DNA from: Planotetraspora mira
Lineage (GTDB): Bacteria > Actinomycetota > Actinomycetes > Streptosporangiales > Streptosporangiaceae
NCBI RefSeq assembly: GCF_016863275.1
Contig: NZ_BOOO01000036.1
Span: forward strand, 62,001 to 126,000
Direction of reading: 5' to 3'
Length of the DNA stretch: 64,000 bases
Each line of letters starts with the position of its first letter. Positions within the stretch are counted from its first letter, which is position 1. Below, piece by piece: positions 1-64,000 of this stretch. The notes under the pieces were generated by a model. The model ran no database searches and had not been told where the DNA came from. It saw only the letters and a list, made by a program, of their open reading frames with translations. The position numbers were made by a program, and so were the translations under genes.

Positions 1-908
1 GCAAGAGCCGGGAGTGGGCGCATGTGGTCAAGGTGGGCCGTACGCACCTGGAGGACGCGACGCCGCTGACCGTCGGTCAGGAATGGTCGGGGTACGTCGC
101 CCAGATCGATGACGCCACCGAGCATCTGAGGACCACGGCGAAGGGTCTCGACAGGCTGGCGATCGGCGGGACGGCGGTCGGCACCGGGCTGAACGCCCCG
201 CCCGGGTTCGGAGACGAGGTCGCCCGCGAGATCGCCCGGCTGACCAGGCACGGGTTCACCGGCGCACCCAACCGGTTCGCCGCCCAGGCGTCGTGCGACC
301 CGCTCGTCCGGGTCTCCGCGGCGCTGCGCACCCTGGCCGTGTCGCTGTTCAAGTTCGCCAACGACATGCGGTGGCTGGGGTCGGGCCCGCGGACCGGACT
401 GCACGAACTGGACCTGCCGTCCAACGAGCCGGGGTCCTCGATCATGCCCGGCAAGGTCAACCCGACTCAGGCCGAGGCGATGCTGATGGTCGCCGTCCAG
501 GTGATCGGCGACGACGGGGCCGTCTCGATGGCCGGGGCGGAGGGGAACTTCGAGCTCAACGCGTTCCGGCCGGTGATCATCAATAACGTTCTCCACTCGA
601 TCCGGATCTTGTCCGACATGATCGACCATTTCCGGGAGTACCTCGTCGAGGGTGTGCGGTTGAACACATCCAAGCTCGAGTCCGACATCGAGCGCTCGGT
701 CATGATGGTGACCGCGCTGAGCCCGGTCATCGGTTACGACGAGTCCGCGAAGATCGCGCATCGTGCGATCTCCGACGACCTCACGCTGAAGGAGGCGGCG
801 ATGAAGTCGGGCGTCAGCGAGCGACTCTTCGACAAAGTGGTCGATCCTGAGCGCCTCACCCGCCCGGGGGTGGCGGGCGACGGCCGTTCGCACCGTACCG
901 GCAGATGA
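1..908 (+). CDS. fumC: class II fumarate hydratase, C-terminal part
   Basis: This is the 3' part of a gene that begins before the window; the reading frame is open from base 3. Class II fumarases interconvert fumarate and malate in the TCA cycle as cytosolic homotetramers. Visible marks are GRTHLEDATPLTVGQE near the start, which is the family's active-site histidine region, and the superfamily signature GSSIMPGKVNPTQAE at about bases 433-477. The C-terminus carries the usual small helical domain and then a short variable basic tail. About 302 of the roughly 465 family residues are present. Nothing looks broken. The next gene on the same strand starts 133 bases later with its own ribosome binding site. 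Confidence 0.95.
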   Translation, partial: KSREWAHVVKVGRTHLEDATPLTVGQEWSGYVAQIDDATEHLRTTAKGLDRLAIGGTAVGTGLNAPPGFGDEVAREIARLTRHGFTGAPNRFAAQASCDPLVRVSAALRTLAVSLFKFANDMRWLGSGPRTGLHELDLPSNEPGSSIMPGKVNPTQAEAMLMVAVQVIGDDGAVSMAGAEGNFELNAFRPVIINNVLHSIRILSDMIDHFREYLVEGVRLNTSKLESDIERSVMMVTALSPVIGYDESAKIAHRAISDDLTLKEAAMKSGVSERLFDKVVDPERLTRPGVAGDGRSHRTGR

Positions 909-1041
909 CGTCTCCGCGGGCCGTGCCGGCCGGACTTTCCGCCGGTGAGGGACGCCCGCTGACGAAGGAGTGTCAGGTTGGGGGGATCATAGGGTGGACC
1001 CGTCCCCGCAAGCCTGCCCGTCCTCAGAGGAGCCCGACATC

Positions 1042-2742
1042 GTGAACGTGACCGACGAAGCCATGAGCTTCGCGGATCTGGCACTGCGCCCCGAGCTCCT
1101 GCGAGCTCTGGGTGATCTCGGCTACGAGGAGCCGACTCCCATCCAGCGGGAGGCGATTCCGCCCCTCCTCGAAGGCCGCGACCTGCTCGGACAGGCCGCC
1201 ACCGGCACGGGCAAGACGGCGGCGTTCGCCCTGCCCGTGCTGCAGCGCATGTCCGAGAGGGAGTCGGAGTCCGGGCCGGTCGCGTTGATCCTTGTCCCCA
1301 CGCGGGAGCTCGCCGTACAGGTGTCCGAGGCGATGCACCGCTACGGCAAGGACATGGGGGCGCGGGTGCTCCCGATCTACGGCGGGCAGCCGATCGGCCG
1401 CCAGCTGCGGGCGCTGGAGCGCGGCGTCGACGTGGTGGTCGCGACCCCCGGACGTGCTCTCGACCACATCGGCAGGGGCACGCTGTCCATGAGCGGACTC
1501 CGGATGGTCGTGCTCGACGAGGCCGACGAGATGCTCGACATGGGCTTCGCCGACGACATCGAGACGATCCTCCAGGACACCCCGGAGGACCGCCAGACGG
1601 TGCTCTTCTCGGCGACCATGCCGCCCCGCATCGACGGGATGGCGCGCCGGCACCTCACCGACCCCGTCCGGATCAAGATCGAGCACGAGCAGGCCACCAC
1701 GGGGGAGAGCCCGCGGGTACGGCAGAGCGCCTACATCGTGTCCCGGTCGCACAAGCCCGCTGCTCTCGGGCGCGTGCTCGACGTCGAGTCGCCCGCGGCC
1801 GCGATCGTGTTCTGCCGTACGCGTGACGAGGTCGACTCGCTGACCGAGACGCTCAACGGGCGCGGCTATCGCGCCGAAGCCCTGCACGGGGGCATGGGCC
1901 AGGAGCAGCGCGACCGCGTGATGGGACGGCTGCGGACCGGAACCGCCGACCTGCTGGTCGCGACCGACGTGGCGGCCAGAGGTCTCGACATCGAGCAGCT
2001 CACCCACGTCATCAACTACGACGTCCCCTCGGCGCCCGAGTCGTACGTCCACCGGATCGGGCGGGTCGGCCGGGCGGGCAGGGAGGGCGTGGCGATCACG
2101 CTCGCCGAGCCGCGCGAGCACCGCATGCTCAAGACCATCGAGCGGGTCACCCGGAGCCGCATCGAGATCCAGAAAGTGCCGACGATCGCCGATCTGCTGG
2201 CGCGGCGACTCGAGCTGACCCGGGCCGCGATTCACGAGAGCATCCTCGAAGACGACGACCTGGACCGGTTCCGCGTCGTGGTCGAGACCCTCGCCGACGA
2301 GTTCGACGTGATGGAGGTGGCCCTCGCCGCGGTGAAACTCGCCCACGAGTCCACCGGCGCCGCGGCCGACGAGGAGGAGATCCCCGAGATCGCCTTGTCG
2401 CCCACCCGCGGTCGCCGTGACGTAGGCGGGCGTGACGGGGGCGGGCGTGACGGCGGGCCGCGCGATGACCGGCGTGGGCGCGGGGCGTCGAGAGGCGGAA
2501 TGGCCCGCCTGTTCGTCGGCGCCGGGCGCAGCGCGCGGATCCGGCCCCAGGACCTCGTCGGCGCCATCGCCGGCGAGACGAGGGTGAGCGGGCGCGACAT
2601 CGGCGCGATCGAGATCGCCGACAGGTTCTCCCTGGTCGAGGTCCCGGAGGCGGCCGTCGAGGAAGTCATCGACGCCTTGCGGAGGACCACCATCAAGGGC
2701 CGGAAGGTCACCATCCGCCGCGACCGCGACGCCTCCTACTGA
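1042..2742 (+). CDS. DEAD-box ATP-dependent RNA helicase, CsdA/DbpA type
   Basis: A 566-residue RNA helicase that unwinds structured RNA, probably in ribosome assembly or RNA decay. Motifs appear in order: Q motif (EPTPIQRE), Walker A ATGTGKT at about residue 53, PTRELA, TPGR, DEAD at about residue 159, SAT, then ARGLDIEQ and HRIGRVGRAG in the second RecA domain. A Gly/Arg/Asp-rich linker at about residues 455-490 leads to a C-terminal RNA-binding domain of the DbpA type (MARLFVGAGRSARI onward). The frame is open upstream to 970, but GTG 1042 has AGAGGAG nine bases before it and is the better start; ATG 1063 is possible. The gene ends 25 bases before the 53-bp repeat array. Confidence 0.93.
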   Translation: MNVTDEAMSFADLALRPELLRALGDLGYEEPTPIQREAIPPLLEGRDLLGQAATGTGKTAAFALPVLQRMSERESESGPVALILVPTRELAVQVSEAMHRYGKDMGARVLPIYGGQPIGRQLRALERGVDVVVATPGRALDHIGRGTLSMSGLRMVVLDEADEMLDMGFADDIETILQDTPEDRQTVLFSATMPPRIDGMARRHLTDPVRIKIEHEQATTGESPRVRQSAYIVSRSHKPAALGRVLDVESPAAAIVFCRTRDEVDSLTETLNGRGYRAEALHGGMGQEQRDRVMGRLRTGTADLLVATDVAARGLDIEQLTHVINYDVPSAPESYVHRIGRVGRAGREGVAITLAEPREHRMLKTIERVTRSRIEIQKVPTIADLLARRLELTRAAIHESILEDDDLDRFRVVVETLADEFDVMEVALAAVKLAHESTGAAADEEEIPEIALSPTRGRRDVGGRDGGGRDGGPRDDRRGRGASRGGMARLFVGAGRSARIRPQDLVGAIAGETRVSGRDIGAIEIADRFSLVEVPEAAVEEVIDALRRTTIKGRKVTIRRDRDASY

Positions 2743-2767
2743 CCCCCCTCGGGCCACTCCCTTGGGC

Positions 2768-3279
2768 GTGATCATGCACAGGTTCGGGATCTTGCCCCGC
2801 GACCTGCCCAAACCTCCCGCGTGATCATGCACACATTCGGGCGCATGCCGTCCGACCAGCGCAAACACCAGCCGTGATCATGCACGGGTTCGCCCACCTG
2901 CCGTTAGACGAGCGGAAACATCAGGCGTGATCATGCACGGGCTCGCGCATGTGCCGTAGGAGCAGCGGAAACGCGGTCCGTGATCATGCGCACATTCGTG
3001 AGCATGCCGTCCGGCCTGCGCGAACACCATGCGTGATCATGCACCTGGTCGGCGCGTGCATGATCACGGCGAAGAGGGCCGCAGGTCAGTACGGTCATGG
3101 CAGAACTTGTGCATGATCACGATCGAAAAGGCCGCGGGTCGGTGCTGCCTTAACCGAATGTCTGCATGATCACGGCTGGTGTTTTCGCTGGTCGGACGGC
3201 ATGCGCCCGAATGTGCGCATGATCACGCGGGGGGTTTGGGTAGGTCGGGGGGCAAGATCCCGAACCTGTGCATGATCAC
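2768..3279. repeat. 53-bp-period array of GTGATCATGCAC units in two converging orientations
   Basis: This fills the gap between the convergent helicase and DUF305 genes. The core GTGATCATGCAC (or GTGATCATGCGCAC) starts at 2768, 2821, 2874, 2927, 2980 and 3033 on the plus strand, exactly 53 bases apart. The reverse-complement core ends at 3067, 3120, 3173, 3226 and 3279, again exactly 53 apart. The outer two units on each side form an inverted repeat: 2768-2820 against 3227-3279 differ at 3 of 53 positions, and 2821-2873 against 3174-3226 at 2 of 53. Inner units share the core plus a loose TTCG, TGCCG and GCG-AAAC pattern. The period is not a multiple of three and no gene fits. I do not recognise the family. 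Confidence 0.95.
3033..3067. other. perfect 12-bp-stem hairpin at the centre of the array
   Basis: Where the two halves of the array meet, GTGATCATGCAC (3033-3044) faces GTGCATGATCAC (3056-3067) across an 11-base spacer. The result is a perfect 12-bp stem with an 11-base loop. There is no T-run on either side, so it is not a standard intrinsic terminator, although it could still slow transcription arriving from both convergent genes. Confidence 0.9.
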
Positions 3280-3905
3280 GGCTGGAGTTGGCGGAGGCGG
3301 TTTACTTCGGCTGTCTGGGTGACCGAGATGTCTTGGGCCAGTTCCTGCACCATCACGTGGGAGCCCTTCTCCATCTCGTCCGCGGCCATGGTGATGGCGC
3401 CCATGTGGTGGTCGATCATCAACTGCACGAACAGCCGGTCGAAGTCGGTGCCGATCGCCTTGCGCAAGGAGTCCATCTGCTCCGGCGTGGCCATGCCCGG
3501 CATGTCTTGATGTTGTAGCTGATGGTGGTCGGGAAGTCGCTGGCCCTGCTGCTCCAGCCAGCGCGTCATCGCGGAGATCTCCGGCCCCTGGGTGTCGTTG
3601 ATCCGGGCGGCCATGCGTTTGACGCCGTCCGACGCGGCCCGCGTGGGTGCCAGGTCGCTCATGTCGAGGGCCTGGCGGTGGTGGACGACCATGTCCTGCA
3701 TGAACAGGACGTCGGCCGCGTTCGCGGCGGGCGAGGGGACGGCCGTCACGACCTCGGACGGGCCGAGCGTCCTCGCTTCCTCCCCCGGCCGGCCTGGGGC
3801 GATGACCGGTGCGGTGGGTCTGGCCCCCGCGGTCTCGGGGGAGGCGGAGCACCCCGCGAGCATGGCCGTCCCGATGACGATGGCAGTGAGGAGTGCGGCG
3901 CGCAC
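3276..3905 (-). CDS. DUF305 family lipoprotein
   Basis: A 209-residue exported protein. The N-terminus is a lipoprotein signal with lipobox LAGC, cysteine at about residue 19, followed by a Pro/Ala-rich linker. The DUF305 domain shows the paired histidine motifs MVVHHRQALDMS and MIDHHMGAITMA, and a Met/His-rich stretch (DHHQLQHQDMPGM) between them. Family members are often found near metal, especially copper, genes; that function is inference here. GTG 3905 is preceded by AAGGGAGG. Its TGA stop (bases 3278-3276) lies inside the last unit of the 53-bp array, so the array defines the 3' end. It is divergent from the LVIVD protein gene and shares a 181-base promoter region with it. Confidence 0.85.
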   Translation of the reverse strand: MRAALLTAIVIGTAMLAGCSASPETAGARPTAPVIAPGRPGEEARTLGPSEVVTAVPSPAANAADVLFMQDMVVHHRQALDMSDLAPTRAASDGVKRMAARINDTQGPEISAMTRWLEQQGQRLPDHHQLQHQDMPGMATPEQMDSLRKAIGTDFDRLFVQLMIDHHMGAITMAADEMEKGSHVMVQELAQDISVTQTAEVNRLRQLQP

Positions 3906-3932
3906 CCGGCCTCCCTTGATCTCTAGCCGTGC

Positions 3933-3945
3933 TTAGGCACACTAA
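3933..3945. promoter_or_regulatory. TTAG-N5-CTAA inverted repeat in a divergent promoter region
   Basis: The AT-rich space between the DUF305 and LVIVD genes contains TTAG (3933-3936) and CTAA (3942-3945) as a perfect inverted repeat with a 5-base spacer, about 30 bases upstream of the DUF305 start. It recalls half-sites of iron-dependent DtxR/IdeR boxes but does not match the full 19-base consensus. A direct CCGGTA pair follows near 3961-3975. Which regulator binds is not known. Confidence 0.3.
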
Positions 3946-4086
3946 CAAAATATGGAAAATCCGGTAAAGCCGGTATGTTGATCTATTTTCTCGAAGCAGG
4001 CACTATGGCGTACAAATTCCTGTTCGGGTTGCGATCTGGTGATATTTCGCATGCCCGGACGTGTGCGACCAAGGAGGGGTACCTGC

Positions 4087-5487
4087 GTGTTGTCCAACCT
4101 CCGCAGAGGCGGCCGGGTCGGCCGGTTCCTCGTTCTGGTGGGAGCGGCGGCGGCGATCGCGCTGCCGGTGATGCCCGTTCAGGCCGCGGACATCCCGGGA
4201 ACCGACGAGATCGTCATGAGCTCGAACGTCGAGCACGTGACGAACGTCCCCAAGCCGGCCGCCATCGCGGCCACCATCAACACCGACATCGCATTTCAGG
4301 GCAATTATGCCTATGTCGGTAACTATGGCGGTTTCTCCATCTACGACATCAAGAACCCCAAGAAGGCGAAGGCAGTCAGCTCCGTCGTCTGCCCCGGTTC
4401 GCAGATGGACCTTTCGGTCTACGGCGACCTGCTGTTCGCCTCGGTCGACTCCTCACGAAGCGACGACTCCTGCGCCAGCGCCGCGCAGCCCGCGTCCGTG
4501 AAGGAATCGTGGGAGGGCATCCGCATCTTCGACGTCAGCGACAAGACGAACCCGAAGTACATCAAGTCGGTGGAGACGAGCTGCGGTTCGCACACCCACA
4601 CACTGGTGCCGGACAAGAAGCGGAACAACGTCTACCTGTACATCTCCTCCTACAGCCCGTCGGCGAACTTCCCCGACTGCCAGCCGCCGCACGACAAGAT
4701 CTCGATCGTGAAGGTGCCGCTGAAGAACCCGACGTCCGCGTCGGTGGTGGCCACCCCGGTCGTCTTCCCCGACGGCGGCAACGAGACCCAGCCGGGCCTG
4801 CTCGTCCCCACGAGCGGCTGCCACGACATCACGGTCTACGCGGAGAAGGGCATCGCGGCCGGCGCCTGCATGGGCGACGGCGTGCTGTTCGACATCCGCA
4901 ACCCTGAAAAGCCCAGGGTGACCGCCCGCACCACCGACCCGAACTTCGCGTTCTGGCACTCGGCGACGTTCAACAACGAGGGAACCAAGGTCGTCTTCAC
5001 CGACGAGCTCGGCGGCGGCGGCGCGGCCACCTGCAACGAGGCCATCGGCCCGAACCGGGGCGCCGACGCGATCTACGACATCGTGAAGGGCAAGCTCGTC
5101 TTCAAGAGCTACTTCAAGATCCCCCGTTACCAGTCGGACACCGAGAACTGTGTCGCCCACAACGGCTCGCTGATCCCGGTCAAGGGCCGCGACATCATGG
5201 TCCAGGCCTGGTACCAGGGCGGCGCGTCCTTCTGGGACTTCACCGACTCCGCGCACCCGAAGGAGATCGGTTACTTCGAGCGCGGCCCGGCCGCCGAGGG
5301 GTCCGGCGGGTTCTGGTCCGCGTACTACTACAACGGCTACGTCTACGCCAGCGACTTCAACCGCGGCTTCGACGTCATCAAGATCGATGACCGTCGGACC
5401 GATTCGGCGAGCAAGGTTCGCGTCGACCGGCTCAACACGCAGACCCAGGGCTCGTACTCCGAGAGGGGTCACGGTCACGGGCACTAG
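4087..5487 (+). CDS. secreted LVIVD repeat protein
   Basis: A 466-residue protein with a Sec signal peptide: basic start, hydrophobic GRFLVLVGAAAAIALPV and an AxA-like site (VQA-A) near residue 34. The rest is a beta-propeller-like array of LVIVD repeats, seen in segments such as GNYAYVGNYGGFSIYDI, GIRIFDVSDKTNPKY and GASFWDFTDSAHPKEI. It ends in HGHGH, a possible metal-binding tail. GTG 4087 is chosen because AAGGAGG sits nine bases upstream (4071-4077) and it gives a clean signal peptide; the frame is open to 4039. It is divergent from the DUF305 lipoprotein. Joint control and a shared role at the cell surface are inference. The biochemical function of LVIVD proteins is unknown. Confidence 0.85.
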   Translation: MLSNLRRGGRVGRFLVLVGAAAAIALPVMPVQAADIPGTDEIVMSSNVEHVTNVPKPAAIAATINTDIAFQGNYAYVGNYGGFSIYDIKNPKKAKAVSSVVCPGSQMDLSVYGDLLFASVDSSRSDDSCASAAQPASVKESWEGIRIFDVSDKTNPKYIKSVETSCGSHTHTLVPDKKRNNVYLYISSYSPSANFPDCQPPHDKISIVKVPLKNPTSASVVATPVVFPDGGNETQPGLLVPTSGCHDITVYAEKGIAAGACMGDGVLFDIRNPEKPRVTARTTDPNFAFWHSATFNNEGTKVVFTDELGGGGAATCNEAIGPNRGADAIYDIVKGKLVFKSYFKIPRYQSDTENCVAHNGSLIPVKGRDIMVQAWYQGGASFWDFTDSAHPKEIGYFERGPAAEGSGGFWSAYYYNGYVYASDFNRGFDVIKIDDRRTDSASKVRVDRLNTQTQGSYSERGHGHGH

Positions 5488-5512
5488 CAGGCAGGCTCTC
5501 CCGGCCCGCTGA

Positions 5513-8188
5513 TCACTGAGGAACCGGCGAAGGGGCGGTGTCCGAGGCCACGACGGTCTCGGGCGCCGTCCCTTCCTGCTGGGCCCGTCCACGCGCCCGG
5601 TTGCGGCGCAGGAGCCACAGGCCGATCCAGAGCGCGGCGGCGCCGAGCAGGGTGCCCCCGGTGACCGCCAGACCGATCTTCAGGCCCGGCGGAGAGAACG
5701 AGCAGCTCACCCGCGTCGCCTTGCCGTCCAGCGGTACCGCGACCAGCCCGAGGAAGTTCCCGGCGGGCCGGGCCGCGGCGTTCCCGAGCGCGCACGTCCA
5801 GCCCTTGATCGCCGGCATGGCCATGACCGCGGTCCCGGTGCTGCCGGCGGGCAGCGTGGCGCTGACGCCGTGCCCGGAGACCTGGACGCGGGTGGCTCCC
5901 GTGCTCCGGAGATGCTGTACGGCGTCGGCCAGGCGTGCGGTGTCCAGGCAGGCGATGGGGTGGTCCGGCACCGTCCCGCGTTCCATCGGCCGGAGTTTGA
6001 CCTTGACCCGTCCCGTCGCTGGAACCGTGCCCAGCCACTCGATCGGCGCCCTGTTCCGCCCGGCGGAGCCGGTGAGCCCGACCCGGTACCCGCTGTCCAC
6101 GAGCGAGGCGCCGCCCGCGTAGTCGGGGGCGTACAGGTACACCTCCTGACCGGGACCGCAGGTGGCGAGGAGGTTGTACGGATAGGAGCGCGGGGCCGGA
6201 TCGGGAACGGTTTCCAACGGGCCGCTGGTGCCGAGGTCCGTGCCGTCCTTGCGCTGGTAGCGCACCTCGGGGACCGTGTAGACGGAGGCGCCGAGGAGCC
6301 GTTCCTGGTTGAGGAACGGGGACTCGCCGTACCGCGGCGGCGGAGCGTAGTCGGGCCTGACGGTCACCAGCGGAGGGACCTGCCGCCGGGTGAGCGTCAC
6401 GTCGGCCTGGTCCCCGCCGCGTGACTGGGACGCGCCCGTCACCGTCGAGTGGGCCCGCGCGGCGATCGAGAACACGGTGTCGGTCACCGGGTTGTCCAGG
6501 CTCTTGGGTGAGCGGCCCCGGGAGATCCAGCCGAAGCCGAGGTTCCTCAGCATGTCGACGAGGGTGGCCGAGGTCACGCTGCTGTAGTACGCGGAGCCCT
6601 CTCCGCCGATCAGTTGCGGATCGTTGCCGGTTATCCGGGCTTCGCCTGGATCCGTACGGTAGGACGGCCACGCGTCGGCGGAGTCCACGGCCTTGCGCAA
6701 CCGGTCATGCCACGGACCCCACGCGGCGTAGTAGCCGAGAGCCGCCTGGCGCTTGGTGTCGACGTCGGCGACGTTGGCCACGGCCTCGGCCGTCTGCACC
6801 GCCGCCACCAGCACGAGCAGGACGCCGGCCGTGATCCGCCACGTCCGCCGGCCGACCCGCTTGGCCAGCGCGAGCACGCCGTACAGCACGGCCCCTGCGG
6901 CGGCGACGGCCCCGGCCCACTGGAGCATCTCCGGGGTGGTCTTCTCCCAGCCGGAGGCGGCCCAGATCGTGAGACCGAGCAGTGCCGCGCCGCCCGCCAG
7001 TGCGTACGGCCGGGGGGCGCCCCGGGACAACGACGTCCATCCGGCGGCGACGATCAGGCCGCTCAGGACGAAGGCCTCCCGGTAGGTGCTCCCGTTGGGG
7101 GTCGTGTTGGCGTACCAGATCCGGACGGTCGGCTCCCACAACATCGAGGCCGCCACGGCGACGATCGCCACCGACCAGGCCACCCGCGCACGCGCCCGGA
7201 CGGCCGGGTTGAACGGCAGCGTGAGCGCCGCGAAGAGCGCGAAGGTGCCCACGAAGATCGCAGGTGAGTTGAACTCGTAGCTGCCGGGGAGCAGCCGCCC
7301 GAGCGTGGGGGAGACGCCGACGGAGGTGAAGGGCCGGGGACTGACCGGCCAGGCGTCCGCCGCAGCGAGGTAGACCACCAGGACGACGGGCGCGGCCAGC
7401 CCCAGGCCGGCTCCGGCGTACAGCCCGGCGCGCCCGCACCCGCGCAGCCTGGCCCGCAGGGGAGACGCCTCGGTCGTCGCCCGGATGAGGAACACGACGG
7501 CGGCACCGATCAAGGCGAAGCAGGCGGTGTAGAAGCCGGTCGCCACGGCGAACGCCACGCACAGCGGCCCGAGCACGGGCCTGCGCCCGGCCATGGCCCA
7601 TTCCCCGACGATGCACAGCAGGGGGAGCGCGATCAGGCCGTCGAGCCACATGGGGTTGTAGGCGGCGTCGGTGACGGCCCAGCCGCACAGGCCGTAGGCG
7701 GCGCCGAAGACGGCCGCCAGACCGGAGCGGAAGGGGCCGCGGACGGACAGGCCGCGCAGGTACCAGGCCATGGCGGCGGCGCCCGCCGCGATCTTGGCCG
7801 CCGTGATCACGTAGACGGCGAGGTCCACCTGGGCGCGGGGGAACAGCGCGACCAGCAGGGAGAAGGGGCTGGCCAGGTAGTAGAACACGTCGGGGAGGTA
7901 ACTGGAGCCGAACCCGGAGGCCCAGTTGACGATCAGGTCTCCCCGGGCGTGGCCGTGCAGCACGTCCCACCAGTACGCGTAGAAGGGGACGTACTGGTTG
8001 CCGAGGTCGCTGATGCTGCGCGACGCGGGCCCGAAGGGGAAGAACCCGGCGACGGCGTCGCCCACGCAGAGCCCGATGGCCGCCAGCATCGCCGCCATGA
8101 GGGCCGCGCCCGCTCTCCGGCCGACGTGCTTCACCGTGGGAGGCGCGGCCGTGGTCGCGGGCGCGCGCTCGACTTCCTGCGTGGTCAC
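5513..8188 (-). CDS. YfhO family polytopic membrane protein
   Basis: An 891-residue integral membrane protein. The first half holds many hydrophobic segments beginning at about residue 28 (GAALMAAMLAAIGLCVGDAV). The signature YfhO region lies between the first segments: SISDLGNQYVPFYAYWWD and the aspartate-rich loop before GFGSSYLPDVFYYLASP. A large extracytoplasmic domain at about residues 480-840 is followed by one last C-terminal transmembrane segment. YfhO proteins have a GT-C glycosyltransferase-like fold and are linked to envelope polymer glycosylation in Gram-positive bacteria; the substrate here is unknown. GTG 8188 has AGGA eight bases upstream. It converges on the LVIVD gene with only 25 bases between the stops. 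Confidence 0.85.
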   Translation of the reverse strand: MTTQEVERAPATTAAPPTVKHVGRRAGAALMAAMLAAIGLCVGDAVAGFFPFGPASRSISDLGNQYVPFYAYWWDVLHGHARGDLIVNWASGFGSSYLPDVFYYLASPFSLLVALFPRAQVDLAVYVITAAKIAAGAAAMAWYLRGLSVRGPFRSGLAAVFGAAYGLCGWAVTDAAYNPMWLDGLIALPLLCIVGEWAMAGRRPVLGPLCVAFAVATGFYTACFALIGAAVVFLIRATTEASPLRARLRGCGRAGLYAGAGLGLAAPVVLVVYLAAADAWPVSPRPFTSVGVSPTLGRLLPGSYEFNSPAIFVGTFALFAALTLPFNPAVRARARVAWSVAIVAVAASMLWEPTVRIWYANTTPNGSTYREAFVLSGLIVAAGWTSLSRGAPRPYALAGGAALLGLTIWAASGWEKTTPEMLQWAGAVAAAGAVLYGVLALAKRVGRRTWRITAGVLLVLVAAVQTAEAVANVADVDTKRQAALGYYAAWGPWHDRLRKAVDSADAWPSYRTDPGEARITGNDPQLIGGEGSAYYSSVTSATLVDMLRNLGFGWISRGRSPKSLDNPVTDTVFSIAARAHSTVTGASQSRGGDQADVTLTRRQVPPLVTVRPDYAPPPRYGESPFLNQERLLGASVYTVPEVRYQRKDGTDLGTSGPLETVPDPAPRSYPYNLLATCGPGQEVYLYAPDYAGGASLVDSGYRVGLTGSAGRNRAPIEWLGTVPATGRVKVKLRPMERGTVPDHPIACLDTARLADAVQHLRSTGATRVQVSGHGVSATLPAGSTGTAVMAMPAIKGWTCALGNAAARPAGNFLGLVAVPLDGKATRVSCSFSPPGLKIGLAVTGGTLLGAAALWIGLWLLRRNRARGRAQQEGTAPETVVASDTAPSPVPQ

Positions 8189-8288
8189 GGATCCTCATGG
8201 CATGGGTGGGGTTGGCCAGAGGGCACCCTAGCCGATCATGTTGACCCGCAGGTGAACACCGGATTTCTCGCCGGGTGATCCACGAGGA

Positions 8289-8516
8289 TCAGTGGCGGCG
8301 TGTGCCGTTCCGGAACCGGGTCTCGTGATCCCACAGATGGGCGCAGCCGGGGCACTGGACGTGGATGAGGCTCCCCGTGGTGCCGAGGAGGTAGCGCCAG
8401 TGGTCACGGCAGTTGCGCCCGGCTCCGCAGTCCGCGCAGTCCCTGTCGTCGCGGCACTGGGGGCAGGACACCCAGGCCCGGCGGCCCAGGTCGGCGTGCG
8501 GGTCAATCGGCAACAT
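8289..8516 (-). CDS. small zinc-ribbon protein
   Basis: A 75-residue protein of unknown function. Three CxxC-type clusters are visible: CPQC near residue 19, CADC followed by C nearby (CADCGAGRNC), and CPGC near residue 55. Two zinc sites of treble-clef or ribbon type are therefore likely. Its ATG overlaps the end of the upstream gene by 14 bases, which indicates translational coupling, so the two probably act together. Composition matches its neighbours. Confidence 0.6.
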   Translation of the reverse strand: MLPIDPHADLGRRAWVSCPQCRDDRDCADCGAGRNCRDHWRYLLGTTGSLIHVQCPGCAHLWDHETRFRNGTRRH

Positions 8517-8751
8517 GGCCGGGCTTCCGCCGGGGCAGCACGCCGGCGGCCACCAGCATGTCGTAGGTCTCCTGCTGCCGTGCGTCGAGATCCGAGTAGA
8601 GGGCGTCGTAGGCCGCCTCCTCCGCGCGCATGGCCTCCATCGGGTTCCAGTCGCTCCCGAGTGCGGTGACCACCTCGGCGCGGCGCCTGGCCTCCTCGAG
8701 GGTGAGGTCGATCTCGAAGACGGCGTGTTCGCCGCTGTCGTCCTGGGGCAT
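8503..8751 (-). CDS. small acidic protein of unknown function, coupled to zinc-ribbon gene
   Basis: An 82-residue hypothetical protein (97 if ATG 8793 is used). The middle is helical and acidic (LTLEEARRRAEVVTAL, then MRAEEAAYDALYSDLD), with a basic end (RRKPGHVAD). No known domain is recognised. Neither start has a strong ribosome binding site. ATG 8793 lies directly beside a palindromic AT-rich element, so a near-leaderless message from there is possible. It overlaps the zinc-ribbon gene and is divergent from the molybdenum hydroxylase operon. Confidence 0.5.
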   Translation of the reverse strand: MPQDDSGEHAVFEIDLTLEEARRRAEVVTALGSDWNPMEAMRAEEAAYDALYSDLDARQQETYDMLVAAGVLPRRKPGHVAD

Positions 8752-8796
8752 GACGGTGTTTTCCCGTTCGCTGTCGAAAGTTTGTCCCGTCATGCA

Positions 8797-8831
8797 CCAT
8801 ATATGGCTGTTTGGGGTAAATCGTGTGATTT
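8797..8831. promoter_or_regulatory. AT-rich palindromes between the divergent small operon and the molybdenum hydroxylase operon
   Basis: CCATATATGG at 8797-8806 is a perfect 10-base palindrome. AAATC (8818-8822) and GATTT (8827-8831) form a second short inverted repeat. Both stand out in an otherwise GC-rich sequence and sit between two divergent transcription units. They are probably promoter and operator elements; no regulator is identified. Confidence 0.35.
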
Positions 8832-8892
8832 TACGAATGGAGTGAGGGCGGGGTCGGGATATGCACGGCGGACAACTGGGTAGGGCACGCGC

Positions 8893-9438
8893 GTGAACGG
8901 CGAAGGAAACAGCGGTCCGGTCTTCGCGGACCCCATCACTGCCGACATTCTGCTGTCGGTCAACGGAGACGAGCGCCCCATCACCGTGGACACCCGGGAG
9001 ACGCTTCTCGACACGCTGCGAGAACACCTGGATCTCATCGGGGCCAAGAAGGGCTGCGACCACGGTCAGTGCGGCGCCTGCACGGTCCTCGTCGACGGCA
9101 GGCGGGTCAAGTCCTGCCTGACCCTGACGGTGACCGTGGACGACCGGGAGATCACCACGGTCGAGGGGCTGGCAGCCGACGGCGCCCTGCACCCGATGCA
9201 GGCGGCGTTCGTCGAGCGGGACGCCTTCCAGTGCGGCTACTGCACCCCCGGCCAGCTGTGCTCGGCCGTCGCGATGGTGCGCGAGGTGGCCGACGGGTGG
9301 CCCAGCGCGGTCACGGCCGACGTGTCGGGCCCCGCGGTGCTCGACGACGACGAGATCCGCGAGCGGATGAGCGGCAACCTGTGCAGATGCGGCGCCTACG
9401 TCAACATCGTCGCGGCGATCAAGCAGGTGGGCTCATGA
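8893..9438 (+). CDS. molybdenum hydroxylase, [2Fe-2S] subunit (PaoA-like)
   Basis: The 181-residue iron-sulfur subunit of a heterotrimeric xanthine/aldehyde oxidoreductase. It carries two [2Fe-2S] motifs: the plant-ferredoxin-like cluster (CDHGQCGACTVLVDG and a further Cys in VKSC) at about residues 56-76, and the helical-domain cluster (CGYCTPGQ, later LCRCG) near residues 115-175. It passes electrons from the molybdenum centre to FAD. GTG 8893 is the start, with a modest AGGG-containing leader. The next gene overlaps by four bases (ATGA), so the three subunits form one operon. Confidence 0.92.
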   Translation: MNGEGNSGPVFADPITADILLSVNGDERPITVDTRETLLDTLREHLDLIGAKKGCDHGQCGACTVLVDGRRVKSCLTLTVTVDDREITTVEGLAADGALHPMQAAFVERDAFQCGYCTPGQLCSAVAMVREVADGWPSAVTADVSGPAVLDDDEIRERMSGNLCRCGAYVNIVAAIKQVGS

Positions 9439-10433
9439 GACCCTTCGCCTACGAACGGGCCACCGACGTCCGATCGGCCGTCGCCGCCTGCGCGGCGGGC
9501 ACGGCGGACGGGGCCGGCGCCGTCTATCTCGGCGGGGGCACGAACCTCGTCGATCTGATGAGGCTCGGCGTCGTCTCGCCCGGAGTCCTCGTCGACGTCA
9601 CGCGGCTGCCCTTCGACGGGATCGAGGAGACCGCGGGCGGCGGCCTGCTCATCGGCGCCGGGGTGCGCAACAGCGACCTGGCGGCCCACCCGCTCGTACG
9701 GCGGCGCTACCCGATGCTGGCTCAGGCGGTCGTGGCCGGAGCCTCCGGGCAGATCCGCAACATGGCGACGGTCGGGGGGAACCTGCTGCAGCGCACCCGC
9801 TGCTCCTACTTCCAGGACGTGAGCAAACCGTGCAACAAGCGGGTGCCCGGCTCAGGCTGCCCGGCGCGGCGGGGCGACCACCGAAACCTGGCCGTGATCG
9901 GCCAGTCGGAGGCCTGCGTCGCCACCCACCCGTCGGACATGGCGGTCCCGCTGGCCGCGCTGGGAGCGGTCGTCCACATCGAGGGCCCCGGCGGTCCCCG
10001 CCAGGTGCCGATGCCCGGTTTCCACCGGCTGCCCGGCGACGCGCCGGAGCGTGACACCGTGCTCGAACCCGGCGATCTCGTCACCGCGGTCGAGGTGCCG
10101 CCGCTGCCGTTCGCCGCCCGCTCCCGCTACCGCAAGGTGCGGGACCGCGTGTCGTTCGCGTTCGCGGTCGTGTCGGTCGCGGCGGCGCTGGACCTCGAGG
10201 ACGGCATGGTCAGGGACTGCAGGATCGCCCTCGGCGGCGTCGCCCACATTCCGTGGCGCGCGGACCGGGCCGAGTCCGCCCTGCGCGGCTCGCCCGCCAC
10301 CGAGGCGGCGTTCGCCCAGGCGGCCGCCGAGGAGCTGGCCATGGCGACCCCCCTGCCGCACAACGCGTTCAAGGTGCCACTCGCCCGCAACGTGGTGGTC
10401 CGCACACTGCTCGACCTCGTGGAGGCACCATGA
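9435..10433 (+). CDS. molybdenum hydroxylase, FAD subunit with extra Fe-S loop (PaoB-like)
   Basis: A 332-residue FAD-binding subunit. The FAD pyrophosphate loop is GGGTNLVDLMRLG near residue 36, with GASGQIRNMATVGGN at about residue 105. A cysteine-rich insertion (RTRCSYFQDVSKPCNKR and PGSGCPA, about residues 122-147) is the [4Fe-4S] loop known from the YagS/PaoB subfamily, which favours aldehyde oxidase rather than classical xanthine dehydrogenase. The ATG overlaps the previous stop (ATGA) and the downstream gene begins with the same kind of overlap. Confidence 0.92.
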   Translation: MRPFAYERATDVRSAVAACAAGTADGAGAVYLGGGTNLVDLMRLGVVSPGVLVDVTRLPFDGIEETAGGGLLIGAGVRNSDLAAHPLVRRRYPMLAQAVVAGASGQIRNMATVGGNLLQRTRCSYFQDVSKPCNKRVPGSGCPARRGDHRNLAVIGQSEACVATHPSDMAVPLAALGAVVHIEGPGGPRQVPMPGFHRLPGDAPERDTVLEPGDLVTAVEVPPLPFAARSRYRKVRDRVSFAFAVVSVAAALDLEDGMVRDCRIALGGVAHIPWRADRAESALRGSPATEAAFAQAAAEELAMATPLPHNAFKVPLARNVVVRTLLDLVEAP

Positions 10434-12529
10434 CCACCGTCGCCGCGCCGTACGCCGGGACGGCCCTGGACCGGGTCGACGGCCCGGAGAAGGTGACGGG
10501 CCGGGCGAGGTACGCCTACGAGAACCTCCCGGCCGACCTCGCCTACGCCGTGGTCGTCCAGGCCACGGTCTCCAGAGGAGAGGTCCGCGCCGTCGACGCG
10601 GACTCGGTGCTCCAGCTTCCCGGGATGATCGCCGCGATCTGGCACGAGAACGCGCCCCGGCTGGCCCCGGTCGAGGACGCGGAGCTCACCGTGCTCCAGT
10701 CGCCGCGGGTCGCCTACCGCGGTCAGGTGGTCGCGATCGTGGTCGCGGAGACCCTGGAGAGCGCCACCGAGGCGGCCCGCCTCCTGCGGGTGGACTACCG
10801 GGCCGAACCGCACGACGTCGAGCTGCGGGCCGACCATCCGGGGATGTACCGGCCCGATCACGTCAACCCCAACTACGCCACGGACAGCGAGCTCGGCGAT
10901 CCCGACACGGCCCTCGCCTTCGCGTCCGTCGTGGTGGACGCGACGTACACCACGCCAGCGCAACACCACAACCCGATCGAGCCGCACGCCACGGTCGCCC
11001 TGTGGGACGCCGACGGGCTGACGCTGTACGACGCGACGCAGAGCGCCTCAGGGGTGCGCGCCACGATCGCCCCGCTGTTCGCCCTGCCGCCGGAGAGCGT
11101 CCGGGTGATATCCCCGTACGTGGGCGGGGGTTTCGGGGGCAAGGGCGCCCCCCACGCACAGGTCGTCCTCGCGGCGCTCGCGGCCAAGCAGGTCGGCCGC
11201 CCGGTCAAGCTCGCGGCCACCCGGCGGCAGATGTTCGCGGTCACCGGCTACCGGACCCCGACCGTCCAGCGCGTACGGCTCGGCGCGGACGAGGACGGGA
11301 GGCTGAGCGCGATCGTGCACGAGGCGTTCGAGCAGACGGCCACGATCAAGGAGTTCGCCGAGCAGACGACGGTCGTCACTCGGATGATGTACGCGGCGCC
11401 GCATCGCCGGACCTCGCACCGGCTGGTCCGGCTCGACGTGCCGATCCCCACCTGGATGCGGGCGCCCGGGGAGACGCCGGGGATGTTCGCGCTGGAGTCG
11501 GCGATGGACGAACTGGCCGTCGCCTGCGGGATCGACCCGGTCGAGTTGCGCGTCCGCAACGAGCCCACGATCGATCCGGAGCGGGGGCTTCCCTTCAGCT
11601 CGCGGAACCTCGTCGCCTGCCTGCGCGAGGGAGCCGAGAGGTTCGGCTGGGCAGGACGCGACCCCGAGCCGGGCGTCCGCCGCCGCGGCAGGCAGCTGAT
11701 CGGCACCGGCGTTGCGTCCTCGACCTACCCGGTCTACCGCCTGCCGTCCCAGGCCTCCGCACGTGCCGAGCCCGGGGGCGGCTTCACGGTCCGGATCGCC
11801 GCCGCCGACATCGGGACGGGGGCGAGGACCGTGCTCACCCAGATCGCCGCCGACGCGCTGCGCGTCCCGCCGGCCCAGGTGCGGATGGAGGTCGGGGACA
11901 GCGCGCTGCCCCGCGCCTCGGTCGCCGGAGGATCGTCGGGGACCGCTTCGTGGGGCACGGCCGTCCTGCGGGCCTGCGAGGCGCTGATGGCCGCCCTCCA
12001 CCGCCGCTCGGGCGACGTCCCTCCCGGCGGCCTCGAGGCGAGCGCGGACACGGCGGAGGAGCTGCGCTCCCAGCGGCCGCTCTCCAGGCACGCGTACGGC
12101 GCGCAGTTCGCCGAGGTCGGAGTGGATCTCGACACCGGGGAGGTCAGGGTGCTGCGCCTGCTGGGGGCGTTCGCGGCCGGCCGGATCATCAACCCCAAGA
12201 CGGCGCGCTCGCAGTTCATCGGGGGAATGACGATGGGTCTGTCGATGGCCCTGCTCGAGGAGAGCGTCATGGACCTCGAGTTCGGCGACTACCTCAACCG
12301 CGACCTGGCGCAGTACCACGTCGCCGCCTGCGCGGACGTCCGCGACGTCGACGCGTTCTGGATCGAGGAGGAGGACCCCGAGCTGAACCCGATGGGGTCG
12401 AAGGGCATCGGCGAGATCGGCATCGTGGGCACGGCCGCGGCCATCGCGAACGCGGTGTACCACGCCACCGGCATCCGGGTCCGCGATCTGCCGATCCGCC
12501 TGGACCGGCTCATCGGTGGGGGTATTTGA
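10430..12529 (+). CDS. molybdenum hydroxylase, molybdopterin-binding subunit (PaoC-like)
   Basis: A 699-residue catalytic subunit that binds molybdopterin cytosine dinucleotide and hydroxylates aldehydes or heterocycles with water-derived oxygen. Visible motifs are the cofactor loop GGGFGGKGAPHAQ at about residue 230 and the C-terminal GSKGIGEIGIVG, whose glutamate is the catalytic base of the family. The frame is open to 10253, but ATG 10430 overlaps the previous stop and gives the standard N-terminus (LDRVDGPEKVTGRARY). No XdhC/PaoD-type maturation factor or MocA is encoded nearby, so insertion of the cofactor must depend on genes elsewhere. The substrate cannot be assigned. Confidence 0.92.
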   Translation: MTTVAAPYAGTALDRVDGPEKVTGRARYAYENLPADLAYAVVVQATVSRGEVRAVDADSVLQLPGMIAAIWHENAPRLAPVEDAELTVLQSPRVAYRGQVVAIVVAETLESATEAARLLRVDYRAEPHDVELRADHPGMYRPDHVNPNYATDSELGDPDTALAFASVVVDATYTTPAQHHNPIEPHATVALWDADGLTLYDATQSASGVRATIAPLFALPPESVRVISPYVGGGFGGKGAPHAQVVLAALAAKQVGRPVKLAATRRQMFAVTGYRTPTVQRVRLGADEDGRLSAIVHEAFEQTATIKEFAEQTTVVTRMMYAAPHRRTSHRLVRLDVPIPTWMRAPGETPGMFALESAMDELAVACGIDPVELRVRNEPTIDPERGLPFSSRNLVACLREGAERFGWAGRDPEPGVRRRGRQLIGTGVASSTYPVYRLPSQASARAEPGGGFTVRIAAADIGTGARTVLTQIAADALRVPPAQVRMEVGDSALPRASVAGGSSGTASWGTAVLRACEALMAALHRRSGDVPPGGLEASADTAEELRSQRPLSRHAYGAQFAEVGVDLDTGEVRVLRLLGAFAAGRIINPKTARSQFIGGMTMGLSMALLEESVMDLEFGDYLNRDLAQYHVAACADVRDVDAFWIEEEDPELNPMGSKGIGEIGIVGTAAAIANAVYHATGIRVRDLPIRLDRLIGGGI

Positions 12530-12572
12530 GGTAACTCGCATAGAAAACAACTGGTTTGGGCACCCCCGAAGT

Positions 12573-12588
12573 ACGGGCCTTGGCCCGT
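12573..12588. terminator. 7-bp-stem hairpin downstream of the hydroxylase operon
   Basis: ACGGGCC (12573-12579) and GGCCCGT (12582-12588) form a perfect stem with a 2-base turn, 44 bases after the hydroxylase stop. No T-run follows, so it may be a GC-type terminator or a leader element for the small gene starting at 12605. Confidence 0.4.
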
Positions 12589-12604
12589 GTCGAGGGGGGG
12601 ACCC

Positions 12605-12829
12605 ATGACTGTGACAGCGGATCTGGCGAAGCTGCTCGATCGGAAGTACGAGAACATGAGCCTGGCCGAGCTGCTCAAGGCCCCGGTTCATGCGATGGCG
12701 GGCATCACCGAGAAGGACGCCGAGCTCCTCAAGCAGGCCTTCAACATCAAGACGATCGGCGACCTGGGCCGCAACAGGCTCTTCCGGATGGCGGCGGACC
12801 TGGCGGACCTGGCCGACAACTCCAGGTAG
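12605..12829 (+). CDS. small helix-hairpin-helix-like protein
   Basis: A 74-residue protein. Residues 30-55 (AGITEKDAELLKQAF, then NIKTIGDL) resemble the helix-hairpin-helix pattern of DUF4332-like and DNA-binding HhH proteins, but no catalytic site is present. ATG 12605 is preceded by a purine-rich GAGGGGGG. It lies alone between the hydroxylase operon and the salvage locus. Function unknown. Confidence 0.55.
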   Translation: MTVTADLAKLLDRKYENMSLAELLKAPVHAMAGITEKDAELLKQAFNIKTIGDLGRNRLFRMAADLADLADNSR

Positions 12830-12961
12830 TCCTCGCGCGATCCCGCGGGTCCCCGCCGGGGTCCGCGGGACGGGCGCCCCCCGTCACAGCACTCGTTACT
12901 CGTTGTAGAAAATCTTCGCTCTCTTGTAACTTGTTGGAAGGTATCTACGCAAGGGGCGGTC

Positions 12962-13984
12962 GTGACGGCTCTGTTCGTCGGGGTGGACGGTGGCGGTACG
13001 AGCACCCGATGTGTCGTGGCCGGGGAGACCGGAGAGGTCGCCGGGCGCGGACGGTCGGGCGGAGCCAACGTGCTGTCCGCGCCCGACCCGGCCGCCAGCC
13101 TGCTGACGGCGCTGACCGCCGCGCTGGAGGGCCTCGACCGGTCACGGGTCGCCGGCGGCGTCTTCGGCCTCGCGGGGGTCGCCCGCGCCGAGACGCCGGC
13201 CGTCCAGGCCTGGCGCGCGGCCGGGCTGACCGGCCTTCCCGTGGTGGTGCCTGACGTGCTCGTCGCCTTCTGCGGCGCCACCGCCGACCCCGACGGCACC
13301 GTGCTGGTCGCCGGCACCGGGGCGATGGCGGCCAGAATCCGGGGACGGGAGGTCGTGCGGCGGGCCGACGGGCTCGGCTGGCTGCTCGGCGACGAGGGCT
13401 CCGGAGTCTGGATCGGGCGCCACGCCCTCACCCGGGCGCTCACGGCCCTCGACGGCAGGACCCCGCCCACCCTGCTGGTCGACCTCGTCGCGGCGGCGGT
13501 CCTCGGCCGTGCCGCCCCGGCCCGCGAGCTCTCCCCGGAGGTCTGCCGTCAGCTCACCCAGCAGATCGTCTCGGCCGTCTACGAGCAGGTGGACTCGGCG
13601 GGCGCGGCCTGGCTGGGCACGCTGGCCCCCGTGGTCGACGACGCCGCCCGTAGGGGAGACCCGGTCGCGGGGGACATCCTCGACGAGGCCGCGCGCCGGC
13701 TGAGCCGTACGGCGAAGGTGGCCGCCAGGGACCCGCGGGAGGGGGAGAACGGCGGATTGGAGTACGGCGGCCCGCTGGTGCTGGCGGGGTCGCTGCTGAC
13801 CGAGCCGACGGAGTTGGCGCGCAGGGTGCGCGCCGCCCTGGGGGATCGGGTTCCGTGGACGCCCGCACGGGACGGCGCCGCCGGTGCGGCGGCGCTGGCC
13901 ATCCGGGCGGCCCTGCCGCCGGACCGGGCGCATCAGGCGCACCTGCGGCTGCTCGACCGGGTGCCGGTTTCGGAGGAACGATGA
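12962..13984 (+). CDS. BadF/BadG-family amino-sugar kinase (NagK/MurK-like)
   Basis: A 340-residue ASKHA-fold kinase. Phosphate-binding motif 1 is GVDGGGTSTR near residue 6; motif 2 is VAGTGAMAARI near residue 117, followed by the family motif GWLLGDEGSGVWIG. Members of this family include N-acetylglucosamine kinases and the clostridial MurNAc/GlcNAc kinase MurK. In this locus, with NagZ, MurR and MurQ present and no PTS, phosphorylation of MurNAc and/or GlcNAc at position 6 is the most sensible role (inference). GTG 12962 follows an AT-rich leader (about 12897-12950) with an AAGGGGC site. It overlaps nagZ by four bases. Confidence 0.85.
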   Translation: MTALFVGVDGGGTSTRCVVAGETGEVAGRGRSGGANVLSAPDPAASLLTALTAALEGLDRSRVAGGVFGLAGVARAETPAVQAWRAAGLTGLPVVVPDVLVAFCGATADPDGTVLVAGTGAMAARIRGREVVRRADGLGWLLGDEGSGVWIGRHALTRALTALDGRTPPTLLVDLVAAAVLGRAAPARELSPEVCRQLTQQIVSAVYEQVDSAGAAWLGTLAPVVDDAARRGDPVAGDILDEAARRLSRTAKVAARDPREGENGGLEYGGPLVLAGSLLTEPTELARRVRAALGDRVPWTPARDGAAGAAALAIRAALPPDRAHQAHLRLLDRVPVSEER

Positions 13985-15471
13985 GGACCCGCTCCCGCGA
14001 GCTCTGCCGGCTGGCGATGACCGTGCTCCAGCCCGGTTTCGAGGGGACGGCCCCGCCGGACTGGCTGCGCCGGGCCCTCGCCGACGGCCTTGGCGGGGCC
14101 GTCCTGTTCACCCGCAACCTCGCCGGCCCGGCACAGACCGCCGAACTGGTCGCGGCGATGCGCGAGGAGAATCCGGGCGTGATCGTCGCGGTCGACGAGG
14201 AGGGGGGCGCGATCACCCGCCTGGAGGCGCGGACCGGCAGCTCATGGCCGGGCAACCTCGCCCTGGGGGTCGCCGACGACGTGCGGGCGACCGGACGGGT
14301 CGCCCGGCAGATCGGGCGCATGCTGGGCGCGGCGGACATCACGATGGACTACGCGCCCGTCGTCGACGTCAACGCCGATCCCCGCAATCCCGTGATCGGC
14401 GTCAGGTCCTTCGGCTCGGATCCCGAGCGGGTCCGGCGGCACGCCGTGGCGTGGATCGAGGGGCTCCAGGGGGCGGGAGTGGCCGCCTGCGCGAAACATT
14501 TCCCCGGTCACGGGGACACCGTGACCGACTCGCATCTGGCCCTGCCCGAGGTCCGCGCGTCTCGGGAGGTCCTCGAACGGCGGGATCTGCCGCCGTTCCG
14601 CGCCGCGATCAAGGCGGGCGTGCGCGCGATCATGTGCGGCCACCTGCTCGTGCCCGCCCTGGACCGCTCTCCGGTCACGCTGAGCCGTGCCGTGCTGACC
14701 GGACTGCTCCGGGAGGAGCTCGGGTTCGGGGGGGTGACCGTCACCGACGCCATCGAGATGCGCGCGGTCGCCGCGCTGCACGCTCCCGAGGAGATCACCG
14801 TCCGCGCCCTTGTGGCCGGCGCCGACGCGATCTGCGTCGGCGTCTCCTCACCCGGCGGTGAGAGCGTTTACGCACTCCGCGACGCGATCGTCTCCGCCGT
14901 ACGGGAGGGTCGCCTGCCCGAAGCCCGGCTGGCCGAGGCGGCGGGCCGGGTGCTCGAACTCGCCCGATGGCACGCGGAGCAGGCCCCGGCCAGGGCCGCG
15001 GCCGCCCGCGACGCCGACGAGGGCGTCGGACTGAAGACCGCGACGGCCGCCCTGCGCGTGATCGGAACCCCCGGCCGCCCGGTGCTGCGGGTCGCCCCGC
15101 TGGTCGTGGAGATGACCACCCGCCCGTCCCAGGCCGTGGGCCGCGCCACGGCGGTGGGCGTCGGCGCCGCGATCGGGGAGATCATTCCGGGGACCGTCGT
15201 TGCGGAGGTCGCCGAGGGAGAGGATCTCCCCGACCTCACCGATCTCCACCGCCCAGTCGTCGTTGTGGTGCGCGACGCCACCCGCCACGTGTGGATCCAG
15301 CGGCTGCTGGCGCGAGCCCTGGAGGTGCGCCCCGACGCGGTGGTGGTCGAGACGGGCGTGCCGGGAACACCCGCAGGGGCCGTGTACCTTGCCACCCACG
15401 GCGGCTCCACGGTGTCGTCGCGCGCGGCCGCCCGCCGGCTGACCGCCATCCGGACGCAGGAGCACGCCTGA
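13981..15471 (+). CDS. nagZ: beta-N-acetylglucosaminidase, glycoside hydrolase family 3
   Basis: A 496-residue GH3 enzyme that removes non-reducing GlcNAc from muropeptides (GlcNAc-MurNAc). NagZ marks are VDEEGGAITRLEA near residue 70, the loop KHFPGHGDTVTDSHLALP near residues 172-189, which contains the His/Asp pair used as acid/base, and VTVTDAIEM near residue 254 with the nucleophile aspartate. No signal peptide is evident, so it is probably cytoplasmic, as with Gram-negative NagZ. The ATG overlaps the kinase stop (ATGA). The last 130 residues form the extra C-terminal domain seen in longer actinobacterial and Bacillus members. Confidence 0.9.
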   Translation: MRTRSRELCRLAMTVLQPGFEGTAPPDWLRRALADGLGGAVLFTRNLAGPAQTAELVAAMREENPGVIVAVDEEGGAITRLEARTGSSWPGNLALGVADDVRATGRVARQIGRMLGAADITMDYAPVVDVNADPRNPVIGVRSFGSDPERVRRHAVAWIEGLQGAGVAACAKHFPGHGDTVTDSHLALPEVRASREVLERRDLPPFRAAIKAGVRAIMCGHLLVPALDRSPVTLSRAVLTGLLREELGFGGVTVTDAIEMRAVAALHAPEEITVRALVAGADAICVGVSSPGGESVYALRDAIVSAVREGRLPEARLAEAAGRVLELARWHAEQAPARAAAARDADEGVGLKTATAALRVIGTPGRPVLRVAPLVVEMTTRPSQAVGRATAVGVGAAIGEIIPGTVVAEVAEGEDLPDLTDLHRPVVVVVRDATRHVWIQRLLARALEVRPDAVVVETGVPGTPAGAVYLATHGGSTVSSRAAARRLTAIRTQEHA

Positions 15472-15558
15472 CGATCGGAGCCCCTCGAACCCCCGGGAAT
15501 CCCCCGGAACGGCCTCCCCGCCCCGTTTCCCCGTTTCACCTCCCCCAGAAGGAGCCTC

Positions 15559-16494
15559 ATGAAGGAGCCCTCGCCAGGCGGGCCCGTGTCCGCGAACCTC
15601 GTCGCCACGGTGCGCGCCGTGCTGCCCTCCCTCACTCCGGCCGGGCGTTCGATCGCCAGGCTGATTCTCGACGACCCGGCCACGGTCGCGGGAAGCACGA
15701 TCACCGAGCTGAGCGAGGCCTCGGGCACCAGCCAGGCGACGATAGTGCGGACCGCCCGCGCCCTCGGGTTCACGGGCTACTCCCAGCTGCGCCTGGCCCT
15801 GGCCGCCGCGTCCGCGCACGGACGGCCGGAGCGACTGGTGCCGGGCGACCTCGCCCCCGACGACCCGCTCGCCGACGTCATCGCCAAGGTCACCAGGGCG
15901 GAATCGGAGGCGCTGGCGGACACCGCGGCGCAGCTCAGCCCGGAACGGCTCGGGCCGGTGGTCGAGGCCGTCGCGGACGCCCGGCGGGTGAGCGTATTCG
16001 GTGTGGGGGCGTCGGGCCTGGTCGCGGCCGACATGGCGCAGAAACTCCTGCGCATCGGCGTCTCCGCGCACGCCTTCACCGACGTCCACCTCGCTCTCAC
16101 GGCGGCCGCCGTGGCCGGGGCCTCCGACGTGTCGATCGGTGTGAGCTGCACCGGGGAGACGCCCGACGTGCTGGAGCCGATGCGGACGGCCCGGCGGGCG
16201 GGAGCGACGACGGTCGCGATCACCAACAACCCCCGTTCCTCGCTCGCGGAGGCGGCCGATCACGTGCTCGTGTCGGCCGGCCGTGAGACGGCCTTCCGGC
16301 CGGGCGCGCTCGCCAGCCGCATCAGCCAGTTGCTCATCGTCGACTGCGTCTTCGTGGGCGTCGCGCAGCGCACCTTCGAGGCCTCGGAGGGCGCCCTGCT
16401 GGCCACCAAGGGAGCGCTGGACAGGTTCCTCGACGACACCCGGCACCGTCATCGTCAGACGTCTCCGCAGGTGGGCGGCCTAGGTAAAAATTAA
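15559..16494 (+). CDS. murR: RpiR-family regulator, MurR-like
   Basis: A 311-residue regulator. The N-terminal 80 residues form the RpiR helix-turn-helix (ITELSEASGTSQATIVRTARALGF is the core, residues about 53-76). The C-terminal SIS domain (VFGVGASGLVAADMAQKLL, then SIGVSCTGETPDVLEPM) binds sugar phosphates. In E. coli MurR senses MurNAc-6-P; the genes around this one point to the same ligand (inference). ATG 15559 has AAGGAG seven bases upstream. It is co-directional with nagZ. An operator-like AT-rich inverted repeat overlaps its own stop codon, just before the transporter promoter. Confidence 0.82.
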   Translation: MKEPSPGGPVSANLVATVRAVLPSLTPAGRSIARLILDDPATVAGSTITELSEASGTSQATIVRTARALGFTGYSQLRLALAAASAHGRPERLVPGDLAPDDPLADVIAKVTRAESEALADTAAQLSPERLGPVVEAVADARRVSVFGVGASGLVAADMAQKLLRIGVSAHAFTDVHLALTAAAVAGASDVSIGVSCTGETPDVLEPMRTARRAGATTVAITNNPRSSLAEAADHVLVSAGRETAFRPGALASRISQLLIVDCVFVGVAQRTFEASEGALLATKGALDRFLDDTRHRHRQTSPQVGGLGKN

Positions 16495-16553
16495 CTTCAC
16501 GACAGTCTCCATAGACGGAAAAAATTGACGCTGCCGCCGGGCGCCCGTATTGT
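16484..16553 (+). promoter_or_regulatory. promoter and candidate MurR operator before the importer operon
   Basis: TTGACG (16525-16530) and TATTGT (16548-16553) are separated by exactly 17 bases and form a good sigma-70-type promoter for the operon starting at 16582. Just upstream, 16484-16500 reads as an imperfect AT-rich inverted repeat (GT-AA-N-TT-AC pattern, arms around GTAAAAATT and AACTTCAC), and a second A-run sits at 16519-16524. The position suits repression by the adjacent RpiR protein. The promoter call is firm; the operator is inference. Confidence 0.6.
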
Positions 16554-16581
16554 CCAGGCAACCGGGAACCAGGAGCAGCCC

Positions 16582-18387
16582 ATGAAGCGACTCGCGGCGA
16601 TCGCGGCTCTGGCGTCGATCGCCACCGCCACCGCGTGTGGAAGTACCGGCCAGGAGAATGCAGGGCAGGGGGGGATCTACACCACGATCGACGGCAGCAA
16701 GCAGATCAACGCGAGCGCGCCGATCAACCCCTTCAACCCCGTGGGCTCTGTCTTCGACGGCTACAACGGAATGGCGCTGGCCTGGCCGAAGAACGACCCG
16801 ATCGACCCGAACCAGTTCTATCCCGCGATCGCGCGGAGCTGGACGTCGTCCCCCGACCAGTCGGAGGTCGTGATCCACCTGCAGCCGAACGCCCGCTGGT
16901 CGGACGGCAAGCCGGTGACCAGTGAGGACATCCGGGTCTCGATCGGTCTCGCCTACACCCAGGGCGGTACGGCCTACGCGCTCGACCCCAAGGCGGCGGG
17001 CGCCGCGGCCACCATCCAGGTGGTGGACCCCACGACGATCCGGATCACCCAGGGCGCGAACAAGAGCAACACGTTCCTCAGCAACCTGCTGTCGACCGTC
17101 GTCGTGCCCGCCCACGTCTACGGCTCGCTTCTCCCCCGCGACTTCTGGCAGAAGCTCAAGCTCGCCCAGGACGGGAAGGGCAAGCCTGCCGAGCAGGCGA
17201 AGACCGAGATCACCGGCCTTGCCGACAAGGTCATCGGATTCGCGCCGCGTCAGGACGTGTCCGCGGGGCCGTTCGTGCTGGAGCGGATCAATCCCGGCGC
17301 GGCACTGCTCAAGCGCAACCCGTACTTCTACGACAGCAAACTGATCGGCCCCGACAAGGTCGAGCTGCTCAACTACACGGGCAACCAGCAGATCTGGAAC
17401 TACCTGATCGCCGGGAAACTGGACAACGCGCCCTTCACGTCCGTGCCGTCGGCCGTCCTGGACCGCATCCGCGCGGTCAGGGGCAGTCAGGTCATCAAGG
17501 GCTTCTCGCCCGTCTCCACGTCGCTGGCCTTCAACCAGGCGCGCAAGCCGTACGACAACGTGCACGTGCGCCGGGCGCTGGCCTATCTGATCGACCGGGC
17601 GCAGGTGACGAAGATCGCCGCACCCGAGGGAGGCACGCCCTCCCTCACGACGTCGGGCATCCACGCCGAGGCGGCCAAGGTCTGGCTGGGGTCGGCGTTC
17701 TCCGGGCTCGACCCCTACCGGCTCGACCCGGCCAAGGCCGCGGCGGAGCTCAAGGCGGCGGGCATGACGCGGCGGGGGAACAAGTGGGCGCTGCCCGACG
17801 GCAAGCCGTGGAAGGTGGAGATCCACGTGCCCGCGTCGTTCTCCGACTGGATCTCCGCGGCCAAGTCGATCAGCAGCCAGCTCACCGACCACGGGGTCGA
17901 CGCGACGGTCGTCACCGCCGCCGACTACACCCTCTATCTCAGTGAGCTCGCGGCAGGGAAGTACGATGTCGGTTTCTGGCTGATGGGCCTCGGGCCCTCG
18001 CCGTACAACATCTACCAGCGCCTTTACGGACAGGCGAACGGCTGGCAGATGTTCGGTGGCCGGCTCGAACACGTCGCGCCGGGCACCGAGGGCAACTGGA
18101 TGGGCGGCCCGGAGACGGTCGACGTCGCCGGCGTGGGCCGGGTCGACCCCGGCGCGCTGACCAGCAGGCTCAGCTTCGCCTCGGCCGGAGAGCAGAAGCA
18201 GATCGTCGGCACGCTGGCGAAGGTGTCCAACGAACAGCTGCCGGTGATCCAGCTGTGGGACTACGTGAACACCCAGTTCGTGAACACATCCCGGTACACG
18301 GGCTTCCCCCCGGACGACAGCGAGGCGCTGCGGCTGTCGTCAGGCGTATGGATGCAGCTCGGCATGATCAGGAAGAGGCAGGCATGA
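16582..18387 (+). CDS. ABC importer substrate-binding lipoprotein, SBP_bac_5 family
   Basis: A 601-residue lipoprotein of the oligopeptide/dipeptide binding family. The signal peptide ends in lipobox ATAC (Cys at about residue 19). Family features include VIHLQPNARWSDGKPVTSED near residue 95 and the hinge region NVHVRRALAYLIDRAQV near residue 330. It delivers the ligand to the two permeases encoded next. In this salvage locus a muropeptide or amino-sugar ligand is likely, but the family also binds peptides and oligosaccharides, so this is inference. ATG 16582 has an AGGAGC site. It overlaps the first permease gene by four bases. Confidence 0.85.
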   Translation: MKRLAAIAALASIATATACGSTGQENAGQGGIYTTIDGSKQINASAPINPFNPVGSVFDGYNGMALAWPKNDPIDPNQFYPAIARSWTSSPDQSEVVIHLQPNARWSDGKPVTSEDIRVSIGLAYTQGGTAYALDPKAAGAAATIQVVDPTTIRITQGANKSNTFLSNLLSTVVVPAHVYGSLLPRDFWQKLKLAQDGKGKPAEQAKTEITGLADKVIGFAPRQDVSAGPFVLERINPGAALLKRNPYFYDSKLIGPDKVELLNYTGNQQIWNYLIAGKLDNAPFTSVPSAVLDRIRAVRGSQVIKGFSPVSTSLAFNQARKPYDNVHVRRALAYLIDRAQVTKIAAPEGGTPSLTTSGIHAEAAKVWLGSAFSGLDPYRLDPAKAAAELKAAGMTRRGNKWALPDGKPWKVEIHVPASFSDWISAAKSISSQLTDHGVDATVVTAADYTLYLSELAAGKYDVGFWLMGLGPSPYNIYQRLYGQANGWQMFGGRLEHVAPGTEGNWMGGPETVDVAGVGRVDPGALTSRLSFASAGEQKQIVGTLAKVSNEQLPVIQLWDYVNTQFVNTSRYTGFPPDDSEALRLSSGVWMQLGMIRKRQA

Positions 18388-19418
18388 CGAAAGCGGTGCG
18401 GGACCGTCCGCGGGGAACCGCCCTCGCCCGTCGGGTGGCGGGGCACGTCGTCCGCGGCCTGGTCATGATCTGGGTCGTCGCGACGATCAGCTTCGTCATC
18501 ATCAGGGAGATCCCCGGCGACCCCGTCCAGGGGATGTACGAGAGCCTCCTGCAGAAGGGCATGTCGCCGGACCAGGCGGAACGGGCCACGGCCGTCCTTT
18601 ACGGGTTCCTCCCGACGGGCAGCCTGTGGGACCAGTACGTCGGGTACATGTGGTCGCTGCTCCACTTCGACCTGGGGCGTTCGCTGAGCACGCCCGGCGT
18701 CGCGGTGACCAGCCTGATCGGCTCCGCCGCCCGCTGGACCGTGCTGCCCGTCCTCGCGGGCACCCTGCTGAGCTTCCTGCTCGGCGTGATCATGGGCGTC
18801 TACGCGGCGATCAAGCGATCCGGCAAGCTCGGCGACCTGCTCGCGCTGTCCGGCTCGCTGCTCCACGGCATCCCGGTGTACGTCATCGGGCTCCTGCTCA
18901 CGGCGATCTTCACGACCCTGTGGCCGATCCTGCCGTCAGGAGGACCGGTGGACGTGGCATTCGTCCCGGGGCTGAACGCGGGCTACATCGGCTCGCTGAT
19001 CCACCACGCCGTGCTGCCCGTCGTGACGTACACGCTCGCGAGCTACGGAGGCTGGATCCTGGCGATGAAGTCGAACGTCGTCGCCGTGCTCGGCGACGAC
19101 TTCATCCTGGCGGCCGAGTTGCGCGGCCTGAAACGCGGCATCGTGTTCCGCTATCTGGCGCGCAACGCGATCCTGCCGCTGTTCACCATCCTCGCCCTGT
19201 CGATCGGCATGTTGTTCGGCGGATCGATCTTCATCGAGGAGATCTTCAACTATCCCGGGCTCGGGCTGCTGCTCGTCAACAGCATCAGCACCCGTGACTA
19301 CGCGCTGATGGGCGGGACGTTCCTGGTGATCACGGTGGGCATCGTCGTGGCCAACATCGTCGCCGACCTGCTGTACACGGCGATCGACCCGCGGGTCAGG
19401 AGCGGGGAGGCGGCATGA
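18384..19418 (+). CDS. ABC importer permease, DppB/OppB type
   Basis: A 344-residue inner-membrane permease. The N-terminal first helix (GLVMIWVVATISFVIIREI) and PGDPV motif are typical of DppB. The coupling-helix EAA loop is visible as AAELRGLKRGIVFRYLARNA at about residues 237-256. The protein ends DLLYTAIDPRVRSGEAA, as usual in the family. Overlaps of four bases on both sides show it is translated as part of the importer operon. Confidence 0.9.
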   Translation: MTKAVRDRPRGTALARRVAGHVVRGLVMIWVVATISFVIIREIPGDPVQGMYESLLQKGMSPDQAERATAVLYGFLPTGSLWDQYVGYMWSLLHFDLGRSLSTPGVAVTSLIGSAARWTVLPVLAGTLLSFLLGVIMGVYAAIKRSGKLGDLLALSGSLLHGIPVYVIGLLLTAIFTTLWPILPSGGPVDVAFVPGLNAGYIGSLIHHAVLPVVTYTLASYGGWILAMKSNVVAVLGDDFILAAELRGLKRGIVFRYLARNAILPLFTILALSIGMLFGGSIFIEEIFNYPGLGLLLVNSISTRDYALMGGTFLVITVGIVVANIVADLLYTAIDPRVRSGEAA

Positions 19419-20326
19419 CCGTAACCGTCATCCCCGAGATGACCGCAGGCACCACCCGCGCGACGCTTCGCCGCAACTTCTGGCGCGGGGTGTGGCGGGT
19501 GCTGTGCCGCAAGCCGAGCCGCATGGCGGGCGTGGTCATCGTGCTCGGATTCGCCGTCATGGGCGTCATCGGGCCGCTGCTCTACCCGGCCAACCTGCCG
19601 AGGGACGACAACGCGCTCTACGCGCCGCCGAGCCTCCAGCACCTGTTCGGCACGGACTTCGAGGGCACCGACGTCCTCGCGCTCGTCATCACCGGCGCAC
19701 GTTACGTCCTGCTCACCGGCCTCGCCACGGCGGTCATCACCGTCGCGCTCGGCACCGCCATCGGGCTGTTCGCCGGGTTCAGGCGGGGGAGGTGGGACAG
19801 CGCGCTCATGCGGCTGACCGACCTGAACCTCGCGATCCCCGGACTGCCCCTGCTGCTCGTCCTGTCGACCGTGTGGAAGTTCACTAGCCCGATCGAGATG
19901 GGCCTGGTCCTCGGGCTGCTCGGATGGGGCGGCGTGGCCCGTGCCGTACGGTCCCAGACGCTGTCGCTGCGGGAGCGGGGCTTCATCGAGGCGGCGAGAG
20001 GGCTCGGCCTGCCCACGAGGCACATCATCGGGCGGGAACTGCTGCCCAGCATGGCGCCCTACATCGCGATGAACATGCTGATCGCGGTGACCGGCGCGGT
20101 CTACGCCCAGGTGGGCCTGTTCTTCCTCGGCGTCCTGCCCTTCGACGCCAACAACTGGGGCGTGATGCTGAACCTCGCCGTATTCAGCGGTGGGGCGCTC
20201 ACGACCCCCGCGGCGCTGCCGTACCTGCTGGCGCCGCTGCTCGCGATCCTGCTGCTCACCCTGGGCATCGTGCTGATCGTGGACGCGATGGACGAGATCT
20301 TCAATCCCCGCCTGCGTGAGGAGTGA
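19415..20326 (+). CDS. ABC importer permease, DppC/OppC type
   Basis: A 303-residue permease partner. The N-terminal cytoplasmic segment precedes VVIVLGFAVMGVIGPLL, then the family motif HLFGTDFEGTDVLA. The EAA loop RGFIEAARGLGLPTRHIIGR lies near residues 189-208. It ends with DAMDEIFNPRLREE, a normal DppC end. ATG 19415 overlaps the previous stop. Confidence 0.9.
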   Translation: MTVTVIPEMTAGTTRATLRRNFWRGVWRVLCRKPSRMAGVVIVLGFAVMGVIGPLLYPANLPRDDNALYAPPSLQHLFGTDFEGTDVLALVITGARYVLLTGLATAVITVALGTAIGLFAGFRRGRWDSALMRLTDLNLAIPGLPLLLVLSTVWKFTSPIEMGLVLGLLGWGGVARAVRSQTLSLRERGFIEAARGLGLPTRHIIGRELLPSMAPYIAMNMLIAVTGAVYAQVGLFFLGVLPFDANNWGVMLNLAVFSGGALTTPAALPYLLAPLLAILLLTLGIVLIVDAMDEIFNPRLREE

Positions 20327-20332
20327 CCCCGG

Positions 20333-21343
20333 TTGACCAGAGATTCCGCCGCGCCAGAGGTACGCGTCCGCGACCTCACCGTGGTCTACAAGACGCCGGC
20401 GGGCGAGTTGCCGGCGGTCTCCGGCGTGAGCCTCACGCTCACCCCGGGCACGATCACCGGCGTCGTCGGGGAGTCGGGCTCCGGGAAGTCGACCCTGGCG
20501 CTCTCCCTGCTCAACGCCGTGCAGCCGCCCGGCAGGATCGCCGCGGGCAGCGTCGAGATCGACGGGCTCGGGGACGTCCTCCACCTCGGTGGCGAGGACC
20601 TGCGCCGCACCCGCGGACGCAAGGTCGGCTATGTCTTCCAGGCCGCGCAGAGCTCCCTCAACCCGCTGAAGACCGTCGGGAAGCAACTGCTCGACCTCGG
20701 CCGCTCGCACGACGTGGCCGACCTGCGTGCGCTGGTGGCCGACGCGAAGGCGCTCCTTGCCCGGATGGGCCTGGACGGGGCCCGCGTGCTCGACTCCCAC
20801 CAGCACGAACTGTCGGGCGGGATGCGCCAGCGAGTCGGGATCATGCTCGCGCTCGTACTGAACGCCCAGGTGGTCGTGCTCGACGAACCGACGACGGCAC
20901 TCGACATGATCACGCAGGCGACGATCCTGCGGATCATCAGGGAGGTCCACGAGGAGCGGGCGCTCACCACCCTCGTCATCACTCACGACGTCGGAGCGGT
21001 CGCCGAGGTGGCCGACGACCTCGCCGTGATGTACGGCGGGCGCGTGGTCGAGCACGGCCCGATCGCCGAGGTGCTCGGCACGCCCCGGCACCCCTACACC
21101 CAGGGCCTGATCCGGGCCATCCCGCGCCTGTCGGGGGACATCTCGCTGGCCAGGGCGCTGCCCGGCAGGCCTCCCACGCTCGGCACGCTCCCGGTCGCGG
21201 GATGCGTGTTCCGGGAGCGCTGCGACAAGCGCATGGAGATCTGCGAGACGGTCGAGCCCGAGACGGTGACCTATGACGGGCGGACGGTCGCCTGCCACGC
21301 CGCCGGGCGCCCGGCGCCGGTGAAGCGGAGGGAATACGCGTGA
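20333..21343 (+). CDS. ABC importer ATPase, DppD type
   Basis: A 336-residue ATP-binding protein. Walker A is GESGSGKST near residue 46, the Q-loop lies around VFQAAQSSLNP, the signature is LSGGMRQRVGI near residue 161, and Walker B with D-loop is [11 protein letters not shown]. The C-terminal oligopeptide-transporter extension with clustered cysteines (GCVFRERCDKRMEIC) is intact. It starts with TTG at 20333, supported by GAGGAG nine bases upstream. One of two ATPases of the importer. Confidence 0.9.
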   Translation: MTRDSAAPEVRVRDLTVVYKTPAGELPAVSGVSLTLTPGTITGVVGESGSGKSTLALSLLNAVQPPGRIAAGSVEIDGLGDVLHLGGEDLRRTRGRKVGYVFQAAQSSLNPLKTVGKQLLDLGRSHDVADLRALVADAKALLARMGLDGARVLDSHQHELSGGMRQRVGIMLALVLNAQVVVLDEPTTALDMITQATILRIIREVHEERALTTLVITHDVGAVAEVADDLAVMYGGRVVEHGPIAEVLGTPRHPYTQGLIRAIPRLSGDISLARALPGRPPTLGTLPVAGCVFRERCDKRMEICETVEPETVTYDGRTVACHAAGRPAPVKRREYA

Positions 21344-22362
21344 TCACGGGCACTGCGATCACCAAGACGTTCAAGCAGCGCGGGAACGTCCTCGGCAAAC
21401 GTGAGGTCCCGGCTCTGCGCGGGGTCGACTTCGCCATCCCGAAGGGCGGGGCGGTCTCCTTCATCGGGGAGTCGGGCTGCGGCAAGACCACCCTCGGCCG
21501 GATCATCGCCGGTCTGGAGACCTACGACTCCGGTGAGATCGTGATCGACGGCACCCCGATGTCGTCGCTGACCCACCGCAACCGCCAGCCGTACTACCGC
21601 CGGATCCAGCTGATCCACCAGGACCCCTACTCGGCGCTCAACCCCACCCGCACGATCCACCAGACCCTGGAGGCGCCGTTGCGGCTGCGCGCCCGCCAGA
21701 CGGGACGCTCGAAGGCGTGGTGCGACGTCCGAGCGGAGGAGTTGCTCGACCTGGTGGGGATCGACCCCGGCTACGTGCTGCCGCGTTACCCGCACCAGTT
21801 GTCCGGCGGGATGCGCCAGCGGGTGGTCATCGCGCGGGCGCTCACCATGGATCCCGAGATGCTCGTGGCCGACGAGGCCGTCTCGATGATCGACGTGTCC
21901 CTGCGGCTCGGCATCCTCGGTCTCCTGCGCGACCTGCGCGAACGGCTCGGCGTGAGCGTGCTGTTCATCACCCATGACATCGCCACCGCCCGGTACGTCG
22001 GGGACGAGGGCGAGCTCTACGTGATCTACCGCGGGCAGGTCGTCGAGCGCGGGCCGACCGAGACGATCATCGCCGATCCCGTGCATCCGTACACGCAGTC
22101 GCTGCTGTCGGCGATCCCGGTGCTGCACGGGCTGGAACGGCCGGGCGCCGAGCAGGTCGTGCCGACCGAGGCGCTCGACGAGGGGCAGACCGACGAGGGT
22201 TGCCTCTTCTCGCGCAGATGTCCCTTCAGCACCGCCCGTTGCGAGAGCGAGCGGCCGGTTCTGGGTCACGACGGCGGGGAGAGCGGCGAGGCGACCGTGC
22301 AGTTGCACGCCTGCTTCCATCCGCGGCGCAGGAGCGTGATCCCGCAGGGCGTGGGGGCATGA
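21340..22362 (+). CDS. ABC importer ATPase, DppF type
   Basis: The second ATPase, 340 residues. Walker A is GESGCGKTT near residue 46; the signature is LSGGMRQRVVI. Walker B and the D-loop read LVADEAVSMIDVS instead of the common DEPVSALDVS, a variant in which the usual proline and the SALD residues are changed but the catalytic glutamate remains. The Cys-rich C-terminal extension (GCLFSRRCPFSTARC) is present. GTG 21340 overlaps the previous stop (GTGA). Its own stop overlaps the GNAT gene. Confidence 0.9.
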   Translation: MITGTAITKTFKQRGNVLGKREVPALRGVDFAIPKGGAVSFIGESGCGKTTLGRIIAGLETYDSGEIVIDGTPMSSLTHRNRQPYYRRIQLIHQDPYSALNPTRTIHQTLEAPLRLRARQTGRSKAWCDVRAEELLDLVGIDPGYVLPRYPHQLSGGMRQRVVIARALTMDPEMLVADEAVSMIDVSLRLGILGLLRDLRERLGVSVLFITHDIATARYVGDEGELYVIYRGQVVERGPTETIIADPVHPYTQSLLSAIPVLHGLERPGAEQVVPTEALDEGQTDEGCLFSRRCPFSTARCESERPVLGHDGGESGEATVQLHACFHPRRRSVIPQGVGA

Positions 22363-23225
22363 CCGACATCCGGCCGGTGACGCCCGACGCCCGCGTCGAG
22401 GGCCTCGCGGCGGCCGCCCTCTGGGCCGACGCCGACGCCGCTCTGCTGGTGCGGCGGCTGGCCTCCCCGCCCTCCGGGCGCCGGTGGACGGTGCTCGCCA
22501 CTCCGGGCCTCGACGGGGCCGTGTTCGCCTCCATGTCCGAGGGCGGCGTGGGACACCTCGACCTGATCGCCGTCGACCCCGCCGCCCGCGGCCGGGGGAT
22601 CGGCCGCCGCCTCGCCGAGGCGGCGCAGGAGTGGCTGCGCGCGGAAGGCGCCACCGAGGTCAGATTCGCCGGGAACCCGCCGTGCTACGCCTGGCCGGGC
22701 ATCGACGTGCGCTACACCCCGGCGGCCTGCCTGGCGGAGAGCCTCGGGTACGACCGATACCGGGTGGCCTGGAACATGACGGCCGACGTCTCGGCCATGG
22801 GGAGCCTGCTCGACGAGGACGACGCGGTCACCGCACGACTGGCCTCGGCCGGTGTGACCCTCCACGCCGCGCCCGCCGGGGAGCGCGGAGCCGTGGCCGC
22901 CTTCGCCCGCCGGCACTGGAACGACGCGTGGGCCTGGGAGGCCGAGCAGGCGACGGGCTGCCACTATGCCTCACGAGACGGGGAGATCCTCGGGTTCGCC
23001 GCGTGGGGCTCCCGTCCGCTCTGGTTCGGCCCGATGGGCACGGCCGAGGCGGCCCGGGGGCTCGGGGTGGGCCGGGTCCTCGCGAGGCGGTGCCTGGCGG
23101 AGCAGAGGGCGGCGGGACTGCGCGAGGTGCAGATCGGCTGGGTGGGTCCTGTCCGGTTCTACTCTCTGGCGTTCGGCGCGCGGGTCGAGCGGGTCTTCTG
23201 GCTCTACCGGCGCGCCTTCGGCTGA
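22359..23225 (+). CDS. tandem GNAT N-acetyltransferase
   Basis: A 288-residue protein with two GNAT folds. The first carries the acetyl-CoA motif A as VDPAARGRGIGRRLAEAA near residue 73; the second has the weaker AARGLGVGRVLARRC near residue 234. The ATG overlaps the importer ATPase stop, so it is the last gene of the importer operon. A role in acetylating an imported amino sugar or peptide is a reasonable guess from context only. The gene converges on namZ with two bases between the stops. Confidence 0.75.
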   Translation: MTDIRPVTPDARVEGLAAAALWADADAALLVRRLASPPSGRRWTVLATPGLDGAVFASMSEGGVGHLDLIAVDPAARGRGIGRRLAEAAQEWLRAEGATEVRFAGNPPCYAWPGIDVRYTPAACLAESLGYDRYRVAWNMTADVSAMGSLLDEDDAVTARLASAGVTLHAAPAGERGAVAAFARRHWNDAWAWEAEQATGCHYASRDGEILGFAAWGSRPLWFGPMGTAEAARGLGVGRVLARRCLAEQRAAGLREVQIGWVGPVRFYSLAFGARVERVFWLYRRAFG

Positions 23226-23227
23226 TG

Positions 23228-24340
23228 TCAGCCGTAGAGCAATTCCACCTGGCCGAACCAGGAGACCGGCGAGCAGAGCCCGCGCGGGTCTTCGCCCGCG
23301 TCGAGGTGCTCGCGCAGCGAGGCCGAGCCCCACAGCAGGTCGAGGAACGGGTCGCAGGCGAACTCGCCCGGATACAGCGTGCGGAGGCAGTGGAGCATCG
23401 ACACCCCGGTGAGCACCGGCCGGAACGCCGACCGGTCGCCGACGTGCGCCTGGACGCCGCGCACCTGCACGCCGGCGTGCTTGCCGAAGGTGGGGGTGAA
23501 CCACGTGTCGCGGAAGCGCACCCCGGCAAGCCCGAGGCCGTTGAGCTCGGGCGCGAAACGCCCGTCCACGTACGGCGCGCCGATCAGCTCGAACGGCCGG
23601 GTGGTGCCGCGCCCCTCGGAGACGTTCGTGCCCTCGAACAGGCCCGTCCCCGGATAGACGAGCGCGGTGTCCAGCGTGGGCATGTTGGCCGACGGCATCA
23701 CCCAGGGCAGGCCCGTCTCGCCGAAGTGCCATTCCCGCCGCCAGCCGCTGAGCGGGATCACGTGCAGGTCCGCGTCGATCGTGCGGTTGACGAACAGCGC
23801 CAGCTCACCGGGCGTCAGGCCGTGCCGTACGGGGATGGGCGCGCGGCCCAGGAAGCTCGCGCTCGCCGGGTCGAGCAGCGGACCCTCGGCGTCGACGCCG
23901 CCGATCGGGTTGGGCCGGTCGAGCACGACGAAGCGCAGGCCCAGCCGGGCGGAGGTGACCATGAGGTCGTACATCGTCCAGACGTAGGTGTAGAAGCGCG
24001 TGCCGATGTCGCTCACGTCGAACACGAGCGTGTCGACCCCCGAGGCCGCGGCGAGCTCGGCGAGCTCGTCAGGGGATCTTCGATAGGTGTCGATGACCGG
24101 CAGCCCGGTCGCCGGATCGGTCGAGTCGCCCTCGCCCGCGCCCGCCTGCGCCGTGCCCCGAAGGCCGTGTTCGGGGCTGAAGAGCGTGGTCAGCCGGATT
24201 CCAGCCGACAGCAGGGCCGTTGCCGACGGGGTCAGATCGGGCAGGACTCCTGTGGGGTTGGTGATGAGGCCCGCACGGCCGTGACTCGCCGGCCGCGGTG
24301 CCGCGACCAGCTCTTCCAGCCCCGTCCGGACACGAATCAT
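23228..24340 (-). CDS. namZ: exo-beta-N-acetylmuramidase NamZ (DUF1343)
   Basis: A 370-residue protein of the DUF1343/YbbC family, whose Bacillus member NamZ releases MurNAc from the non-reducing end of peptidoglycan chains. Family motifs are TNPTGVLPDL near residue 33, LFSPEHGLRG near residue 59 with the conserved Glu-His, VLDRPNPIGG, and YPGTGLFEGTNVSEGRG. No clear signal peptide is visible, unlike secreted relatives, so location is uncertain. ATG 24340 is chosen; a TTG at 24358 is possible. No Shine-Dalgarno site lies at a normal distance, and a -10-like TATTTT ends six bases before the ATG, suggesting a leaderless message. Divergent from murQ across 32 bases. Confidence 0.85.
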   Translation of the reverse strand: MIRVRTGLEELVAAPRPASHGRAGLITNPTGVLPDLTPSATALLSAGIRLTTLFSPEHGLRGTAQAGAGEGDSTDPATGLPVIDTYRRSPDELAELAAASGVDTLVFDVSDIGTRFYTYVWTMYDLMVTSARLGLRFVVLDRPNPIGGVDAEGPLLDPASASFLGRAPIPVRHGLTPGELALFVNRTIDADLHVIPLSGWRREWHFGETGLPWVMPSANMPTLDTALVYPGTGLFEGTNVSEGRGTTRPFELIGAPYVDGRFAPELNGLGLAGVRFRDTWFTPTFGKHAGVQVRGVQAHVGDRSAFRPVLTGVSMLHCLRTLYPGEFACDPFLDLLWGSASLREHLDAGEDPRGLCSPVSWFGQVELLYG

Positions 24341-24372
24341 CGGGATAAAATACTCCAAATAGGATATTTAGG
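24341..24372. promoter_or_regulatory. 32-base divergent promoter between namZ and murQ
   Basis: All control signals for two divergent genes must lie in or around 32 bases. For murQ, TAGGAT (24360-24365) ends seven bases before ATG 24373. For namZ, TATTTT on the minus strand (24352-24347) ends six bases before ATG 24340. Both fit the TANNNT spacing of leaderless actinobacterial promoters. AAATACTCC and GGATATTT form an imperfect inverted repeat across the centre, a possible operator. An AGGA at 24361-24364 could instead serve as a ribosome site for murQ. Confidence 0.5.
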
Positions 24373-25383
24373 ATGAAATCACTTGCGGCTCTCGCCACCG
24401 AACAGAGCGATCCCCGCTACAGCCGGATCGACACGCTTCCGACGGAGGAGATCGCCCGGCTGATGAACGAGGCCGACGCCGCCGTGCCCGCGGCCGTGGC
24501 GAAGGCGGTCCCGGTGATCTCGGCCGCGGTCGACGGAATCGCCGCGCGGATCTCCATGGGCGGCCGCCTGCTCTACGTGGGCGCCGGAACGTCGGGACGC
24601 CTGGCGGTGCTCGACGCCTCGGAGTGCCCGCCGACCTTCGGCACCGACCCGGACCTGGTCCAGGGCATCATCGCGGGAGGCGAGCCCGCGCTGACCCGAT
24701 CCGTCGAGGGCGCCGAGGACGACGCCGAGGCGGGAGCGGAGGCCATCCGGGCCAAGGGGGTCGGCCCCGGAGACTCGGTCGTGGGGATCTCCGCCAGCGG
24801 GCGCGCGCCGTACGTGGTGGCGGCCGTCGCGGAGGCCCGCAGGCGCGGCGCCCTGACGGTGGCGCTGGCCTGCAACACGGGCACGCCGCTCGGCGCGGAG
24901 GCGGATCACGCCGTCGAAGTGATCGTGGGGCCGGAGATCGTGACCGGGTCGACCCGGCTCAAGGCGGGCACGGCCCAGAAACTGGTCCTCAACATGATCT
25001 CGACGATCACGATGATCAGGTGCGGCCGGACGTACGGCAATCGCATGATCGAGGTGTCGGCGAGCAACTCCAAGCTCGTCGACCGTGCGGTGCGGATCGT
25101 CGCGGAGGTCACGGGGGCCGACATCTCCGTCGCCCGCGAGGCCCTCGAAGGCGCGGACCACGACGTGAAGACCGCCGTCGTGATGGTCCAGTGCGGCTTC
25201 TCCGCAGACCGGGCCCGTGCGCTGCTCGCCGACCGCGGCGGCAGGCTCGACACCGCGTTGGGCGCCGGTGACCCGCGGCCCGGCGGACCCGGGTCTGAGG
25301 CGTCCGGGTCCGAAGGGCCGGCATCCGGAAGGTCGTCTTCCGGCGAGTCGCCGGCTCGCGGGCCGCGGCACAAGGGCGATTGA
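24373..25383 (+). CDS. murQ: N-acetylmuramic acid 6-phosphate etherase
   Basis: A 336-residue SIS-domain enzyme that splits the lactyl ether of MurNAc-6-P to give GlcNAc-6-P and D-lactate. The diagnostic motif GAGTSGRLAVLDASECPPTF sits at residues about 61-80, and the C-terminal UBA-like segment (ADISVAREALEGADHDVKTA) is normal. The last 45 residues are an added Gly/Ser/Pro-rich tail with no counterpart in the core family, probably disordered. It is followed after six bases by the AmiE-like hydrolase. Its presence is the strongest sign that MurNAc is catabolised here. Confidence 0.93.
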   Translation: MKSLAALATEQSDPRYSRIDTLPTEEIARLMNEADAAVPAAVAKAVPVISAAVDGIAARISMGGRLLYVGAGTSGRLAVLDASECPPTFGTDPDLVQGIIAGGEPALTRSVEGAEDDAEAGAEAIRAKGVGPGDSVVGISASGRAPYVVAAVAEARRRGALTVALACNTGTPLGAEADHAVEVIVGPEIVTGSTRLKAGTAQKLVLNMISTITMIRCGRTYGNRMIEVSASNSKLVDRAVRIVAEVTGADISVAREALEGADHDVKTAVVMVQCGFSADRARALLADRGGRLDTALGAGDPRPGGPGSEASGSEGPASGRSSSGESPARGPRHKGD

Positions 25384-25389
25384 CGGCGC

Positions 25390-26442
25390 ATGCTCGAGGA
25401 CATTCTCCGGGCGGCGGTCCCCGAGGTCGCGTCTGCCGCCGTCGCGGTGATCGCCCTGGACGGGCGGACCGCGGCCGAGGCGGCCGTGGGAGAGGCGGTG
25501 CGCTACGCGGACGCGTCGGAGACCCCGGCTCGGGAGCGCCCGCCGGTCGCGCTCGACTCGATCTTCGATCTCGCCTCGATCACCAAGCTGTTCACGACCG
25601 TCGTACTGCTGTCGCTCGCCGACGACGGCCGGGTGTCCATCGACGAACCGGTGGCGACATGGCTGCCGGATCACTACGGCGATCGGCCGGCGATCACACT
25701 CCGGCACCTGCTCACCCATACGGCGGGTCTGCCGCCGGGACGACGGGTCGAGGCGGAGCCTTCCGAGCGCCGGTGGGACATGATCTTGTCCACCCTGGCT
25801 TCCGGCCCGGCCGGGACACACGTCTACTCGGACGTCGGCATGATCACGGCGGGGCGGATCGCCGAGATCGCCGGGGGCGCGCCTCTCGACGTGCTGGTGC
25901 GGGAGCGGATCACGGGACCTCTCGGCCTCGCCGACACCGCCTACCGGCCGGACCCGGCATGGCTGCCGAGGATCGTGGCGACCGAGCACAAGCCTGAGCG
26001 TGCGGCGCGTCTGGGGGAGTCCGCGCCGGCGTGCGTCAGGGGAGAGGTGCACGACGAGACCGCCCACGTGCTCGGCGGCGTCGCCGGGCACGCGGGTCTG
26101 TTCTCCACGGCCGCGGACCTGGTCCGCTTCTGCGAGGCGCTGCGCGGCGGCGGCGACGGAGTCCTCTCCCGCGAGGCGGCGGCCGAGATGACGCGCGACC
26201 ACGGTGTCGCCGGCAGCGCCTTCCGCCAGGGGCTCGGCGTGCGGATCGGCGACCCGGCCGTCGTCGGCCCGCTCGTGGACGCGTGGGGGCACTCCGGCTT
26301 CACCGGGACGTCGCTCGTCGTGGATCCCGGCCGCCGGCTGACCGTCGTCCTGCTCACCAACAACGTCCATCCGCTGCGGGGACGGCCCGGCATCCGGGAT
26401 CTTCGCCACGCGGTCGCCGCCGAGGCTCTCGGCTTGGCCTGA
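25390..26442 (+). CDS. serine hydrolase of the beta-lactamase family, AmiE-like
   Basis: A 350-residue member of the class C beta-lactamase/penicillin-binding family. The SxxK motif is SITK near residue 59, the second motif is YSD near residue 146, and the third catalytic region is HSGFTGTS near residue 301. No signal peptide is seen. In Bacillus subtilis the MurNAc operon contains AmiE (YbbE), a beta-lactamase-fold N-acetylmuramoyl-L-alanine amidase; this gene holds the matching place after murQ, so it may strip peptide from muropeptides. That assignment rests on position and fold. ATG 25390 lies six bases after murQ. Confidence 0.7.
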   Translation: MLEDILRAAVPEVASAAVAVIALDGRTAAEAAVGEAVRYADASETPARERPPVALDSIFDLASITKLFTTVVLLSLADDGRVSIDEPVATWLPDHYGDRPAITLRHLLTHTAGLPPGRRVEAEPSERRWDMILSTLASGPAGTHVYSDVGMITAGRIAEIAGGAPLDVLVRERITGPLGLADTAYRPDPAWLPRIVATEHKPERAARLGESAPACVRGEVHDETAHVLGGVAGHAGLFSTAADLVRFCEALRGGGDGVLSREAAAEMTRDHGVAGSAFRQGLGVRIGDPAVVGPLVDAWGHSGFTGTSLVVDPGRRLTVVLLTNNVHPLRGRPGIRDLRHAVAAEALGLA

Positions 26443-26460
26443 TCGCGGTCGCGCCGGGTG

Positions 26461-27039
26461 TCAGGCCCCGTTCGCGGCCCGGTAACGCAGGCCGTCCATC
26501 AGCAGATCGAGCAGGCGGCGGGCCTGCTCACGCCGTTCGGGGGCACTGGTGGTGAGGGAGACGCCGCTCAGGCTCGCGAGCACATCGTCCGGCCGGACGT
26601 CGGACCGTACGCTCCCGGCGCCGGCGCCGGCCTGGAGCAGAGTCCCGATCGTGCCGATCAGCCGGTCGCGGCTGTGCGCGTACGGGTTTCCGCCCGAGGC
26701 GACGACCGCACGCAGCGCGTCGGCCATCCCGTGCTTGGTCGCCATGTAGTCGACGAAGTGGTCCATCCAGTCGCGCAGGGCCTGATCCGGGGGCTTGACC
26801 TCCAGGAGTTCCGAGGCGGCGTCACACAACCTCGCGAGCTCGTTGCGGTAGACCGCCTCGACGAGGGCCTCCCTCGTGGGGAAGTGGCGGTAGAGGGTGC
26901 CGATGCCCACGCCCGCCTCCTTCGCGATCGCTTCGAGCGTCACGTCCGGGCCGTCCTGGGAGAACGCGCGCACGGCGACCTCCAGTAGGCGGTCGCGGTT
27001 GCGCTGGGCGTCGGCGCGCAGCGGGCGGGCGGGCGGCAC
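26461..27039 (-). CDS. TetR-family transcriptional repressor
   Basis: A 192-residue regulator with an N-terminal TetR helix-turn-helix (VTLEAIAKEAGVGIGTLYRH, residues about 36-55) and a ligand-binding C-terminal domain (YRNELARLCDAASELL onward). GTG 27039 follows GAGGAGG. It is divergent from a short-chain dehydrogenase gene, and two near-identical palindromes lie between them, so it almost certainly represses that gene and itself. The inducer is unknown. Confidence 0.88.
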   Translation of the reverse strand: MPPARPLRADAQRNRDRLLEVAVRAFSQDGPDVTLEAIAKEAGVGIGTLYRHFPTREALVEAVYRNELARLCDAASELLEVKPPDQALRDWMDHFVDYMATKHGMADALRAVVASGGNPYAHSRDRLIGTIGTLLQAGAGAGSVRSDVRPDDVLASLSGVSLTTSAPERREQARRLLDLLMDGLRYRAANGA

Positions 27040-27092
27040 GTTTCCTCCTCGTCGGGGTGTTCGCAGCTCATTGTCCTGCGTGCGGGCGGAAC

Positions 27093-27148
27093 TTGCTAAA
27101 CGGAGGTTCCTCCGATTAGAGTCTTCATGTAACGGAGGTTCCTCCGTT
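27093..27148. promoter_or_regulatory. twin TetR operators over a divergent promoter
   Basis: Site 1 (27099-27116) is AACGGAGGTTCCTCCGAT and site 2 (27131-27148) is AACGGAGGTTCCTCCGTT. Site 2 is a perfect inverted repeat with 8-base arms and a 2-base centre. The centres are 32 bases apart, about three helical turns. Site 1 falls between a possible -35 (TTGCTA, 27093-27098) and -10 (TTAGAG, 27116-27121) of the dehydrogenase promoter. Binding by the adjacent TetR protein is the natural reading. Confidence 0.75.
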
Positions 27149-27221
27149 TTCAGCGTACCGGCTGGGCCCCCGGCGCGCATGCCCTGGCATGACGTCAAAT
27201 CGTGGCGAGACAGGAAAGAAC

Positions 27222-28166
27222 ATGACCGCTTCCACACGCATCACGACACCGTTCACCGCCGAGTCGACCGCGGCCGAGGTCGTCGACGGCATCGACCTCA
27301 CCGGACGCCGGGTCATCGTGACCGGCGGGGCCTCCGGCATCGGCATAGAGACCGCACGGGCGCTCGCCGGAGCGGGTGCGGAGGTGACCCTGGCGGTCCG
27401 CGACCTCGCGGCGGGGGAGCGCACGGCCGAGGACATCGTCGCGACCACCGGCAACAAGCAGGTTCTCGTCGCGCGGCTGGACCTCGCCGACCAGTCATCC
27501 GTCGCGGCGTTCACCGCCGCGTGGGACGGTCCGCTGCACATTCTCGTGAACAACGCCGGCATGATGGCCTCGCCCGAGATGCGGACGCCGGAAGGCTGGG
27601 AGCTGCAGTTCGCCACCAACCACCTCGGCCACTTCGCGCTCACCACCGGGCTGCACCGGGCGCTCGCGGCGGCCGGCGGCGCCCGCGTCGTGGCCGTCAG
27701 CTCGAGTGCGCACCTGCGGTCGCCGATCGTCTTCGAGGACATCCACTTCCGGGAGCGGGAGTACGAGCCGTGGTCCGCCTACGGGCAGTCCAAGACGGCC
27801 AACGTGCTGATGGCGGTCGAGGCGGCCCGGCGGTGGGCGGACGACGGCATCACCGCCAACGCGCTGATGCCGGGCGGGATCCGGACCAACCTCCAGCGGT
27901 ACGTCTCCGACGAGGAACTCGAGCGCCTGCGCGCCCAGAGCGCCGGCGCGGGTGTCTCGTGGAAGACGCCCGAGCAGGGCGCCGCGACGTCCGTCCTTCT
28001 CGCGACGTCGCCTCTGCTCGAAGGCGTCGGCGGCCGCTACTTCGAGGACTGCAACGAGGCGGAGCCGCACCAGCCGGGCACCCGGCGGGGTGTCGCGGCC
28101 TGGGCGCTCGACCCCGAGGCGGCCACACTGCTCTGGCAGGTGTCCGTCGAGACGCTGGCCGCGTAG
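27222..28166 (+). CDS. short-chain dehydrogenase/reductase
   Basis: A 314-residue NAD(P)-dependent oxidoreductase of the retinol-dehydrogenase-like SDR group. The cofactor motif is VTGGASGIGIETARAL near residue 33, then NNAGMM, AVSSSAHL with the catalytic serine, and YGQSKTAN with the Tyr/Lys pair. ATG 27222 follows AGGAAAG; the frame is open to 27189. It is under the twin TetR operators. The substrate is not predictable. Confidence 0.88.
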   Translation: MTASTRITTPFTAESTAAEVVDGIDLTGRRVIVTGGASGIGIETARALAGAGAEVTLAVRDLAAGERTAEDIVATTGNKQVLVARLDLADQSSVAAFTAAWDGPLHILVNNAGMMASPEMRTPEGWELQFATNHLGHFALTTGLHRALAAAGGARVVAVSSSAHLRSPIVFEDIHFREREYEPWSAYGQSKTANVLMAVEAARRWADDGITANALMPGGIRTNLQRYVSDEELERLRAQSAGAGVSWKTPEQGAATSVLLATSPLLEGVGGRYFEDCNEAEPHQPGTRRGVAAWALDPEAATLLWQVSVETLAA

Positions 28167-28345
28167 AACGCCGGGCTCCCGGGAGTCGGCCTCCTGGGAG
28201 CGGGCCTCGTGGCGGCGAGTTCGGGCCGGCCCGCTCGGGGGCGTGGACCGGCCCGATCGCGGCGTCGGGTTGACGCGGGGCTGGTCCGAGTCAGGCTGGC
28301 CTGGGTTCGGGCGGCCTGTTCGGGCGTGCTGTCAGGCGGCGCCGG

Positions 28346-29548
28346 TCAGGCGGCGTGGGAGGCGGCCAGCAGGCGGCGGATCTGCAGGGCGGCCTCACGG
28401 CCGGCGCGGTTGGCCCCGACCGTGCTGGCCGAGGGGCCGTAGCCGACCAGGTGGAGACGAGGTTCGGCGACCACGCGGGTGCCGTCCATCTGGATGCCGC
28501 CGCCCGGGCCCCGCAGCTTGAGGGGTGCGAGATGGCCGATGGCCGAGCGGAACCCGGTCGCCCAGATGATCACATCGGCGGCCGCCACCCGGCCGTCGTC
28601 CCACATGACGCCGTCCGGGGTGATGCGGCTGAACATGGGCAGCCGGTTGAACACCCCCTTGTCCATGGCGTCCCGTATGACCTTCGTGTAGGCGAGGCCG
28701 GTGGCGCTCACCACACTCTGCGGCGGCAGCCCCGCCCGCACGCGTTCCTCCACCCGCGCGACGGCCGCCCGTCGACGGTCCTCGCCGTACGCGCCTTCGT
28801 GGAAGACGAGCGGGCTTCGCGTCACCCATATGGTCTCCGCGGCCACGTCCGCGAGCTCGGACAACACATGCGTCGCCGAGGCGCCCCCGCCGACGATGAC
28901 CACCTTCGCCCCGGCGAAGTCCTCGGGTCCCCGATAGTCGGCGTAGTGCAACTGCCTGCCCCGGAAGTCCGCGGCCCCGGGATAGTAGGGCCAGTGCGGC
29001 CGGCTCCAGGTGCCCGTCGCGTTGATCACCGCGCGCGCCGCCCACGTGCGGGGTACGGCGGCGCCCGGGCCCGCGGGGGAGACGACGCCAGGAGCTCCCG
29101 GATCGCCTGCCGCCCGGCCACTCGACTCCCGCTCGGCGCCTGACTCTTCGGCGGCGACCAGGAGCCTGCCGTCCTCGTGACGGGTCACGGAACGGACCTT
29201 CACGGGACGGAGGACCGGCAGTCCCGTCCGCCGTTCGTAGTCGGCGAAATATCCGGGCACCACGTCCGCGGCGAGCAGAGTCGGATCGACCTCAGGAGTC
29301 CGGTGGACGCCGGGCAGGTCGAAGATGTCGTGGATCTTCTCCATGGTCAGCGTCGGAGACCGGTGCCGCCACGCGCCGCCGGGTCCCGGCTCGGCGTCCA
29401 AGACCACGAATCCGAGCCCGAAGCGGCGCACGAAGTACGCGCTGGACAGCCCTGCCTGGCCGGCTCCGATGACGACGACGTCGACCTCCGTCGGTGCGAC
29501 GTCCGTCAGGGGAATGCTCGCGGCCGGACCGGTGGTGGTGGTGCTCAC
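28346..29548 (-). CDS. flavin-containing monooxygenase (CzcO-like)
   Basis: A 400-residue FAD/NADPH enzyme. The FAD motif is VIGAGQAGLSSAY near residue 24, the NADPH motif VVIVGGGASATHV near residue 205, and the FMO-type fingerprint reads FRGRQLHYADY just before it. WATGFRSAIGHL near residue 340 is the conserved ATG-containing end motif. Such enzymes oxidise ketones, amines or sulfides. GTG 29548 is chosen; a TTG at 29560 and a long open frame upstream make this uncertain, and no strong ribosome site is seen. It converges on the dehydrogenase gene. Confidence 0.82.
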   Translation of the reverse strand: MSTTTTGPAASIPLTDVAPTEVDVVVIGAGQAGLSSAYFVRRFGLGFVVLDAEPGPGGAWRHRSPTLTMEKIHDIFDLPGVHRTPEVDPTLLAADVVPGYFADYERRTGLPVLRPVKVRSVTRHEDGRLLVAAEESGAERESSGRAAGDPGAPGVVSPAGPGAAVPRTWAARAVINATGTWSRPHWPYYPGAADFRGRQLHYADYRGPEDFAGAKVVIVGGGASATHVLSELADVAAETIWVTRSPLVFHEGAYGEDRRRAAVARVEERVRAGLPPQSVVSATGLAYTKVIRDAMDKGVFNRLPMFSRITPDGVMWDDGRVAAADVIIWATGFRSAIGHLAPLKLRGPGGGIQMDGTRVVAEPRLHLVGYGPSASTVGANRAGREAALQIRRLLAASHAA

Positions 29549-29594
29549 GGCCGTGGTCAACAACGCGCCGGGCGTCCGGCTTCCCTTCGGGCGG

Positions 29595-29642
29595 TTCTGC
29601 CGGAGCTCCGTGTAACAGTTCTGCTGGAGCTCTGTGCAGCAG
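29595..29642. repeat. 24-base tandem repeat upstream of the monooxygenase
   Basis: Two 24-base units (29595-29618 and 29619-29642), beginning TTCTGC and ending ACAG or GCAG, differ at only a few positions, and a partial third unit follows. Read on the minus strand they stay in frame with the monooxygenase and would encode an 8-residue period containing QNCYTEL, but no start signal supports their translation. Confidence 0.7.
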
Positions 29643-29752
29643 TTCTGCCGGTGGCTGCCGGCGGCTCTCGTCGGTGGCTCTGTCGGTGGCCCAGGATACG
29701 CTCGCGGATGCCGGGCTCGGACGGCCCGGCGTCGCAGCTGTGAGGGGGAGCC

Positions 29753-30058
29753 ATGTCGGTGCTGGTGGCGTTCAGCGTCACGCCGATCGGATCCGGTGAG
29801 GACGTCGGAGAGCTGGTGGCGGAGGCGGTCCGCGTCGTCCGCGAGTCCGGCCTGCCGAACCGCACGGACGCCATGTTCACCACGGTCGAGGGTGAGAGCT
29901 GGGACGAGGTGCTGGCGGTCGTCACGGCCGCCGTCGCCGCCGTCGAGGCACGGGCGCCCCGGGTGAGCGTGGTTCTCAAGGCGGACTCGCGTGCCGGCGG
30001 CGGCCGTCTCGACGCCAAGGTGGACACCATCGAACGCCACCTGGCGGAGGAGGCGTGA
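29753..30058 (+). CDS. thiamine-binding protein, MTH1187/YkoF-like
   Basis: A 101-residue ferredoxin-like alpha/beta protein of the MTH1187 family, which binds thiamine in solved homologues. The opening [18 protein letters not shown], the central [11 protein letters not shown] and the end [12 protein letters not shown] match the family. It is probably cytoplasmic and tetrameric. ATG 29753 follows GGGGGAG. It overlaps the next gene by four bases, though the two have no known common function. Confidence 0.8.
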
Positions 30059-30402
30059 TAACCGCGGCCGAGATCCGCGAGGTGGCCACGCCCCTGCCAC
30101 GCACTGAGGAGAAGCTGGTCAGGGACCGAGTCACGTTCCGCGTCGGCCGGATCGTCTACGTGACGATCTCCGCGGACGAGACGTCGATGGGTTTCGCGTT
30201 CCCGAAGGAGGAACGGGCCGCGCTCATCGCCGCGGAGCCGGACAAGTTCCACATGCCCCGGCCGTCGGACGAGCGCTACAACTGGGTCCGGGCCTGGCTC
30301 GCCGCGCTCGACCATGCCGAGATGGAGGAGTTGGTCGTCGACGCGTGGCGGATGGTCGTGCCCAAGCGCCTGCATTCGCTCCCAGGCCAGCAGACTACCT
30401 GA
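30055..30402 (+). CDS. MmcQ/YjbR family protein
   Basis: A 115-residue protein of the MmcQ/YjbR (CyaY-like fold) family. Marks are [20 protein letters not shown] near residues 26-45 and the C-terminal [20 protein letters not shown]. The molecular role is not established; the family was proposed to bind DNA. GTG 30055 overlaps the previous stop. It is the last ordinary gene before the AT-richer island. Confidence 0.8.
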
Positions 30403-30485
30403 CTGTATGACTTCCAACAGCCGTGATCAACATCAGCACCGGTGCTGACGTTGTGCTGACCCGTGATGCCCGTCAGCCCGGCGCA

Positions 30486-30856
30486 CTACGTCAGCTTCGG
30501 GGCCTGGAAGAGGACCAGGGGCACGGGCGCAACCGGGGCAGGGACAACCTTGGTAGCCGTGCGGATCTGCGTAGCGCCGTCGAGCATGGCCCGCAGGGCG
30601 TCAACGCCCTGGGCGGCCGCCGCAGGCTTCTCAGCCTCGGCCTGGCCGTGGAGGAGCGCCCGCAGGGCATCGACCCCCCTGGGGACCGTGGGGACCTTCA
30701 CGGCCTCGACGGACTTACCGTCGAGCAGGTTCCGCAGACCGTCGACGCCCAGCGGACGGGCAGGGATCTTGATCTCGACCGTGGGAGTTTCCTCGGGAAC
30801 CGCTCCGACTTAGTTTCTTCGTTCAGTTCCTCGTCAGCGTCGCATCCCGCGGCCAT
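30486..30856 (-). pseudogene. island gene with GVDALR repeats and an apparent frameshift
   Basis: On the minus strand a coherent product needs two frames. ATG 30856 opens an acidic segment (MAAGCDADEELNEETKSE); one base back, a second frame continues VPEETPTVEIKIPARP and then three spaced copies of a GVDxLRxLLxG motif (GVDGLRNLLDG, GVDALRALLHG, GVDALRAMLDG) before the stop at 30486. Frame two alone begins at GTG 30701 with 71 residues. No ribosome site precedes ATG 30856. It may be a decayed gene, a programmed shift, or two separate pieces. The family is not recognised. Confidence 0.4.
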
Positions 30857-31525
30857 GACAGGCCGTGGAAGGCGGAGGGGCTGATCTTGGGGGCGTTGCC
30901 CTGTTCTGTGCTGGCCCGCAGCGCGTGTCTTGGCGGATGTGACGCTGTGTGGGCTGGTCTATGTCTGAGTTAGTTCCGAGTTAGTTAGTTCTCTCGGATC
31001 TACTGGCCGGGCTCTGAAGCCCGATGCAGTTCGGTTGAAAGCACCGAACTAACCATGACTCTACTCATGAGTTTCCACGTTTCTCAGACAGGAACTCTCG
31101 TAAGTGAGTAAGTTTGGATCATGGTTCAGATGAGAAACCCCAGGTCAATGCATGAATTGAGTTTGTTGAAACCAATATAAGAAACTCAGTGGCAAGGTCG
31201 CGACTTAGTTAGTTCGTTGATGGGTGCACACCCGGGGGAGACCCTTAGTTAGTTGATGTTGGACCCCGCCGGGGGGCCGGCTCTCTGGCAGCGCGCAAGC
31301 AACCAACTTTGCCGCGGTTTTGTCGAGGAGTCAGGGTAACCCCCACAGAACTGCGGTTTTGCCCGTCTGGGACGGGCTCACAGAACCTCATGAAACCGTC
31401 AAGAAGTAGGTAACTCGGGCAGGCCGGCGCCCCGTTAACTTGAGTTGTTCAAGTTTCAATGTATACGGTATGCAGGTTCCCAAAGACGTGAACATCCCAC
31501 CAATTCGCTACACCGGGAGGTGTTC
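30857..31525. other. 669-base AT-richer non-coding stretch with TTAGTTAGTT repeats
   Basis: No convincing gene. It contains four copies of a GTTAGTT-type direct repeat: GAGTTAGTT (30967-30975), GAGTTAGTTAGTT (30978-30990) and CTTAGTTAGTT at 31204-31214 and 31244-31254, the last two both followed by GTTGATG or GATG. A hairpin with 8-base arms (AGTTCGGT 31028-31035, ACCGAACT 31043-31050) is also present. The base composition is clearly lower in GC than both flanks. It looks like the control region of a phage or integrative element. Confidence 0.6.
31437..31467 (+). promoter_or_regulatory. promoter with overlapping operator palindrome
   Basis: AACTTGA (31437-31443) and TCAAGTT (31449-31455) are a perfect 7-base inverted repeat with a 5-base centre. 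A possible -35 (TTGAGT, 31440-31445) lies inside it, and TATACG (31462-31467) follows after 16 bases. This would drive the gene at 31526 under control of a repressor bound over the -35. Confidence 0.5.
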
Positions 31526-31825
31526 ATGGTGGACGAACTACGCCCTAACCAGGTGCCTGCGGAGGCCCAGACGGACCTCCAGGATCTCCTGCACCACCTC
31601 GTTAGGCTGGCTGGCTCGCGAAGCGTTCACGCAATACTGCTTCGCCAGATCGTGAGGAACGAGGACTACGAGGACTTCATGCACACGCTGCATGTGGCGT
31701 CCTACCTCATCGGACAGCTGTGGCACTGGTTCGGCACACACCTGCCGGCCATGTTCGGAACCCTGACGCCGTACCTCTGCCCGCACTGCGGGAAGAAGGC
31801 GTGGCCACCGGCTTTCGATAACTAA
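31526..31825 (+). CDS. island protein of unknown function
   Basis: A 99-residue protein with no family I recognise. The N-terminal half is helical (DLQDLLHHLVRLAGSRSVHA); the centre is rich in His and aromatic residues (LIGQLWHWFGTHLPAMF); it ends with CPHCGKKAWPPAFDN, a single CxxC knuckle. ATG 31526 has GGGAGG five bases upstream, and a promoter lies about 60 bases before it. Lower GC than the chromosome. It converges on the next gene with four bases of overlap. Confidence 0.6.
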   Translation: MVDELRPNQVPAEAQTDLQDLLHHLVRLAGSRSVHAILLRQIVRNEDYEDFMHTLHVASYLIGQLWHWFGTHLPAMFGTLTPYLCPHCGKKAWPPAFDN

Positions 31826-32094
31826 GAAAGCCGCGGAACCTTCGAGTAGTCCTGTCCACGTACCTCCGACATCAAGGGTGCAGGCACCCAGGCCGTGTCG
31901 ACGTGGGTGTACGGGGCCGAGTTGGTTGGGGTGAAGATCTGCGTCCACGTGACGCCGGCCTCCCAGCCCTCGGCTCCTCGGCGCCAGGCCAGCAGGTAGG
32001 CACCGACCGGGTTCATGGTGTCCGGCCGGAGGACCACCACCACGGGTGGTGGTTCCAGATCCGGGGCTCTGAAGGGGGTGCCACGTGCCACCAT
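31822..32094 (-). CDS. small island protein of unknown function
   Basis: A 90-residue minus-strand frame whose product looks natural rather than antisense: VVVVLRPDTMNPVGAYLLAW, then RRGAEGWEAGVTWTQIF. No motif is recognised. The ATG has a GGGGGG run nine bases before it. It is divergent from the membrane protein at 32101 with only six bases between starts and convergent on the 31526 gene. Confidence 0.4.
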   Translation of the reverse strand: MVARGTPFRAPDLEPPPVVVVLRPDTMNPVGAYLLAWRRGAEGWEAGVTWTQIFTPTNSAPYTHVDTAWVPAPLMSEVRGQDYSKVPRLS

Positions 32095-32100
32095 GTCATC

Positions 32101-32694
32101 ATGCCCCCCGAGTTAATACGAATCGGCTTAGCCAGGATCTTCGCCGAAGAGCCAGCTGCGGACACCTGGGTAAGCATCCTGGACTCCGCCACCAAACTCC
32201 TCGGCGTGATCATCTGGCCGCTCGTCGTGGTGTTCGTAGTCATCTACGTCACGAGGAAGTACAAGGCCCAGATCGCGAAGATGTTAGACGGCCGGCTGGA
32301 GAGCGTGGAAGCCCTCGGCGTAAAGGTGCTGTGGGCGGCTCATCAGGCCCTGGATCCACCCGCCGAGCTGGTGGGACACACCACGCGTGACAAGCTCAAG
32401 CCCAGGAGGTCCCGCCCTCGCAGAGGAGTGGCCGACACCCGGGACGATCTCCCAGCCGTGGGTACCCCCGCCGCCGAGGAGGAGATGGCTCGCGAGGGGA
32501 TCATCGCCATGATCGAGCGTGCGGTTCAGGATGCGAGCTTGGGGTGGCAAGCGCGCGTAGACCTCTTGAGCGACGCGGAGGCCCTATTGCGAGACCGGGG
32601 CATCGAGGTGCCGCCGGCACTCAGCAATCTCCTGATCCAGTTCAAGTACGAGCTGTGGGCGAGCACAGGCGGCAGTGGCCGCGCCGGACGCTGA
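32101..32694 (+). CDS. single-pass membrane protein of the island
   Basis: A 197-residue protein with one transmembrane segment at about residues 33-51 (LLGVIIWPLVVVFVVIYV), a basic juxtamembrane region (TRKYKAQIAKMLDGR) and a cytoplasmic helical C-terminal part. A basic loop (KPRRSRPRRG) separates two helical stretches. Function unknown. No ribosome site is evident before ATG 32101. An intrinsic-terminator-like hairpin follows 17 bases after the stop. Confidence 0.55.
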   Translation: MPPELIRIGLARIFAEEPAADTWVSILDSATKLLGVIIWPLVVVFVVIYVTRKYKAQIAKMLDGRLESVEALGVKVLWAAHQALDPPAELVGHTTRDKLKPRRSRPRRGVADTRDDLPAVGTPAAEEEMAREGIIAMIERAVQDASLGWQARVDLLSDAEALLRDRGIEVPPALSNLLIQFKYELWASTGGSGRAGR

Positions 32695-32711
32695 GCGGCG
32701 CAAACAAGAAA

Positions 32712-32731
32712 GCCCCCGCCGAAGCGAGGGC
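32712..32731 (+). terminator. stem-loop terminator after the island membrane protein
   Basis: GCCCCCGC (32712-32719), loop CGAA, GCGAGGGC (32724-32731): an 8-base stem with one mismatch. It follows an A-rich stretch and is only weakly followed by T. The form is common after phage and plasmid genes. Confidence 0.6.
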
Positions 32732-32859
32732 ATCCCAACTGCCACGATTTGTCCGGGAAATCCCGTTCTGGAATGGCGATCCGCGTATCACGGCGCGGTA
32801 AACTGGGGGCAATCGGAGGGGAATCGCCCTTCTCGGATCGCCTTGGGAGGGCGACGCCT

Positions 32860-32898
32860 ATGAATCCGCCGATTTCGGACGAGAAGCTGACGAACTAG
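32860..32898 (+). CDS. possible 12-codon leader peptide
   Basis: ATG 32860 has GGGAGG ten bases upstream and opens a 12-residue frame (MNPPISDEKLTN) ending in TAG, ten bases before the next start at 32908. The site is good and the frame is tiny, so it may be a leader peptide, an upstream frame coupled to the next gene, or chance. Confidence 0.25.
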   Translation: MNPPISDEKLTN

Positions 32899-32907
32899 GA
32901 CTGACCC

Positions 32908-33159
32908 ATGGCCAACGTCTGGACCTTGCTCCAGACGGCTGGCGCTGGTGGGGCGATCGCCTACGTGGCCCGCCGCGTTATCGGACTCTTAGGGACTGTG
33001 TGGCTCTGCCACATAGCCAGCCGAGGCGCGGATGCTAACTGGGAGGTCGTGACCACCTCTACGGGATACCAAGTTCGTCGGAGCAGCACCTCTGTAGGTG
33101 AAATTGAAGACGGTCCGGAAGGAGCTGGAACTCCCCCGGACCGCACTCATGAATCATGA
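32908..33159 (+). CDS. small island protein of unknown function
   Basis: An 83-residue protein with a weakly hydrophobic N-terminal segment (GAGGAIAYVARRVIGLLGTV), possibly membrane-associated, and a polar C-terminal half. No recognised family. An AGGAC site precedes ATG 32908. It is followed by a strong intrinsic terminator at 33241, which would end this transcription unit. Confidence 0.4.
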   Translation: MANVWTLLQTAGAGGAIAYVARRVIGLLGTVWLCHIASRGADANWEVVTTSTGYQVRRSSTSVGEIEDGPEGAGTPPDRTHES

Positions 33160-33240
33160 GTAATTAGTGGCCAGATCGTTTGCTACCTAAGAGCACGAGA
33201 TGCGCCCAAACAGTCCATAAGCAAGAAAATAAAGAGGATT

Positions 33241-33277
33241 CCCTCCCCGCGACAACGGGGAGGGTTTCTTCTTTTCT
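33241..33277 (+). terminator. strong rho-independent terminator
   Basis: CCCTCCCCG (33241-33249), 6-base loop, CGGGGAGGG (33256-33264), then a T-rich run (TTTCTTCTTTTCT). The 9-base stem is perfect. It ends plus-strand transcription of the island, a classical form that is rare in GC-rich actinomycete chromosomes and fits a phage origin. Confidence 0.85.
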
Positions 33278-33530
33278 AGATCACCTCGACGGACCCCTGC
33301 GGGGTCACGACACGGACCACACCGGCACCGCGGATTAGCTTCAGGCAGGACGAGCAGGGCTCGTCGGTGATGTAGAGGGTGGCTCCGTCGCACTCGTCGA
33401 TCGCCTCCCCGATAACGTTCGCGTCATGGAGGGTCGCCCATTGGTAGCCCTTCTCCACCTGACGAACGATGGAGGTGCTCTCGTCTTTGGCGTCGCTAAG
33501 GCGCGCTACGTTTAGCCATTGGTCTCCCTG
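33276..33530 (-). pseudogene. decayed dCMP/cytidine deaminase-like gene
   Basis: From 33530 down to 33276 an open frame encodes QWLNVARLSDAKDESTS, resembling the deoxycytidylate deaminase N-terminus, and then GATLYITDEPCSSCLKLIRG, the zinc-binding PCxxC half of the family. No start codon exists in the N-terminal part; the first is GTG 33458, which leaves 60 residues. The segment between the N-terminus and the zinc motif is much shorter than normal, and the expected HAEAN motif reads HDAN, so the catalytic glutamate is missing. It is most likely a phage-derived remnant. It ends beside the terminator at 33241-33277. Confidence 0.6.
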
Positions 33531-33685
33531 TCAGTGTATGCCCTGGTCAAAGGGCATCTGTAAGGGAGTCAAAGCTGGCGGATGGCCGTGCCGAAGCGGG
33601 TCGCCGCCGCCTATCTCGCTGAAGCGCCGTAACCCTCTCGGGAGGGCCGCACTGAGCAGTCGGCGGCTCCATTCCCCTGTGGCGA

Positions 33686-34360
33686 TCAGGTGGCGGAGGC
33701 TGACCGGAGTGCCTCCCGTGACAGCCGGTCGGCGGCCCTCGTCGTCTCCGGAAGGCGATAACGGGGAGTGAGCGTCAGGACGTTGTGGCAGGCGGTGTCC
33801 AGGTCGACCGCGTGGCCGACCGAGACGAAGACCGGCTTGACGCCGTCCTGCGTCCGAAGCACCCGCCCGACGACGTCGCCGTCCAGACGCAGCTCACTCC
33901 ACGCCCCCCGCTCGTGCGCGGGCTCGTCATAGGCGCCCACGAACGCGGTCTTCGCGACGCCGATGGCGGGCAGACCGGTGAGCACGCCCAGATGGCAGGC
34001 GAGGCCGAACCGCCGTGGGTGGGCGATGCCGTACCCGTCGCAGACGACCAGGTCCGGTGTGACTGAGAGCCGCTCCAGCGCCTGGATGACGCTGGGCAGC
34101 TCTCGGAAGGCCAGCAGCCCCGGCACATAGTCGAAGGCGACCCGCCCGGGGACGGCGACCTGGTCGAGCACCTGGAGCGTGACCCCGTCGAGGACGACGA
34201 CCGCGGCGGCGAGACGGTCATCGGCGTAGGCGACGTCGACGCCGGCCACTCTCGCCGGACGGCGTTCGCCCGGCCCGACGAGATCGAGCCGCGAACGCAG
34301 CTCCTCCTGGATCAGCTCAGCCTCGCGAGGGGTCGCGGGCATGGTCATGGGCAGGCGCAT
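33686..34360 (-). CDS. nfi: endonuclease V (deoxyinosine 3' endonuclease)
   Basis: A 224-residue DNA repair enzyme that nicks near deoxyinosine from adenine deamination. Conserved features: AGVDVAYADD with the first metal aspartate near residue 40, VPGLLAFRELP with the glutamate, VVCDGYGIAHPRRFGLACHL with the second aspartate, AIGVAKT, and VSVGHAVDL with the conserved histidine. ATG 34360 gives the usual family N-terminus; ribosome site weak, and internal ATG codons just downstream are alternatives. It sits at the edge of the island. Confidence 0.9.
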   Translation of the reverse strand: MRLPMTMPATPREAELIQEELRSRLDLVGPGERRPARVAGVDVAYADDRLAAAVVVLDGVTLQVLDQVAVPGRVAFDYVPGLLAFRELPSVIQALERLSVTPDLVVCDGYGIAHPRRFGLACHLGVLTGLPAIGVAKTAFVGAYDEPAHERGAWSELRLDGDVVGRVLRTQDGVKPVFVSVGHAVDLDTACHNVLTLTPRYRLPETTRAADRLSREALRSASAT

Positions 34361-34614
34361 TCTCACATTCGAGGACGATAACCACTGGCCCCTCGGAGGG
34401 AACGCGGATGGGTCCGGCCGGCCCGCAGCGGGCTCGAAGACGACATGCCGTTCGAGATAGCCGTCCTGGAGTGCCCGGGCGATCGTCACGGTGACGGGAT
34501 CTGGCGTGGGGCAGTGGTCTTCTCGCGTAGATCTGAATTGGCGACTGGAATGCATGTCCGATTCACGGTTTATGTGCGCGAGGTTTTGTCGGTGGTGGTC
34601 GTTAGTTTTGCGCT

Positions 34615-36666
34615 GTGATTGTCGAGCGGCAGATGATTCCGGAAGGGCTGGCCGATATGGCGCCCGGTCCGGAGCTTTCCGTTCTGCTGGATGGGCTGGA
34701 TCTCGGCCGGTTGAGCGGGTACGACGCGGTGGTGGTCCTGCAGGCCCATGCTCGGCTGGAGGCGCATGTGCAGGCCAGGAAAGCGACCGTGATGGCCGAA
34801 GTCGGGTTGTATGTTCCCGCACCCGGCGATATGACGAAAATGGCGGTGCCGGACAAATACTCCGCCGATGAAATACGTGCCGCGTTGACGTTGACGCGGC
34901 GGGCGGCCGAACGGGAATACGCGTTCGCTCATGACCTGGCCACCCGTCTGCCCGCTGTTCGTGAGGCGCTCGGTGCGGGCCGGATCGACAAACCCCGCGC
35001 GATGGTGTTCTCCGACTGGCTCGAAGACGTCCCGGCCGACCTCGCCCGCACGGTGGCCGACCATCTGCTGCCCACGGCAGGAGGGCATACCACCAGCCAG
35101 CTCAAAGACAAGATCAAACGGCTTCTGCTGGCCGCCGACCCGGGCTGGGCCCGCCGCCGCTACGAACGCGCCCTGCAACGCCGCCGGGTCGAAGGCACCC
35201 GCCTGCCCGACGGCAGCGCCAGCATCGCCGGCCACCAACTGCCTCTGGACCAGGCCGCCGCCGCGATCGCCCGCGTCGACGCCATCGCTCAGCAGGCCAA
35301 ACGCGCCGGGCTGCACACCCCGATCGACCACATCCGCACCGACATCTTCCTCGGCCTGCTCGACGGCACCCTTTCCGGCCTGAACGACACCCAGATCGCC
35401 ACCGCCCTCCTCCACGCCGGCCCACCGCGCCCCGACGAAGAGGACTACGACGACCAACTGGACGACCGCCCCGACGACGGACCTGGCAGCGAACCCAGCG
35501 ACGGACCTGGCAGCGGACCCGACGAGGGACGTGATGGCGGACCTGGCCTGAGGGGAGGCGGCGAGCCCGGTCTCGGACCTGGCACGGGGCCGGGCGAGGG
35601 CTACGCACCAGGGCCGGTGGTGGGGTTCTCGGCGGGCGAGATACGAGTCCAGGTGTCGACCTTGATGCATCTGGACGACCTGCCCGCCGAACTCGCCGGA
35701 TGGGGACCCATCCACGCACACCTGGCCCGTCGCCTGACCAAAGCCCAGATCAACAGCGAATGGCGCTACGCCATCTGCGATCACGACGGGAGACTCCTCC
35801 ATGCGGGAATCACCCGTCACCGACCCAACGGCTGGCCACGCCGCCCGACACGCGGACCTGCACCGGATCCGAGACCACCTTCCGGACGGGCGTCGGCACG
35901 TCGCCGAGGCATCGTCGAACTACAGATCCCCCTCGCCCTGCTCCGCCAATGGCAGACCGACCTGCCCTCCCTCGGCGGCTGGGCCTCCGTCATCGCCGAC
36001 ATCATCCGCCAACTCGACCAGCACATTGGCGACCCCCCCACCGACTACCTCGGCTCGAACCACCCGGTCGCGGACGAGCACACCGTGACTGCCGAGCCAG
36101 TCACGACCGGACACCTCGGCCGGGTCGAGGGAACCACCGACGACCCATGGGCGCGCGCATACCCAGGCCCGTCCAGCAGTGATGAGCGGCGCCGATTCGC
36201 CGCCGCCAAGCTGCGCCGGTGGATTCAGATCCGCGACCGCGTCTGCTGCCACCCCGGCTGCCGCGCTCCCGCCACCCGCACCGAACTCGACCACACCAAC
36301 CCCCACGGCCGCGGCGGACCGACCATCCACACCAACCTCGCCGCCACCTGCACCCACGACCACGACCTCCGAGACCATGGCTGGCAACTCACCCAGACCG
36401 CGCCAGGCCACCTGACGTGGATCAGCCGAACCGGCCACCACTACCCCGTCCAACCCCCACCGATCATCGAACCCCTCCCCGAACCCAACCCCCACACCAC
36501 CGACCACCCCACAGCAGAAACCGACCTCCCGCCCCACCCCTGGGAACACACCCCCATCTGGACCGACCACCCAGCCGACCGGCGAAAACGCCAGCCAGAT
36601 ACCCACCCGCCACCCGAACCGGGCAGGCCACAGGCCGGGTCGGACAACGACACCCCGCCCTTCTGA
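34615..36666 (+). CDS. DUF222 / HNH endonuclease domain protein (13E12-type)
   Basis: A 683-residue protein of a family amplified in actinobacterial genomes. Residues about 20-250 form the DUF222 helical domain (GYDAVVVLQAHARLEAHVQA region). A Gly/Asp/Pro-rich linker lies at about residues 275-340. The HNH nuclease domain near residues 540-590 shows CCHPGCRAPATRTELDHTNP, HGRGGPT and N-x-CTHDHDLRDHGW, with zinc cysteines and the HNH residues intact. The last 75 residues are Pro/His/Thr-rich. GTG 34615 is used; ATG 34633 is an alternative. Role unknown; links to mobile DNA are inference. Confidence 0.85.
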   Translation: MIVERQMIPEGLADMAPGPELSVLLDGLDLGRLSGYDAVVVLQAHARLEAHVQARKATVMAEVGLYVPAPGDMTKMAVPDKYSADEIRAALTLTRRAAEREYAFAHDLATRLPAVREALGAGRIDKPRAMVFSDWLEDVPADLARTVADHLLPTAGGHTTSQLKDKIKRLLLAADPGWARRRYERALQRRRVEGTRLPDGSASIAGHQLPLDQAAAAIARVDAIAQQAKRAGLHTPIDHIRTDIFLGLLDGTLSGLNDTQIATALLHAGPPRPDEEDYDDQLDDRPDDGPGSEPSDGPGSGPDEGRDGGPGLRGGGEPGLGPGTGPGEGYAPGPVVGFSAGEIRVQVSTLMHLDDLPAELAGWGPIHAHLARRLTKAQINSEWRYAICDHDGRLLHAGITRHRPNGWPRRPTRGPAPDPRPPSGRASARRRGIVELQIPLALLRQWQTDLPSLGGWASVIADIIRQLDQHIGDPPTDYLGSNHPVADEHTVTAEPVTTGHLGRVEGTTDDPWARAYPGPSSSDERRRFAAAKLRRWIQIRDRVCCHPGCRAPATRTELDHTNPHGRGGPTIHTNLAATCTHDHDLRDHGWQLTQTAPGHLTWISRTGHHYPVQPPPIIEPLPEPNPHTTDHPTAETDLPPHPWEHTPIWTDHPADRRKRQPDTHPPPEPGRPQAGSDNDTPPF

Positions 36667-36729
36667 ACCCCCAGAAGGGCGGGCGCATCGCCATGCCCGT
36701 GGAGCCGCGCCCGCAGCCGAGACCCGCCG

Positions 36730-37401
36730 TCACGCGGAGCGGTCGTGCTCCGGGACGACGCGGGGGAGTGCGATGGCGGTGGCGAGCAAACCGTCCGCGA
36801 CGATCCATCTGCCCGTCAGCCGGTCGGTCCCCATCCGGGGGTCGGAGATCAGCAGCGTCGCGGTGAACCGCCCCGAGGGATCGACATCGACCGTGGCCTC
36901 GGTGAAGTCGAGCCAACGCCCCGTGAGAGGAAACCAGGCCTTGTAGACCGACTCTTTGGCGCTGAACAGGATCCTGTCCCAGCTCACCCGCGGATTGCCG
37001 TCGCGCAGCCGGTCGAGCGCGGCGATCTCCTCCGGTGAGGCGACCGTTTCGAGTACCCCGGCGGGGAGAGGCCCGTCCGGTTCGGCGTCGATGCCGATGG
37101 TGATTCCGGACGTCGAGGTCGCGACGGCGGCGGCGCGATATCCGGAGCAGTGCGTGATGCTCCCGATCGTGCCGGATGGCCACTGCGGCGCGCCCCGGTC
37201 GCCGCGGAGTATGGGGCCGGGAGGCACCCCCAGGCGGGCGAGCGCCGTCCGCGCACAGTGCCGTCCGGTGATGAACTCGCGCCGCCGCTTCTCCACGGCG
37301 CGGGCGATCAGCGGTTCCTCCTCGGGGAACAGTGTGTCCGCGGGCGCGTCATCGAACATCTCGGCCGCCGTCACCCACGGAGGAAGGATCTCGCCGATCA
37401 T
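36730..37401 (-). CDS. pptT: 4'-phosphopantetheinyl transferase, EntD/PptT type
   Basis: A 223-residue enzyme that moves phosphopantetheine from CoA to carrier proteins, activating acyl and peptidyl carrier domains. The two signature motifs are present: IGIDAEP near residue 108 and FSAKESVYKAW near residue 153. The ATG overlaps the stop of the upstream metallophosphatase gene by four bases. In Mycobacterium tuberculosis PptT is cotranscribed with the phosphatase PptH, which removes the same group; the arrangement here matches, supporting both names. Confidence 0.85.
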   Translation of the reverse strand: MIGEILPPWVTAAEMFDDAPADTLFPEEEPLIARAVEKRRREFITGRHCARTALARLGVPPGPILRGDRGAPQWPSGTIGSITHCSGYRAAAVATSTSGITIGIDAEPDGPLPAGVLETVASPEEIAALDRLRDGNPRVSWDRILFSAKESVYKAWFPLTGRWLDFTEATVDVDPSGRFTATLLISDPRMGTDRLTGRWIVADGLLATAIALPRVVPEHDRSA

Positions 37402-38228
37402 CCCGGGCTCCCCGGAAGGATGGCGCGCGGCTGGGCCGGCCCTTCGTCGCGCAGCCGCCACTCCCGTGGGTAGCCCAGCGAGACCTCCTCGAACCGGACG
37501 CCGTCATACCAGGTCGTCCGGGGAATGTGCAGGTGACCGTAGACGACGGCCGCGGCCTGGAAACGCGTGTGCCAATCGGCGGTCCGCTCGGTACCGCACC
37601 ACATGGCGAACTCGGGGTAGCGCAGGACGCTCGTCGGCTCACGGACGAGCGGAAAGTGGTTGACCAGCACGGTCGGCAGCCCAAGCTCCGCGAGGCGGCG
37701 TTCCGTGTGCTCGACTCTCGCGTGGCACCAGGCCTCCCGCGACGGATGGGGATCCGGATGCAGCACGAACTCGTCGGAGCAGACGATGCCCGTTCCGTGC
37801 GCGTAGTCCAGGCCCTCGTCCTTCGTCGAGGTCCCGGCGGGAAGGAAACTGTAGTCGTAGAGCACGAACAGGGGCGCGACGGCGACGGGCCCGTCCTGGC
37901 CGTTCCACACGGGGTACGGATCCTCGGGAGTGGACACCTTGAGATCGCGGCAGATGCCGACGAGGTGCTCATAGCGTCGCACGCCGCGCAGGGTCACCGG
38001 GTCGTGCGCCGTGGTCCATAGTTCGTGGTTGCCGGGAGCCCAGATCACCTTCGCGTAGTGGCCGGCGAGTGTGCCGAGCGCCCACTCGATGTCGGCGGGC
38101 GTCTCGGCCACGTCGCCGGCGACGATCAGCCAGTCGTCGGCCGTTTCCGGCCGAAGCCCGGCGACGATCTCGCGGTTCTCCGGATAGCCGATGTGCAGGT
38201 CGCTTATGGCGTAAAGCGTCCCGGTCAC
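37398..38228 (-). CDS. pptH: metallophosphoesterase, PptH-like phosphopantetheinyl hydrolase
   Basis: A 276-residue calcineurin-like phosphatase. Metal-site motifs in order: ISDLHIGYPENREI near residue 8 (DxH), VAGDVAE near residue 37, WAPGNHELW near residue 63, and the later VNHFPL and YGHLHIP histidine motifs. PptH of M. tuberculosis (Rv2795c) hydrolyses phosphopantetheine from carrier proteins and antagonises PptT. The name is given from fold plus the overlapping pptT gene; the reaction is not shown by sequence alone. ATG 38228. Confidence 0.78.
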   Translation of the reverse strand: MTGTLYAISDLHIGYPENREIVAGLRPETADDWLIVAGDVAETPADIEWALGTLAGHYAKVIWAPGNHELWTTAHDPVTLRGVRRYEHLVGICRDLKVSTPEDPYPVWNGQDGPVAVAPLFVLYDYSFLPAGTSTKDEGLDYAHGTGIVCSDEFVLHPDPHPSREAWCHARVEHTERRLAELGLPTVLVNHFPLVREPTSVLRYPEFAMWCGTERTADWHTRFQAAAVVYGHLHIPRTTWYDGVRFEEVSLGYPREWRLRDEGPAQPRAILPGSPG

Positions 38229-38264
38229 CGAACGGCCCCGAGACGTCTCATGCCGTGGTGCCGG

Positions 38265-38558
38265 TCATGAGGCGTCCTCCTGCCAGGTCACGACAAGTTC
38301 GCGGCGCTGGCCGAACCGTTCCAGGTGCCGGCCGAGGACATCCTGCACGGCGGCGAGGGACTCCGCGTCCGAGGCGCTGGCGCGCATGACGAGCCGGTCC
38401 GCCTCCGGAGTGAGGGTCCCCTCCCCGGCGGAGAAGGTGAGCCGGTAGCCGTCGCCGGGCAGGTCCTCGACCGCGACCTTGCGGCCGAGGTGGGACGCGA
38501 GTTGCTTGGCGTACCGTGCGGCTGCGTCAGTGGCGACATGTGCGGTGGAACTGGGCAT
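38265..38558 (-). CDS. DUF2218 protein
   Basis: A 97-residue protein of the DUF2218 family found widely in actinobacteria. Marks are the helical start AARYAKQLASHLGRKVAVED, the strand region GYRLTFSAGEGTLTPEADRL and the end LERFGQRRELVVTW. ATG 38558 has AGGAGG nine bases upstream, better than a TTG at 38564. Function unknown; in other genomes it often lies near siderophore or iron genes. Confidence 0.75.
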   Translation of the reverse strand: MPSSTAHVATDAAARYAKQLASHLGRKVAVEDLPGDGYRLTFSAGEGTLTPEADRLVMRASASDAESLAAVQDVLGRHLERFGQRRELVVTWQEDAS

Positions 38559-39013
38559 GGCCAACAGCCTCCTACGATCAGGCCCCCGGGGGCAAAGAAG
38601 AAGCCCGAGAGCGTCTGGCCACTAGCGACAAACTTGATCCCTCAAATATTTCCGCTTAGGCGCCGCGCGGCCGGCGGGACGCCGCCGGTCAAGTCAGGCG
38701 CGTCCGTCATACGACGGCCGAAAGGGCCGCGCCCGCGGACGGCAGAGCGGCGAAGCCGATGATGGCGGCCTGGATGCCGCCGCCCGAGACGCCCGAGACG
38801 GCCGAGACGGCCGGGGCGCTCGAGACGGCCTGGGTGCTCGAGACTCCCGAGACCGCCGAGACGCCCGGGACCTGGCTGTGCTGACCGTCTCCGACGCTAC
38901 GCTCCCTGGTGGCTGTCGGTGGCGACGGTCTCGATGCGGCGGCCGAACGCGGCCGTGCGCGCACTGCTCGATCTCGTGGATCATCACGTGCGCGACACGG
39001 CCGCCTCCGGGTC
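38559..39013. other. 455-base interval without a convincing gene
   Basis: Contains the leader of the DUF2218 gene, with an AT-richer stretch near 38628-38655, and then the 9-base tandem repeat described separately. Short open frames on both strands (minus 38707-38964; plus ending near 39018 with PNAAVRALLDLVDHHVRD) lack good start sites. One could be a relic of a lost gene. Confidence 0.5.
38786..38875. repeat. 9-base tandem repeat, ten units
   Basis: Ten consecutive 9-base units resembling GAGACGCCC or GAGACGGCC run from 38786 to 38875, with two GGGGCGCTC/TGGGTGCTC variants inside. On the minus strand they would give a GVS/AVS tripeptide repeat inside an 85-residue frame that ends in a hydrophobic stretch, but no start site supports it. 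Confidence 0.75.
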
Positions 39014-42000
39014 CTAACCCGCCGCAGTCCCCACGGGCTCGGGGGTGCGGTCCGGGACCGGCGGTACGGCCCGCCGGAGCCGGCGCCTCTCCTTGCGGTT
39101 CTCGACCATGGTGTAGAGGGTCGGGACCAGGATGAGCGTGAGCGCCGTGGAGCTGATCAGGCCGCCGATCACCACGACGGCGAGCGGCTTGGAGATGAAG
39201 CCGCCGCCTCCGGTGATGCCCAGGGCCATGGGCAGCAACGCGAAGATGGTGGCCAGGGCCGTCATCAGGATGGGGCGCAACCGCCTCCTGCCGCCCTCGA
39301 CCACAGCCTCGTGCAGCGACATCCCCTGGTCCCGATACTGGTTGATCAGGTCGAGCAGGACGATGGCGTTGGTCACCACGATGCCGACGAGCATCAACAT
39401 GCCGATCATCGCGGCCAGGCCGAGCGACGTGCCGGTGACCAGGAGCAGCCCGAGCGCGCCCGTCGCGGCGAACGGGATCGAGACCAGGAGCACCAGTGGC
39501 TGGATCAGGCTCCGGAACGTGGCCACCATGATCAGGAACACCAGCGCAACAGCCGCCACGAGGGCGAGACCGAGGTTGCCGAACGCCTCCTGCTGGTCGG
39601 CGCTGACGCCGCCGATGGTGTAGGTGGCGCCCGCTGGGAGCGTGAGCGCGTCCAGCCGCTTCTCCAGGTCGGCGCTCGTCGCCCCGAGGTCGGAACCCGA
39701 GGCCTTGCCGGAGATCGTCGCGCTGCGCTTGCCGTCGATGCGGGTGAGCTGAACGGGCCCGTCGACCTCGCGGACGGTCGCCACGTCCGCGACGGTGGTC
39801 TTCCCCACGAGCGTGAGGCCGCGCAGCGCGGCCAGCGACGCCGGGGCGCCGACCGGGCGCACGATCACTGCCGCGTTCGCCCCGTCAAGGGTGAGCTGCG
39901 TGACGGTGCTGCCGCGCAGCGCCTGCGTCACGGCCTGCCCGACGGCGATCTCCGTGAGCCCGTGCGCGGCGGCCTTCTTCCGGTCCACCGTCACCTCCAC
40001 GCGCGGGGCGGTGTCGGCGATGGTGGTGGTCACCTCGGTCACGCCGGGGACGGCGGCCATGGCCTGCTGCACCTGCTTGGCCGTGGCCGACAGCGTGTCC
40101 AGCTCGGCCGCCTGCACGTCGACCTCGAGCCCGTTGCCGCCGAGGCCGCCCGACTGGCCGACCTGGATCTCGCCGACATCGGGCAGCTTGCCGATGCGGT
40201 CACGCAGGGAGTCCTGCACCGCGGTGACGTCGCTGCCGTCCTTCAGCGTGAGCGAGAATCCGGCGCGCGCGGCGCCGCCGCCGGCGGAGTTGGCGCCTGG
40301 GTTGACGTTGTTACGCCCACCCACCGTGACCTGGTAGGACTCGACCTCCTTGGTCGCGGTGACGACCTGCTCGACCTGCTTGGCCTTGGCGTCGGCGCTC
40401 GCCAGCGACGTGCCGACGGGCAGGGTCTGGGTGATGTTGACGGTGTTCTCGCCGGTTCCGTCGATGAAGCTCGTCTGCAGCCTCGGGACCAGGGCGAGCG
40501 TTCCCACGAAGATGGCCAGAGCCGCGGCCACGATCCTGAACCTGTGCTCGGTCGCGTACCGGATGACGGGGACGTACGCCCGCTGGAGCCACCCGTGCCG
40601 CTCCCGCTCCTCGGCCTGGACCCGGATCGTCTCCGCGTCGGCGCCCTGCGGCGCCTTCATGAACCAGTAGGCGAGCACCGGCACCATGGTGAGGGCCACG
40701 AGCAGCGAGGCCAGCAGCGCCACGGTCACCGTGACCGCGAACGGGCTGAAGAGCTCGCCGACGAGGCCGCCGGTGAACGCGATGGGCAGGAAGACCGCGA
40801 CCGTGGTCAGCGTCGACGCGGTGACCGCGCCCGCCACCTCGCGGACCGCGTTCTCCACCGCCTTCCGCTTGGCCTCGCCGTACGACAGGTGGCGTTTGAT
40901 GTTCTCCAGCACCACGATCGAGTCGTCCACGACGCGGCCGATCGCGATGGTGAGCGCGCCGAGGGTCAGCATGTTCAGCGAGTAGTCCCGGGCCCACAGG
41001 GCGATCAGCGCGATGAGCACCGACAGCGGGATCGACAACGCCGTCACGATCGTCGAGCGGATCGACGTGAGGAAGACGAGGATGATCAGCACGGCCATCA
41101 CCAGGCCGAGCAGGCCCTCGGTGGTCAGGCTGTTGATGGACTCCCGCACGGAGGGCGCCTGGTCGAACACCACGGTGAGCTGGGCGTCCCCGCCTAGCCC
41201 CCGGGTCAGCTCCGGCAGCTTCGCCCGGACGGCGTCGGAGATCGACACTGCGTTGCCGCCGGACTTCATCGTGATCGACACGGCCAGGCTCGGCTTGCCG
41301 TTCGTCCTGGTCAGCGTGGTGGTGTCGGCGAGGCCGAGGGAGACCTTCGCGACGTCGCCGAGCCGTACCGGGGCAGGTGCGGCCCGGCCGGCCGTCCGGC
41401 CCGCGGGAGGCCCGGCGGCCCCACCGGCGGAGGCCGGAGGCGCGGGGGTCAGGTAGAGGTTCTTGAGGTCGTCGACGCCGGTGAAGCCCTTGCCCACCTG
41501 CACGGTCAGCGTCCGGTCCGACTGGGTGAGGGTGCCGGCGGGAACGGGGGCGCCGGCCGCCTGGATGGCGCCGATGACGGCGGCCGCGGTCAGACCGTGG
41601 CGGGCCAGCTTGTCGTCGTCCGGCGTGACGGTGACGACCTGGTCGCGTGCGCCGCTGACGGAGACGTCTCTGACCCCGTCGATTCCGCTGAGCGCGGGAG
41701 CGACCTGGGAGTTCAGCTTGGCGGCGAGCGCGCGCTGGTCCCCGGTCGATCCCGCGGCGAGCTGGATGACCGGCAGGTCGTCGGTGCTTCCCGCGAGGAC
41801 CTGGGGGTCGACGCCGTCGGGCAGTTGCGCGGACACTCTGCCGATCGCCTGCTGGATCTGGGCCTGCGCGGCGTCGATGTCGGCGCCGAAGTCGAACACG
41901 ACCCCGACGGTCGCGCCGGACTCCCTGGATATCGAGGTGACCCCGGTGACTCCCGCCAGGCCGCGGACCGCGTCCTCGAGCGGCACGGTCACCTGCTCCT

Positions 42001-42181
42001 CGACGATCTGCGGCGCCACTCCCGGGTACGACGACACGATCGACACGGTGGGCAGGGATATCGAGGGCAGCAACTGCTGTTTGATCGCCGGGAGCGTATA
42101 TGCGCCGAACCCGACCACCATGATGGTCAGGAGCGCGACCAGCCCCCGGTTGGCGAGGCTCAATCTGGCCAGAAAGGACAT
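39014..42181 (-). CDS. RND-family efflux transporter (AcrB/HAE1-like)
   Basis: A 1055-residue inner-membrane proton-driven exporter with two sets of six transmembrane segments and large extracytoplasmic loops. The N-terminus SFLARLSLANRGLVALLTIM and the segments NMLTLGALTIAIGRVVDDSI (TM4, carrying the paired acidic residues) and MLMLVGIVVTNAIVLLDLIN (TM10) are typical. Unlike Gram-negative systems, no membrane fusion protein or outer channel gene is adjacent, as is usual in actinobacteria. The frame is open to ATG 42214; ATG 42181 gives the canonical start. It lies downstream of a two-component system on the same strand that may control it. Confidence 0.88.
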   Translation of the reverse strand: MSFLARLSLANRGLVALLTIMVVGFGAYTLPAIKQQLLPSISLPTVSIVSSYPGVAPQIVEEQVTVPLEDAVRGLAGVTGVTSISRESGATVGVVFDFGADIDAAQAQIQQAIGRVSAQLPDGVDPQVLAGSTDDLPVIQLAAGSTGDQRALAAKLNSQVAPALSGIDGVRDVSVSGARDQVVTVTPDDDKLARHGLTAAAVIGAIQAAGAPVPAGTLTQSDRTLTVQVGKGFTGVDDLKNLYLTPAPPASAGGAAGPPAGRTAGRAAPAPVRLGDVAKVSLGLADTTTLTRTNGKPSLAVSITMKSGGNAVSISDAVRAKLPELTRGLGGDAQLTVVFDQAPSVRESINSLTTEGLLGLVMAVLIILVFLTSIRSTIVTALSIPLSVLIALIALWARDYSLNMLTLGALTIAIGRVVDDSIVVLENIKRHLSYGEAKRKAVENAVREVAGAVTASTLTTVAVFLPIAFTGGLVGELFSPFAVTVTVALLASLLVALTMVPVLAYWFMKAPQGADAETIRVQAEERERHGWLQRAYVPVIRYATEHRFRIVAAALAIFVGTLALVPRLQTSFIDGTGENTVNITQTLPVGTSLASADAKAKQVEQVVTATKEVESYQVTVGGRNNVNPGANSAGGGAARAGFSLTLKDGSDVTAVQDSLRDRIGKLPDVGEIQVGQSGGLGGNGLEVDVQAAELDTLSATAKQVQQAMAAVPGVTEVTTTIADTAPRVEVTVDRKKAAAHGLTEIAVGQAVTQALRGSTVTQLTLDGANAAVIVRPVGAPASLAALRGLTLVGKTTVADVATVREVDGPVQLTRIDGKRSATISGKASGSDLGATSADLEKRLDALTLPAGATYTIGGVSADQQEAFGNLGLALVAAVALVFLIMVATFRSLIQPLVLLVSIPFAATGALGLLLVTGTSLGLAAMIGMLMLVGIVVTNAIVLLDLINQYRDQGMSLHEAVVEGGRRRLRPILMTALATIFALLPMALGITGGGGFISKPLAVVVIGGLISSTALTLILVPTLYTMVENRKERRRLRRAVPPVPDRTPEPVGTAAG

Positions 42182-42358
42182 CGTTCCACTTCTCTTGATA
42201 TGACCGGGGCGCATGCGATTTCGGCCCGGGCCGACGGCTGCTCGTCGTGATGTCTCAAGGCTCGCGCGCGCAGGGACCCGGCTCGTCCGACGCGAGGACG
42301 GTCTTCGGGTACCGCGATCGCAGTAGCGGTCAGGTGGCGGTTACGCCGGGGGGCGGGG

Positions 42359-43042
42359 TCACCGGGATCCCGGGCGCACCAGCCCGGTCTCGTACGCGAT
42401 GATCACCATCTGTGCGCGGTCGTGCGCGCCGAGCTTGAGCATCGCCCGGTTGACGTGCGTTTTGGCCGTCGTCCTGCTGATGCCGAGCCGGTCGGCGATC
42501 TCGTCGTTGGTCAGGCCGGCCGCCACGAGGATCATGACCTCACGCTCACGGTCGGTGAGGGAGTCGAGATCCTCGGGCACGTGCTCCACGGTGGACGCCG
42601 GGCCGGCGAGGAACCGGGCGATCAGGGTCTTGGTCGCCACCGGCGACAGCAGGGAGTCGCCGCGCGCGATCAGCCTGATCGCGTCGTGCAGCTCGCCCGC
42701 CTCCACGCTCTTGCCGAGGAACCCGCTCGCCCCGGCGCGCAACGCCGCGAAGACGTACTCGTCGATCTCGAAGGTCGTCAGAACCAGCACCTTGACCGAC
42801 GAGAGCTCACCGTCGGAGGTGATCGCCCGGGTCGCGGCCAGGCCGTCCATCCCGGGCATGCGGATGTCCATCAGCACCACGTCGGCCCGGGTCGCCCGCG
42901 CGAGCCGTACGGCCTCGTCGCCGGTGGCCGCCTGCCCCACCACGGTGAGGTCGGGCGCGGAGTCGACCAGGATCTGGAATCCCGCCCTGACCAGCGCCTG
43001 GTCGTCGGCGATCACGATGTGGATCGGGGAGACCTCCGTCAT
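42359..43042 (-). CDS. NarL/LuxR-family response regulator
   Basis: A 227-residue regulator. The receiver domain has DD at residues 13-14, the phosphoacceptor aspartate at residue 59 (VVLMDIRMPG) and the conserved Thr/Lys region (LVLTTFEID, FLGKSV). The C-terminal LuxR helix-turn-helix is LTDREREVMILVAAGLTNDE followed by IADRLGISRTTAKTHV. ATG 43042 overlaps the sensor kinase gene by four bases. Confidence 0.92.
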   Translation of the reverse strand: MTEVSPIHIVIADDQALVRAGFQILVDSAPDLTVVGQAATGDEAVRLARATRADVVLMDIRMPGMDGLAATRAITSDGELSSVKVLVLTTFEIDEYVFAALRAGASGFLGKSVEAGELHDAIRLIARGDSLLSPVATKTLIARFLAGPASTVEHVPEDLDSLTDREREVMILVAAGLTNDEIADRLGISRTTAKTHVNRAMLKLGAHDRAQMVIIAYETGLVRPGSR

Positions 43043-44244
43043 GCCGAGGTCACGCCCAGCGCGGCGGGGAGCACGGCCAGCACCCGGAAGCCGCCCGTCA
43101 CGGACGGCCCGGTGGTGAACGTCCCGCCCACCGACAGGGCCCGCTCACGCATGCCCACGAGCCCGTGGCCGGCGTGGCCGGCGTCCGAGGGGGCCTTGAG
43201 CGGACCCCCGTCGTCGGCGACGTCCACGACGAGATCCCGCGGTGTGTAGACGATCCGGACGGTGGCACGGGCGCGCGGGGCGTGCTTGCTGACGTTGGTC
43301 AGCGCCTCCTGCGTCACCCGGAAGGCGGCCAGCTCGACCGGCGCGGGGAGCGGGCGCGGGTCGCCCTCCGTCCGGAAGTCGACGGCGAGCCCGGCGGCCG
43401 TGAACGAACCGATCAGGTCGTCGAGCCGGTCGAGCCCCGGCGCCGGTTCCGTGACCAGCTCGGTGAGCGGCTCGTCCGGGCTGCCCGGCCGGCGGAGCAG
43501 GCCCACGGTGGTCCGCAGCTCCTCCAGGGCGGCGCGGCCCGCGAGCCTGATGTGCCCCAGCGCCTCGCGTGCCTGGGCCGGCTCGTCGTCGAGCACGTGC
43601 GCGGCGACCTGCGACTGGACGTTGATGAGGGCGATGTGGTGCGCCAGGACGTCGTGGAGCTCCCTGGCGATCCGCAGGCGTTCCTCCATGACCCTGCGCT
43701 CGGCCTCCTCCTCGCGCGTCTGCTCGGCCCGGCGCGCCCGCTCCTCGATGGCGGCCACATACGCGCGCCGGCTGCGCAGCGCATCGCCCGCCGCGGTGGC
43801 CATGCCCAGCCAGGCGACCAGGCCCACGATCTCGGGATGGAGCCATGACTCATCCGAGGCCAGCATCCGGCTCACCGCGAGGGTGAGCGCGGCCGCCGTG
43901 CCCGCGACCCACGCCGTCCTGCGCGGCACGAGTGTCGCGGCGGAGAGGGTGGCCACCATGGCGACGAGGATGAGGGGGCTCCGCGACGACGCGACCGTGT
44001 CGTGTACGACGGTCCCGGTCACGGTGACGGCGAGGACGCCGAGCGGCCATCGACGCCGGAACGCCAGGGCGCCGCACATCACCGCCCCGGCCACCGCCAG
44101 TGCCGGCGTCAGCTCCGGCCCCGGGCCCGGCCCCGCGGACGTCGCCATGAGGACGACCGCGTACACGCAGACGGCCACGGCGGTGTCGAAGATGTACGGC
44201 CGCGCCCGCAGTGCCTGTTTCAGGGAGGCTCTCAGGTGCTGCAC
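43039..44244 (-). CDS. sensor histidine kinase, HisKA_3 family
   Basis: A 401-residue kinase. The N-terminal 160 residues hold several hydrophobic segments and little extracytoplasmic sequence, so the signal may be sensed in the membrane. The dimerisation box is RIARELHDVLAHHIALINVQ with the phospho-histidine near residue 195. The ATPase domain has VTQEALTNVSKHAPRA (N box) and VADDGGPL, then GHGLVGMRERA. GTG 44244 start. It partners the next gene; together they probably control the RND exporter, which is inference from position. Confidence 0.9.
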   Translation of the reverse strand: MQHLRASLKQALRARPYIFDTAVAVCVYAVVLMATSAGPGPGPELTPALAVAGAVMCGALAFRRRWPLGVLAVTVTGTVVHDTVASSRSPLILVAMVATLSAATLVPRRTAWVAGTAAALTLAVSRMLASDESWLHPEIVGLVAWLGMATAAGDALRSRRAYVAAIEERARRAEQTREEEAERRVMEERLRIARELHDVLAHHIALINVQSQVAAHVLDDEPAQAREALGHIRLAGRAALEELRTTVGLLRRPGSPDEPLTELVTEPAPGLDRLDDLIGSFTAAGLAVDFRTEGDPRPLPAPVELAAFRVTQEALTNVSKHAPRARATVRIVYTPRDLVVDVADDGGPLKAPSDAGHAGHGLVGMRERALSVGGTFTTGPSVTGGFRVLAVLPAALGVTSA

Positions 44245-44301
44245 CCGTCCACGCTAGGGTCGCACCGCGCCGCGCTCATCGTTCCCACGTATCGGTCATG
44301 A

Positions 44302-45276
44302 CTACTGCGGCCGCGGTAGGGACCAGTCGAGGATCGGCCCGGCCGGCACGATGCGGGTCGGGTTGATCCCGGGATGCGTGCCGTAGTAGTGCCGTTTGAT
44401 GTGGCCGAAGTCGGTGGTCCCGCCGAAGGCCGGGAGCCGGTAGAGGTCGCGGGCGTAACGCCACAGGTTGGGGTGGTCCACCAGGCGGCGCAGGTTGGCC
44501 TTGAAATGGGTGACGTACACGCTGTCGAACCTGGCCAGCGTCACCCACAGCCGGACGTCGGCCTCGGTGATGCGGTCGCCGAAGAGGTAGCGGCGATCGG
44601 CCAGGCGCCGCTCCAGTTCGTCGAGAGTGGCGAACAGCGCGGACACCGCCGACTCGTACGCCTCCTGGCTCGTCGCGAAGCCGCAGCGGTACACGCCGTT
44701 GTTGACGGTCGCGTAGATCTGCTCGTTGAGGGCGTCGATGTCGGCGCGGAGCGCCGCCGGGTAGAGGTCGACGTCCGGATCGGCCCACTCCGCGAACTGG
44801 GTGCCCAGGTCGATCGTGATGTCGGGGAAGTTGTTGCTGACGATCCGGCCGCTCTCGCGGTCCCACAGCACGGGGACCGACACGTGGCCGTCGTAGCCGG
44901 GCTCCGTCGCCTCGTAGGCCTCGCGGAGCAGGGCGAAGCCGTTGAGCTCGTCGGGCCCGTGCCCCGGGCCCTCGCGGAAGGCCCAGCCCCGGCCGTCGCG
45001 GACCGGGTCGACGACCGACAGGCTGACGACGTCCTCCAGGCCCAGCAGGGACCGCACGATCACCGCCCGGTGTGCCCACGGGCAGGCGTACGACACGTAG
45101 AGGTGGTACCGGCCCGGCTGGGCGCGGTAGCCGCTCTCCCCGCCGGCGGTTATCCGGCCCTGGAAGGGATACAGAGGGCGCACGAAGGAGCCGTCCCCGC
45201 GGACGGGGGGCTTCACCATGTAGTCGCCGTAAGCGGCGAAGTCCACCGGGCTCGCGACGGGGGCTGTCGTGGTCAT
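44302..45276 (-). CDS. glutathione S-transferase family protein, glutathionyl-hydroquinone reductase type
   Basis: A 324-residue member of the Omega-like YqjG/ECM4 group. The catalytic cysteine lies in SYACPWAHRAVIV near residue 66. The N-terminal thioredoxin-like and C-terminal helical domains are complete (RRYLFGDRITEADVRLWVTL near residue 225, then GINPTRIVPAG). Since actinomycetes mostly use mycothiol, the thiol partner in vivo may not be glutathione. ATG 45276 has GGAAGGA seven bases upstream; the frame extends to 45336. Confidence 0.87.
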   Translation of the reverse strand: MTTTAPVASPVDFAAYGDYMVKPPVRGDGSFVRPLYPFQGRITAGGESGYRAQPGRYHLYVSYACPWAHRAVIVRSLLGLEDVVSLSVVDPVRDGRGWAFREGPGHGPDELNGFALLREAYEATEPGYDGHVSVPVLWDRESGRIVSNNFPDITIDLGTQFAEWADPDVDLYPAALRADIDALNEQIYATVNNGVYRCGFATSQEAYESAVSALFATLDELERRLADRRYLFGDRITEADVRLWVTLARFDSVYVTHFKANLRRLVDHPNLWRYARDLYRLPAFGGTTDFGHIKRHYYGTHPGINPTRIVPAGPILDWSLPRPQ

Positions 45277-45339
45277 CGGCACGGTCCTTCCTGGGGGACG
45301 GTCTTCCGAGAATAGACGCGTGCCGCCCGCGGGCACGCC

Positions 45340-46458
45340 TCAGCCCTCCTGCCTCTCCGCTCCCCGCACGGTCCGGCGCGGGGAGAAGGCGCTCATGTCC
45401 GACGGCGGTGCCTCCCGCAGCGTGAGGTGCGCGGCGAGCAGCCCGGCGTACGGCCCGGCCGTCAGGCCGTACGCCCCGAGCCCCGTGGCCAGCACGACGC
45501 GGTCGGTGAGAGGGCCGATCAGGGGCAGGCCGTCCGCCGTCACCGGGCGGAAGCCCACACGCGTCTCCACGAGGGTCGCGGCGGCGAGACCGGGCGCGAG
45601 TTCCACACCGGTCGCGAGCACCTCGCCGATCCCCCCGACCGTCACCCGGGCGTCGAACCCGGCGTCCTCGACGGTGGCTCCGAGCACCACGCGCGAGCCC
45701 GGGAATCCCAGCAGGTACGGCCCTCGCCGCGGCAACACGATCGGCCAGCCCGACGTGTCGGTCCCGGGCACCTCCGCGTGCACGATCTGGCCCCGGCGCG
45801 CCCCGACGGGAATCTCGAGCCCGAGAGGCCGGCACAGCTCGCCGGTCCATGCCCCGGCCGCCACGACGACCGCGTCCGCCTCCAGCGGTGAGCCGTCGAC
45901 CAGCAGTGCGCCCGCCGCGGTGAACGACGCGGTCCCGGTCACCATACGGGCGCCGTGCCTGGCTGCGGCGCGGAGCAGGGCGTCCCTGACGGCCCTGCCG
46001 TCGACGCGGGCGGGCCCCTCGATGTGCAGCGCGGCCAGGTCCGGACGGAGTGGCGGGAAGAGGTCCTCTGGCCGGTCGACCGTGGAGATCGTCCCCATGT
46101 CGGGGGCCGACCCCTGCCTGCTCCGCAGGAGCGACTCGACGCCGGCCAACTCGCCCGGCAGGTCCGCCACGAGGAGCGCGCCGGTCCTCGTGTGGCCGGC
46201 GTCGTGCTCGCCGTCCTCCACCAGCGACTCCACCAGGCGGTCGTAGTAGCGGGTGCCGTCGAGGGCCAGCCGGAACCAGTCGTCGTCGCCCTCGTGATCG
46301 ACCCACGGGCAGAGGATGCCCGCGCCGGCGGAGGTCGCCTCGCCGGCCGTCGGCCGGTCGACCAGGGTCACGGCGACGCCCAGGAGGCTGAGATGGTAGG
46401 CGGCGCTCGCGCCGACGATTCCGCTTCCGACCACGACGATGGAAATGTCCCTTTGCAT
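45340..46458 (-). CDS. FAD-dependent amino acid oxidase-like enzyme (DAO family)
   Basis: A 372-residue flavoenzyme. The N-terminal dinucleotide fold is VVVGSGIVGASAAYHLSLLG; the C-terminal family motif is FRPVTADGLPLIGPLTDRV followed by ATGLGAYGLTAGPYAG. The DAO family oxidises D-amino acids, glycine, sarcosine or related secondary amines; the substrate is unresolved. No second subunit is nearby. ATG 46458 lacks a good ribosome site. It is divergent from the DoxX gene. Confidence 0.83.
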   Translation of the reverse strand: MQRDISIVVVGSGIVGASAAYHLSLLGVAVTLVDRPTAGEATSAGAGILCPWVDHEGDDDWFRLALDGTRYYDRLVESLVEDGEHDAGHTRTGALLVADLPGELAGVESLLRSRQGSAPDMGTISTVDRPEDLFPPLRPDLAALHIEGPARVDGRAVRDALLRAAARHGARMVTGTASFTAAGALLVDGSPLEADAVVVAAGAWTGELCRPLGLEIPVGARRGQIVHAEVPGTDTSGWPIVLPRRGPYLLGFPGSRVVLGATVEDAGFDARVTVGGIGEVLATGVELAPGLAAATLVETRVGFRPVTADGLPLIGPLTDRVVLATGLGAYGLTAGPYAGLLAAHLTLREAPPSDMSAFSPRRTVRGAERQEG

Positions 46459-46615
46459 ACCCGCATCGTCGCAGGAAGCCGTCACCACCGGTCCGCCCGT
46501 CGCCCGGCGTTGCGCGCCCCGGGCGCGCGTGGCCGCCCAGTTGAATGGGGGAGGCCGATTCCGCGCGGAAGCGGGAGGCCGCCGCCATGGAACACGCGAT
46601 ATCGGGGGAGTCGTC

Positions 46616-47059
46616 ATGTTCGATCGGGCGCGAGGCGTCGCGACGCTCGCAGGCCGGGTGATCATCGGTGTGATCTTCGTCTTCCATGGGTGGATGAAGG
46701 TCGCCGACATGGGCCTCGCGCGGACGGCGCAGATGTTCGAGGACGTGGGCATCCCGCTGGCCGGGATCGCCGGCCCGGGGGTCGCGGTGCTGGAGTTGGT
46801 CGGGGGGACGGCCCTGATCCTCGGCGCGGCCCTGCCGCTGTTCGCGATGCTGCTGGCGATGGACATGATCGGGGCGATCGTCTTCGTCCACGGCTCCCAC
46901 GGCCTCGGCTCCGAGAACGGCGGATACGAGTACGTGCTGGCGCTCGCGGGAGCATGTCTGCTCATCGCGTTCAGCGGCGGCGGGGCTCTGGCCGTCGACG
47001 GTCTGTGGCGGCGCCGGGCCCTCCTGGGCGGGCGCTCCCGCGAGGAGACGCCGGCGTAG
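46616..47059 (+). CDS. DoxX family membrane protein
   Basis: A 147-residue protein with four hydrophobic segments. The first, LAGRVIIGVIFVFHGWMKVA, carries the DoxX GW-K pattern; the second is GPGVAVLELVGGTALILGA. DoxX proteins act in quinone- or thiol-linked oxidoreductase complexes in some species, such as the mycobacterial membrane oxidoreductase complex. ATG 46616 follows GGGGGAG. The divergent flavoenzyme gene may or may not be linked. Confidence 0.8.
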   Translation: MFDRARGVATLAGRVIIGVIFVFHGWMKVADMGLARTAQMFEDVGIPLAGIAGPGVAVLELVGGTALILGAALPLFAMLLAMDMIGAIVFVHGSHGLGSENGGYEYVLALAGACLLIAFSGGGALAVDGLWRRRALLGGRSREETPA

Positions 47060-47293
47060 CGATCGCCAAGGTTGTAGCTCCAACTTTCCTCGGAAGGTGG
47101 ACCCGGACGCGGGAGTGATCGCGGGGTTGCGTATCCTCCCTCCCGCACAGACTGATGGGGATGTCCTCCGGCGTCCCGCATGTGCCAATAAGGCGCCGCG
47201 CCGGTGGTGGCCGCGGCCTCGCGGCGCCCTGCCGCGCGGCCGGACGTCGAGGAGATCGAGATCAACCTCTTGCGGGTGGGCCCGGACGGAGCC

Positions 47294-48826
47294 ATGGCGG
47301 GACAGCCGTTGATCCGGGCGCTGGCGGCGCATGGCGTGGACATCGTCTTCGGAACCCCCAGGGCGCACGGACTTCCGGCCTACCGCCATCTGCATGGATT
47401 CGGCGTCCGGCATGTGAGCATGCGGCGCGAGCAGGGGGCGGTCCACGCCGCGTACGGACACGCGAGGGTCACCGGCCGGCCGGGTGTCTGCCTGCTGGCC
47501 TCCGGAACGCCGACGTTGGACGCCATGGGCGCGGTCGCCCAGGCGTACCGCGACTCCGTGCCCGTCCTCCTCGTGTCCTGCGGCGCCGGGCAGACGATCG
47601 GGGACCAGACCGCCGTGATGGGCGCGGTCACCGCCTACAGCCACCGGGTGACGAGCGTGGCGGAGATCCCGGTCGCGGTCGCCAGGGCGTTCGCGGCGAT
47701 GACGTCAGGGCGTCCCCGGCCCGCGCACATCGAGGTGCCCGCCGACCTGTCGGAGGCCGACGGGGCCGCCCGGCCCGTCGCCCCGATTCGCCTCCCCGTA
47801 CCGGCCGCGCGGGCGGAGGACCTGGACGCGGCCGCCGAGCGGCTTTCCGCCGCCGAACGGCCGGTCATCGTGGCGGGCGGCGGGGCCCGCGGCGCCGCGG
47901 GGGAGTTGCGCGCGGTGGCCGAACGCCTCGGCGCCCTCGTGGTCACGACCGCGGGTGGCAAGGGCGTGATCTGGGACAACCATCCGCTCGCACTCGGCGC
48001 GGGCACACACCTGCACACGGTGGCCGACCTGGTGGAGCAGGCCGACGCCGTCCTGGTCGTGGGCAGCGAGCTCGCGCCCTCTGACCTGTGGAACGGCCCG
48101 CTTCCCCTGTACGGCAGGCTGGTGCGGATCGACCTCGACCCGGAGCAGATCCTGGCCAACGCGATTCCCGAGGTGGCCGTGGTCGCGGACGCGGCGCAGG
48201 CGCTGCGCGGCCTGTTCGAGCGCCTCGCCCCCGGCGACCTGGATCCGGCCGATCGTAAACTGCGCGACGAGGTCCGCGACGAATGGCGCCGGCGCAAGCG
48301 TGCCGAGTCACGCGCGGACGGGGCGGAGTGGCTGGAGGTCGTCGACGCCCTGGCCGCGGTTCTGCCGCGCGACGCCGTCGTGGCCGCGGGCGCGGCGGCG
48401 ATCTCCGCCCACGGGGTGCTGGCCAACCTGCCCGCCCACCATCCCGGCGCGTTCCTGTACGGCGACGCCGTCGCCGGGTTCGGCCTTCCGGCAGGGGTCG
48501 GAGCGAAGATCGCGGCTCCGTGCACGCCGCTGGTCGTGTTGCTCGACGAGCACGGTGCGATGTCGGCCCTGGCCGAACTGGCGGCCGCCGCGGAGCTCGA
48601 CCTGCCGCTGCCCGTGGTCGTCGTGCAGAGCCCAGCGGGCCCGGGCGACGATGATGCGGCCCCGGGGAATCCGGTCTGGGCGTCCGATTCGCCTCCCGCG
48701 GACCTGACCGCGCTGGCCCGGGCTCTGGGCTGCCGAAGTGTGCGCGTGTCCGCGCCGCAGGTGGGAGCCGAGGTCACGAGGGCGTTCGGCGCGGACCGGC
48801 CGACGCTGATCTGGGTGACCGCGTGA
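47294..48826 (+). CDS. ThDP-dependent enzyme homologue with altered cofactor motif
   Basis: A 510-residue protein of the acetolactate synthase/benzoylformate decarboxylase fold. The N-terminal domain keeps the activating glutamate (RREQGAVHAAYGHARVTGRP, near residue 45). The central domain is complete (VIVAGGGARGAAGELR). The C-terminal ThDP/Mg motif is not: where the family has GDG the sequence is LLDEHGAMSALAELAAAAEL, and the metal-binding Asn further on is replaced (VVVQSPAGP). It may be inactive, or use the cofactor differently. The frame is open to GTG 47204; ATG 47294 best fits the family start. Confidence 0.75.
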   Translation: MAGQPLIRALAAHGVDIVFGTPRAHGLPAYRHLHGFGVRHVSMRREQGAVHAAYGHARVTGRPGVCLLASGTPTLDAMGAVAQAYRDSVPVLLVSCGAGQTIGDQTAVMGAVTAYSHRVTSVAEIPVAVARAFAAMTSGRPRPAHIEVPADLSEADGAARPVAPIRLPVPAARAEDLDAAAERLSAAERPVIVAGGGARGAAGELRAVAERLGALVVTTAGGKGVIWDNHPLALGAGTHLHTVADLVEQADAVLVVGSELAPSDLWNGPLPLYGRLVRIDLDPEQILANAIPEVAVVADAAQALRGLFERLAPGDLDPADRKLRDEVRDEWRRRKRAESRADGAEWLEVVDALAAVLPRDAVVAAGAAAISAHGVLANLPAHHPGAFLYGDAVAGFGLPAGVGAKIAAPCTPLVVLLDEHGAMSALAELAAAAELDLPLPVVVVQSPAGPGDDDAAPGNPVWASDSPPADLTALARALGCRSVRVSAPQVGAEVTRAFGADRPTLIWVTA

Positions 48827-48864
48827 CGCGGCCGCATGCTTGAGAGAGGTCTGTTCTCGAGGGC

Positions 48865-48881
48865 CCCGTCCGGGAGACGGG
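48865..48881 (+). terminator. hairpin after the ThDP-like gene
   Basis: CCCGTC (48865-48870), 5-base loop, GACGGG (48876-48881): a perfect 6-base GC-rich stem 39 bases after the stop, between two convergent genes. No T-run, as is usual for actinomycete terminators. Confidence 0.5.
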
Positions 48882-48977
48882 TTCCCATGACCGGCCGTGG
48901 GGCGTCCGGAGCCGGTTGAGGCCGCGGATGCCCCACGTCGGATGCCTCCTCCTATCGGAGAGGCGTCATCGGACTGG

Positions 48978-49526
48978 TCAGGTCCGTGAGGTCGGGCCCG
49001 GACGGTCCTGGCCGTACGGGGGGCGCTCCTGACCGTACGGGGTGCGCTCCTGGCCGTGAGTCGAGCGCTCGGTGAGCTTCGGCTTACGGAACCCGCCGGA
49101 CCGGTCGTGGTCGGCCATCATGCCGAAGCGCATCGTGGCCAGCCCGAGGGCCAGGATGATCGCGCCGACGATCACGTTGCTCCAGATCGTCCTGGCTGAC
49201 GCCATGTCCCCCCGAATGACCCAGGGGGCGATGATGGTCCAGAGCCCGATCAGGGGCAGGACCCACGCGATGCCATGGGTGCGGCCGTACATCGAGCTGT
49301 ACCCCAGGGCGAGGATCGTGACGACGAGGCCCGTGATGAGGTTGTTGATGGTGAGCGGACCCCTGTTGCTGAATCCTGCGATCCAGGGTGAGAGCGCGAG
49401 GTACATGCCGCTGAGTAGCGCGAGGCCATCCGCTCCCTGAGCTACGGGATTAGCCGCGGCGGCCTCGTACCGCGCACGCATCTGCACGATGTCGGGGTGC
49501 GACCCGATGTCAGTGCTATGCGTCAT
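48978..49526 (-). CDS. SPW repeat membrane protein
   Basis: A 182-residue protein with two SPW repeats, seen as LALSPWIAGF and LIGLWTIIAPWVI, each spanning two transmembrane segments. The C-terminal 40 residues are a polar tail with three near repeats of a YGQERPP motif. Function of SPW proteins is unknown. ATG 49526; the leader is AT-rich and includes a short inverted repeat (CACCCTTC and GAAGGTG). Divergent from the CsbD gene. Confidence 0.8.
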   Translation of the reverse strand: MTHSTDIGSHPDIVQMRARYEAAAANPVAQGADGLALLSGMYLALSPWIAGFSNRGPLTINNLITGLVVTILALGYSSMYGRTHGIAWVLPLIGLWTIIAPWVIRGDMASARTIWSNVIVGAIILALGLATMRFGMMADHDRSGGFRKPKLTERSTHGQERTPYGQERPPYGQDRPGPTSRT

Positions 49527-49704
49527 CTGTTACACCACCCTTCTGAAGGTGTGGATTTAAACACTTATATCCATCTTACGCCCGAGATATCCGGTTGATC
49601 CAGATTGTGACGGAATGATGGCATTTGGCGGGCGTCCTGAGGGGTTTGAGCCCATGGGCGGGGGAAGGTGGTTCTTCAGTCGAACCGACCGGGAGGGATG
49701 ACCG

Positions 49705-49899
49705 ATGGGCGCCGGAGACAAGATCCGTAACAAGGCGCAGGAGGTCGCCGGCAAGGTCAAGGAGATGGCGGGCCGCGCGACCGGCGACGAAGACCTCGAA
49801 GCCAGTGGCCGCGCCGACACGACCAAGGGCCGGGCCAAGCAGGCCGGCGAGAAGGTGAAGGACGCCGCCGACAAGGTCAAGCACGCTTTCAAGCGCTGA
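49705..49899 (+). CDS. CsbD-family stress protein
   Basis: A 64-residue hydrophilic protein made of CsbD-type helices: NKAQEVAGKVKEMAGRATGD and then TKGRAKQAGEKVKDAADKVK. In Bacillus CsbD is a SigB-dependent general stress protein. GGGAGGG lies before ATG 49705. It stands alone. General-stress regulation here is inference. Confidence 0.85.
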   Translation: MGAGDKIRNKAQEVAGKVKEMAGRATGDEDLEASGRADTTKGRAKQAGEKVKDAADKVKHAFKR

Positions 49900-50024
49900 C
49901 GTGGGCGACGACGGTCCACGGGCTTCGCGCCCGTGAACGGTCCGTGGAATGGCTGGTGAACCGGGCCCGGATGGAATGTTCCGGGCCCGGCCGGGTCTCT
50001 GGCCGTGGGCCGAGGCGTGGAGCC

Positions 50025-50150
50025 TCAGGCCGCCTGCGGGAAGCTGATGCGGAACCCGGACGTCACGAACGACTGGATCAGGCGCATGAGCAGCGCCTCC
50101 AGCATCATCACGACGGCCCTGGCCAGCATCGCGGTGAGAAACTCGGACAC
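50025..50150 (-). CDS. 41-residue hydrophobic small protein
   Basis: GTG 50150, with GAGG six bases upstream, opens a 41-residue frame: FLTAMLARAVVMMLEALLMR, a strongly hydrophobic or amphipathic helix, then LIQSFVTSGFRISFPQAA. The helix-rich pattern, good start spacing, and an upstream palindrome at 50206-50227 favour a real small membrane peptide. No family can be named with confidence. It lies just downstream of and in the same direction as the P-ATPase gene. Confidence 0.5.
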   Translation of the reverse strand: MSEFLTAMLARAVVMMLEALLMRLIQSFVTSGFRISFPQAA

Positions 50151-50205
50151 AAGATACCTCGTGGCTATAAACTTACATTCCACGGGATAGTGTCGCACAA
50201 AACTG

Positions 50206-50227
50206 ACCATATCGGTACAGATATGGT
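50206..50227. promoter_or_regulatory. operator-like palindrome before the small protein gene
   Basis: ACCATATC (50206-50213) and GATATGGT (50220-50227) form a perfect 8-base inverted repeat with a 6-base centre in an AT-rich patch between the P-ATPase stop (50255) and the 41-residue gene. It could be a repressor site or a factor-independent stem-loop. Confidence 0.55.
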
Positions 50228-50254
50228 TAACCAATGGTGAACGATCGGCGATCG

Positions 50255-53200
50255 TCAGCCGTACATTCTGTCGATCATCTTTTCGACCGTGCCGCCCGTC
50301 ATCCCGGCCGCGGCGGCCGATCCGAGCCCGATCCCCCAGCCGAACGGGCCGATCGGGCGTGATCCGAAGAACTGGCTGACGCCGGGAGTCGACACGATGA
50401 CCATCAGCGCGCCCATCGAGGCGACCGCGGCGATCGTGACCGTGCGGTCCCTGCCGCCCGCGCTGAGGGTCCGGAGCAACTGGGCCGAGACCAGGGCCAC
50501 CAGCGCGACCGTGTCCGCCCGGCTCCGGGTGCCCGTCATCCGGGCGGCGATCCACGCGACGCCCGCGGCGGAGGCGGTCGTCACGGCCCGCACGTTGATG
50601 TCCTTGGTCAGAGCCGAGCCGAGAGAGTTCTCCGGGCCCTCCGCCAGGACCTTCTCCGGACTGGCGGCGCTCGGCGGCCGTACGGCGACCGCAATGGCGG
50701 GCAACATGTCCGTGAGCAGGTTGACCAGGAGGAGTTGCCGGGCGTTCAGCGCGCTGCGACCGGTCAGCAGACTCGATCCGACGGTGAAGATGATCTCACC
50801 GATGTTCCCGCCGAGCAGGATGCCCAGGGCGTCGCGGACCGACCCCCACATGGCCCTGCCCTCGACGATCGCGTCGATGATCGTCTCGATGCGGTCGTCC
50901 GTCACGACGATGTCGGCGGCGGCGCGGGCCGCGGCCGTGGCGCGGGAGCCGAGGGCGACACCCACGTCGGCCAGACGGATCGCGGGCACGTCGTTGGCGC
51001 CGTCTCCGGTCACGGCCACGACGCTCCCTGACTGCCGGAGCGCGGACACGATGCGTGCCTTGTGCGCGGGTGTGGTCCGCGCGAACACCGACACCTCGGG
51101 AAGGATCTTCATCAGCTCTTCGTCGTCGAGCGCGTCGAGCGAGGGACCCGTCATGACCCGCAGGCCGTTGACGGCGTCGATCTCGGCCGCGATGGCCTCC
51201 GCCGTGCTCGGGTGATCACCGGTCAGCATGATCACCCGGACGCCCGCCTTCATCAGGCCCTGAACACTCCGCGCAGCCGTCGGGCGCACGGGATCGGCCA
51301 TTCCGAGGAACCCGAGGAAGCACAACCGGTCGACCCGCGACTCGTCCAGATCCGCGCGGCTGGACGCGGGCCGCTCCGCCACGGCGAGGACCCGGTAACC
51401 CTGCAGGGCGAGCCGTTCGACCTCGGTCTCCAGTTCCAGCCGGGCGTCCTCGTCCAGCTCGACCTCCTGGTCGTCGCGGAGCAGGGTCGCGCAGCGGGTC
51501 AGCACCACCTCGGGGGCGCCCTTGACGCTGAGCAGGTGGGCGGACTCGGCCAGCCCCAGCACGGCGTGGAAACCCCTCGCCGGCTCGAACGGCATCTCGT
51601 CGACCCGTTCCCACTTCTCCAGCCCCTCGGCGGCCGCGACCCCGAGGCCCTGCGCCCCCTCGACCACGGCCCGGTCGGTGGGGTGCGCGAGCACCCGGCC
51701 GCCCTCGAACTTCGGCCCGGCGCGCAGAGCAGCGGCGACGACGCGGCGCAGCCGCGGCGTCATCGAGCCCGCGCCGCCCTCGATCCGGCCGTCGGACACA
51801 CGGCGCAGGCTGATGTGCCCCTCGGTCAGAGTGCCCGTCTTGTCGAAGCACAGCACGTCGACCCGTCCGAGCGCCTCGATCGTGGAGGGGTTGCGGACGA
51901 GGGTGTTGCGTGTGGACAGACGCTTCGCCGCCGCCAGCTCCGCGAGCGTGGCGACGAACGGAAGCCCTTCCGGGACCGCCGCGACGGCGAGGCTCACGGC
52001 CGGTGCGAGCGCCTGCGACAACGACGCGCCGCGGAGCAGCTCACCGGCCATCAGGACGACACCGGAGCCGATCGCCATCGGCACGATCTTGCTGCTCAGC
52101 GTGCGGAGCCGCAGCTCCACACCACTCGGAGGAGGCCCGCCGTGGACGAGCCGGGCCGTCCTGCCCGTCTCGGTCTCCTCGCCCGTCGCCACGATCACCG
52201 CGAGGCCTGAGCCCGCCGCCACCGAGCTGCCCTCGTACACCATGGAGCTGCGGTCGGCGACCGCGGGAGCGGCGGTCGGAGCGACCGCCTTGCTCACGAG
52301 CTGCGACTCCCCGGTGAGGGTGGACTCGTCGATCTCCAGGCCCACGGCCTTGAGCAGCCGGGCGTCCGCGGGCACGGCGTCGCCTGCGCGAAGCTCGATC
52401 ACGTCGCCGGGGACCAGGTCCGCGGCGTTGCCCGTCTGGCCGCCGTCTCCCGCGCCGTCCGGGCGGCGCAGCCGTACCCGCACGGCGGTGGCCTCGGACA
52501 GCGCGCTCAGCACCCGGCCGGCGTCGCGTCGCTGCGCGCCGCCGAGCACGGCGTTGACGACCATCACGCTGACGATCAGCACCGCGTCGAGGACCGACCC
52601 GATGGCCGCGGACACTCCCGCACCCGCCGCGAGCACTGGGGTCAGCGGATTGGCCAGCTCCTCCACCGACGCCCTGGCCAGCGACTCGGGGCCCGCCGAG
52701 GCGGACCGCACCGACGTCCTTCTGCGCAGTGCGGCCTCCGCCTCGGTCAGCCCGCCGGGCGAGCTGTTCAGCCGGGCCAGCACGTCCTGCGCCGACATCG
52801 CGTGCCAGGGCGTCCGGTCGGCCGTGATCGGCGTCTCGCCGTTCCCCATGCGCCGTCCCGCCCATGTGCCCATGACGAGGGACGCGAGCGACGTCCCGTC
52901 GGCCACGAGCTGCGCTCGCCGTACGGCGGTGCGCTCCATCCCCAAGATCCCCAGCGCGCCTCCGACGACCGCGGAGGCCGCGGCGAGCCGTACGACCAAC
53001 TCGCTGGCACGCCGGGCGGCGGGCAGACAGGCGAGCATCAGATGCGCGCCGCCGAGGTCACCGAGGACGTCCGCCTCCCAGGGCACCTGACGGGACCGGC
53101 GGATCAGGCCGACGCCCAGGTCGGCCTGGCGCAGGGCGCGGTGCGACCCCGTGGCGACCACGGCCACGCCGCGCCCTTCGGCCTGCAGGTCCATGATCGC

Positions 53201-54880
53201 GTCGGTGAGATCCTCCCCGCCGGCGACCTGTGCGACCTGGAGGCGGCGGGCGAGCCACGACGGGCCTCCCGCCACGAGCACCTCGCATGTGCCGGCCGGC
53301 GCCTCGACCAGGGACTCGGCCAGCGGATCGAGCTCGGGAGCCAGGCCGACGAGCGCGACGGCCGTCCTGCCCCTGATGACGGTGACCGGCCGGATGCCCT
53401 GCGCGCGCCACTGCGCCACCTGAGCCAGATCCTCGTCCCCCTTGTACGGCTCGGCCTTCCAACCGTCGTGACGCCGCCGGGCCTCCGGGTCGGTGAGGTC
53501 GAGCAACGAGTAGAGGCGGTCGTGCAGGTCGTCGAGGTCGAGCTTGGTGGTCAGGGGGACGACCGCGTCGATCGTCCAGGCTCCGGTGGTGAGGATCTCG
53601 GCGTCCAGCACCACGGTGTCGACGCGGTCCATCCGGCGAAGGGCGTGCCGGTTGAGGACCACGCCGCCGCGTCGGGCCAGAGCCCGGCCGACCGCGCTGG
53701 CGAAGGCGTCCCTGCCCACGCGCGCCGACTTCGGCGTTCCCGTGATGAGGACGGACAACGCGCGGGCGCGGCTCCGGCTCGCGGCGAGCGTCAGGCCGTG
53801 AGCCGCCAGCGACGCGGGGCTCGCGATTTCGCAGTATCGCTCGATCGGCCCGCGTGGCAGCGACTCAGGCCGCGGTTCCTTCTCCGCCCGGACATGGGCG
53901 TAGGCCCCGTCGTGGGTGGCGAACGCCTCCTCCAGACGGGCCCACGCGCCCAGCCCGGCGCGAGCCTCGGCGTACCGGCCCGCCGCGGCGAGCGAGTCGA
54001 CGAACAGCCCGGTCGGCCGCTGGCCCAGCGTCTGGCCGACGAGCCGGGTGGTCGCGAAGAGCACCTCCGTGCCGGGAGAGCCGATGCGCCGCTCCAGTTC
54101 CCGGCGGACGCGCGGCGTGTGCTCGGCGAGGTGCAGGAACGTGGGAACGGTGGGTGGCAGCCGCCACACCCGCGTCGCCCTCCCCGCGAGCGCCACACCG
54201 GTGCCGACCAGGCTGCCCGCGAGGCTCAGCGCCGCCCGAGCGTGGTGTTCGCGCGCGTCGCGTGCCCACACGCCTTCGTCGGCGCCGTCTTCCGGGCTTC
54301 CGTCCATCTCCCAGTCATCGGCCGTCTCGCTGTCCAGGCTGTCTGCTTCGGCCTCCTCTTCGTCCTCGTCCGCGGCCGATTCCTCAGGTGCGGCGGCGGC
54401 CGATTCCGCGTCTGTGACGATCTCCAGGACGGCCTGCTCCGCCAGGTCGGCGATCTCCGGTATGTCGATCAGACCTGTCTCCGGGCCGGTCTCGTCCTGG
54501 TCACCGGTCTCCCGCTCACTGATCTGATCCCCGTGAGGATCACCGTCCGGGTCGTCGACGTCGAACTCCTCCACGATCCGCAGGAGCTTGTCCATGTCGA
54601 CCGTCTCGGGATCGCAGGCGACGAAGACGCAGCCGAGGGCGCCGTTGACCTCCGCCCGCGCCATTCCCGCGTCGCACAGCCGTGCCTCGAGGCCGCTGAT
54701 CGCCTTCTCGGTGCCGGGCCCGCCGATGACGCGCAGGCTGATCCGCACCCCGCCGGTGCACACCTGCGTCCGCCGAGCCCGCGGTATGAGGGACAGGACG
54801 GGGTCGGGTACCAGGCTGAGGACCTGGTCCGGCACCAGGGCCAGCAATGAGTCGGCGGCCAGCGAGCCGAACGGCCACAT
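50255..54880 (-). CDS. ctpI: double-length cation-transporting P-type ATPase, CtpI-like
   Basis: A 1541-residue P-ATPase, about twice the usual size and close to the length of mycobacterial CtpI. The C-terminal half holds the enzyme: LTGESQLVSK (actuator), CFDKTGTLTEG with phospho-aspartate near residue 1012, MLTGDHPSTAEAIAAEID, and TGDGANDVPAIRLADVGVAL near residue 1290, with transmembrane segments around them. The N-terminal half has a HMA-like region, a long Asp/Glu-rich linker (DEDEEEAEADSLDSETADDW) and regions resembling a degenerate second ATPase. Ion specificity is unknown. ATG 54880 follows GGAG; the frame is open further upstream. Confidence 0.83.
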   Translation of the reverse strand: MWPFGSLAADSLLALVPDQVLSLVPDPVLSLIPRARRTQVCTGGVRISLRVIGGPGTEKAISGLEARLCDAGMARAEVNGALGCVFVACDPETVDMDKLLRIVEEFDVDDPDGDPHGDQISERETGDQDETGPETGLIDIPEIADLAEQAVLEIVTDAESAAAAPEESAADEDEEEAEADSLDSETADDWEMDGSPEDGADEGVWARDAREHHARAALSLAGSLVGTGVALAGRATRVWRLPPTVPTFLHLAEHTPRVRRELERRIGSPGTEVLFATTRLVGQTLGQRPTGLFVDSLAAAGRYAEARAGLGAWARLEEAFATHDGAYAHVRAEKEPRPESLPRGPIERYCEIASPASLAAHGLTLAASRSRARALSVLITGTPKSARVGRDAFASAVGRALARRGGVVLNRHALRRMDRVDTVVLDAEILTTGAWTIDAVVPLTTKLDLDDLHDRLYSLLDLTDPEARRRHDGWKAEPYKGDEDLAQVAQWRAQGIRPVTVIRGRTAVALVGLAPELDPLAESLVEAPAGTCEVLVAGGPSWLARRLQVAQVAGGEDLTDAIMDLQAEGRGVAVVATGSHRALRQADLGVGLIRRSRQVPWEADVLGDLGGAHLMLACLPAARRASELVVRLAAASAVVGGALGILGMERTAVRRAQLVADGTSLASLVMGTWAGRRMGNGETPITADRTPWHAMSAQDVLARLNSSPGGLTEAEAALRRRTSVRSASAGPESLARASVEELANPLTPVLAAGAGVSAAIGSVLDAVLIVSVMVVNAVLGGAQRRDAGRVLSALSEATAVRVRLRRPDGAGDGGQTGNAADLVPGDVIELRAGDAVPADARLLKAVGLEIDESTLTGESQLVSKAVAPTAAPAVADRSSMVYEGSSVAAGSGLAVIVATGEETETGRTARLVHGGPPPSGVELRLRTLSSKIVPMAIGSGVVLMAGELLRGASLSQALAPAVSLAVAAVPEGLPFVATLAELAAAKRLSTRNTLVRNPSTIEALGRVDVLCFDKTGTLTEGHISLRRVSDGRIEGGAGSMTPRLRRVVAAALRAGPKFEGGRVLAHPTDRAVVEGAQGLGVAAAEGLEKWERVDEMPFEPARGFHAVLGLAESAHLLSVKGAPEVVLTRCATLLRDDQEVELDEDARLELETEVERLALQGYRVLAVAERPASSRADLDESRVDRLCFLGFLGMADPVRPTAARSVQGLMKAGVRVIMLTGDHPSTAEAIAAEIDAVNGLRVMTGPSLDALDDEELMKILPEVSVFARTTPAHKARIVSALRQSGSVVAVTGDGANDVPAIRLADVGVALGSRATAAARAAADIVVTDDRIETIIDAIVEGRAMWGSVRDALGILLGGNIGEIIFTVGSSLLTGRSALNARQLLLVNLLTDMLPAIAVAVRPPSAASPEKVLAEGPENSLGSALTKDINVRAVTTASAAGVAWIAARMTGTRSRADTVALVALVSAQLLRTLSAGGRDRTVTIAAVASMGALMVIVSTPGVSQFFGSRPIGPFGWGIGLGSAAAAGMTGGTVEKMIDRMYG

Positions 54881-55242
54881 GTCGTCTCCGGAGATCGAAT
54901 CTGGAAATGGTGGACACGCCGGGTGATCACGAATGATCGTCCGGCACGGATCGAACAGGTTCGACCACGAAGAGTGATCGCTAGCGAGCACACGTACCCC
55001 CGGACCGATCGAGGTCCCGACCGGGGTCAGCCGGATCGGGGTCACGAAGGCCACGAGGGCAACGCGGGTCAAGCAGGTCAAGCAGGTCAAGCAGGTCAAG
55101 CGGGTCAAGCGGGTCGAGCAGTGCTGGTCGGGCCGTGCGGTGAGCGTCAGCAGGCGACGTGGTCACGAGTTCCGTTGTGCGAGCCTCGGGGTCAAACCCT
55201 GGAGCGCACTGTGGGGCGCGGCCACGCCGGTCCGTGCTGCGT
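54881..55242. other. 362-base interval with a tandem repeat, no convincing gene
   Basis: Between the tailed membrane protein gene and ctpI. It holds the 9-base tandem repeat at 55066-55119 and the ctpI leader. A Gly/Ala/Gln repeat frame on the plus strand is just the repeat in translation. No promoter stands out. Confidence 0.55.
55066..55119. repeat. 9-base tandem repeat, six units
   Basis: Six consecutive copies of a 9-base unit, GGGTCAAGC or AGGTCAAGC (the last is GGGTCGAGC), run from 55066 to 55119 with no gaps, about 190 bases upstream of the ctpI start. The number of units may vary between strains. Confidence 0.9.
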
Positions 55243-56850
55243 CTATTTGGTGGTGCGCTTGGCCGATGCCCGCGCCGCCGACGACTTCGCGGCACCGGTC
55301 CGAGCGGTCACGGTTCGTGTCGCGGAGGCGCGTGCCGCCGAGATACGGACCGCTGAGGACCGTGCCGTGGCCTTCCGCGCGGCCGTGGTGCGTGCCGTGG
55401 CCTTGCGCGCCGCCGTGGTGCGTGCCGCGCCGCTTCGCGGGGTGGCCGATCGTGCCGCCGATGTGCGCGCGGTGGCGGTGGTGCGCCCTGCGCCGATTCG
55501 GGCGGGCGACGTCCGTGTCGCGGAGGCGCGTGACGCTGAGGTCCGTCCAGTCGTGGCACGTCCCGTCGCGCGTCCCGTGGTGGTGCGCCTGGCGGTGGTC
55601 CGTCCTGTGGCCGTCCGAGCGACGGTGGTGCGCCCGGTGGCCCGCCGGGGGGCTGTCCGGCCCGCGGTGGAGCGGCCGGTCGTCGTGCCTCCGGTCGTAC
55701 GCCGGGCGGTGCTCCGAGCGGTGGTGGCGCCTCCGGTCGTCCGTGCGGCGGTGCTCCGTCCCGTAGTCGTCCGTCCGGTGGCGGTGCGCCTGGCCGTGGA
55801 TCGTGCGGCGGTGCTCCGCGTGGCGGCGGTGCCTCCGCTCGTCCGTCCCGTGGTGGTGCGGCCGGTGGTGGTCCGTGCGGTGGTCGCACGTCCCGTGGTG
55901 GTACGGCCCGCTGCGGTGCGGCCGGCGGTGGTCCGTGCAGCGGTCGCCCGCCCGGTGGTTGCCCGCCCCGTGGTGGTCGCGCGTTTGGCAGGGGTCCGTG
56001 CAGTCGTCGCACGTCCCGTGGTGGTACGGCCGGCAGTAGCTCGTGCGGTGGTTGCCCGGCCGGTGGTCGTCCGTCCCGTAGTGGTCCGTGCGGTGGTGGC
56101 CCGTCCCGTGGTGGTGCGGCCGGCGGTGGTCCGTGCGGTGGTCGCACGTCCTGTGGTGGTCCGTGCGGCAGTGCCGCGGGCGGTGGTGGTCCGTGCGGTG
56201 GTCGCGCGTCCCGTGGTGGTACGGCCCGCTGCGGTGCGGCCGGTGGCGGTGCCTGCGGTCGTGGCCCGGCCGGCCGTGGTCCGCCCCGTGGTGGTCCGCG
56301 CGGTGGCCGCACGCCCTGTGGCTGTGGTCGTCCGTCCGGTGGTCCGCTTGGCGGCCCCGGTCGTCGTCCTCCGCGCGGTGGTGCGCCGGGCCGCGGGCTT
56401 CCGCGTCGTCGGCTCCTCCGCGCCCTCGGCCATCTTCTCAGCCGAGCGCGCGGTCCTCGGAGGTGTGGTGCGTTGCGGACGGAGCGGGGACCAGCGCTCC
56501 TGGGCGCGGGTGCGCTGAGCGATGATGGTGCCCGCGCCGATCGCCGCCGCGACAGGCCACTCGAGGAACCCGAGGACGGCCAGCGCTCCCAGGCCGCCGT
56601 AGTAGGCGATGCGCTCGGGCGGGGGGAGGAACGTCCGTGCGATGTCCACGGCCTGCCCGACCTCACGCTTGCTGATGTGCGGCATGTCCATGTGGGGCAT
56701 CCGCATCTCCGGCTGCCGGACCTGGATGCTCATGAACGGCAGGTTGAGCTTGAGCTGGTGGCCTGAGGTCTTCTTCGCCATCGCGGAGCGTGTCCTGGAG
56801 GTGCTGGGCGTTCGCGTGCGTGACGGCCTCGTCGTCTGAGCCACGGTCAT
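55243..56850 (-). CDS. membrane-anchored protein with long histone-H1-like Arg/Thr/Ala repeat tail
   Basis: A 535-residue protein of unknown function. Residues 1-80 hold a short basic start and a Met/His-rich segment (MRMPHMDMPHISKREVGQAV). Residues about 83-111 are hydrophobic (YYGGLGALAVLGFLEWPVAA), one or two membrane passes. From about residue 148 to the end it is built of five-residue units of the form [GA]R[TA][TA][TAG], for example GRTTT and GRATT, with Arg roughly every fifth residue; the end shifts to KATAR and TTAARK units like HU or H1 tails. ATG 56850 has GGGGGAGG upstream. Binding of DNA or another polyanion at the membrane is inference. Confidence 0.75.
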   Translation of the reverse strand: MTVAQTTRPSRTRTPSTSRTRSAMAKKTSGHQLKLNLPFMSIQVRQPEMRMPHMDMPHISKREVGQAVDIARTFLPPPERIAYYGGLGALAVLGFLEWPVAAAIGAGTIIAQRTRAQERWSPLRPQRTTPPRTARSAEKMAEGAEEPTTRKPAARRTTARRTTTGAAKRTTGRTTTATGRAATARTTTGRTTAGRATTAGTATGRTAAGRTTTGRATTARTTTARGTAARTTTGRATTARTTAGRTTTGRATTARTTTGRTTTGRATTARATAGRTTTGRATTARTPAKRATTTGRATTGRATAARTTAGRTAAGRTTTGRATTARTTTGRTTTGRTSGGTAATRSTAARSTARRTATGRTTTGRSTAARTTGGATTARSTARRTTGGTTTGRSTAGRTAPRRATGRTTVARTATGRTTARRTTTGRATGRATTGRTSASRASATRTSPARIGAGRTTATARTSAARSATPRSGAARTTAARKATARTTAARKATARSSAVRISAARASATRTVTARTGAAKSSAARASAKRTTK

Positions 56851-57122
56851 GGTTCCTCCCCCGAGTGCGAAACCCCCCGGCACGGTGGCGGGGTGCGGTC
56901 GAGCTGCCCGTGAGGTCCACGAGTGCAAAACGACCTTTCTATCTTCCACCGTGTCAGGTGGGGTTTCTGATGCCGATAGCGGTTATTTGCTCACTTTTGC
57001 AGAAGCGATCTCCTCCATAGAGCTCGCTTCCGGGATATTCCCCACTAAAGCGCCCTTGGCTCGTCATAAGCATGCGAAATCGAGTGGCGATGACCGTACG
57101 GTGATGCGTGAGGATGGTCGGC

Positions 57123-57707
57123 ATGACACGTATCGGCATCTTGTTGTTCGAGCACGTCGACGAGTTGGACGCGGTCGGCCCCTGGGAGGTGTTCGGCATG
57201 TGGGCGAGCACATGCCCGGATGAGGCGGAGGTGGTGTCCTTCGCCCCCGAGGCGGGACCGGTCCTCGCGTCGAAGGGCCTCACGCTGCACGCGGACCGTG
57301 GTTTCGCGGACGTGGGGCCGCTCGACGTGCTGGTCTATCCGGGCGGACGGGGCACCAGGCCACACCTCGACGACCCCGACCGGCTGGCGTGGGTGCGCGA
57401 GCAACAGGGCCGGATCCCGCTGCTGACGAGTGTGTGCACCGGCTCGCTCGTGTTCGCCGCCGCCGGCCTGCTCACCGGCCGCCCCGCGACCACGCACTGG
57501 GGCAGCCTCGATCGCCTGAAGGAACTGGACCCGACCATCGACGTGCGGGCCGACGAGCGTTTCGTGGACGACGGCGACATCGTCACGTCCTCCGGGGTCT
57601 CGGCGGGAATCGACATGGCGCTGCACCTCGTCGCGAGGCTGGCCGGGGTCGAACGCGCGCGGAAGGTCCGGCGCCAGATGCAGTACGACCCGATGCCGCC
57701 GGTGTAG
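57123..57707 (+). CDS. DJ-1/PfpI family protein
   Basis: A 194-residue class I glutamine amidotransferase-like protein. The nucleophile elbow is SVCTGSLVFAAAGLLTGRPA with the reactive cysteine near residue 101, preceded by VLVYPGGRGTRP. Relatives include isonitrile hydratases and stress chaperone/deglycase proteins; the substrate is not predictable. ATG 57123 is the start, with GAGG thirteen bases upstream and a longer frame to 57108. An AT-rich leader (about 56930-57110) probably holds the promoter. Confidence 0.8.
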   Translation: MTRIGILLFEHVDELDAVGPWEVFGMWASTCPDEAEVVSFAPEAGPVLASKGLTLHADRGFADVGPLDVLVYPGGRGTRPHLDDPDRLAWVREQQGRIPLLTSVCTGSLVFAAAGLLTGRPATTHWGSLDRLKELDPTIDVRADERFVDDGDIVTSSGVSAGIDMALHLVARLAGVERARKVRRQMQYDPMPPV

Positions 57708-57722
57708 GGCGGGCCCGCGCGG

Positions 57723-58742
57723 TCAGTGGTCGGCGATGTGGAGGTTCTGGGGCCCGGGGCTCAGCCGTTCGGGCCCCTCGGGGCCGCAGAGCACGACGTC
57801 GGCCACCCGCGCCCCGAACAGCTCAGGCAGGTAGATGGCCGTTTCGAGGCAGATCGTCATGCCGGGGGCCAGTTGCTGGCCGGAGGTCAGGGACGGGCCC
57901 TCGTCGTCGCTGAGGCCGATGCCGCGTCCCTGTCGTTCGGACACGTAGTGACCGTAGCCGCTGCCCTCGATCGCCTCCCGGGCGGCCCGGGCCGGCTCGA
58001 AAGCTGGGACTCCCGGCCGTATGAGGTCGAAAGCCGCCTGCTGGGCCGCGAGGACCACCGAATACATGGCGTCGAAGTCCTCGGGAGGCTCGGCGACCGC
58101 GAGCACGCGGGCCACCTCCGCGCAGTAGCCGTCCCACCGCCCGCACACCGAGACGACGACCGCGTCTCCCGGGTTGATCACGCGGTCGCACGGCTCGTGC
58201 GACGGCTCGGCCGTGTGCTCACCCGCCGCGACGACGACGGATATCGCCTCGTCGCACCCGGCCTCCGCCAGCATTGCCCGCAGCCGGAAGCCCATGTCCC
58301 GCTCCGTGGCGCCGAACCAGGTCAGCTCCCGTGCCGCGAGCAGCACCGAGTCGGCGGCCGAGGCCGCCCGCCGCAGGGCCGCCACCTCGGCCGGCCGCTT
58401 CGTCAGCCTGAGCGGCCCGAGGACGGCCGAGGCCAGCATGAGCTCGGTGTCCAGCCCCATGATGAGCAACTCCCGCGCCCGCGTCTCGGGATCCACCGCG
58501 ACGCGGCGCGCCGAGGCGGGAACGAGGGCCGCCGCCTCGGCCGGTCCCCGAGCCGTCCTCGGCGGCCCCTCGGCGGTCAGGACGAGATAACCGGTGCCCC
58601 GCCCGCCGAGATAGCGGAAGTCGGGGGAGGGGCGCAGCACCAGCGCGTCGACGCCGGCCGCGGCCATCCCGGCACGCACGTCGCCGAGCATGAGGGGATC
58701 CATCAGCGGAGGTCCATCAGGCGCCACTCCGGCGTGGTCCAT
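57723..58742 (-). CDS. M24 (Xaa-Pro aminopeptidase/creatinase) homologue with lost metal ligands
   Basis: A 339-residue protein with creatinase-like N-terminal and pita-bread C-terminal domains. The family binds two metals with five ligands. Here the first aspartate is Ser (VVVSVCGRWDGYCAEVARV, about residue 200), the second is Glu, the HGxG histidine is Arg (QGRGIGLSDDEGPSL), the glutamate in LETAIY is kept, and the last glutamate is Ala (ARVADVVL). A normal metallopeptidase is therefore unlikely. It is the last gene of the dipeptide importer operon, 12 bases after the ATPase stop, so peptide handling or ligand binding is plausible. Confidence 0.8.
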   Translation of the reverse strand: MDHAGVAPDGPPLMDPLMLGDVRAGMAAAGVDALVLRPSPDFRYLGGRGTGYLVLTAEGPPRTARGPAEAAALVPASARRVAVDPETRARELLIMGLDTELMLASAVLGPLRLTKRPAEVAALRRAASAADSVLLAARELTWFGATERDMGFRLRAMLAEAGCDEAISVVVAAGEHTAEPSHEPCDRVINPGDAVVVSVCGRWDGYCAEVARVLAVAEPPEDFDAMYSVVLAAQQAAFDLIRPGVPAFEPARAAREAIEGSGYGHYVSERQGRGIGLSDDEGPSLTSGQQLAPGMTICLETAIYLPELFGARVADVVLCGPEGPERLSPGPQNLHIADH

Positions 58743-58754
58743 CGTGCCGCTCGG

Positions 58755-59669
58755 TCACGCCGGCTTGTGAAGCCAGCAGGCGACCGGGCCGAACTCCGGC
58801 TCCCGATCGAGGCAGACGTCCATCACCAGCGGGCAGCGCGGATGGAACCGGCACCCGGAGGGCGGGTCCGCAGGGTCGGGCACGTCGCCCGGCAACTCCG
58901 TGGGTAGCACTCCGCGGCCGTCGGGAATCGGAATCGCGCCGAGAAGAGCCCGGGTGTAGGGGTGCTTGGGGTCGGCCCACACCTCCGCCGTCGGTCCCGT
59001 CTCCACGATCTTCCCGAGGTACATCACCGCGATGCGGTCGGCGATCAGCCGCACGACCGACAGGTCGTGGCTGATGAAAAGGAGCCCCGCTCCGGACTCC
59101 ACGGCCAGGTCTCGCATCAGCCGTGCCACGTGGGCCTGGGCCGAGGCGTCGAGCGCGGAGATGGGCTCGTCCCCGATCAGCAGGGACGGCCTGGCCGCGA
59201 GGGCTCTGGCGATCGCGATCCGCTGCCGCTGGCCGCCGGAGAACTCGTGCGGGAACCGCTCGGCGAAGTCACGGGGCAACCCGACGCGTTCGAGCAGGTC
59301 CGCGGGGGCGGTGGTGCGGTCGTCCGCGGTACGGAGCCCGTCGGCTATCTGCGCCCCGACCCGGCGCCGTGGATTGAGCGAGGCGTAGGGGTCCTGGAAG
59401 ACCATCTGGGCGCCGGTGAGAGCCCGGTGCCTGCTGCGCAGCCCGAGGGACGTCACCGGGTGCCCGCCGACCGTGATCGTGCCCGCGGCCGCCGGATGCA
59501 GGCCGCACACCGCGCGAGCCAGCGTGGACTTGCCGCACCCCGACTCTCCGACGAGGCCGACCACCTCCCCGGCCGCGACGGTCAGGCTCGCGCCCGCCAC
59601 GGCGCGCACGAGGGGGCGCCCCGGCGTCCGGTGTTCGACGACGAGATCGTCGATCGTCAGCAGCGTCAT
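58755..59669 (-). CDS. dipeptide/oligopeptide ABC importer ATPase, DppF type
   Basis: A 304-residue ATPase: Walker [10 protein letters not shown] near residue 40, signature [11 protein letters not shown], Walker [13 protein letters not shown], and the Cys-rich C-terminal extension [18 protein letters not shown] 59669 overlaps the previous stop by one base. One of two ATPases of the second importer in this window. Confidence 0.9.
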
Positions 59670-60460
59670 CACCGCTCCTCTTGCGGAAGCTTGTGGTCGT
59701 CCCCTGGCAGGGACTCCAGCAGGGCGCGGGTGTACGCGTGGCGGGGCTCCGTGAGCACCTGCCCGCGCGGTCCCGTCTCCACGACGAGCCCGTCCTTCAT
59801 CACGCTGACCTCGTCGGCGACCGCCGACATCACCCCGAGGTCGTGGGTCACGAGGAGCACGGCCAGGCCGAGGTCGTCGCAGAGCCCGCGGAGCAGGCGG
59901 AGGATGCCCGCCTGGACGGTCACGTCCAGCGCGGTCGTCGGCTCGTCGGCGATGAGCACCTTGGGCTCGCAGGCCAGGGCGACGGCGATGGCGATCCGCT
60001 GGCGCATGCCGCCGGAGAACTGGTGGGGGTAGCGGTCGACGGCCGTCTCCGGAGAGGGGATGCGCACCTTCGCGAGCAGGCCGAGGGCCCGCTCCCGCGC
60101 CTCCTTCCTGCCGACGCCGAGGTGGTGGCGCATGTGCTCGGTGAGCTGGACGCCCACCGTCACCATGGGGTGCAGGCTGGTGGCCGGGTCCTGGAAGACC
60201 ATCGCGATCTCGGCCCCGCGCACCGCGTTGAGTTGCTTGGCGGGCATGGCCAGCAGGTCCCGGCCCGCCAGTTCGATCGTGCCTGCGGTACGGGAGCCGT
60301 GGGGGAGCAGGCCCAGCACGGCGAGCCCGGTGACGGTCTTGCCCGATCCGCTCTCGCCCGCCAGGCCGTGGACATGGCCCGCGCTGACCGTGAGGTCGAC
60401 GCCGCGCAGGATCTCGGCCTCGCCGATGGAGACCTTCAGCCCTGAGATGGTCAGCGTCAC
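59669..60460 (-). CDS. dipeptide/oligopeptide ABC importer ATPase, DppD type, short
   Basis: A 263-residue ATPase: Walker [10 protein letters not shown] near residue 36, signature [11 protein letters not shown], Walker [13 protein letters not shown]. It stops soon after [15 protein letters not shown] and lacks the usual 60-residue C-terminal extension with clustered cysteines, so it is shorter than normal DppD (about 330). The stop is followed directly by the next ATPase start, so this seems to be the natural end. ATG 60460 overlaps the permease stop. Confidence 0.88.
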
Positions 60461-61323
60461 AGCGCACGCTCCTTGATGGCCCGGGCGGTGCGGGGGTCGA
60501 GGGCGTCGCGCAGCGAGTCACCGAGGAAGTTGAACGCCAGGACCACGGTCAGGATGGCCAGACCGGGGAACGTGGCGACCCACCAGCTGTCGAAGACGTC
60601 CACTCCCGAGGCGACCATCGCGCCCCACTCGGGCGAGGGGGGCTTGGCACCCAGGCCCAGGAAGGACAGCCCGGAGAGCAGGAGCAGCGCCGTGCCGATG
60701 TCGAGGGTGGCGAGGACCAGGATCGGCCCCGTGACGTTGGGCAGCACGTCCACCCGGAGCGAGCGCCAGGCGGAGAACCCGAGGAGACGCCCGCTCAGCA
60801 CGAACTCGCGCTCCCGCACTCCCAGCACCAGGCCCCGCGTCACCCGGGCGTAGGACGGCCACGCGACGACCAGTACGGCGAGCACCGCGTTGGTGAGGCT
60901 CGCCCCGAGGGCGGCCGCCACGACCATGGCGAGGATGACCGTGGGGAACGCGAACACGAGGTCGGCGACCCGCATGATCGTTTCGCCCACCCATCGACCG
61001 AAATATCCGGCGGCGGCGCCCAGCAGGCCGCCGATCAGGACCGACAGCACCACGAGCAGCAGCGTGAGCGGGATCGACACCCGCGCCCCGTACATGATCC
61101 GGCTGAGGATGTCGCGGCCCAGTTGGTCGGTGCCGAACCAGTGCCCGGCACCGGGCGGCGCCAGGCGCGGCAGGTCCTGTGCGAGCGGATCGTGCGGAGC
61201 CAGCAGGGGTGCGGCGACGGCGATCACGATCCAGGCGAGGGCGATGACGCCTCCGGCGACGGCCAGCGGTTGCCGCCAGGCCTCGGGCAGCCGGGTCCGG
61301 CCCAGGATCCCGGATCCTTTCAC
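60457..61323 (-). CDS. dipeptide/oligopeptide ABC importer permease, DppC type
   Basis: A 288-residue permease. The family motif HWFGTDQLGRDILSRIMYGA lies near residue 66, and the EAA-type coupling region is REREFVLSGRLLGFSAWRSL. The end, GDSLRDALDPRTARA, is normal. It begins at GTG 61323, overlapping the DppB stop (GTGA); the long frame beyond is shadow. Confidence 0.88.
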   Translation of the reverse strand: MKGSGILGRTRLPEAWRQPLAVAGGVIALAWIVIAVAAPLLAPHDPLAQDLPRLAPPGAGHWFGTDQLGRDILSRIMYGARVSIPLTLLLVVLSVLIGGLLGAAAGYFGRWVGETIMRVADLVFAFPTVILAMVVAAALGASLTNAVLAVLVVAWPSYARVTRGLVLGVREREFVLSGRLLGFSAWRSLRVDVLPNVTGPILVLATLDIGTALLLLSGLSFLGLGAKPPSPEWGAMVASGVDVFDSWWVATFPGLAILTVVLAFNFLGDSLRDALDPRTARAIKERAL

Positions 61324-62450
61324 GAGACCCTCACTCTCGGGTCGATGACGCCGTAGAGCACGTCGACGACGAGGTTGATGACGAGGTAGACCAGGCCGAC
61401 CACGAGGCCGACGCCCATGACGGCCGGCAGGTCGAGAGTCGTCGCGCTCTTGTAGGCGTACTGGCCGACGCCCGGCCAGGCGAAGACCGCCTCGACCAGC
61501 ACCGTGCCCGACAGCAGGCTGCCGAACGCGAGACCGGCGACCGTGATGATCGGCACGAGGGCGGGACGCAGGATGTACCGGAACAGGACGACCCGCCCCG
61601 GGAGCCCCTTCGCGCGGGCCGCGCGGACGTAGTCCTGCCCGAGCACCTCCAGCACCGCGGAACGGGTGAAGCGGGTGAGCAGGCCGATCGTGTACAGGGC
61701 GAGCACCAGCGCGGGCGCCAGCAGGTGCCCGATGGCCGAGGAGAACACGTCCCACTGGCCCGCGAGCGCGGAGTCGACCGTGTAGAGCCCGGTGACCTGC
61801 GGCGGCGGGCTCAGGCCCGGGTCGATCCTGCCGCTGCCCGGTGTGATCTGCAGCCGGAAGAAGAAGACGTAGAACGCCACGAGGGCCAGCCAGAACGTCG
61901 GCACGGAGATGCCGATGAGGCTGGCGATCCTGAGCACGTGATCGGACAGGCGATCGCGCCGGAGGGCGGCGATCACGCCGAACGCCACGCCCAGCACCAG
62001 GGAGATGATGATCGCGGTTCCGGCCAGCTCCAGGGTCGCCGGCACGAACTCGGCCAGGTCGTCGCCGACCGGGCGGTGACTCTGCTGGCTCATCCCGAGG
62101 TCGCCGTGCAGCAGGCCCTCCAGATGCAGCAGGTACTGCTCCGGGAGCGGCCGGTCGAGGCCGTGGTCGGTCCGCCACTGGGCCACGATGGCGGGGTCTC
62201 CCAGCGCCTGCTGGCCGAGGTTGGCCGAGACGGGGTCGCCGGGGACCAGGTTGGTCAGCACGAACGTGACCAGCGTGATGGCGAGCGCGAGCAGCAGCGC
62301 GATGGCCACCCTGCGGGCCAGGAAGCGGACCAGGGGCCTCCGGGAGCCGCGCGGTCCCCGTCCGGTACGGCCGCGCCGCACGGGGGCCGTGGGCCCCTGC
62401 GCGGCCGTACCGGACTCGGGCTCGTTACTTGGCGCCGAGGCTGGCGACAT
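61320..62450 (-). CDS. dipeptide/oligopeptide ABC importer permease, DppB type
   Basis: A 376-residue permease. After a 40-residue polar N-terminal extension, the first helix is AIALLLALAITLVTFVLTNL followed by VPGDPV. The coupling loop reads DYVRAARAKGLPGRVVLFRY, and it ends VVDVLYGVIDPRVRVS. ATG 62450 lies 26 bases inside the binding-protein gene and has no good ribosome site; a later GTG (about residue 24) may be the true start. Confidence 0.88.
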   Translation of the reverse strand: MSPASAPSNEPESGTAAQGPTAPVRRGRTGRGPRGSRRPLVRFLARRVAIALLLALAITLVTFVLTNLVPGDPVSANLGQQALGDPAIVAQWRTDHGLDRPLPEQYLLHLEGLLHGDLGMSQQSHRPVGDDLAEFVPATLELAGTAIIISLVLGVAFGVIAALRRDRLSDHVLRIASLIGISVPTFWLALVAFYVFFFRLQITPGSGRIDPGLSPPPQVTGLYTVDSALAGQWDVFSSAIGHLLAPALVLALYTIGLLTRFTRSAVLEVLGQDYVRAARAKGLPGRVVLFRYILRPALVPIITVAGLAFGSLLSGTVLVEAVFAWPGVGQYAYKSATTLDLPAVMGVGLVVGLVYLVINLVVDVLYGVIDPRVRVS

Positions 62451-64000
62451 CGACGGTCCACACGGGGTTGTACGCCAGGCCGGTGACGGACGCGGCCGTC
62501 ACGATGTTCTGGCTGGGCTGGATGAGGGGGACGAAGGGGCCGGAGGCGTTGAGCTTCGTCTGGATGTCGGCGTAGGCCTGCTTCCTGGCGTCGTCGCCGA
62601 GGGTCGTGGCCGCCTTGTCGCCGGCCGCCTCGAGCTCCTTGTCGGCTCCCGCCTTCCAGCCGGATCGCAGGCCGACGAGCTTGCCGGGGAGGAAGGCCAG
62701 GTAGTCGCTGGGGTCCGGGTAGTCGGGCCCCCAGTACCAGAGGCCGAGCTCCTCCTTGCCGTTGCGGTAGTTGTCCAGGGCCGTGGTGACCGGCGCGGGG
62801 GCCAGCTCCACGTTGATGCCGACCTCCTTGAGGTTGGCCTGGATCCGCTCGGCCAGCGGCTGGAAGGACAGGCCGTTCACGGTCAGCTCGCTCGGGTACT
62901 CCAGCTTGACCGTCGGGTTGCTCTGGCCGCTCGACTGGAGCGCGGCCTTGGCGCCCTCGACGTCACGCTTGGCGACCTGGTCGGGCGGCAGCGCGCCGAG
63001 CAGCATCGACGGGATCACGCCGGGGGCCTGCACCGACCCTTCGCCCGCCAGTTCGAGCAGGCCCGCGTAGTCGACGCCCTTGCGGACGGCCTCGGCGAAC
63101 CCGGGGCTCGAGGTGACCTTGCTGACCGACGCGTCCTGGTTGGCCAGCAGGAAGATGACGTTGGCCGACGGCGTCTTGGTGACCTGGAGGCCGCCGGAGA
63201 TGGCGGACACCTGGTCGCCCGACAGGTTCAGCGCCACCTGGCTGTCGCCGCGCTGCACGTTGAGCTTCTGCGTGGCCGCCTCGACGTTGCGGATGACCAC
63301 CTTGTCGTAGACCGGCTTGTGCTCGCCCCAGTACTTCGTGTTCGCCTTGAGCACGACCTGGTTGCTGACGTTGAACGACTCGATCGTGTACGGCCCCGAG
63401 CCGGCGGAGGTCGAGTTCAGGTACTGCTCGGCCTTGTCGGTCGAGTCGGTGGTCGCCCCGTTGGCCTTGGCGACCTTGGAGTTGAGGATGCCGAGCGCCG
63501 GGTTGGGGAGCAGGAACGGCAGGGCGGGGTTGGGCGTCTTGGACGTCAGGGTGACCGTGGACTCGTCGGTCTTGGCGACGTCCACCCCGTCGAGGAGGAA
63601 GGACGGCGTGCCCTTCATGTCCCGCACCCGGGTCAGCGAGAACACCACGTCGTCGGCCGTGACGGGGGACCCGTCGGCGAAGGTCGCCCCCTTGCGCAGC
63701 TTCAGCGTGAGCGTGGTGCCGTCGGGCGACAGCTCGTACGACTCGGCGAGTGCCGGGACCGGCTTGGTGACGTCGGAACCGTCGAAGGTGAGCAGAGTGT
63801 CGTAGATCGCCTTGTCGACGATCAGGCCGGTGGGCTCGTAGGTGCGCCCGGGGTCGGCCGTCTTGAGGTCGAACGAGGTGTCGATCACGAGCGTCTTGCT
63901 CGCGGCGCCGCCTGAGGGCGTCGTGGACGAACCGCCGCCGGAGCAGGCGGCGAGGGAGAGGAAGCCGGTGAGCAGCACCGGCAGCAGGGCTGCCTGCGCC
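62425..64000 (-). CDS. ABC importer substrate-binding lipoprotein, SBP_bac_5 family, N-terminus cut by window end
   Basis: At least 517 residues of a dipeptide/oligopeptide-type binding protein. The signal peptide continues past the window edge and ends in lipobox LAAC, followed by a Gly/Ser/Thr linker. Family marks include LTLKLRKGATFADGSPVTAD near the start and VYDKVVIRNVEAATQKLNVQ in the centre. It is first in the operon SBP-B-C-D-F-M24. The ligand is probably a peptide. The start codon is not visible; only a few residues should be missing. Confidence 0.9.
   Translation of the reverse strand, partial: AQAALLPVLLTGFLSLAACSGGGSSTTPSGGAASKTLVIDTSFDLKTADPGRTYEPTGLIVDKAIYDTLLTFDGSDVTKPVPALAESYELSPDGTTLTLKLRKGATFADGSPVTADDVVFSLTRVRDMKGTPSFLLDGVDVAKTDESTVTLTSKTPNPALPFLLPNPALGILNSKVAKANGATTDSTDKAEQYLNSTSAGSGPYTIESFNVSNQVVLKANTKYWGEHKPVYDKVVIRNVEAATQKLNVQRGDSQVALNLSGDQVSAISGGLQVTKTPSANVIFLLANQDASVSKVTSSPGFAEAVRKGVDYAGLLELAGEGSVQAPGVIPSMLLGALPPDQVAKRDVEGAKAALQSSGQSNPTVKLEYPSELTVNGLSFQPLAERIQANLKEVGINVELAPAPVTTALDNYRNGKEELGLWYWGPDYPDPSDYLAFLPGKLVGLRSGWKAGADKELEAAGDKAATTLGDDARKQAYADIQTKLNASGPFVPLIQPSQNIVTAASVTGLAYNPVWTVDVASLGAK

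Follow-up and report, generated by a model that had tools for sequence, protein, structure and literature searches.

A family of intergenic repeat arrays in Planotetraspora and a candidate nuclease encoded between its own repeats

Results

A mirrored repeat array at the end of two convergent genes

The window, a 64,000-nucleotide stretch of the Planotetraspora mira genome, encodes a DEAD-box RNA helicase (970..2742, plus strand; a listed ORF whose true start is uncertain) and a DUF305 protein (3276..3905, minus strand) that converge on a repeat array. As the sequence-only reading had described, the array consists of eleven exact GTGATCATGC cores, six forward and then five reversed, with 53-base steps within each half. 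The forward arm (2768..3042, plus strand, from the core search) has exact cores starting at 2768, 2821, 2874, 2927, 2980 and 3033. The reverse arm (3058..3279, minus strand) has them at 3058, 3111, 3164, 3217 and 3270, and the innermost opposed cores start 25 bases apart. The helicase gene stops 25 bases short of the first core, and a leader read from the sequence (2743..2766, plus strand) spans the distance from its stop to the first forward head. On the opposite side, the DUF305 gene takes its TGA stop from the outermost reversed core. The inverted repeat that had been called near-perfect over 106 bases is real and slightly longer than claimed, pairing a left arm at 2767..2884 with a right arm at 3163..3280 (118 nt, 96% complementary).

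With at most one mismatch, the window holds 27 core matches against a mean of 4.2 and a maximum of 11 in 100 dinucleotide shuffles. Two more single exact cores lie outside any array, at 25838-25847 and 51226-51235 on the minus strand.

Spread and unit structure of the repeat family

The window array is one site of a genome-wide repeat family. The P. mira genome (G000; 9.03 Mb in 100 contigs) carries 475 + 497 = 972 exact cores, whereas a reversed control string gives 0 + 0, a count that may run low because this string contains CTAG, which is rare in bacteria. Core pairs at 53 bases are far from chance (299 + 323 against 0 + 0 for the control). A search of 100 relatives for the core with its 53-base spacing, which the sequence-only reading had proposed, found the pattern in all five Planotetraspora genomes, including P. 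kaengkrachanensis (G003) and P. silvatica (G004), and in none of the 95 others. A scan of named genomes likewise returned 57 stretches, all from Planotetraspora. Repeat matches with up to three mismatches occur in 20 of 341 genomes of the family, several of which have one or two chance-like matches. The Planotetraspora unit has the consensus CGTGATCATGCACAGGTTCGG, a variable stretch, GACCTGCGC and AC (190 units followed by a next unit at 53), and the following block is missing after the last core of each run.

A 12-base head, CGTGATC(A/T)TGCA, is common to a patchy set of other Actinomycetes, with tails that are lineage-specific. It exceeds 20 copies in seven of 256 genomes of the class, other families among them, and the remaining genomes have a handful at most. 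Outside the Streptosporangiaceae the counts are 289 (G093), 287 (G428), 101 (G570), 35 (G091) and 29 (G485). Beyond the class, none of 261 genomes has paired heads (296 genomes of the phylum searched). The label "genus-specific" thus holds for the exact 53-bp pair among the 100 relatives and is false for the head family. In other lineages the head is kept while tail and spacing change: one tail is (A/G)TCCCGCCACCC, mostly at 37, another is CRTCCTGGG at about 30-55, and further tails are CGCCAGCGCA and CGTTCGCCCC. The Streptosporangiaceae tail lengthens the unit to 53 bases.

Heads are preceded by a C-rich leader. In the 20 nt upstream the C/G ratio is 2.64 for arms in the sense of the preceding gene and 3.45 for antisense arms, against 1.14 at control 3' ends. 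It ranges from 2.4 to 6.7 in four other lineages and is just 1.26 in G137. Helical phasing was also considered. The 53-base step equals five turns of 10.6 bp, yet the information profile has no special 10.6 peak, and we make no claim of phasing since other lineages step differently (22 in G091, 30-55 elsewhere). The 22-bp step, the shortest regular one found, spaces five heads in the left flank of the G091 nuclease gene described below (L255). G093 has a second repeat, CACAGAATGCTGGGTT ... AGCATTCTGTG, which forms an inverted pair close to facing arms or between them at several loci (L176 8513-8795, L177 13611-14497 and L178 17462-17631). In genus g50 (G113 and G053; L269), many pairs among those listed are divergent, a minus head preceding a plus head, with 28 bp as a frequent spacing, in contrast to the inward rule of Planotetraspora.

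No viral contig has a head pair at 30-60 bp, and comparison of the window array with plasmids and phages gave nothing better than E 0.5-0.6. Searches of the open-access literature with core 10-mers and by topic found no description of the GTGATCATGC repeat among the papers listed.

Placement of arrays relative to genes

Once arrays within 900 bp of the end of their source sequence, or with no called gene beside them, had been set aside, 115 Planotetraspora arrays of at least two cores were kept for the placement count, and taking one per flank-similarity group gave 56 independent loci. Genes were called with a purpose-made caller that may misplace starts and some strands. The loci comprise 34 converging and 22 one-way arrays, with no diverging or mixed arrangement, although such arrangements are present in other lineages (G428, G570, G113 and G053). 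All 56 loci are extragenic, whereas four of 17 single stray cores fall inside called genes. The siting exactly between two convergent genes, true of the window array, is over-represented in the family and not required: 26 loci lie between convergent, 25 between codirectional and five between divergent genes, compared with 198 convergent pairs among 1049 adjacent pairs in G000.

Of 90 arms, 64 follow a gene on their own strand, most of them within 50 bp of its stop codon, and in 17 of these 64 the TGA of the core is itself the stop. The other 26 arms are antisense, and their distances scatter. Among one-way arrays, 16 of 22 are sense (p 0.05). G000 alone has a weak bias (29 of 45 arms sense, p 0.07), and of its eight one-way arrays flanked by codirectional genes five are sense. 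An earlier rule, "always sense, behind genes", had come from a count of 55/73 that contained orthologous copies and was given up on the de-duplicated figures. At one locus (G000:C1, 278950) the gene stops at a core TGA in G000 and about 20 nt before the core in G002, so arrays seem able to extend protein C-termini. A DUF2786/DUF7168 protein adjoins arrays in P. silvatica (L058, 2474-3679).

Local copying and turnover of units

Across 13 array loci on a single contig, the orthologous arrays of G000, G003 and G004 share their positions wherever a comparison was possible, with unit numbers that differ. An assembly artefact behind the mirrored array is unlikely, because orthologous arrays of differing unit number hold the same sites in other species; these are other loci of the genome, the window's own locus lying outside the set. 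G002, another Planotetraspora genome, has no core at three and one core at three of 12 comparable sites. By eye, its empty or nearly empty sites show no target-site duplication of the kind expected for a miniature transposable element with terminal inverted repeats. One of them keeps a unit remnant, and loss is thus as likely there as gain.

The suggestion of arm-to-arm correction or palindromic amplification is supported by the filler between cores. In G000, 5.6% of same-arm pairs and 7.8% of opposite-arm pairs are at least 80% alike, against 0.008% expected from a position-specific simulation. Between loci there is no such pair among 3619 in G000, 1175 in G003 and 1525 in G004. The outermost units have their closest counterparts on the opposite arm (mean 0.67, 20 pairs). 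In G093 the same spacer recurs at distant places, and dispersal therefore seems to happen in some lineages.

Heads change less than the filler. Between G000 and G004, differences number 11/444 in heads, 75/575 in filler and 2999/47318 at fourfold sites; between G000 and G003 they number 7/174, 66/217 and 6053/32067. These comparisons cover loci with at least two cores in both species and a length difference of at most 40 (7, 3 and 1 loci). Head conservation could reflect use by the host. In G002, next-phase cores are exact in 7 of 11 cases versus 130 of 144 in G000; other comparisons give 48/51 and 54/58.

A nuclease-like gene between facing heads

In G485 an array is split by a gene of 304 codons plus stop. 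Its protein was searched for in 23 genomes, comprising 16 array genomes and seven array-less ones, and 12 of the former carry a full-length close homologue. Among the remaining array genomes, G264 has a partial match with a broken gene frame, G137 and G037 have a paralogue alone, and G002 has none. The seven array-less genomes have no homologue (G139, G141, G142, G152 and G036) or weak matches (G388 and G019). The P. mira copy is on contig C30, between facing heads and outside the window.

Flanks were read at 15 loci plus G485. Where a full-length close homologue is present and its flanks were read, inward heads lie on both sides of the gene in 11 of 12 genomes (G000, G001, G003, G004, G140, G144, G149, G093, G428, G570 and G485). 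In G140 each side has a single head, in G144 the sides have two and one, and in the remaining nine genomes either side has two or more. In G091, the twelfth genome, five heads lie on one side, and about 114 bp were read on the other. Heads also surround the broken copy in G264, while the paralogues in G137, G037 and G019 (L262, L263 and L265) have no flanking heads.

None of 1043 G000 genes (1.24 Mb read) is flanked on each side by two or more inward-facing heads at a distance of up to 320 bp. Inward arrays do enclose five other single genes (UbiA, two GH20, FdhD and a thiolase), all encoding ordinary enzymes, in 8-kb loci of P. silvatica and P. kaengkrachanensis that were selected because they contain arrays. 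That other flanked genes are ordinary had suggested that the nuclease was a chance neighbour as well, an idea overturned by the homologue search across array genomes: the nuclease is set apart by recurring between heads in unrelated lineages. More than 20 heads are found in 15 of 15 gene carriers versus six of 32 other genomes; the Fisher value for this association is not a clean probability, since head count partly guided the choice of genomes and these are related to one another.

The first half of the G000 protein matches AbiEi models (PADLOC AbiEi, 8e-15). PF13338 is above cut-off in G428, and PF09407 is at or above cut-off in G000, G093, G428, G091 and G140; the G570 and G485 proteins have no Pfam AbiEi match. 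The second half matches MTES_1575, a restriction-nuclease-like family, at 40.9 bits in G000 (cut-off 38.2). This match is above cut-off also in G140 and below it in G093, G428, G570 and G091 (four of six scored) and in G485. DUF559 matches some head-flanked proteins below cut-off, and a PDB profile match to Vsr is weak (E 0.14). D224, E235, D237, H242 and D251, among other positions, are invariant in all 12 proteins of an alignment whose start codons were chosen by the analyst. These D/E/D/H residues may be catalytic. From its profile matches, the partner is a candidate protein with an AbiEi-like winged-helix half and an MTES_1575/Vsr-like nuclease half.

Distant homologues and exceptions

A search with the G000 protein at 1e-10, in which up to six candidates were scored for each genome, found homologues in 215 of the 341 genomes of the family. 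Ranked just behind the known carriers are homologues in G053, G028 and G113, from two further genera and 49-51% identical, and these led to overlooked heads in genomes that had been inconspicuous in the earlier pattern scan, with one match in G113 and none in G053 and G028. Head counts are 224 in G053, 82 in G028 and 170 in G113. The gene has heads on both sides in G053, some of them diverging, and a dyad on one side in G028.

More distant homologues from other genera, 39-53% identical, occur in genomes with 0-8 heads (12 counted). We looked for a repeat of their own beside such homologues in two flanks, G288 and G223, and saw neither that nor heads. The gene family is thus not sufficient for heads, given the low counts in the 12 genomes and the two flanks without them. 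In genus g95, three carriers have 65, 74 and 209 heads, whereas 11 of 12 non-carriers have 2-8; the other, G146, has 46. In a tree of 19 proteins the array-associated proteins form two groups (support 92/94 and 98/98), with two array-less homologues inside the second group and the paralogues apart.

Some genomes are rich in heads with no intact or close gene found. G137 has 698 heads in a 98%-complete assembly, no close homologue and a paralogue without flanking heads; G264 has 252, G037 92, G146 46 and G114 (86% complete) 22. Such genomes may represent recent losses, assembly gaps or a sign of another factor. Recent loss is suggested by the less exact units of G002.

Discussion

We consider it probable that the heads and the nuclease form a REP-like two-part system, in which extragenic repeats are acted on by an unrelated chromosomal nuclease. 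The argument that the protein acts on the heads comes from the layout, the co-occurrence and the less exact arrays after gene loss. The fuller version, which we favour by a narrow balance, is a second, independently evolved REP-like system in Actinomycetes, whose winged-helix, Vsr-type nuclease was domesticated within its own target array and multiplies and maintains hundreds of phased intergenic arrays.

One part of this system would be the intergenic repeats, usually a C-rich leader followed by the invariant head and a lineage-specific tail, stacked in Planotetraspora in inward-facing or one-way arrays. The other would be the single chromosomal gene between facing heads. The winged-helix half may bind the head, with CGTGATCATGCA plus the tail of its own lineage as the proposed target, and the nuclease half may nick or cut there. 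Repair induced by such nicks or breaks may be the engine, as the nuclease-like half and the local copying between arms suggest. It would copy units from an adjacent or opposite arm, letting arrays grow and keeping their outer arms alike. New sites may be seeded occasionally. Arrays would survive mainly between genes, often behind stops, because elsewhere genes would break. Those behind stop codons may also block readthrough, and a bidirectional transcription block, one of the functions first proposed for the window array, is possible. A benefit to the host, such as transcription insulation, may be added to this.

Insulation could also be the whole purpose. The arrays would then be polar transcription insulators that serve the host, with a protein roadblock on heads at gene 3' ends and Rho loading on the C-rich leader; the nuclease fold would be used for binding alone, and host need would keep gene and arrays together. 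The arms behind same-strand stops, the 17 core TGAs that serve as stops, the total lack of diverging loci, the C-rich leader of sense arms and the constraint on the head all fit such a role. We nevertheless regard it as unlikely. The 26 antisense arms carry the same leader, which thus belongs to the element, the sense bias within G000 is weak both overall and for codirectional one-way arrays, the nuclease-type residues are invariant, and G002 lives without the gene. A decoy or addiction system is less probable still. In it, the putative nuclease would be toxic and hundreds of arrays would titrate it as an antidote, in the manner of a toxin-antitoxin pair. An AbiEi-type domain would suit this, as would a number of sites that seems far beyond the need of a single regulator, and the units of gene-less G002 are less exact; against it, homologues occur in genomes nearly without heads and G137 keeps its 698 heads with no gene found.

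The arrays might instead act in RNA, serving termination or processing as 3' UTR hairpins or single-stranded sites. Folded as RNA, the complete window array has a much lower energy than its shuffles (z -21.9), and two of three folded G570 segments are hairpins of about 20 pairs. The low energy of the window array is due to its two facing arms: single arms reach a z of about -2.2, and six one-way arrays range from +0.3 to -3.9. A stem tested in 277 non-redundant units has no base-pair covariation and mainly neighbour dependencies, which led us to reject the stem hypothesis, and Rfam gives one match at 34.7 bits where the family cut-off is 100. An RNA-level role is accordingly very improbable. 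To classical REP/RAYT repeats, paired with an HUH tyrosine transposase, we give almost no credence, although the family has repeats between genes and near 3' ends, inverted pairs and a nuclease gene beside its repeat. A profile search found no Y1_Tnp (PF01797) in 12 of 18 array genomes (G000, G002, G003, G004, G137, G144, G149, G428, G091, G093, G570 and G485). It has matches in the other six, which could be RAYTs or other Y1 transposases, and in four of eight array-less genomes. RAYT was rejected as the partner since PF01797 is missing from most array genomes, and the unit has no conserved stem. The initial idea of a new REP/BIME-like element thus pointed in the right direction, with a partner other than a RAYT transposase.

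If the two-part system is real, it would be a second pairing of repeats with a nuclease, built on an unrelated enzyme and a different form of repeat, and this way of life would have arisen more than once. A group of unassigned AbiEi/DUF559-like proteins would gain a substrate. Whether the repeats serve the host or themselves would become testable, since Planotetraspora includes carriers and a gene loser, and g95 includes carriers and repeat-free species.

Several known systems share features with this one. MIRU 53-bp units are tandem and intergenic, DNA uptake sequences are 10-mers or thereabouts in many copies, and the eukaryotic TTF-I/Reb1 terminator arrays are polar and lie behind genes. 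Their likeness to the repeat family is drawn from general descriptions, and we know of no such nuclease gene inside any of them. AbiEi antitoxins and regulators of the AbiE system resemble the N-terminal half of the partner by its model matches and differ in lacking its C-terminal nuclease-like domain and the position of its gene between arrays. By weak matches, the other half belongs to the same nuclease superfamily as solitary DUF559/Vsr-like nucleases such as Caulobacter VsrA, for which a DUF559 domain and a link to a cytosine methyltransferase and mismatch repair are reported (PMC12907096). The VsrA passages of that source name no repeat family and no AbiEi half.

REP/RAYT is the textbook case in which repeats scattered outside genes are linked to a single nuclease gene. 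The parts of its description that bear on our case give short extragenic repeats, often in inverted pairs, and a single-copy nuclease gene beside its own cluster (PMC3116915). The present family resembles it in its many extragenic copies, its inverted pairs, the nuclease gene beside its own repeat cluster and signs of lateral transfer between distant taxa, a trait also given in those parts (PMC3116915). It differs in its candidate nuclease, which is AbiEi plus MTES_1575/Vsr-like and not an HUH Y1 transposase, and in its repeat, a head and tail stacked at 53 bp in Planotetraspora. A hairpin or imperfect palindrome is not a conserved part of this unit, given the missing covariation at the candidate stem and the weak folding of single arms, although the G570 dyads do fold. 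Copying in Planotetraspora also looks local. We count the system as new in kind because these two defining parts of REP/RAYT fail, while it would still work like REP/RAYT.
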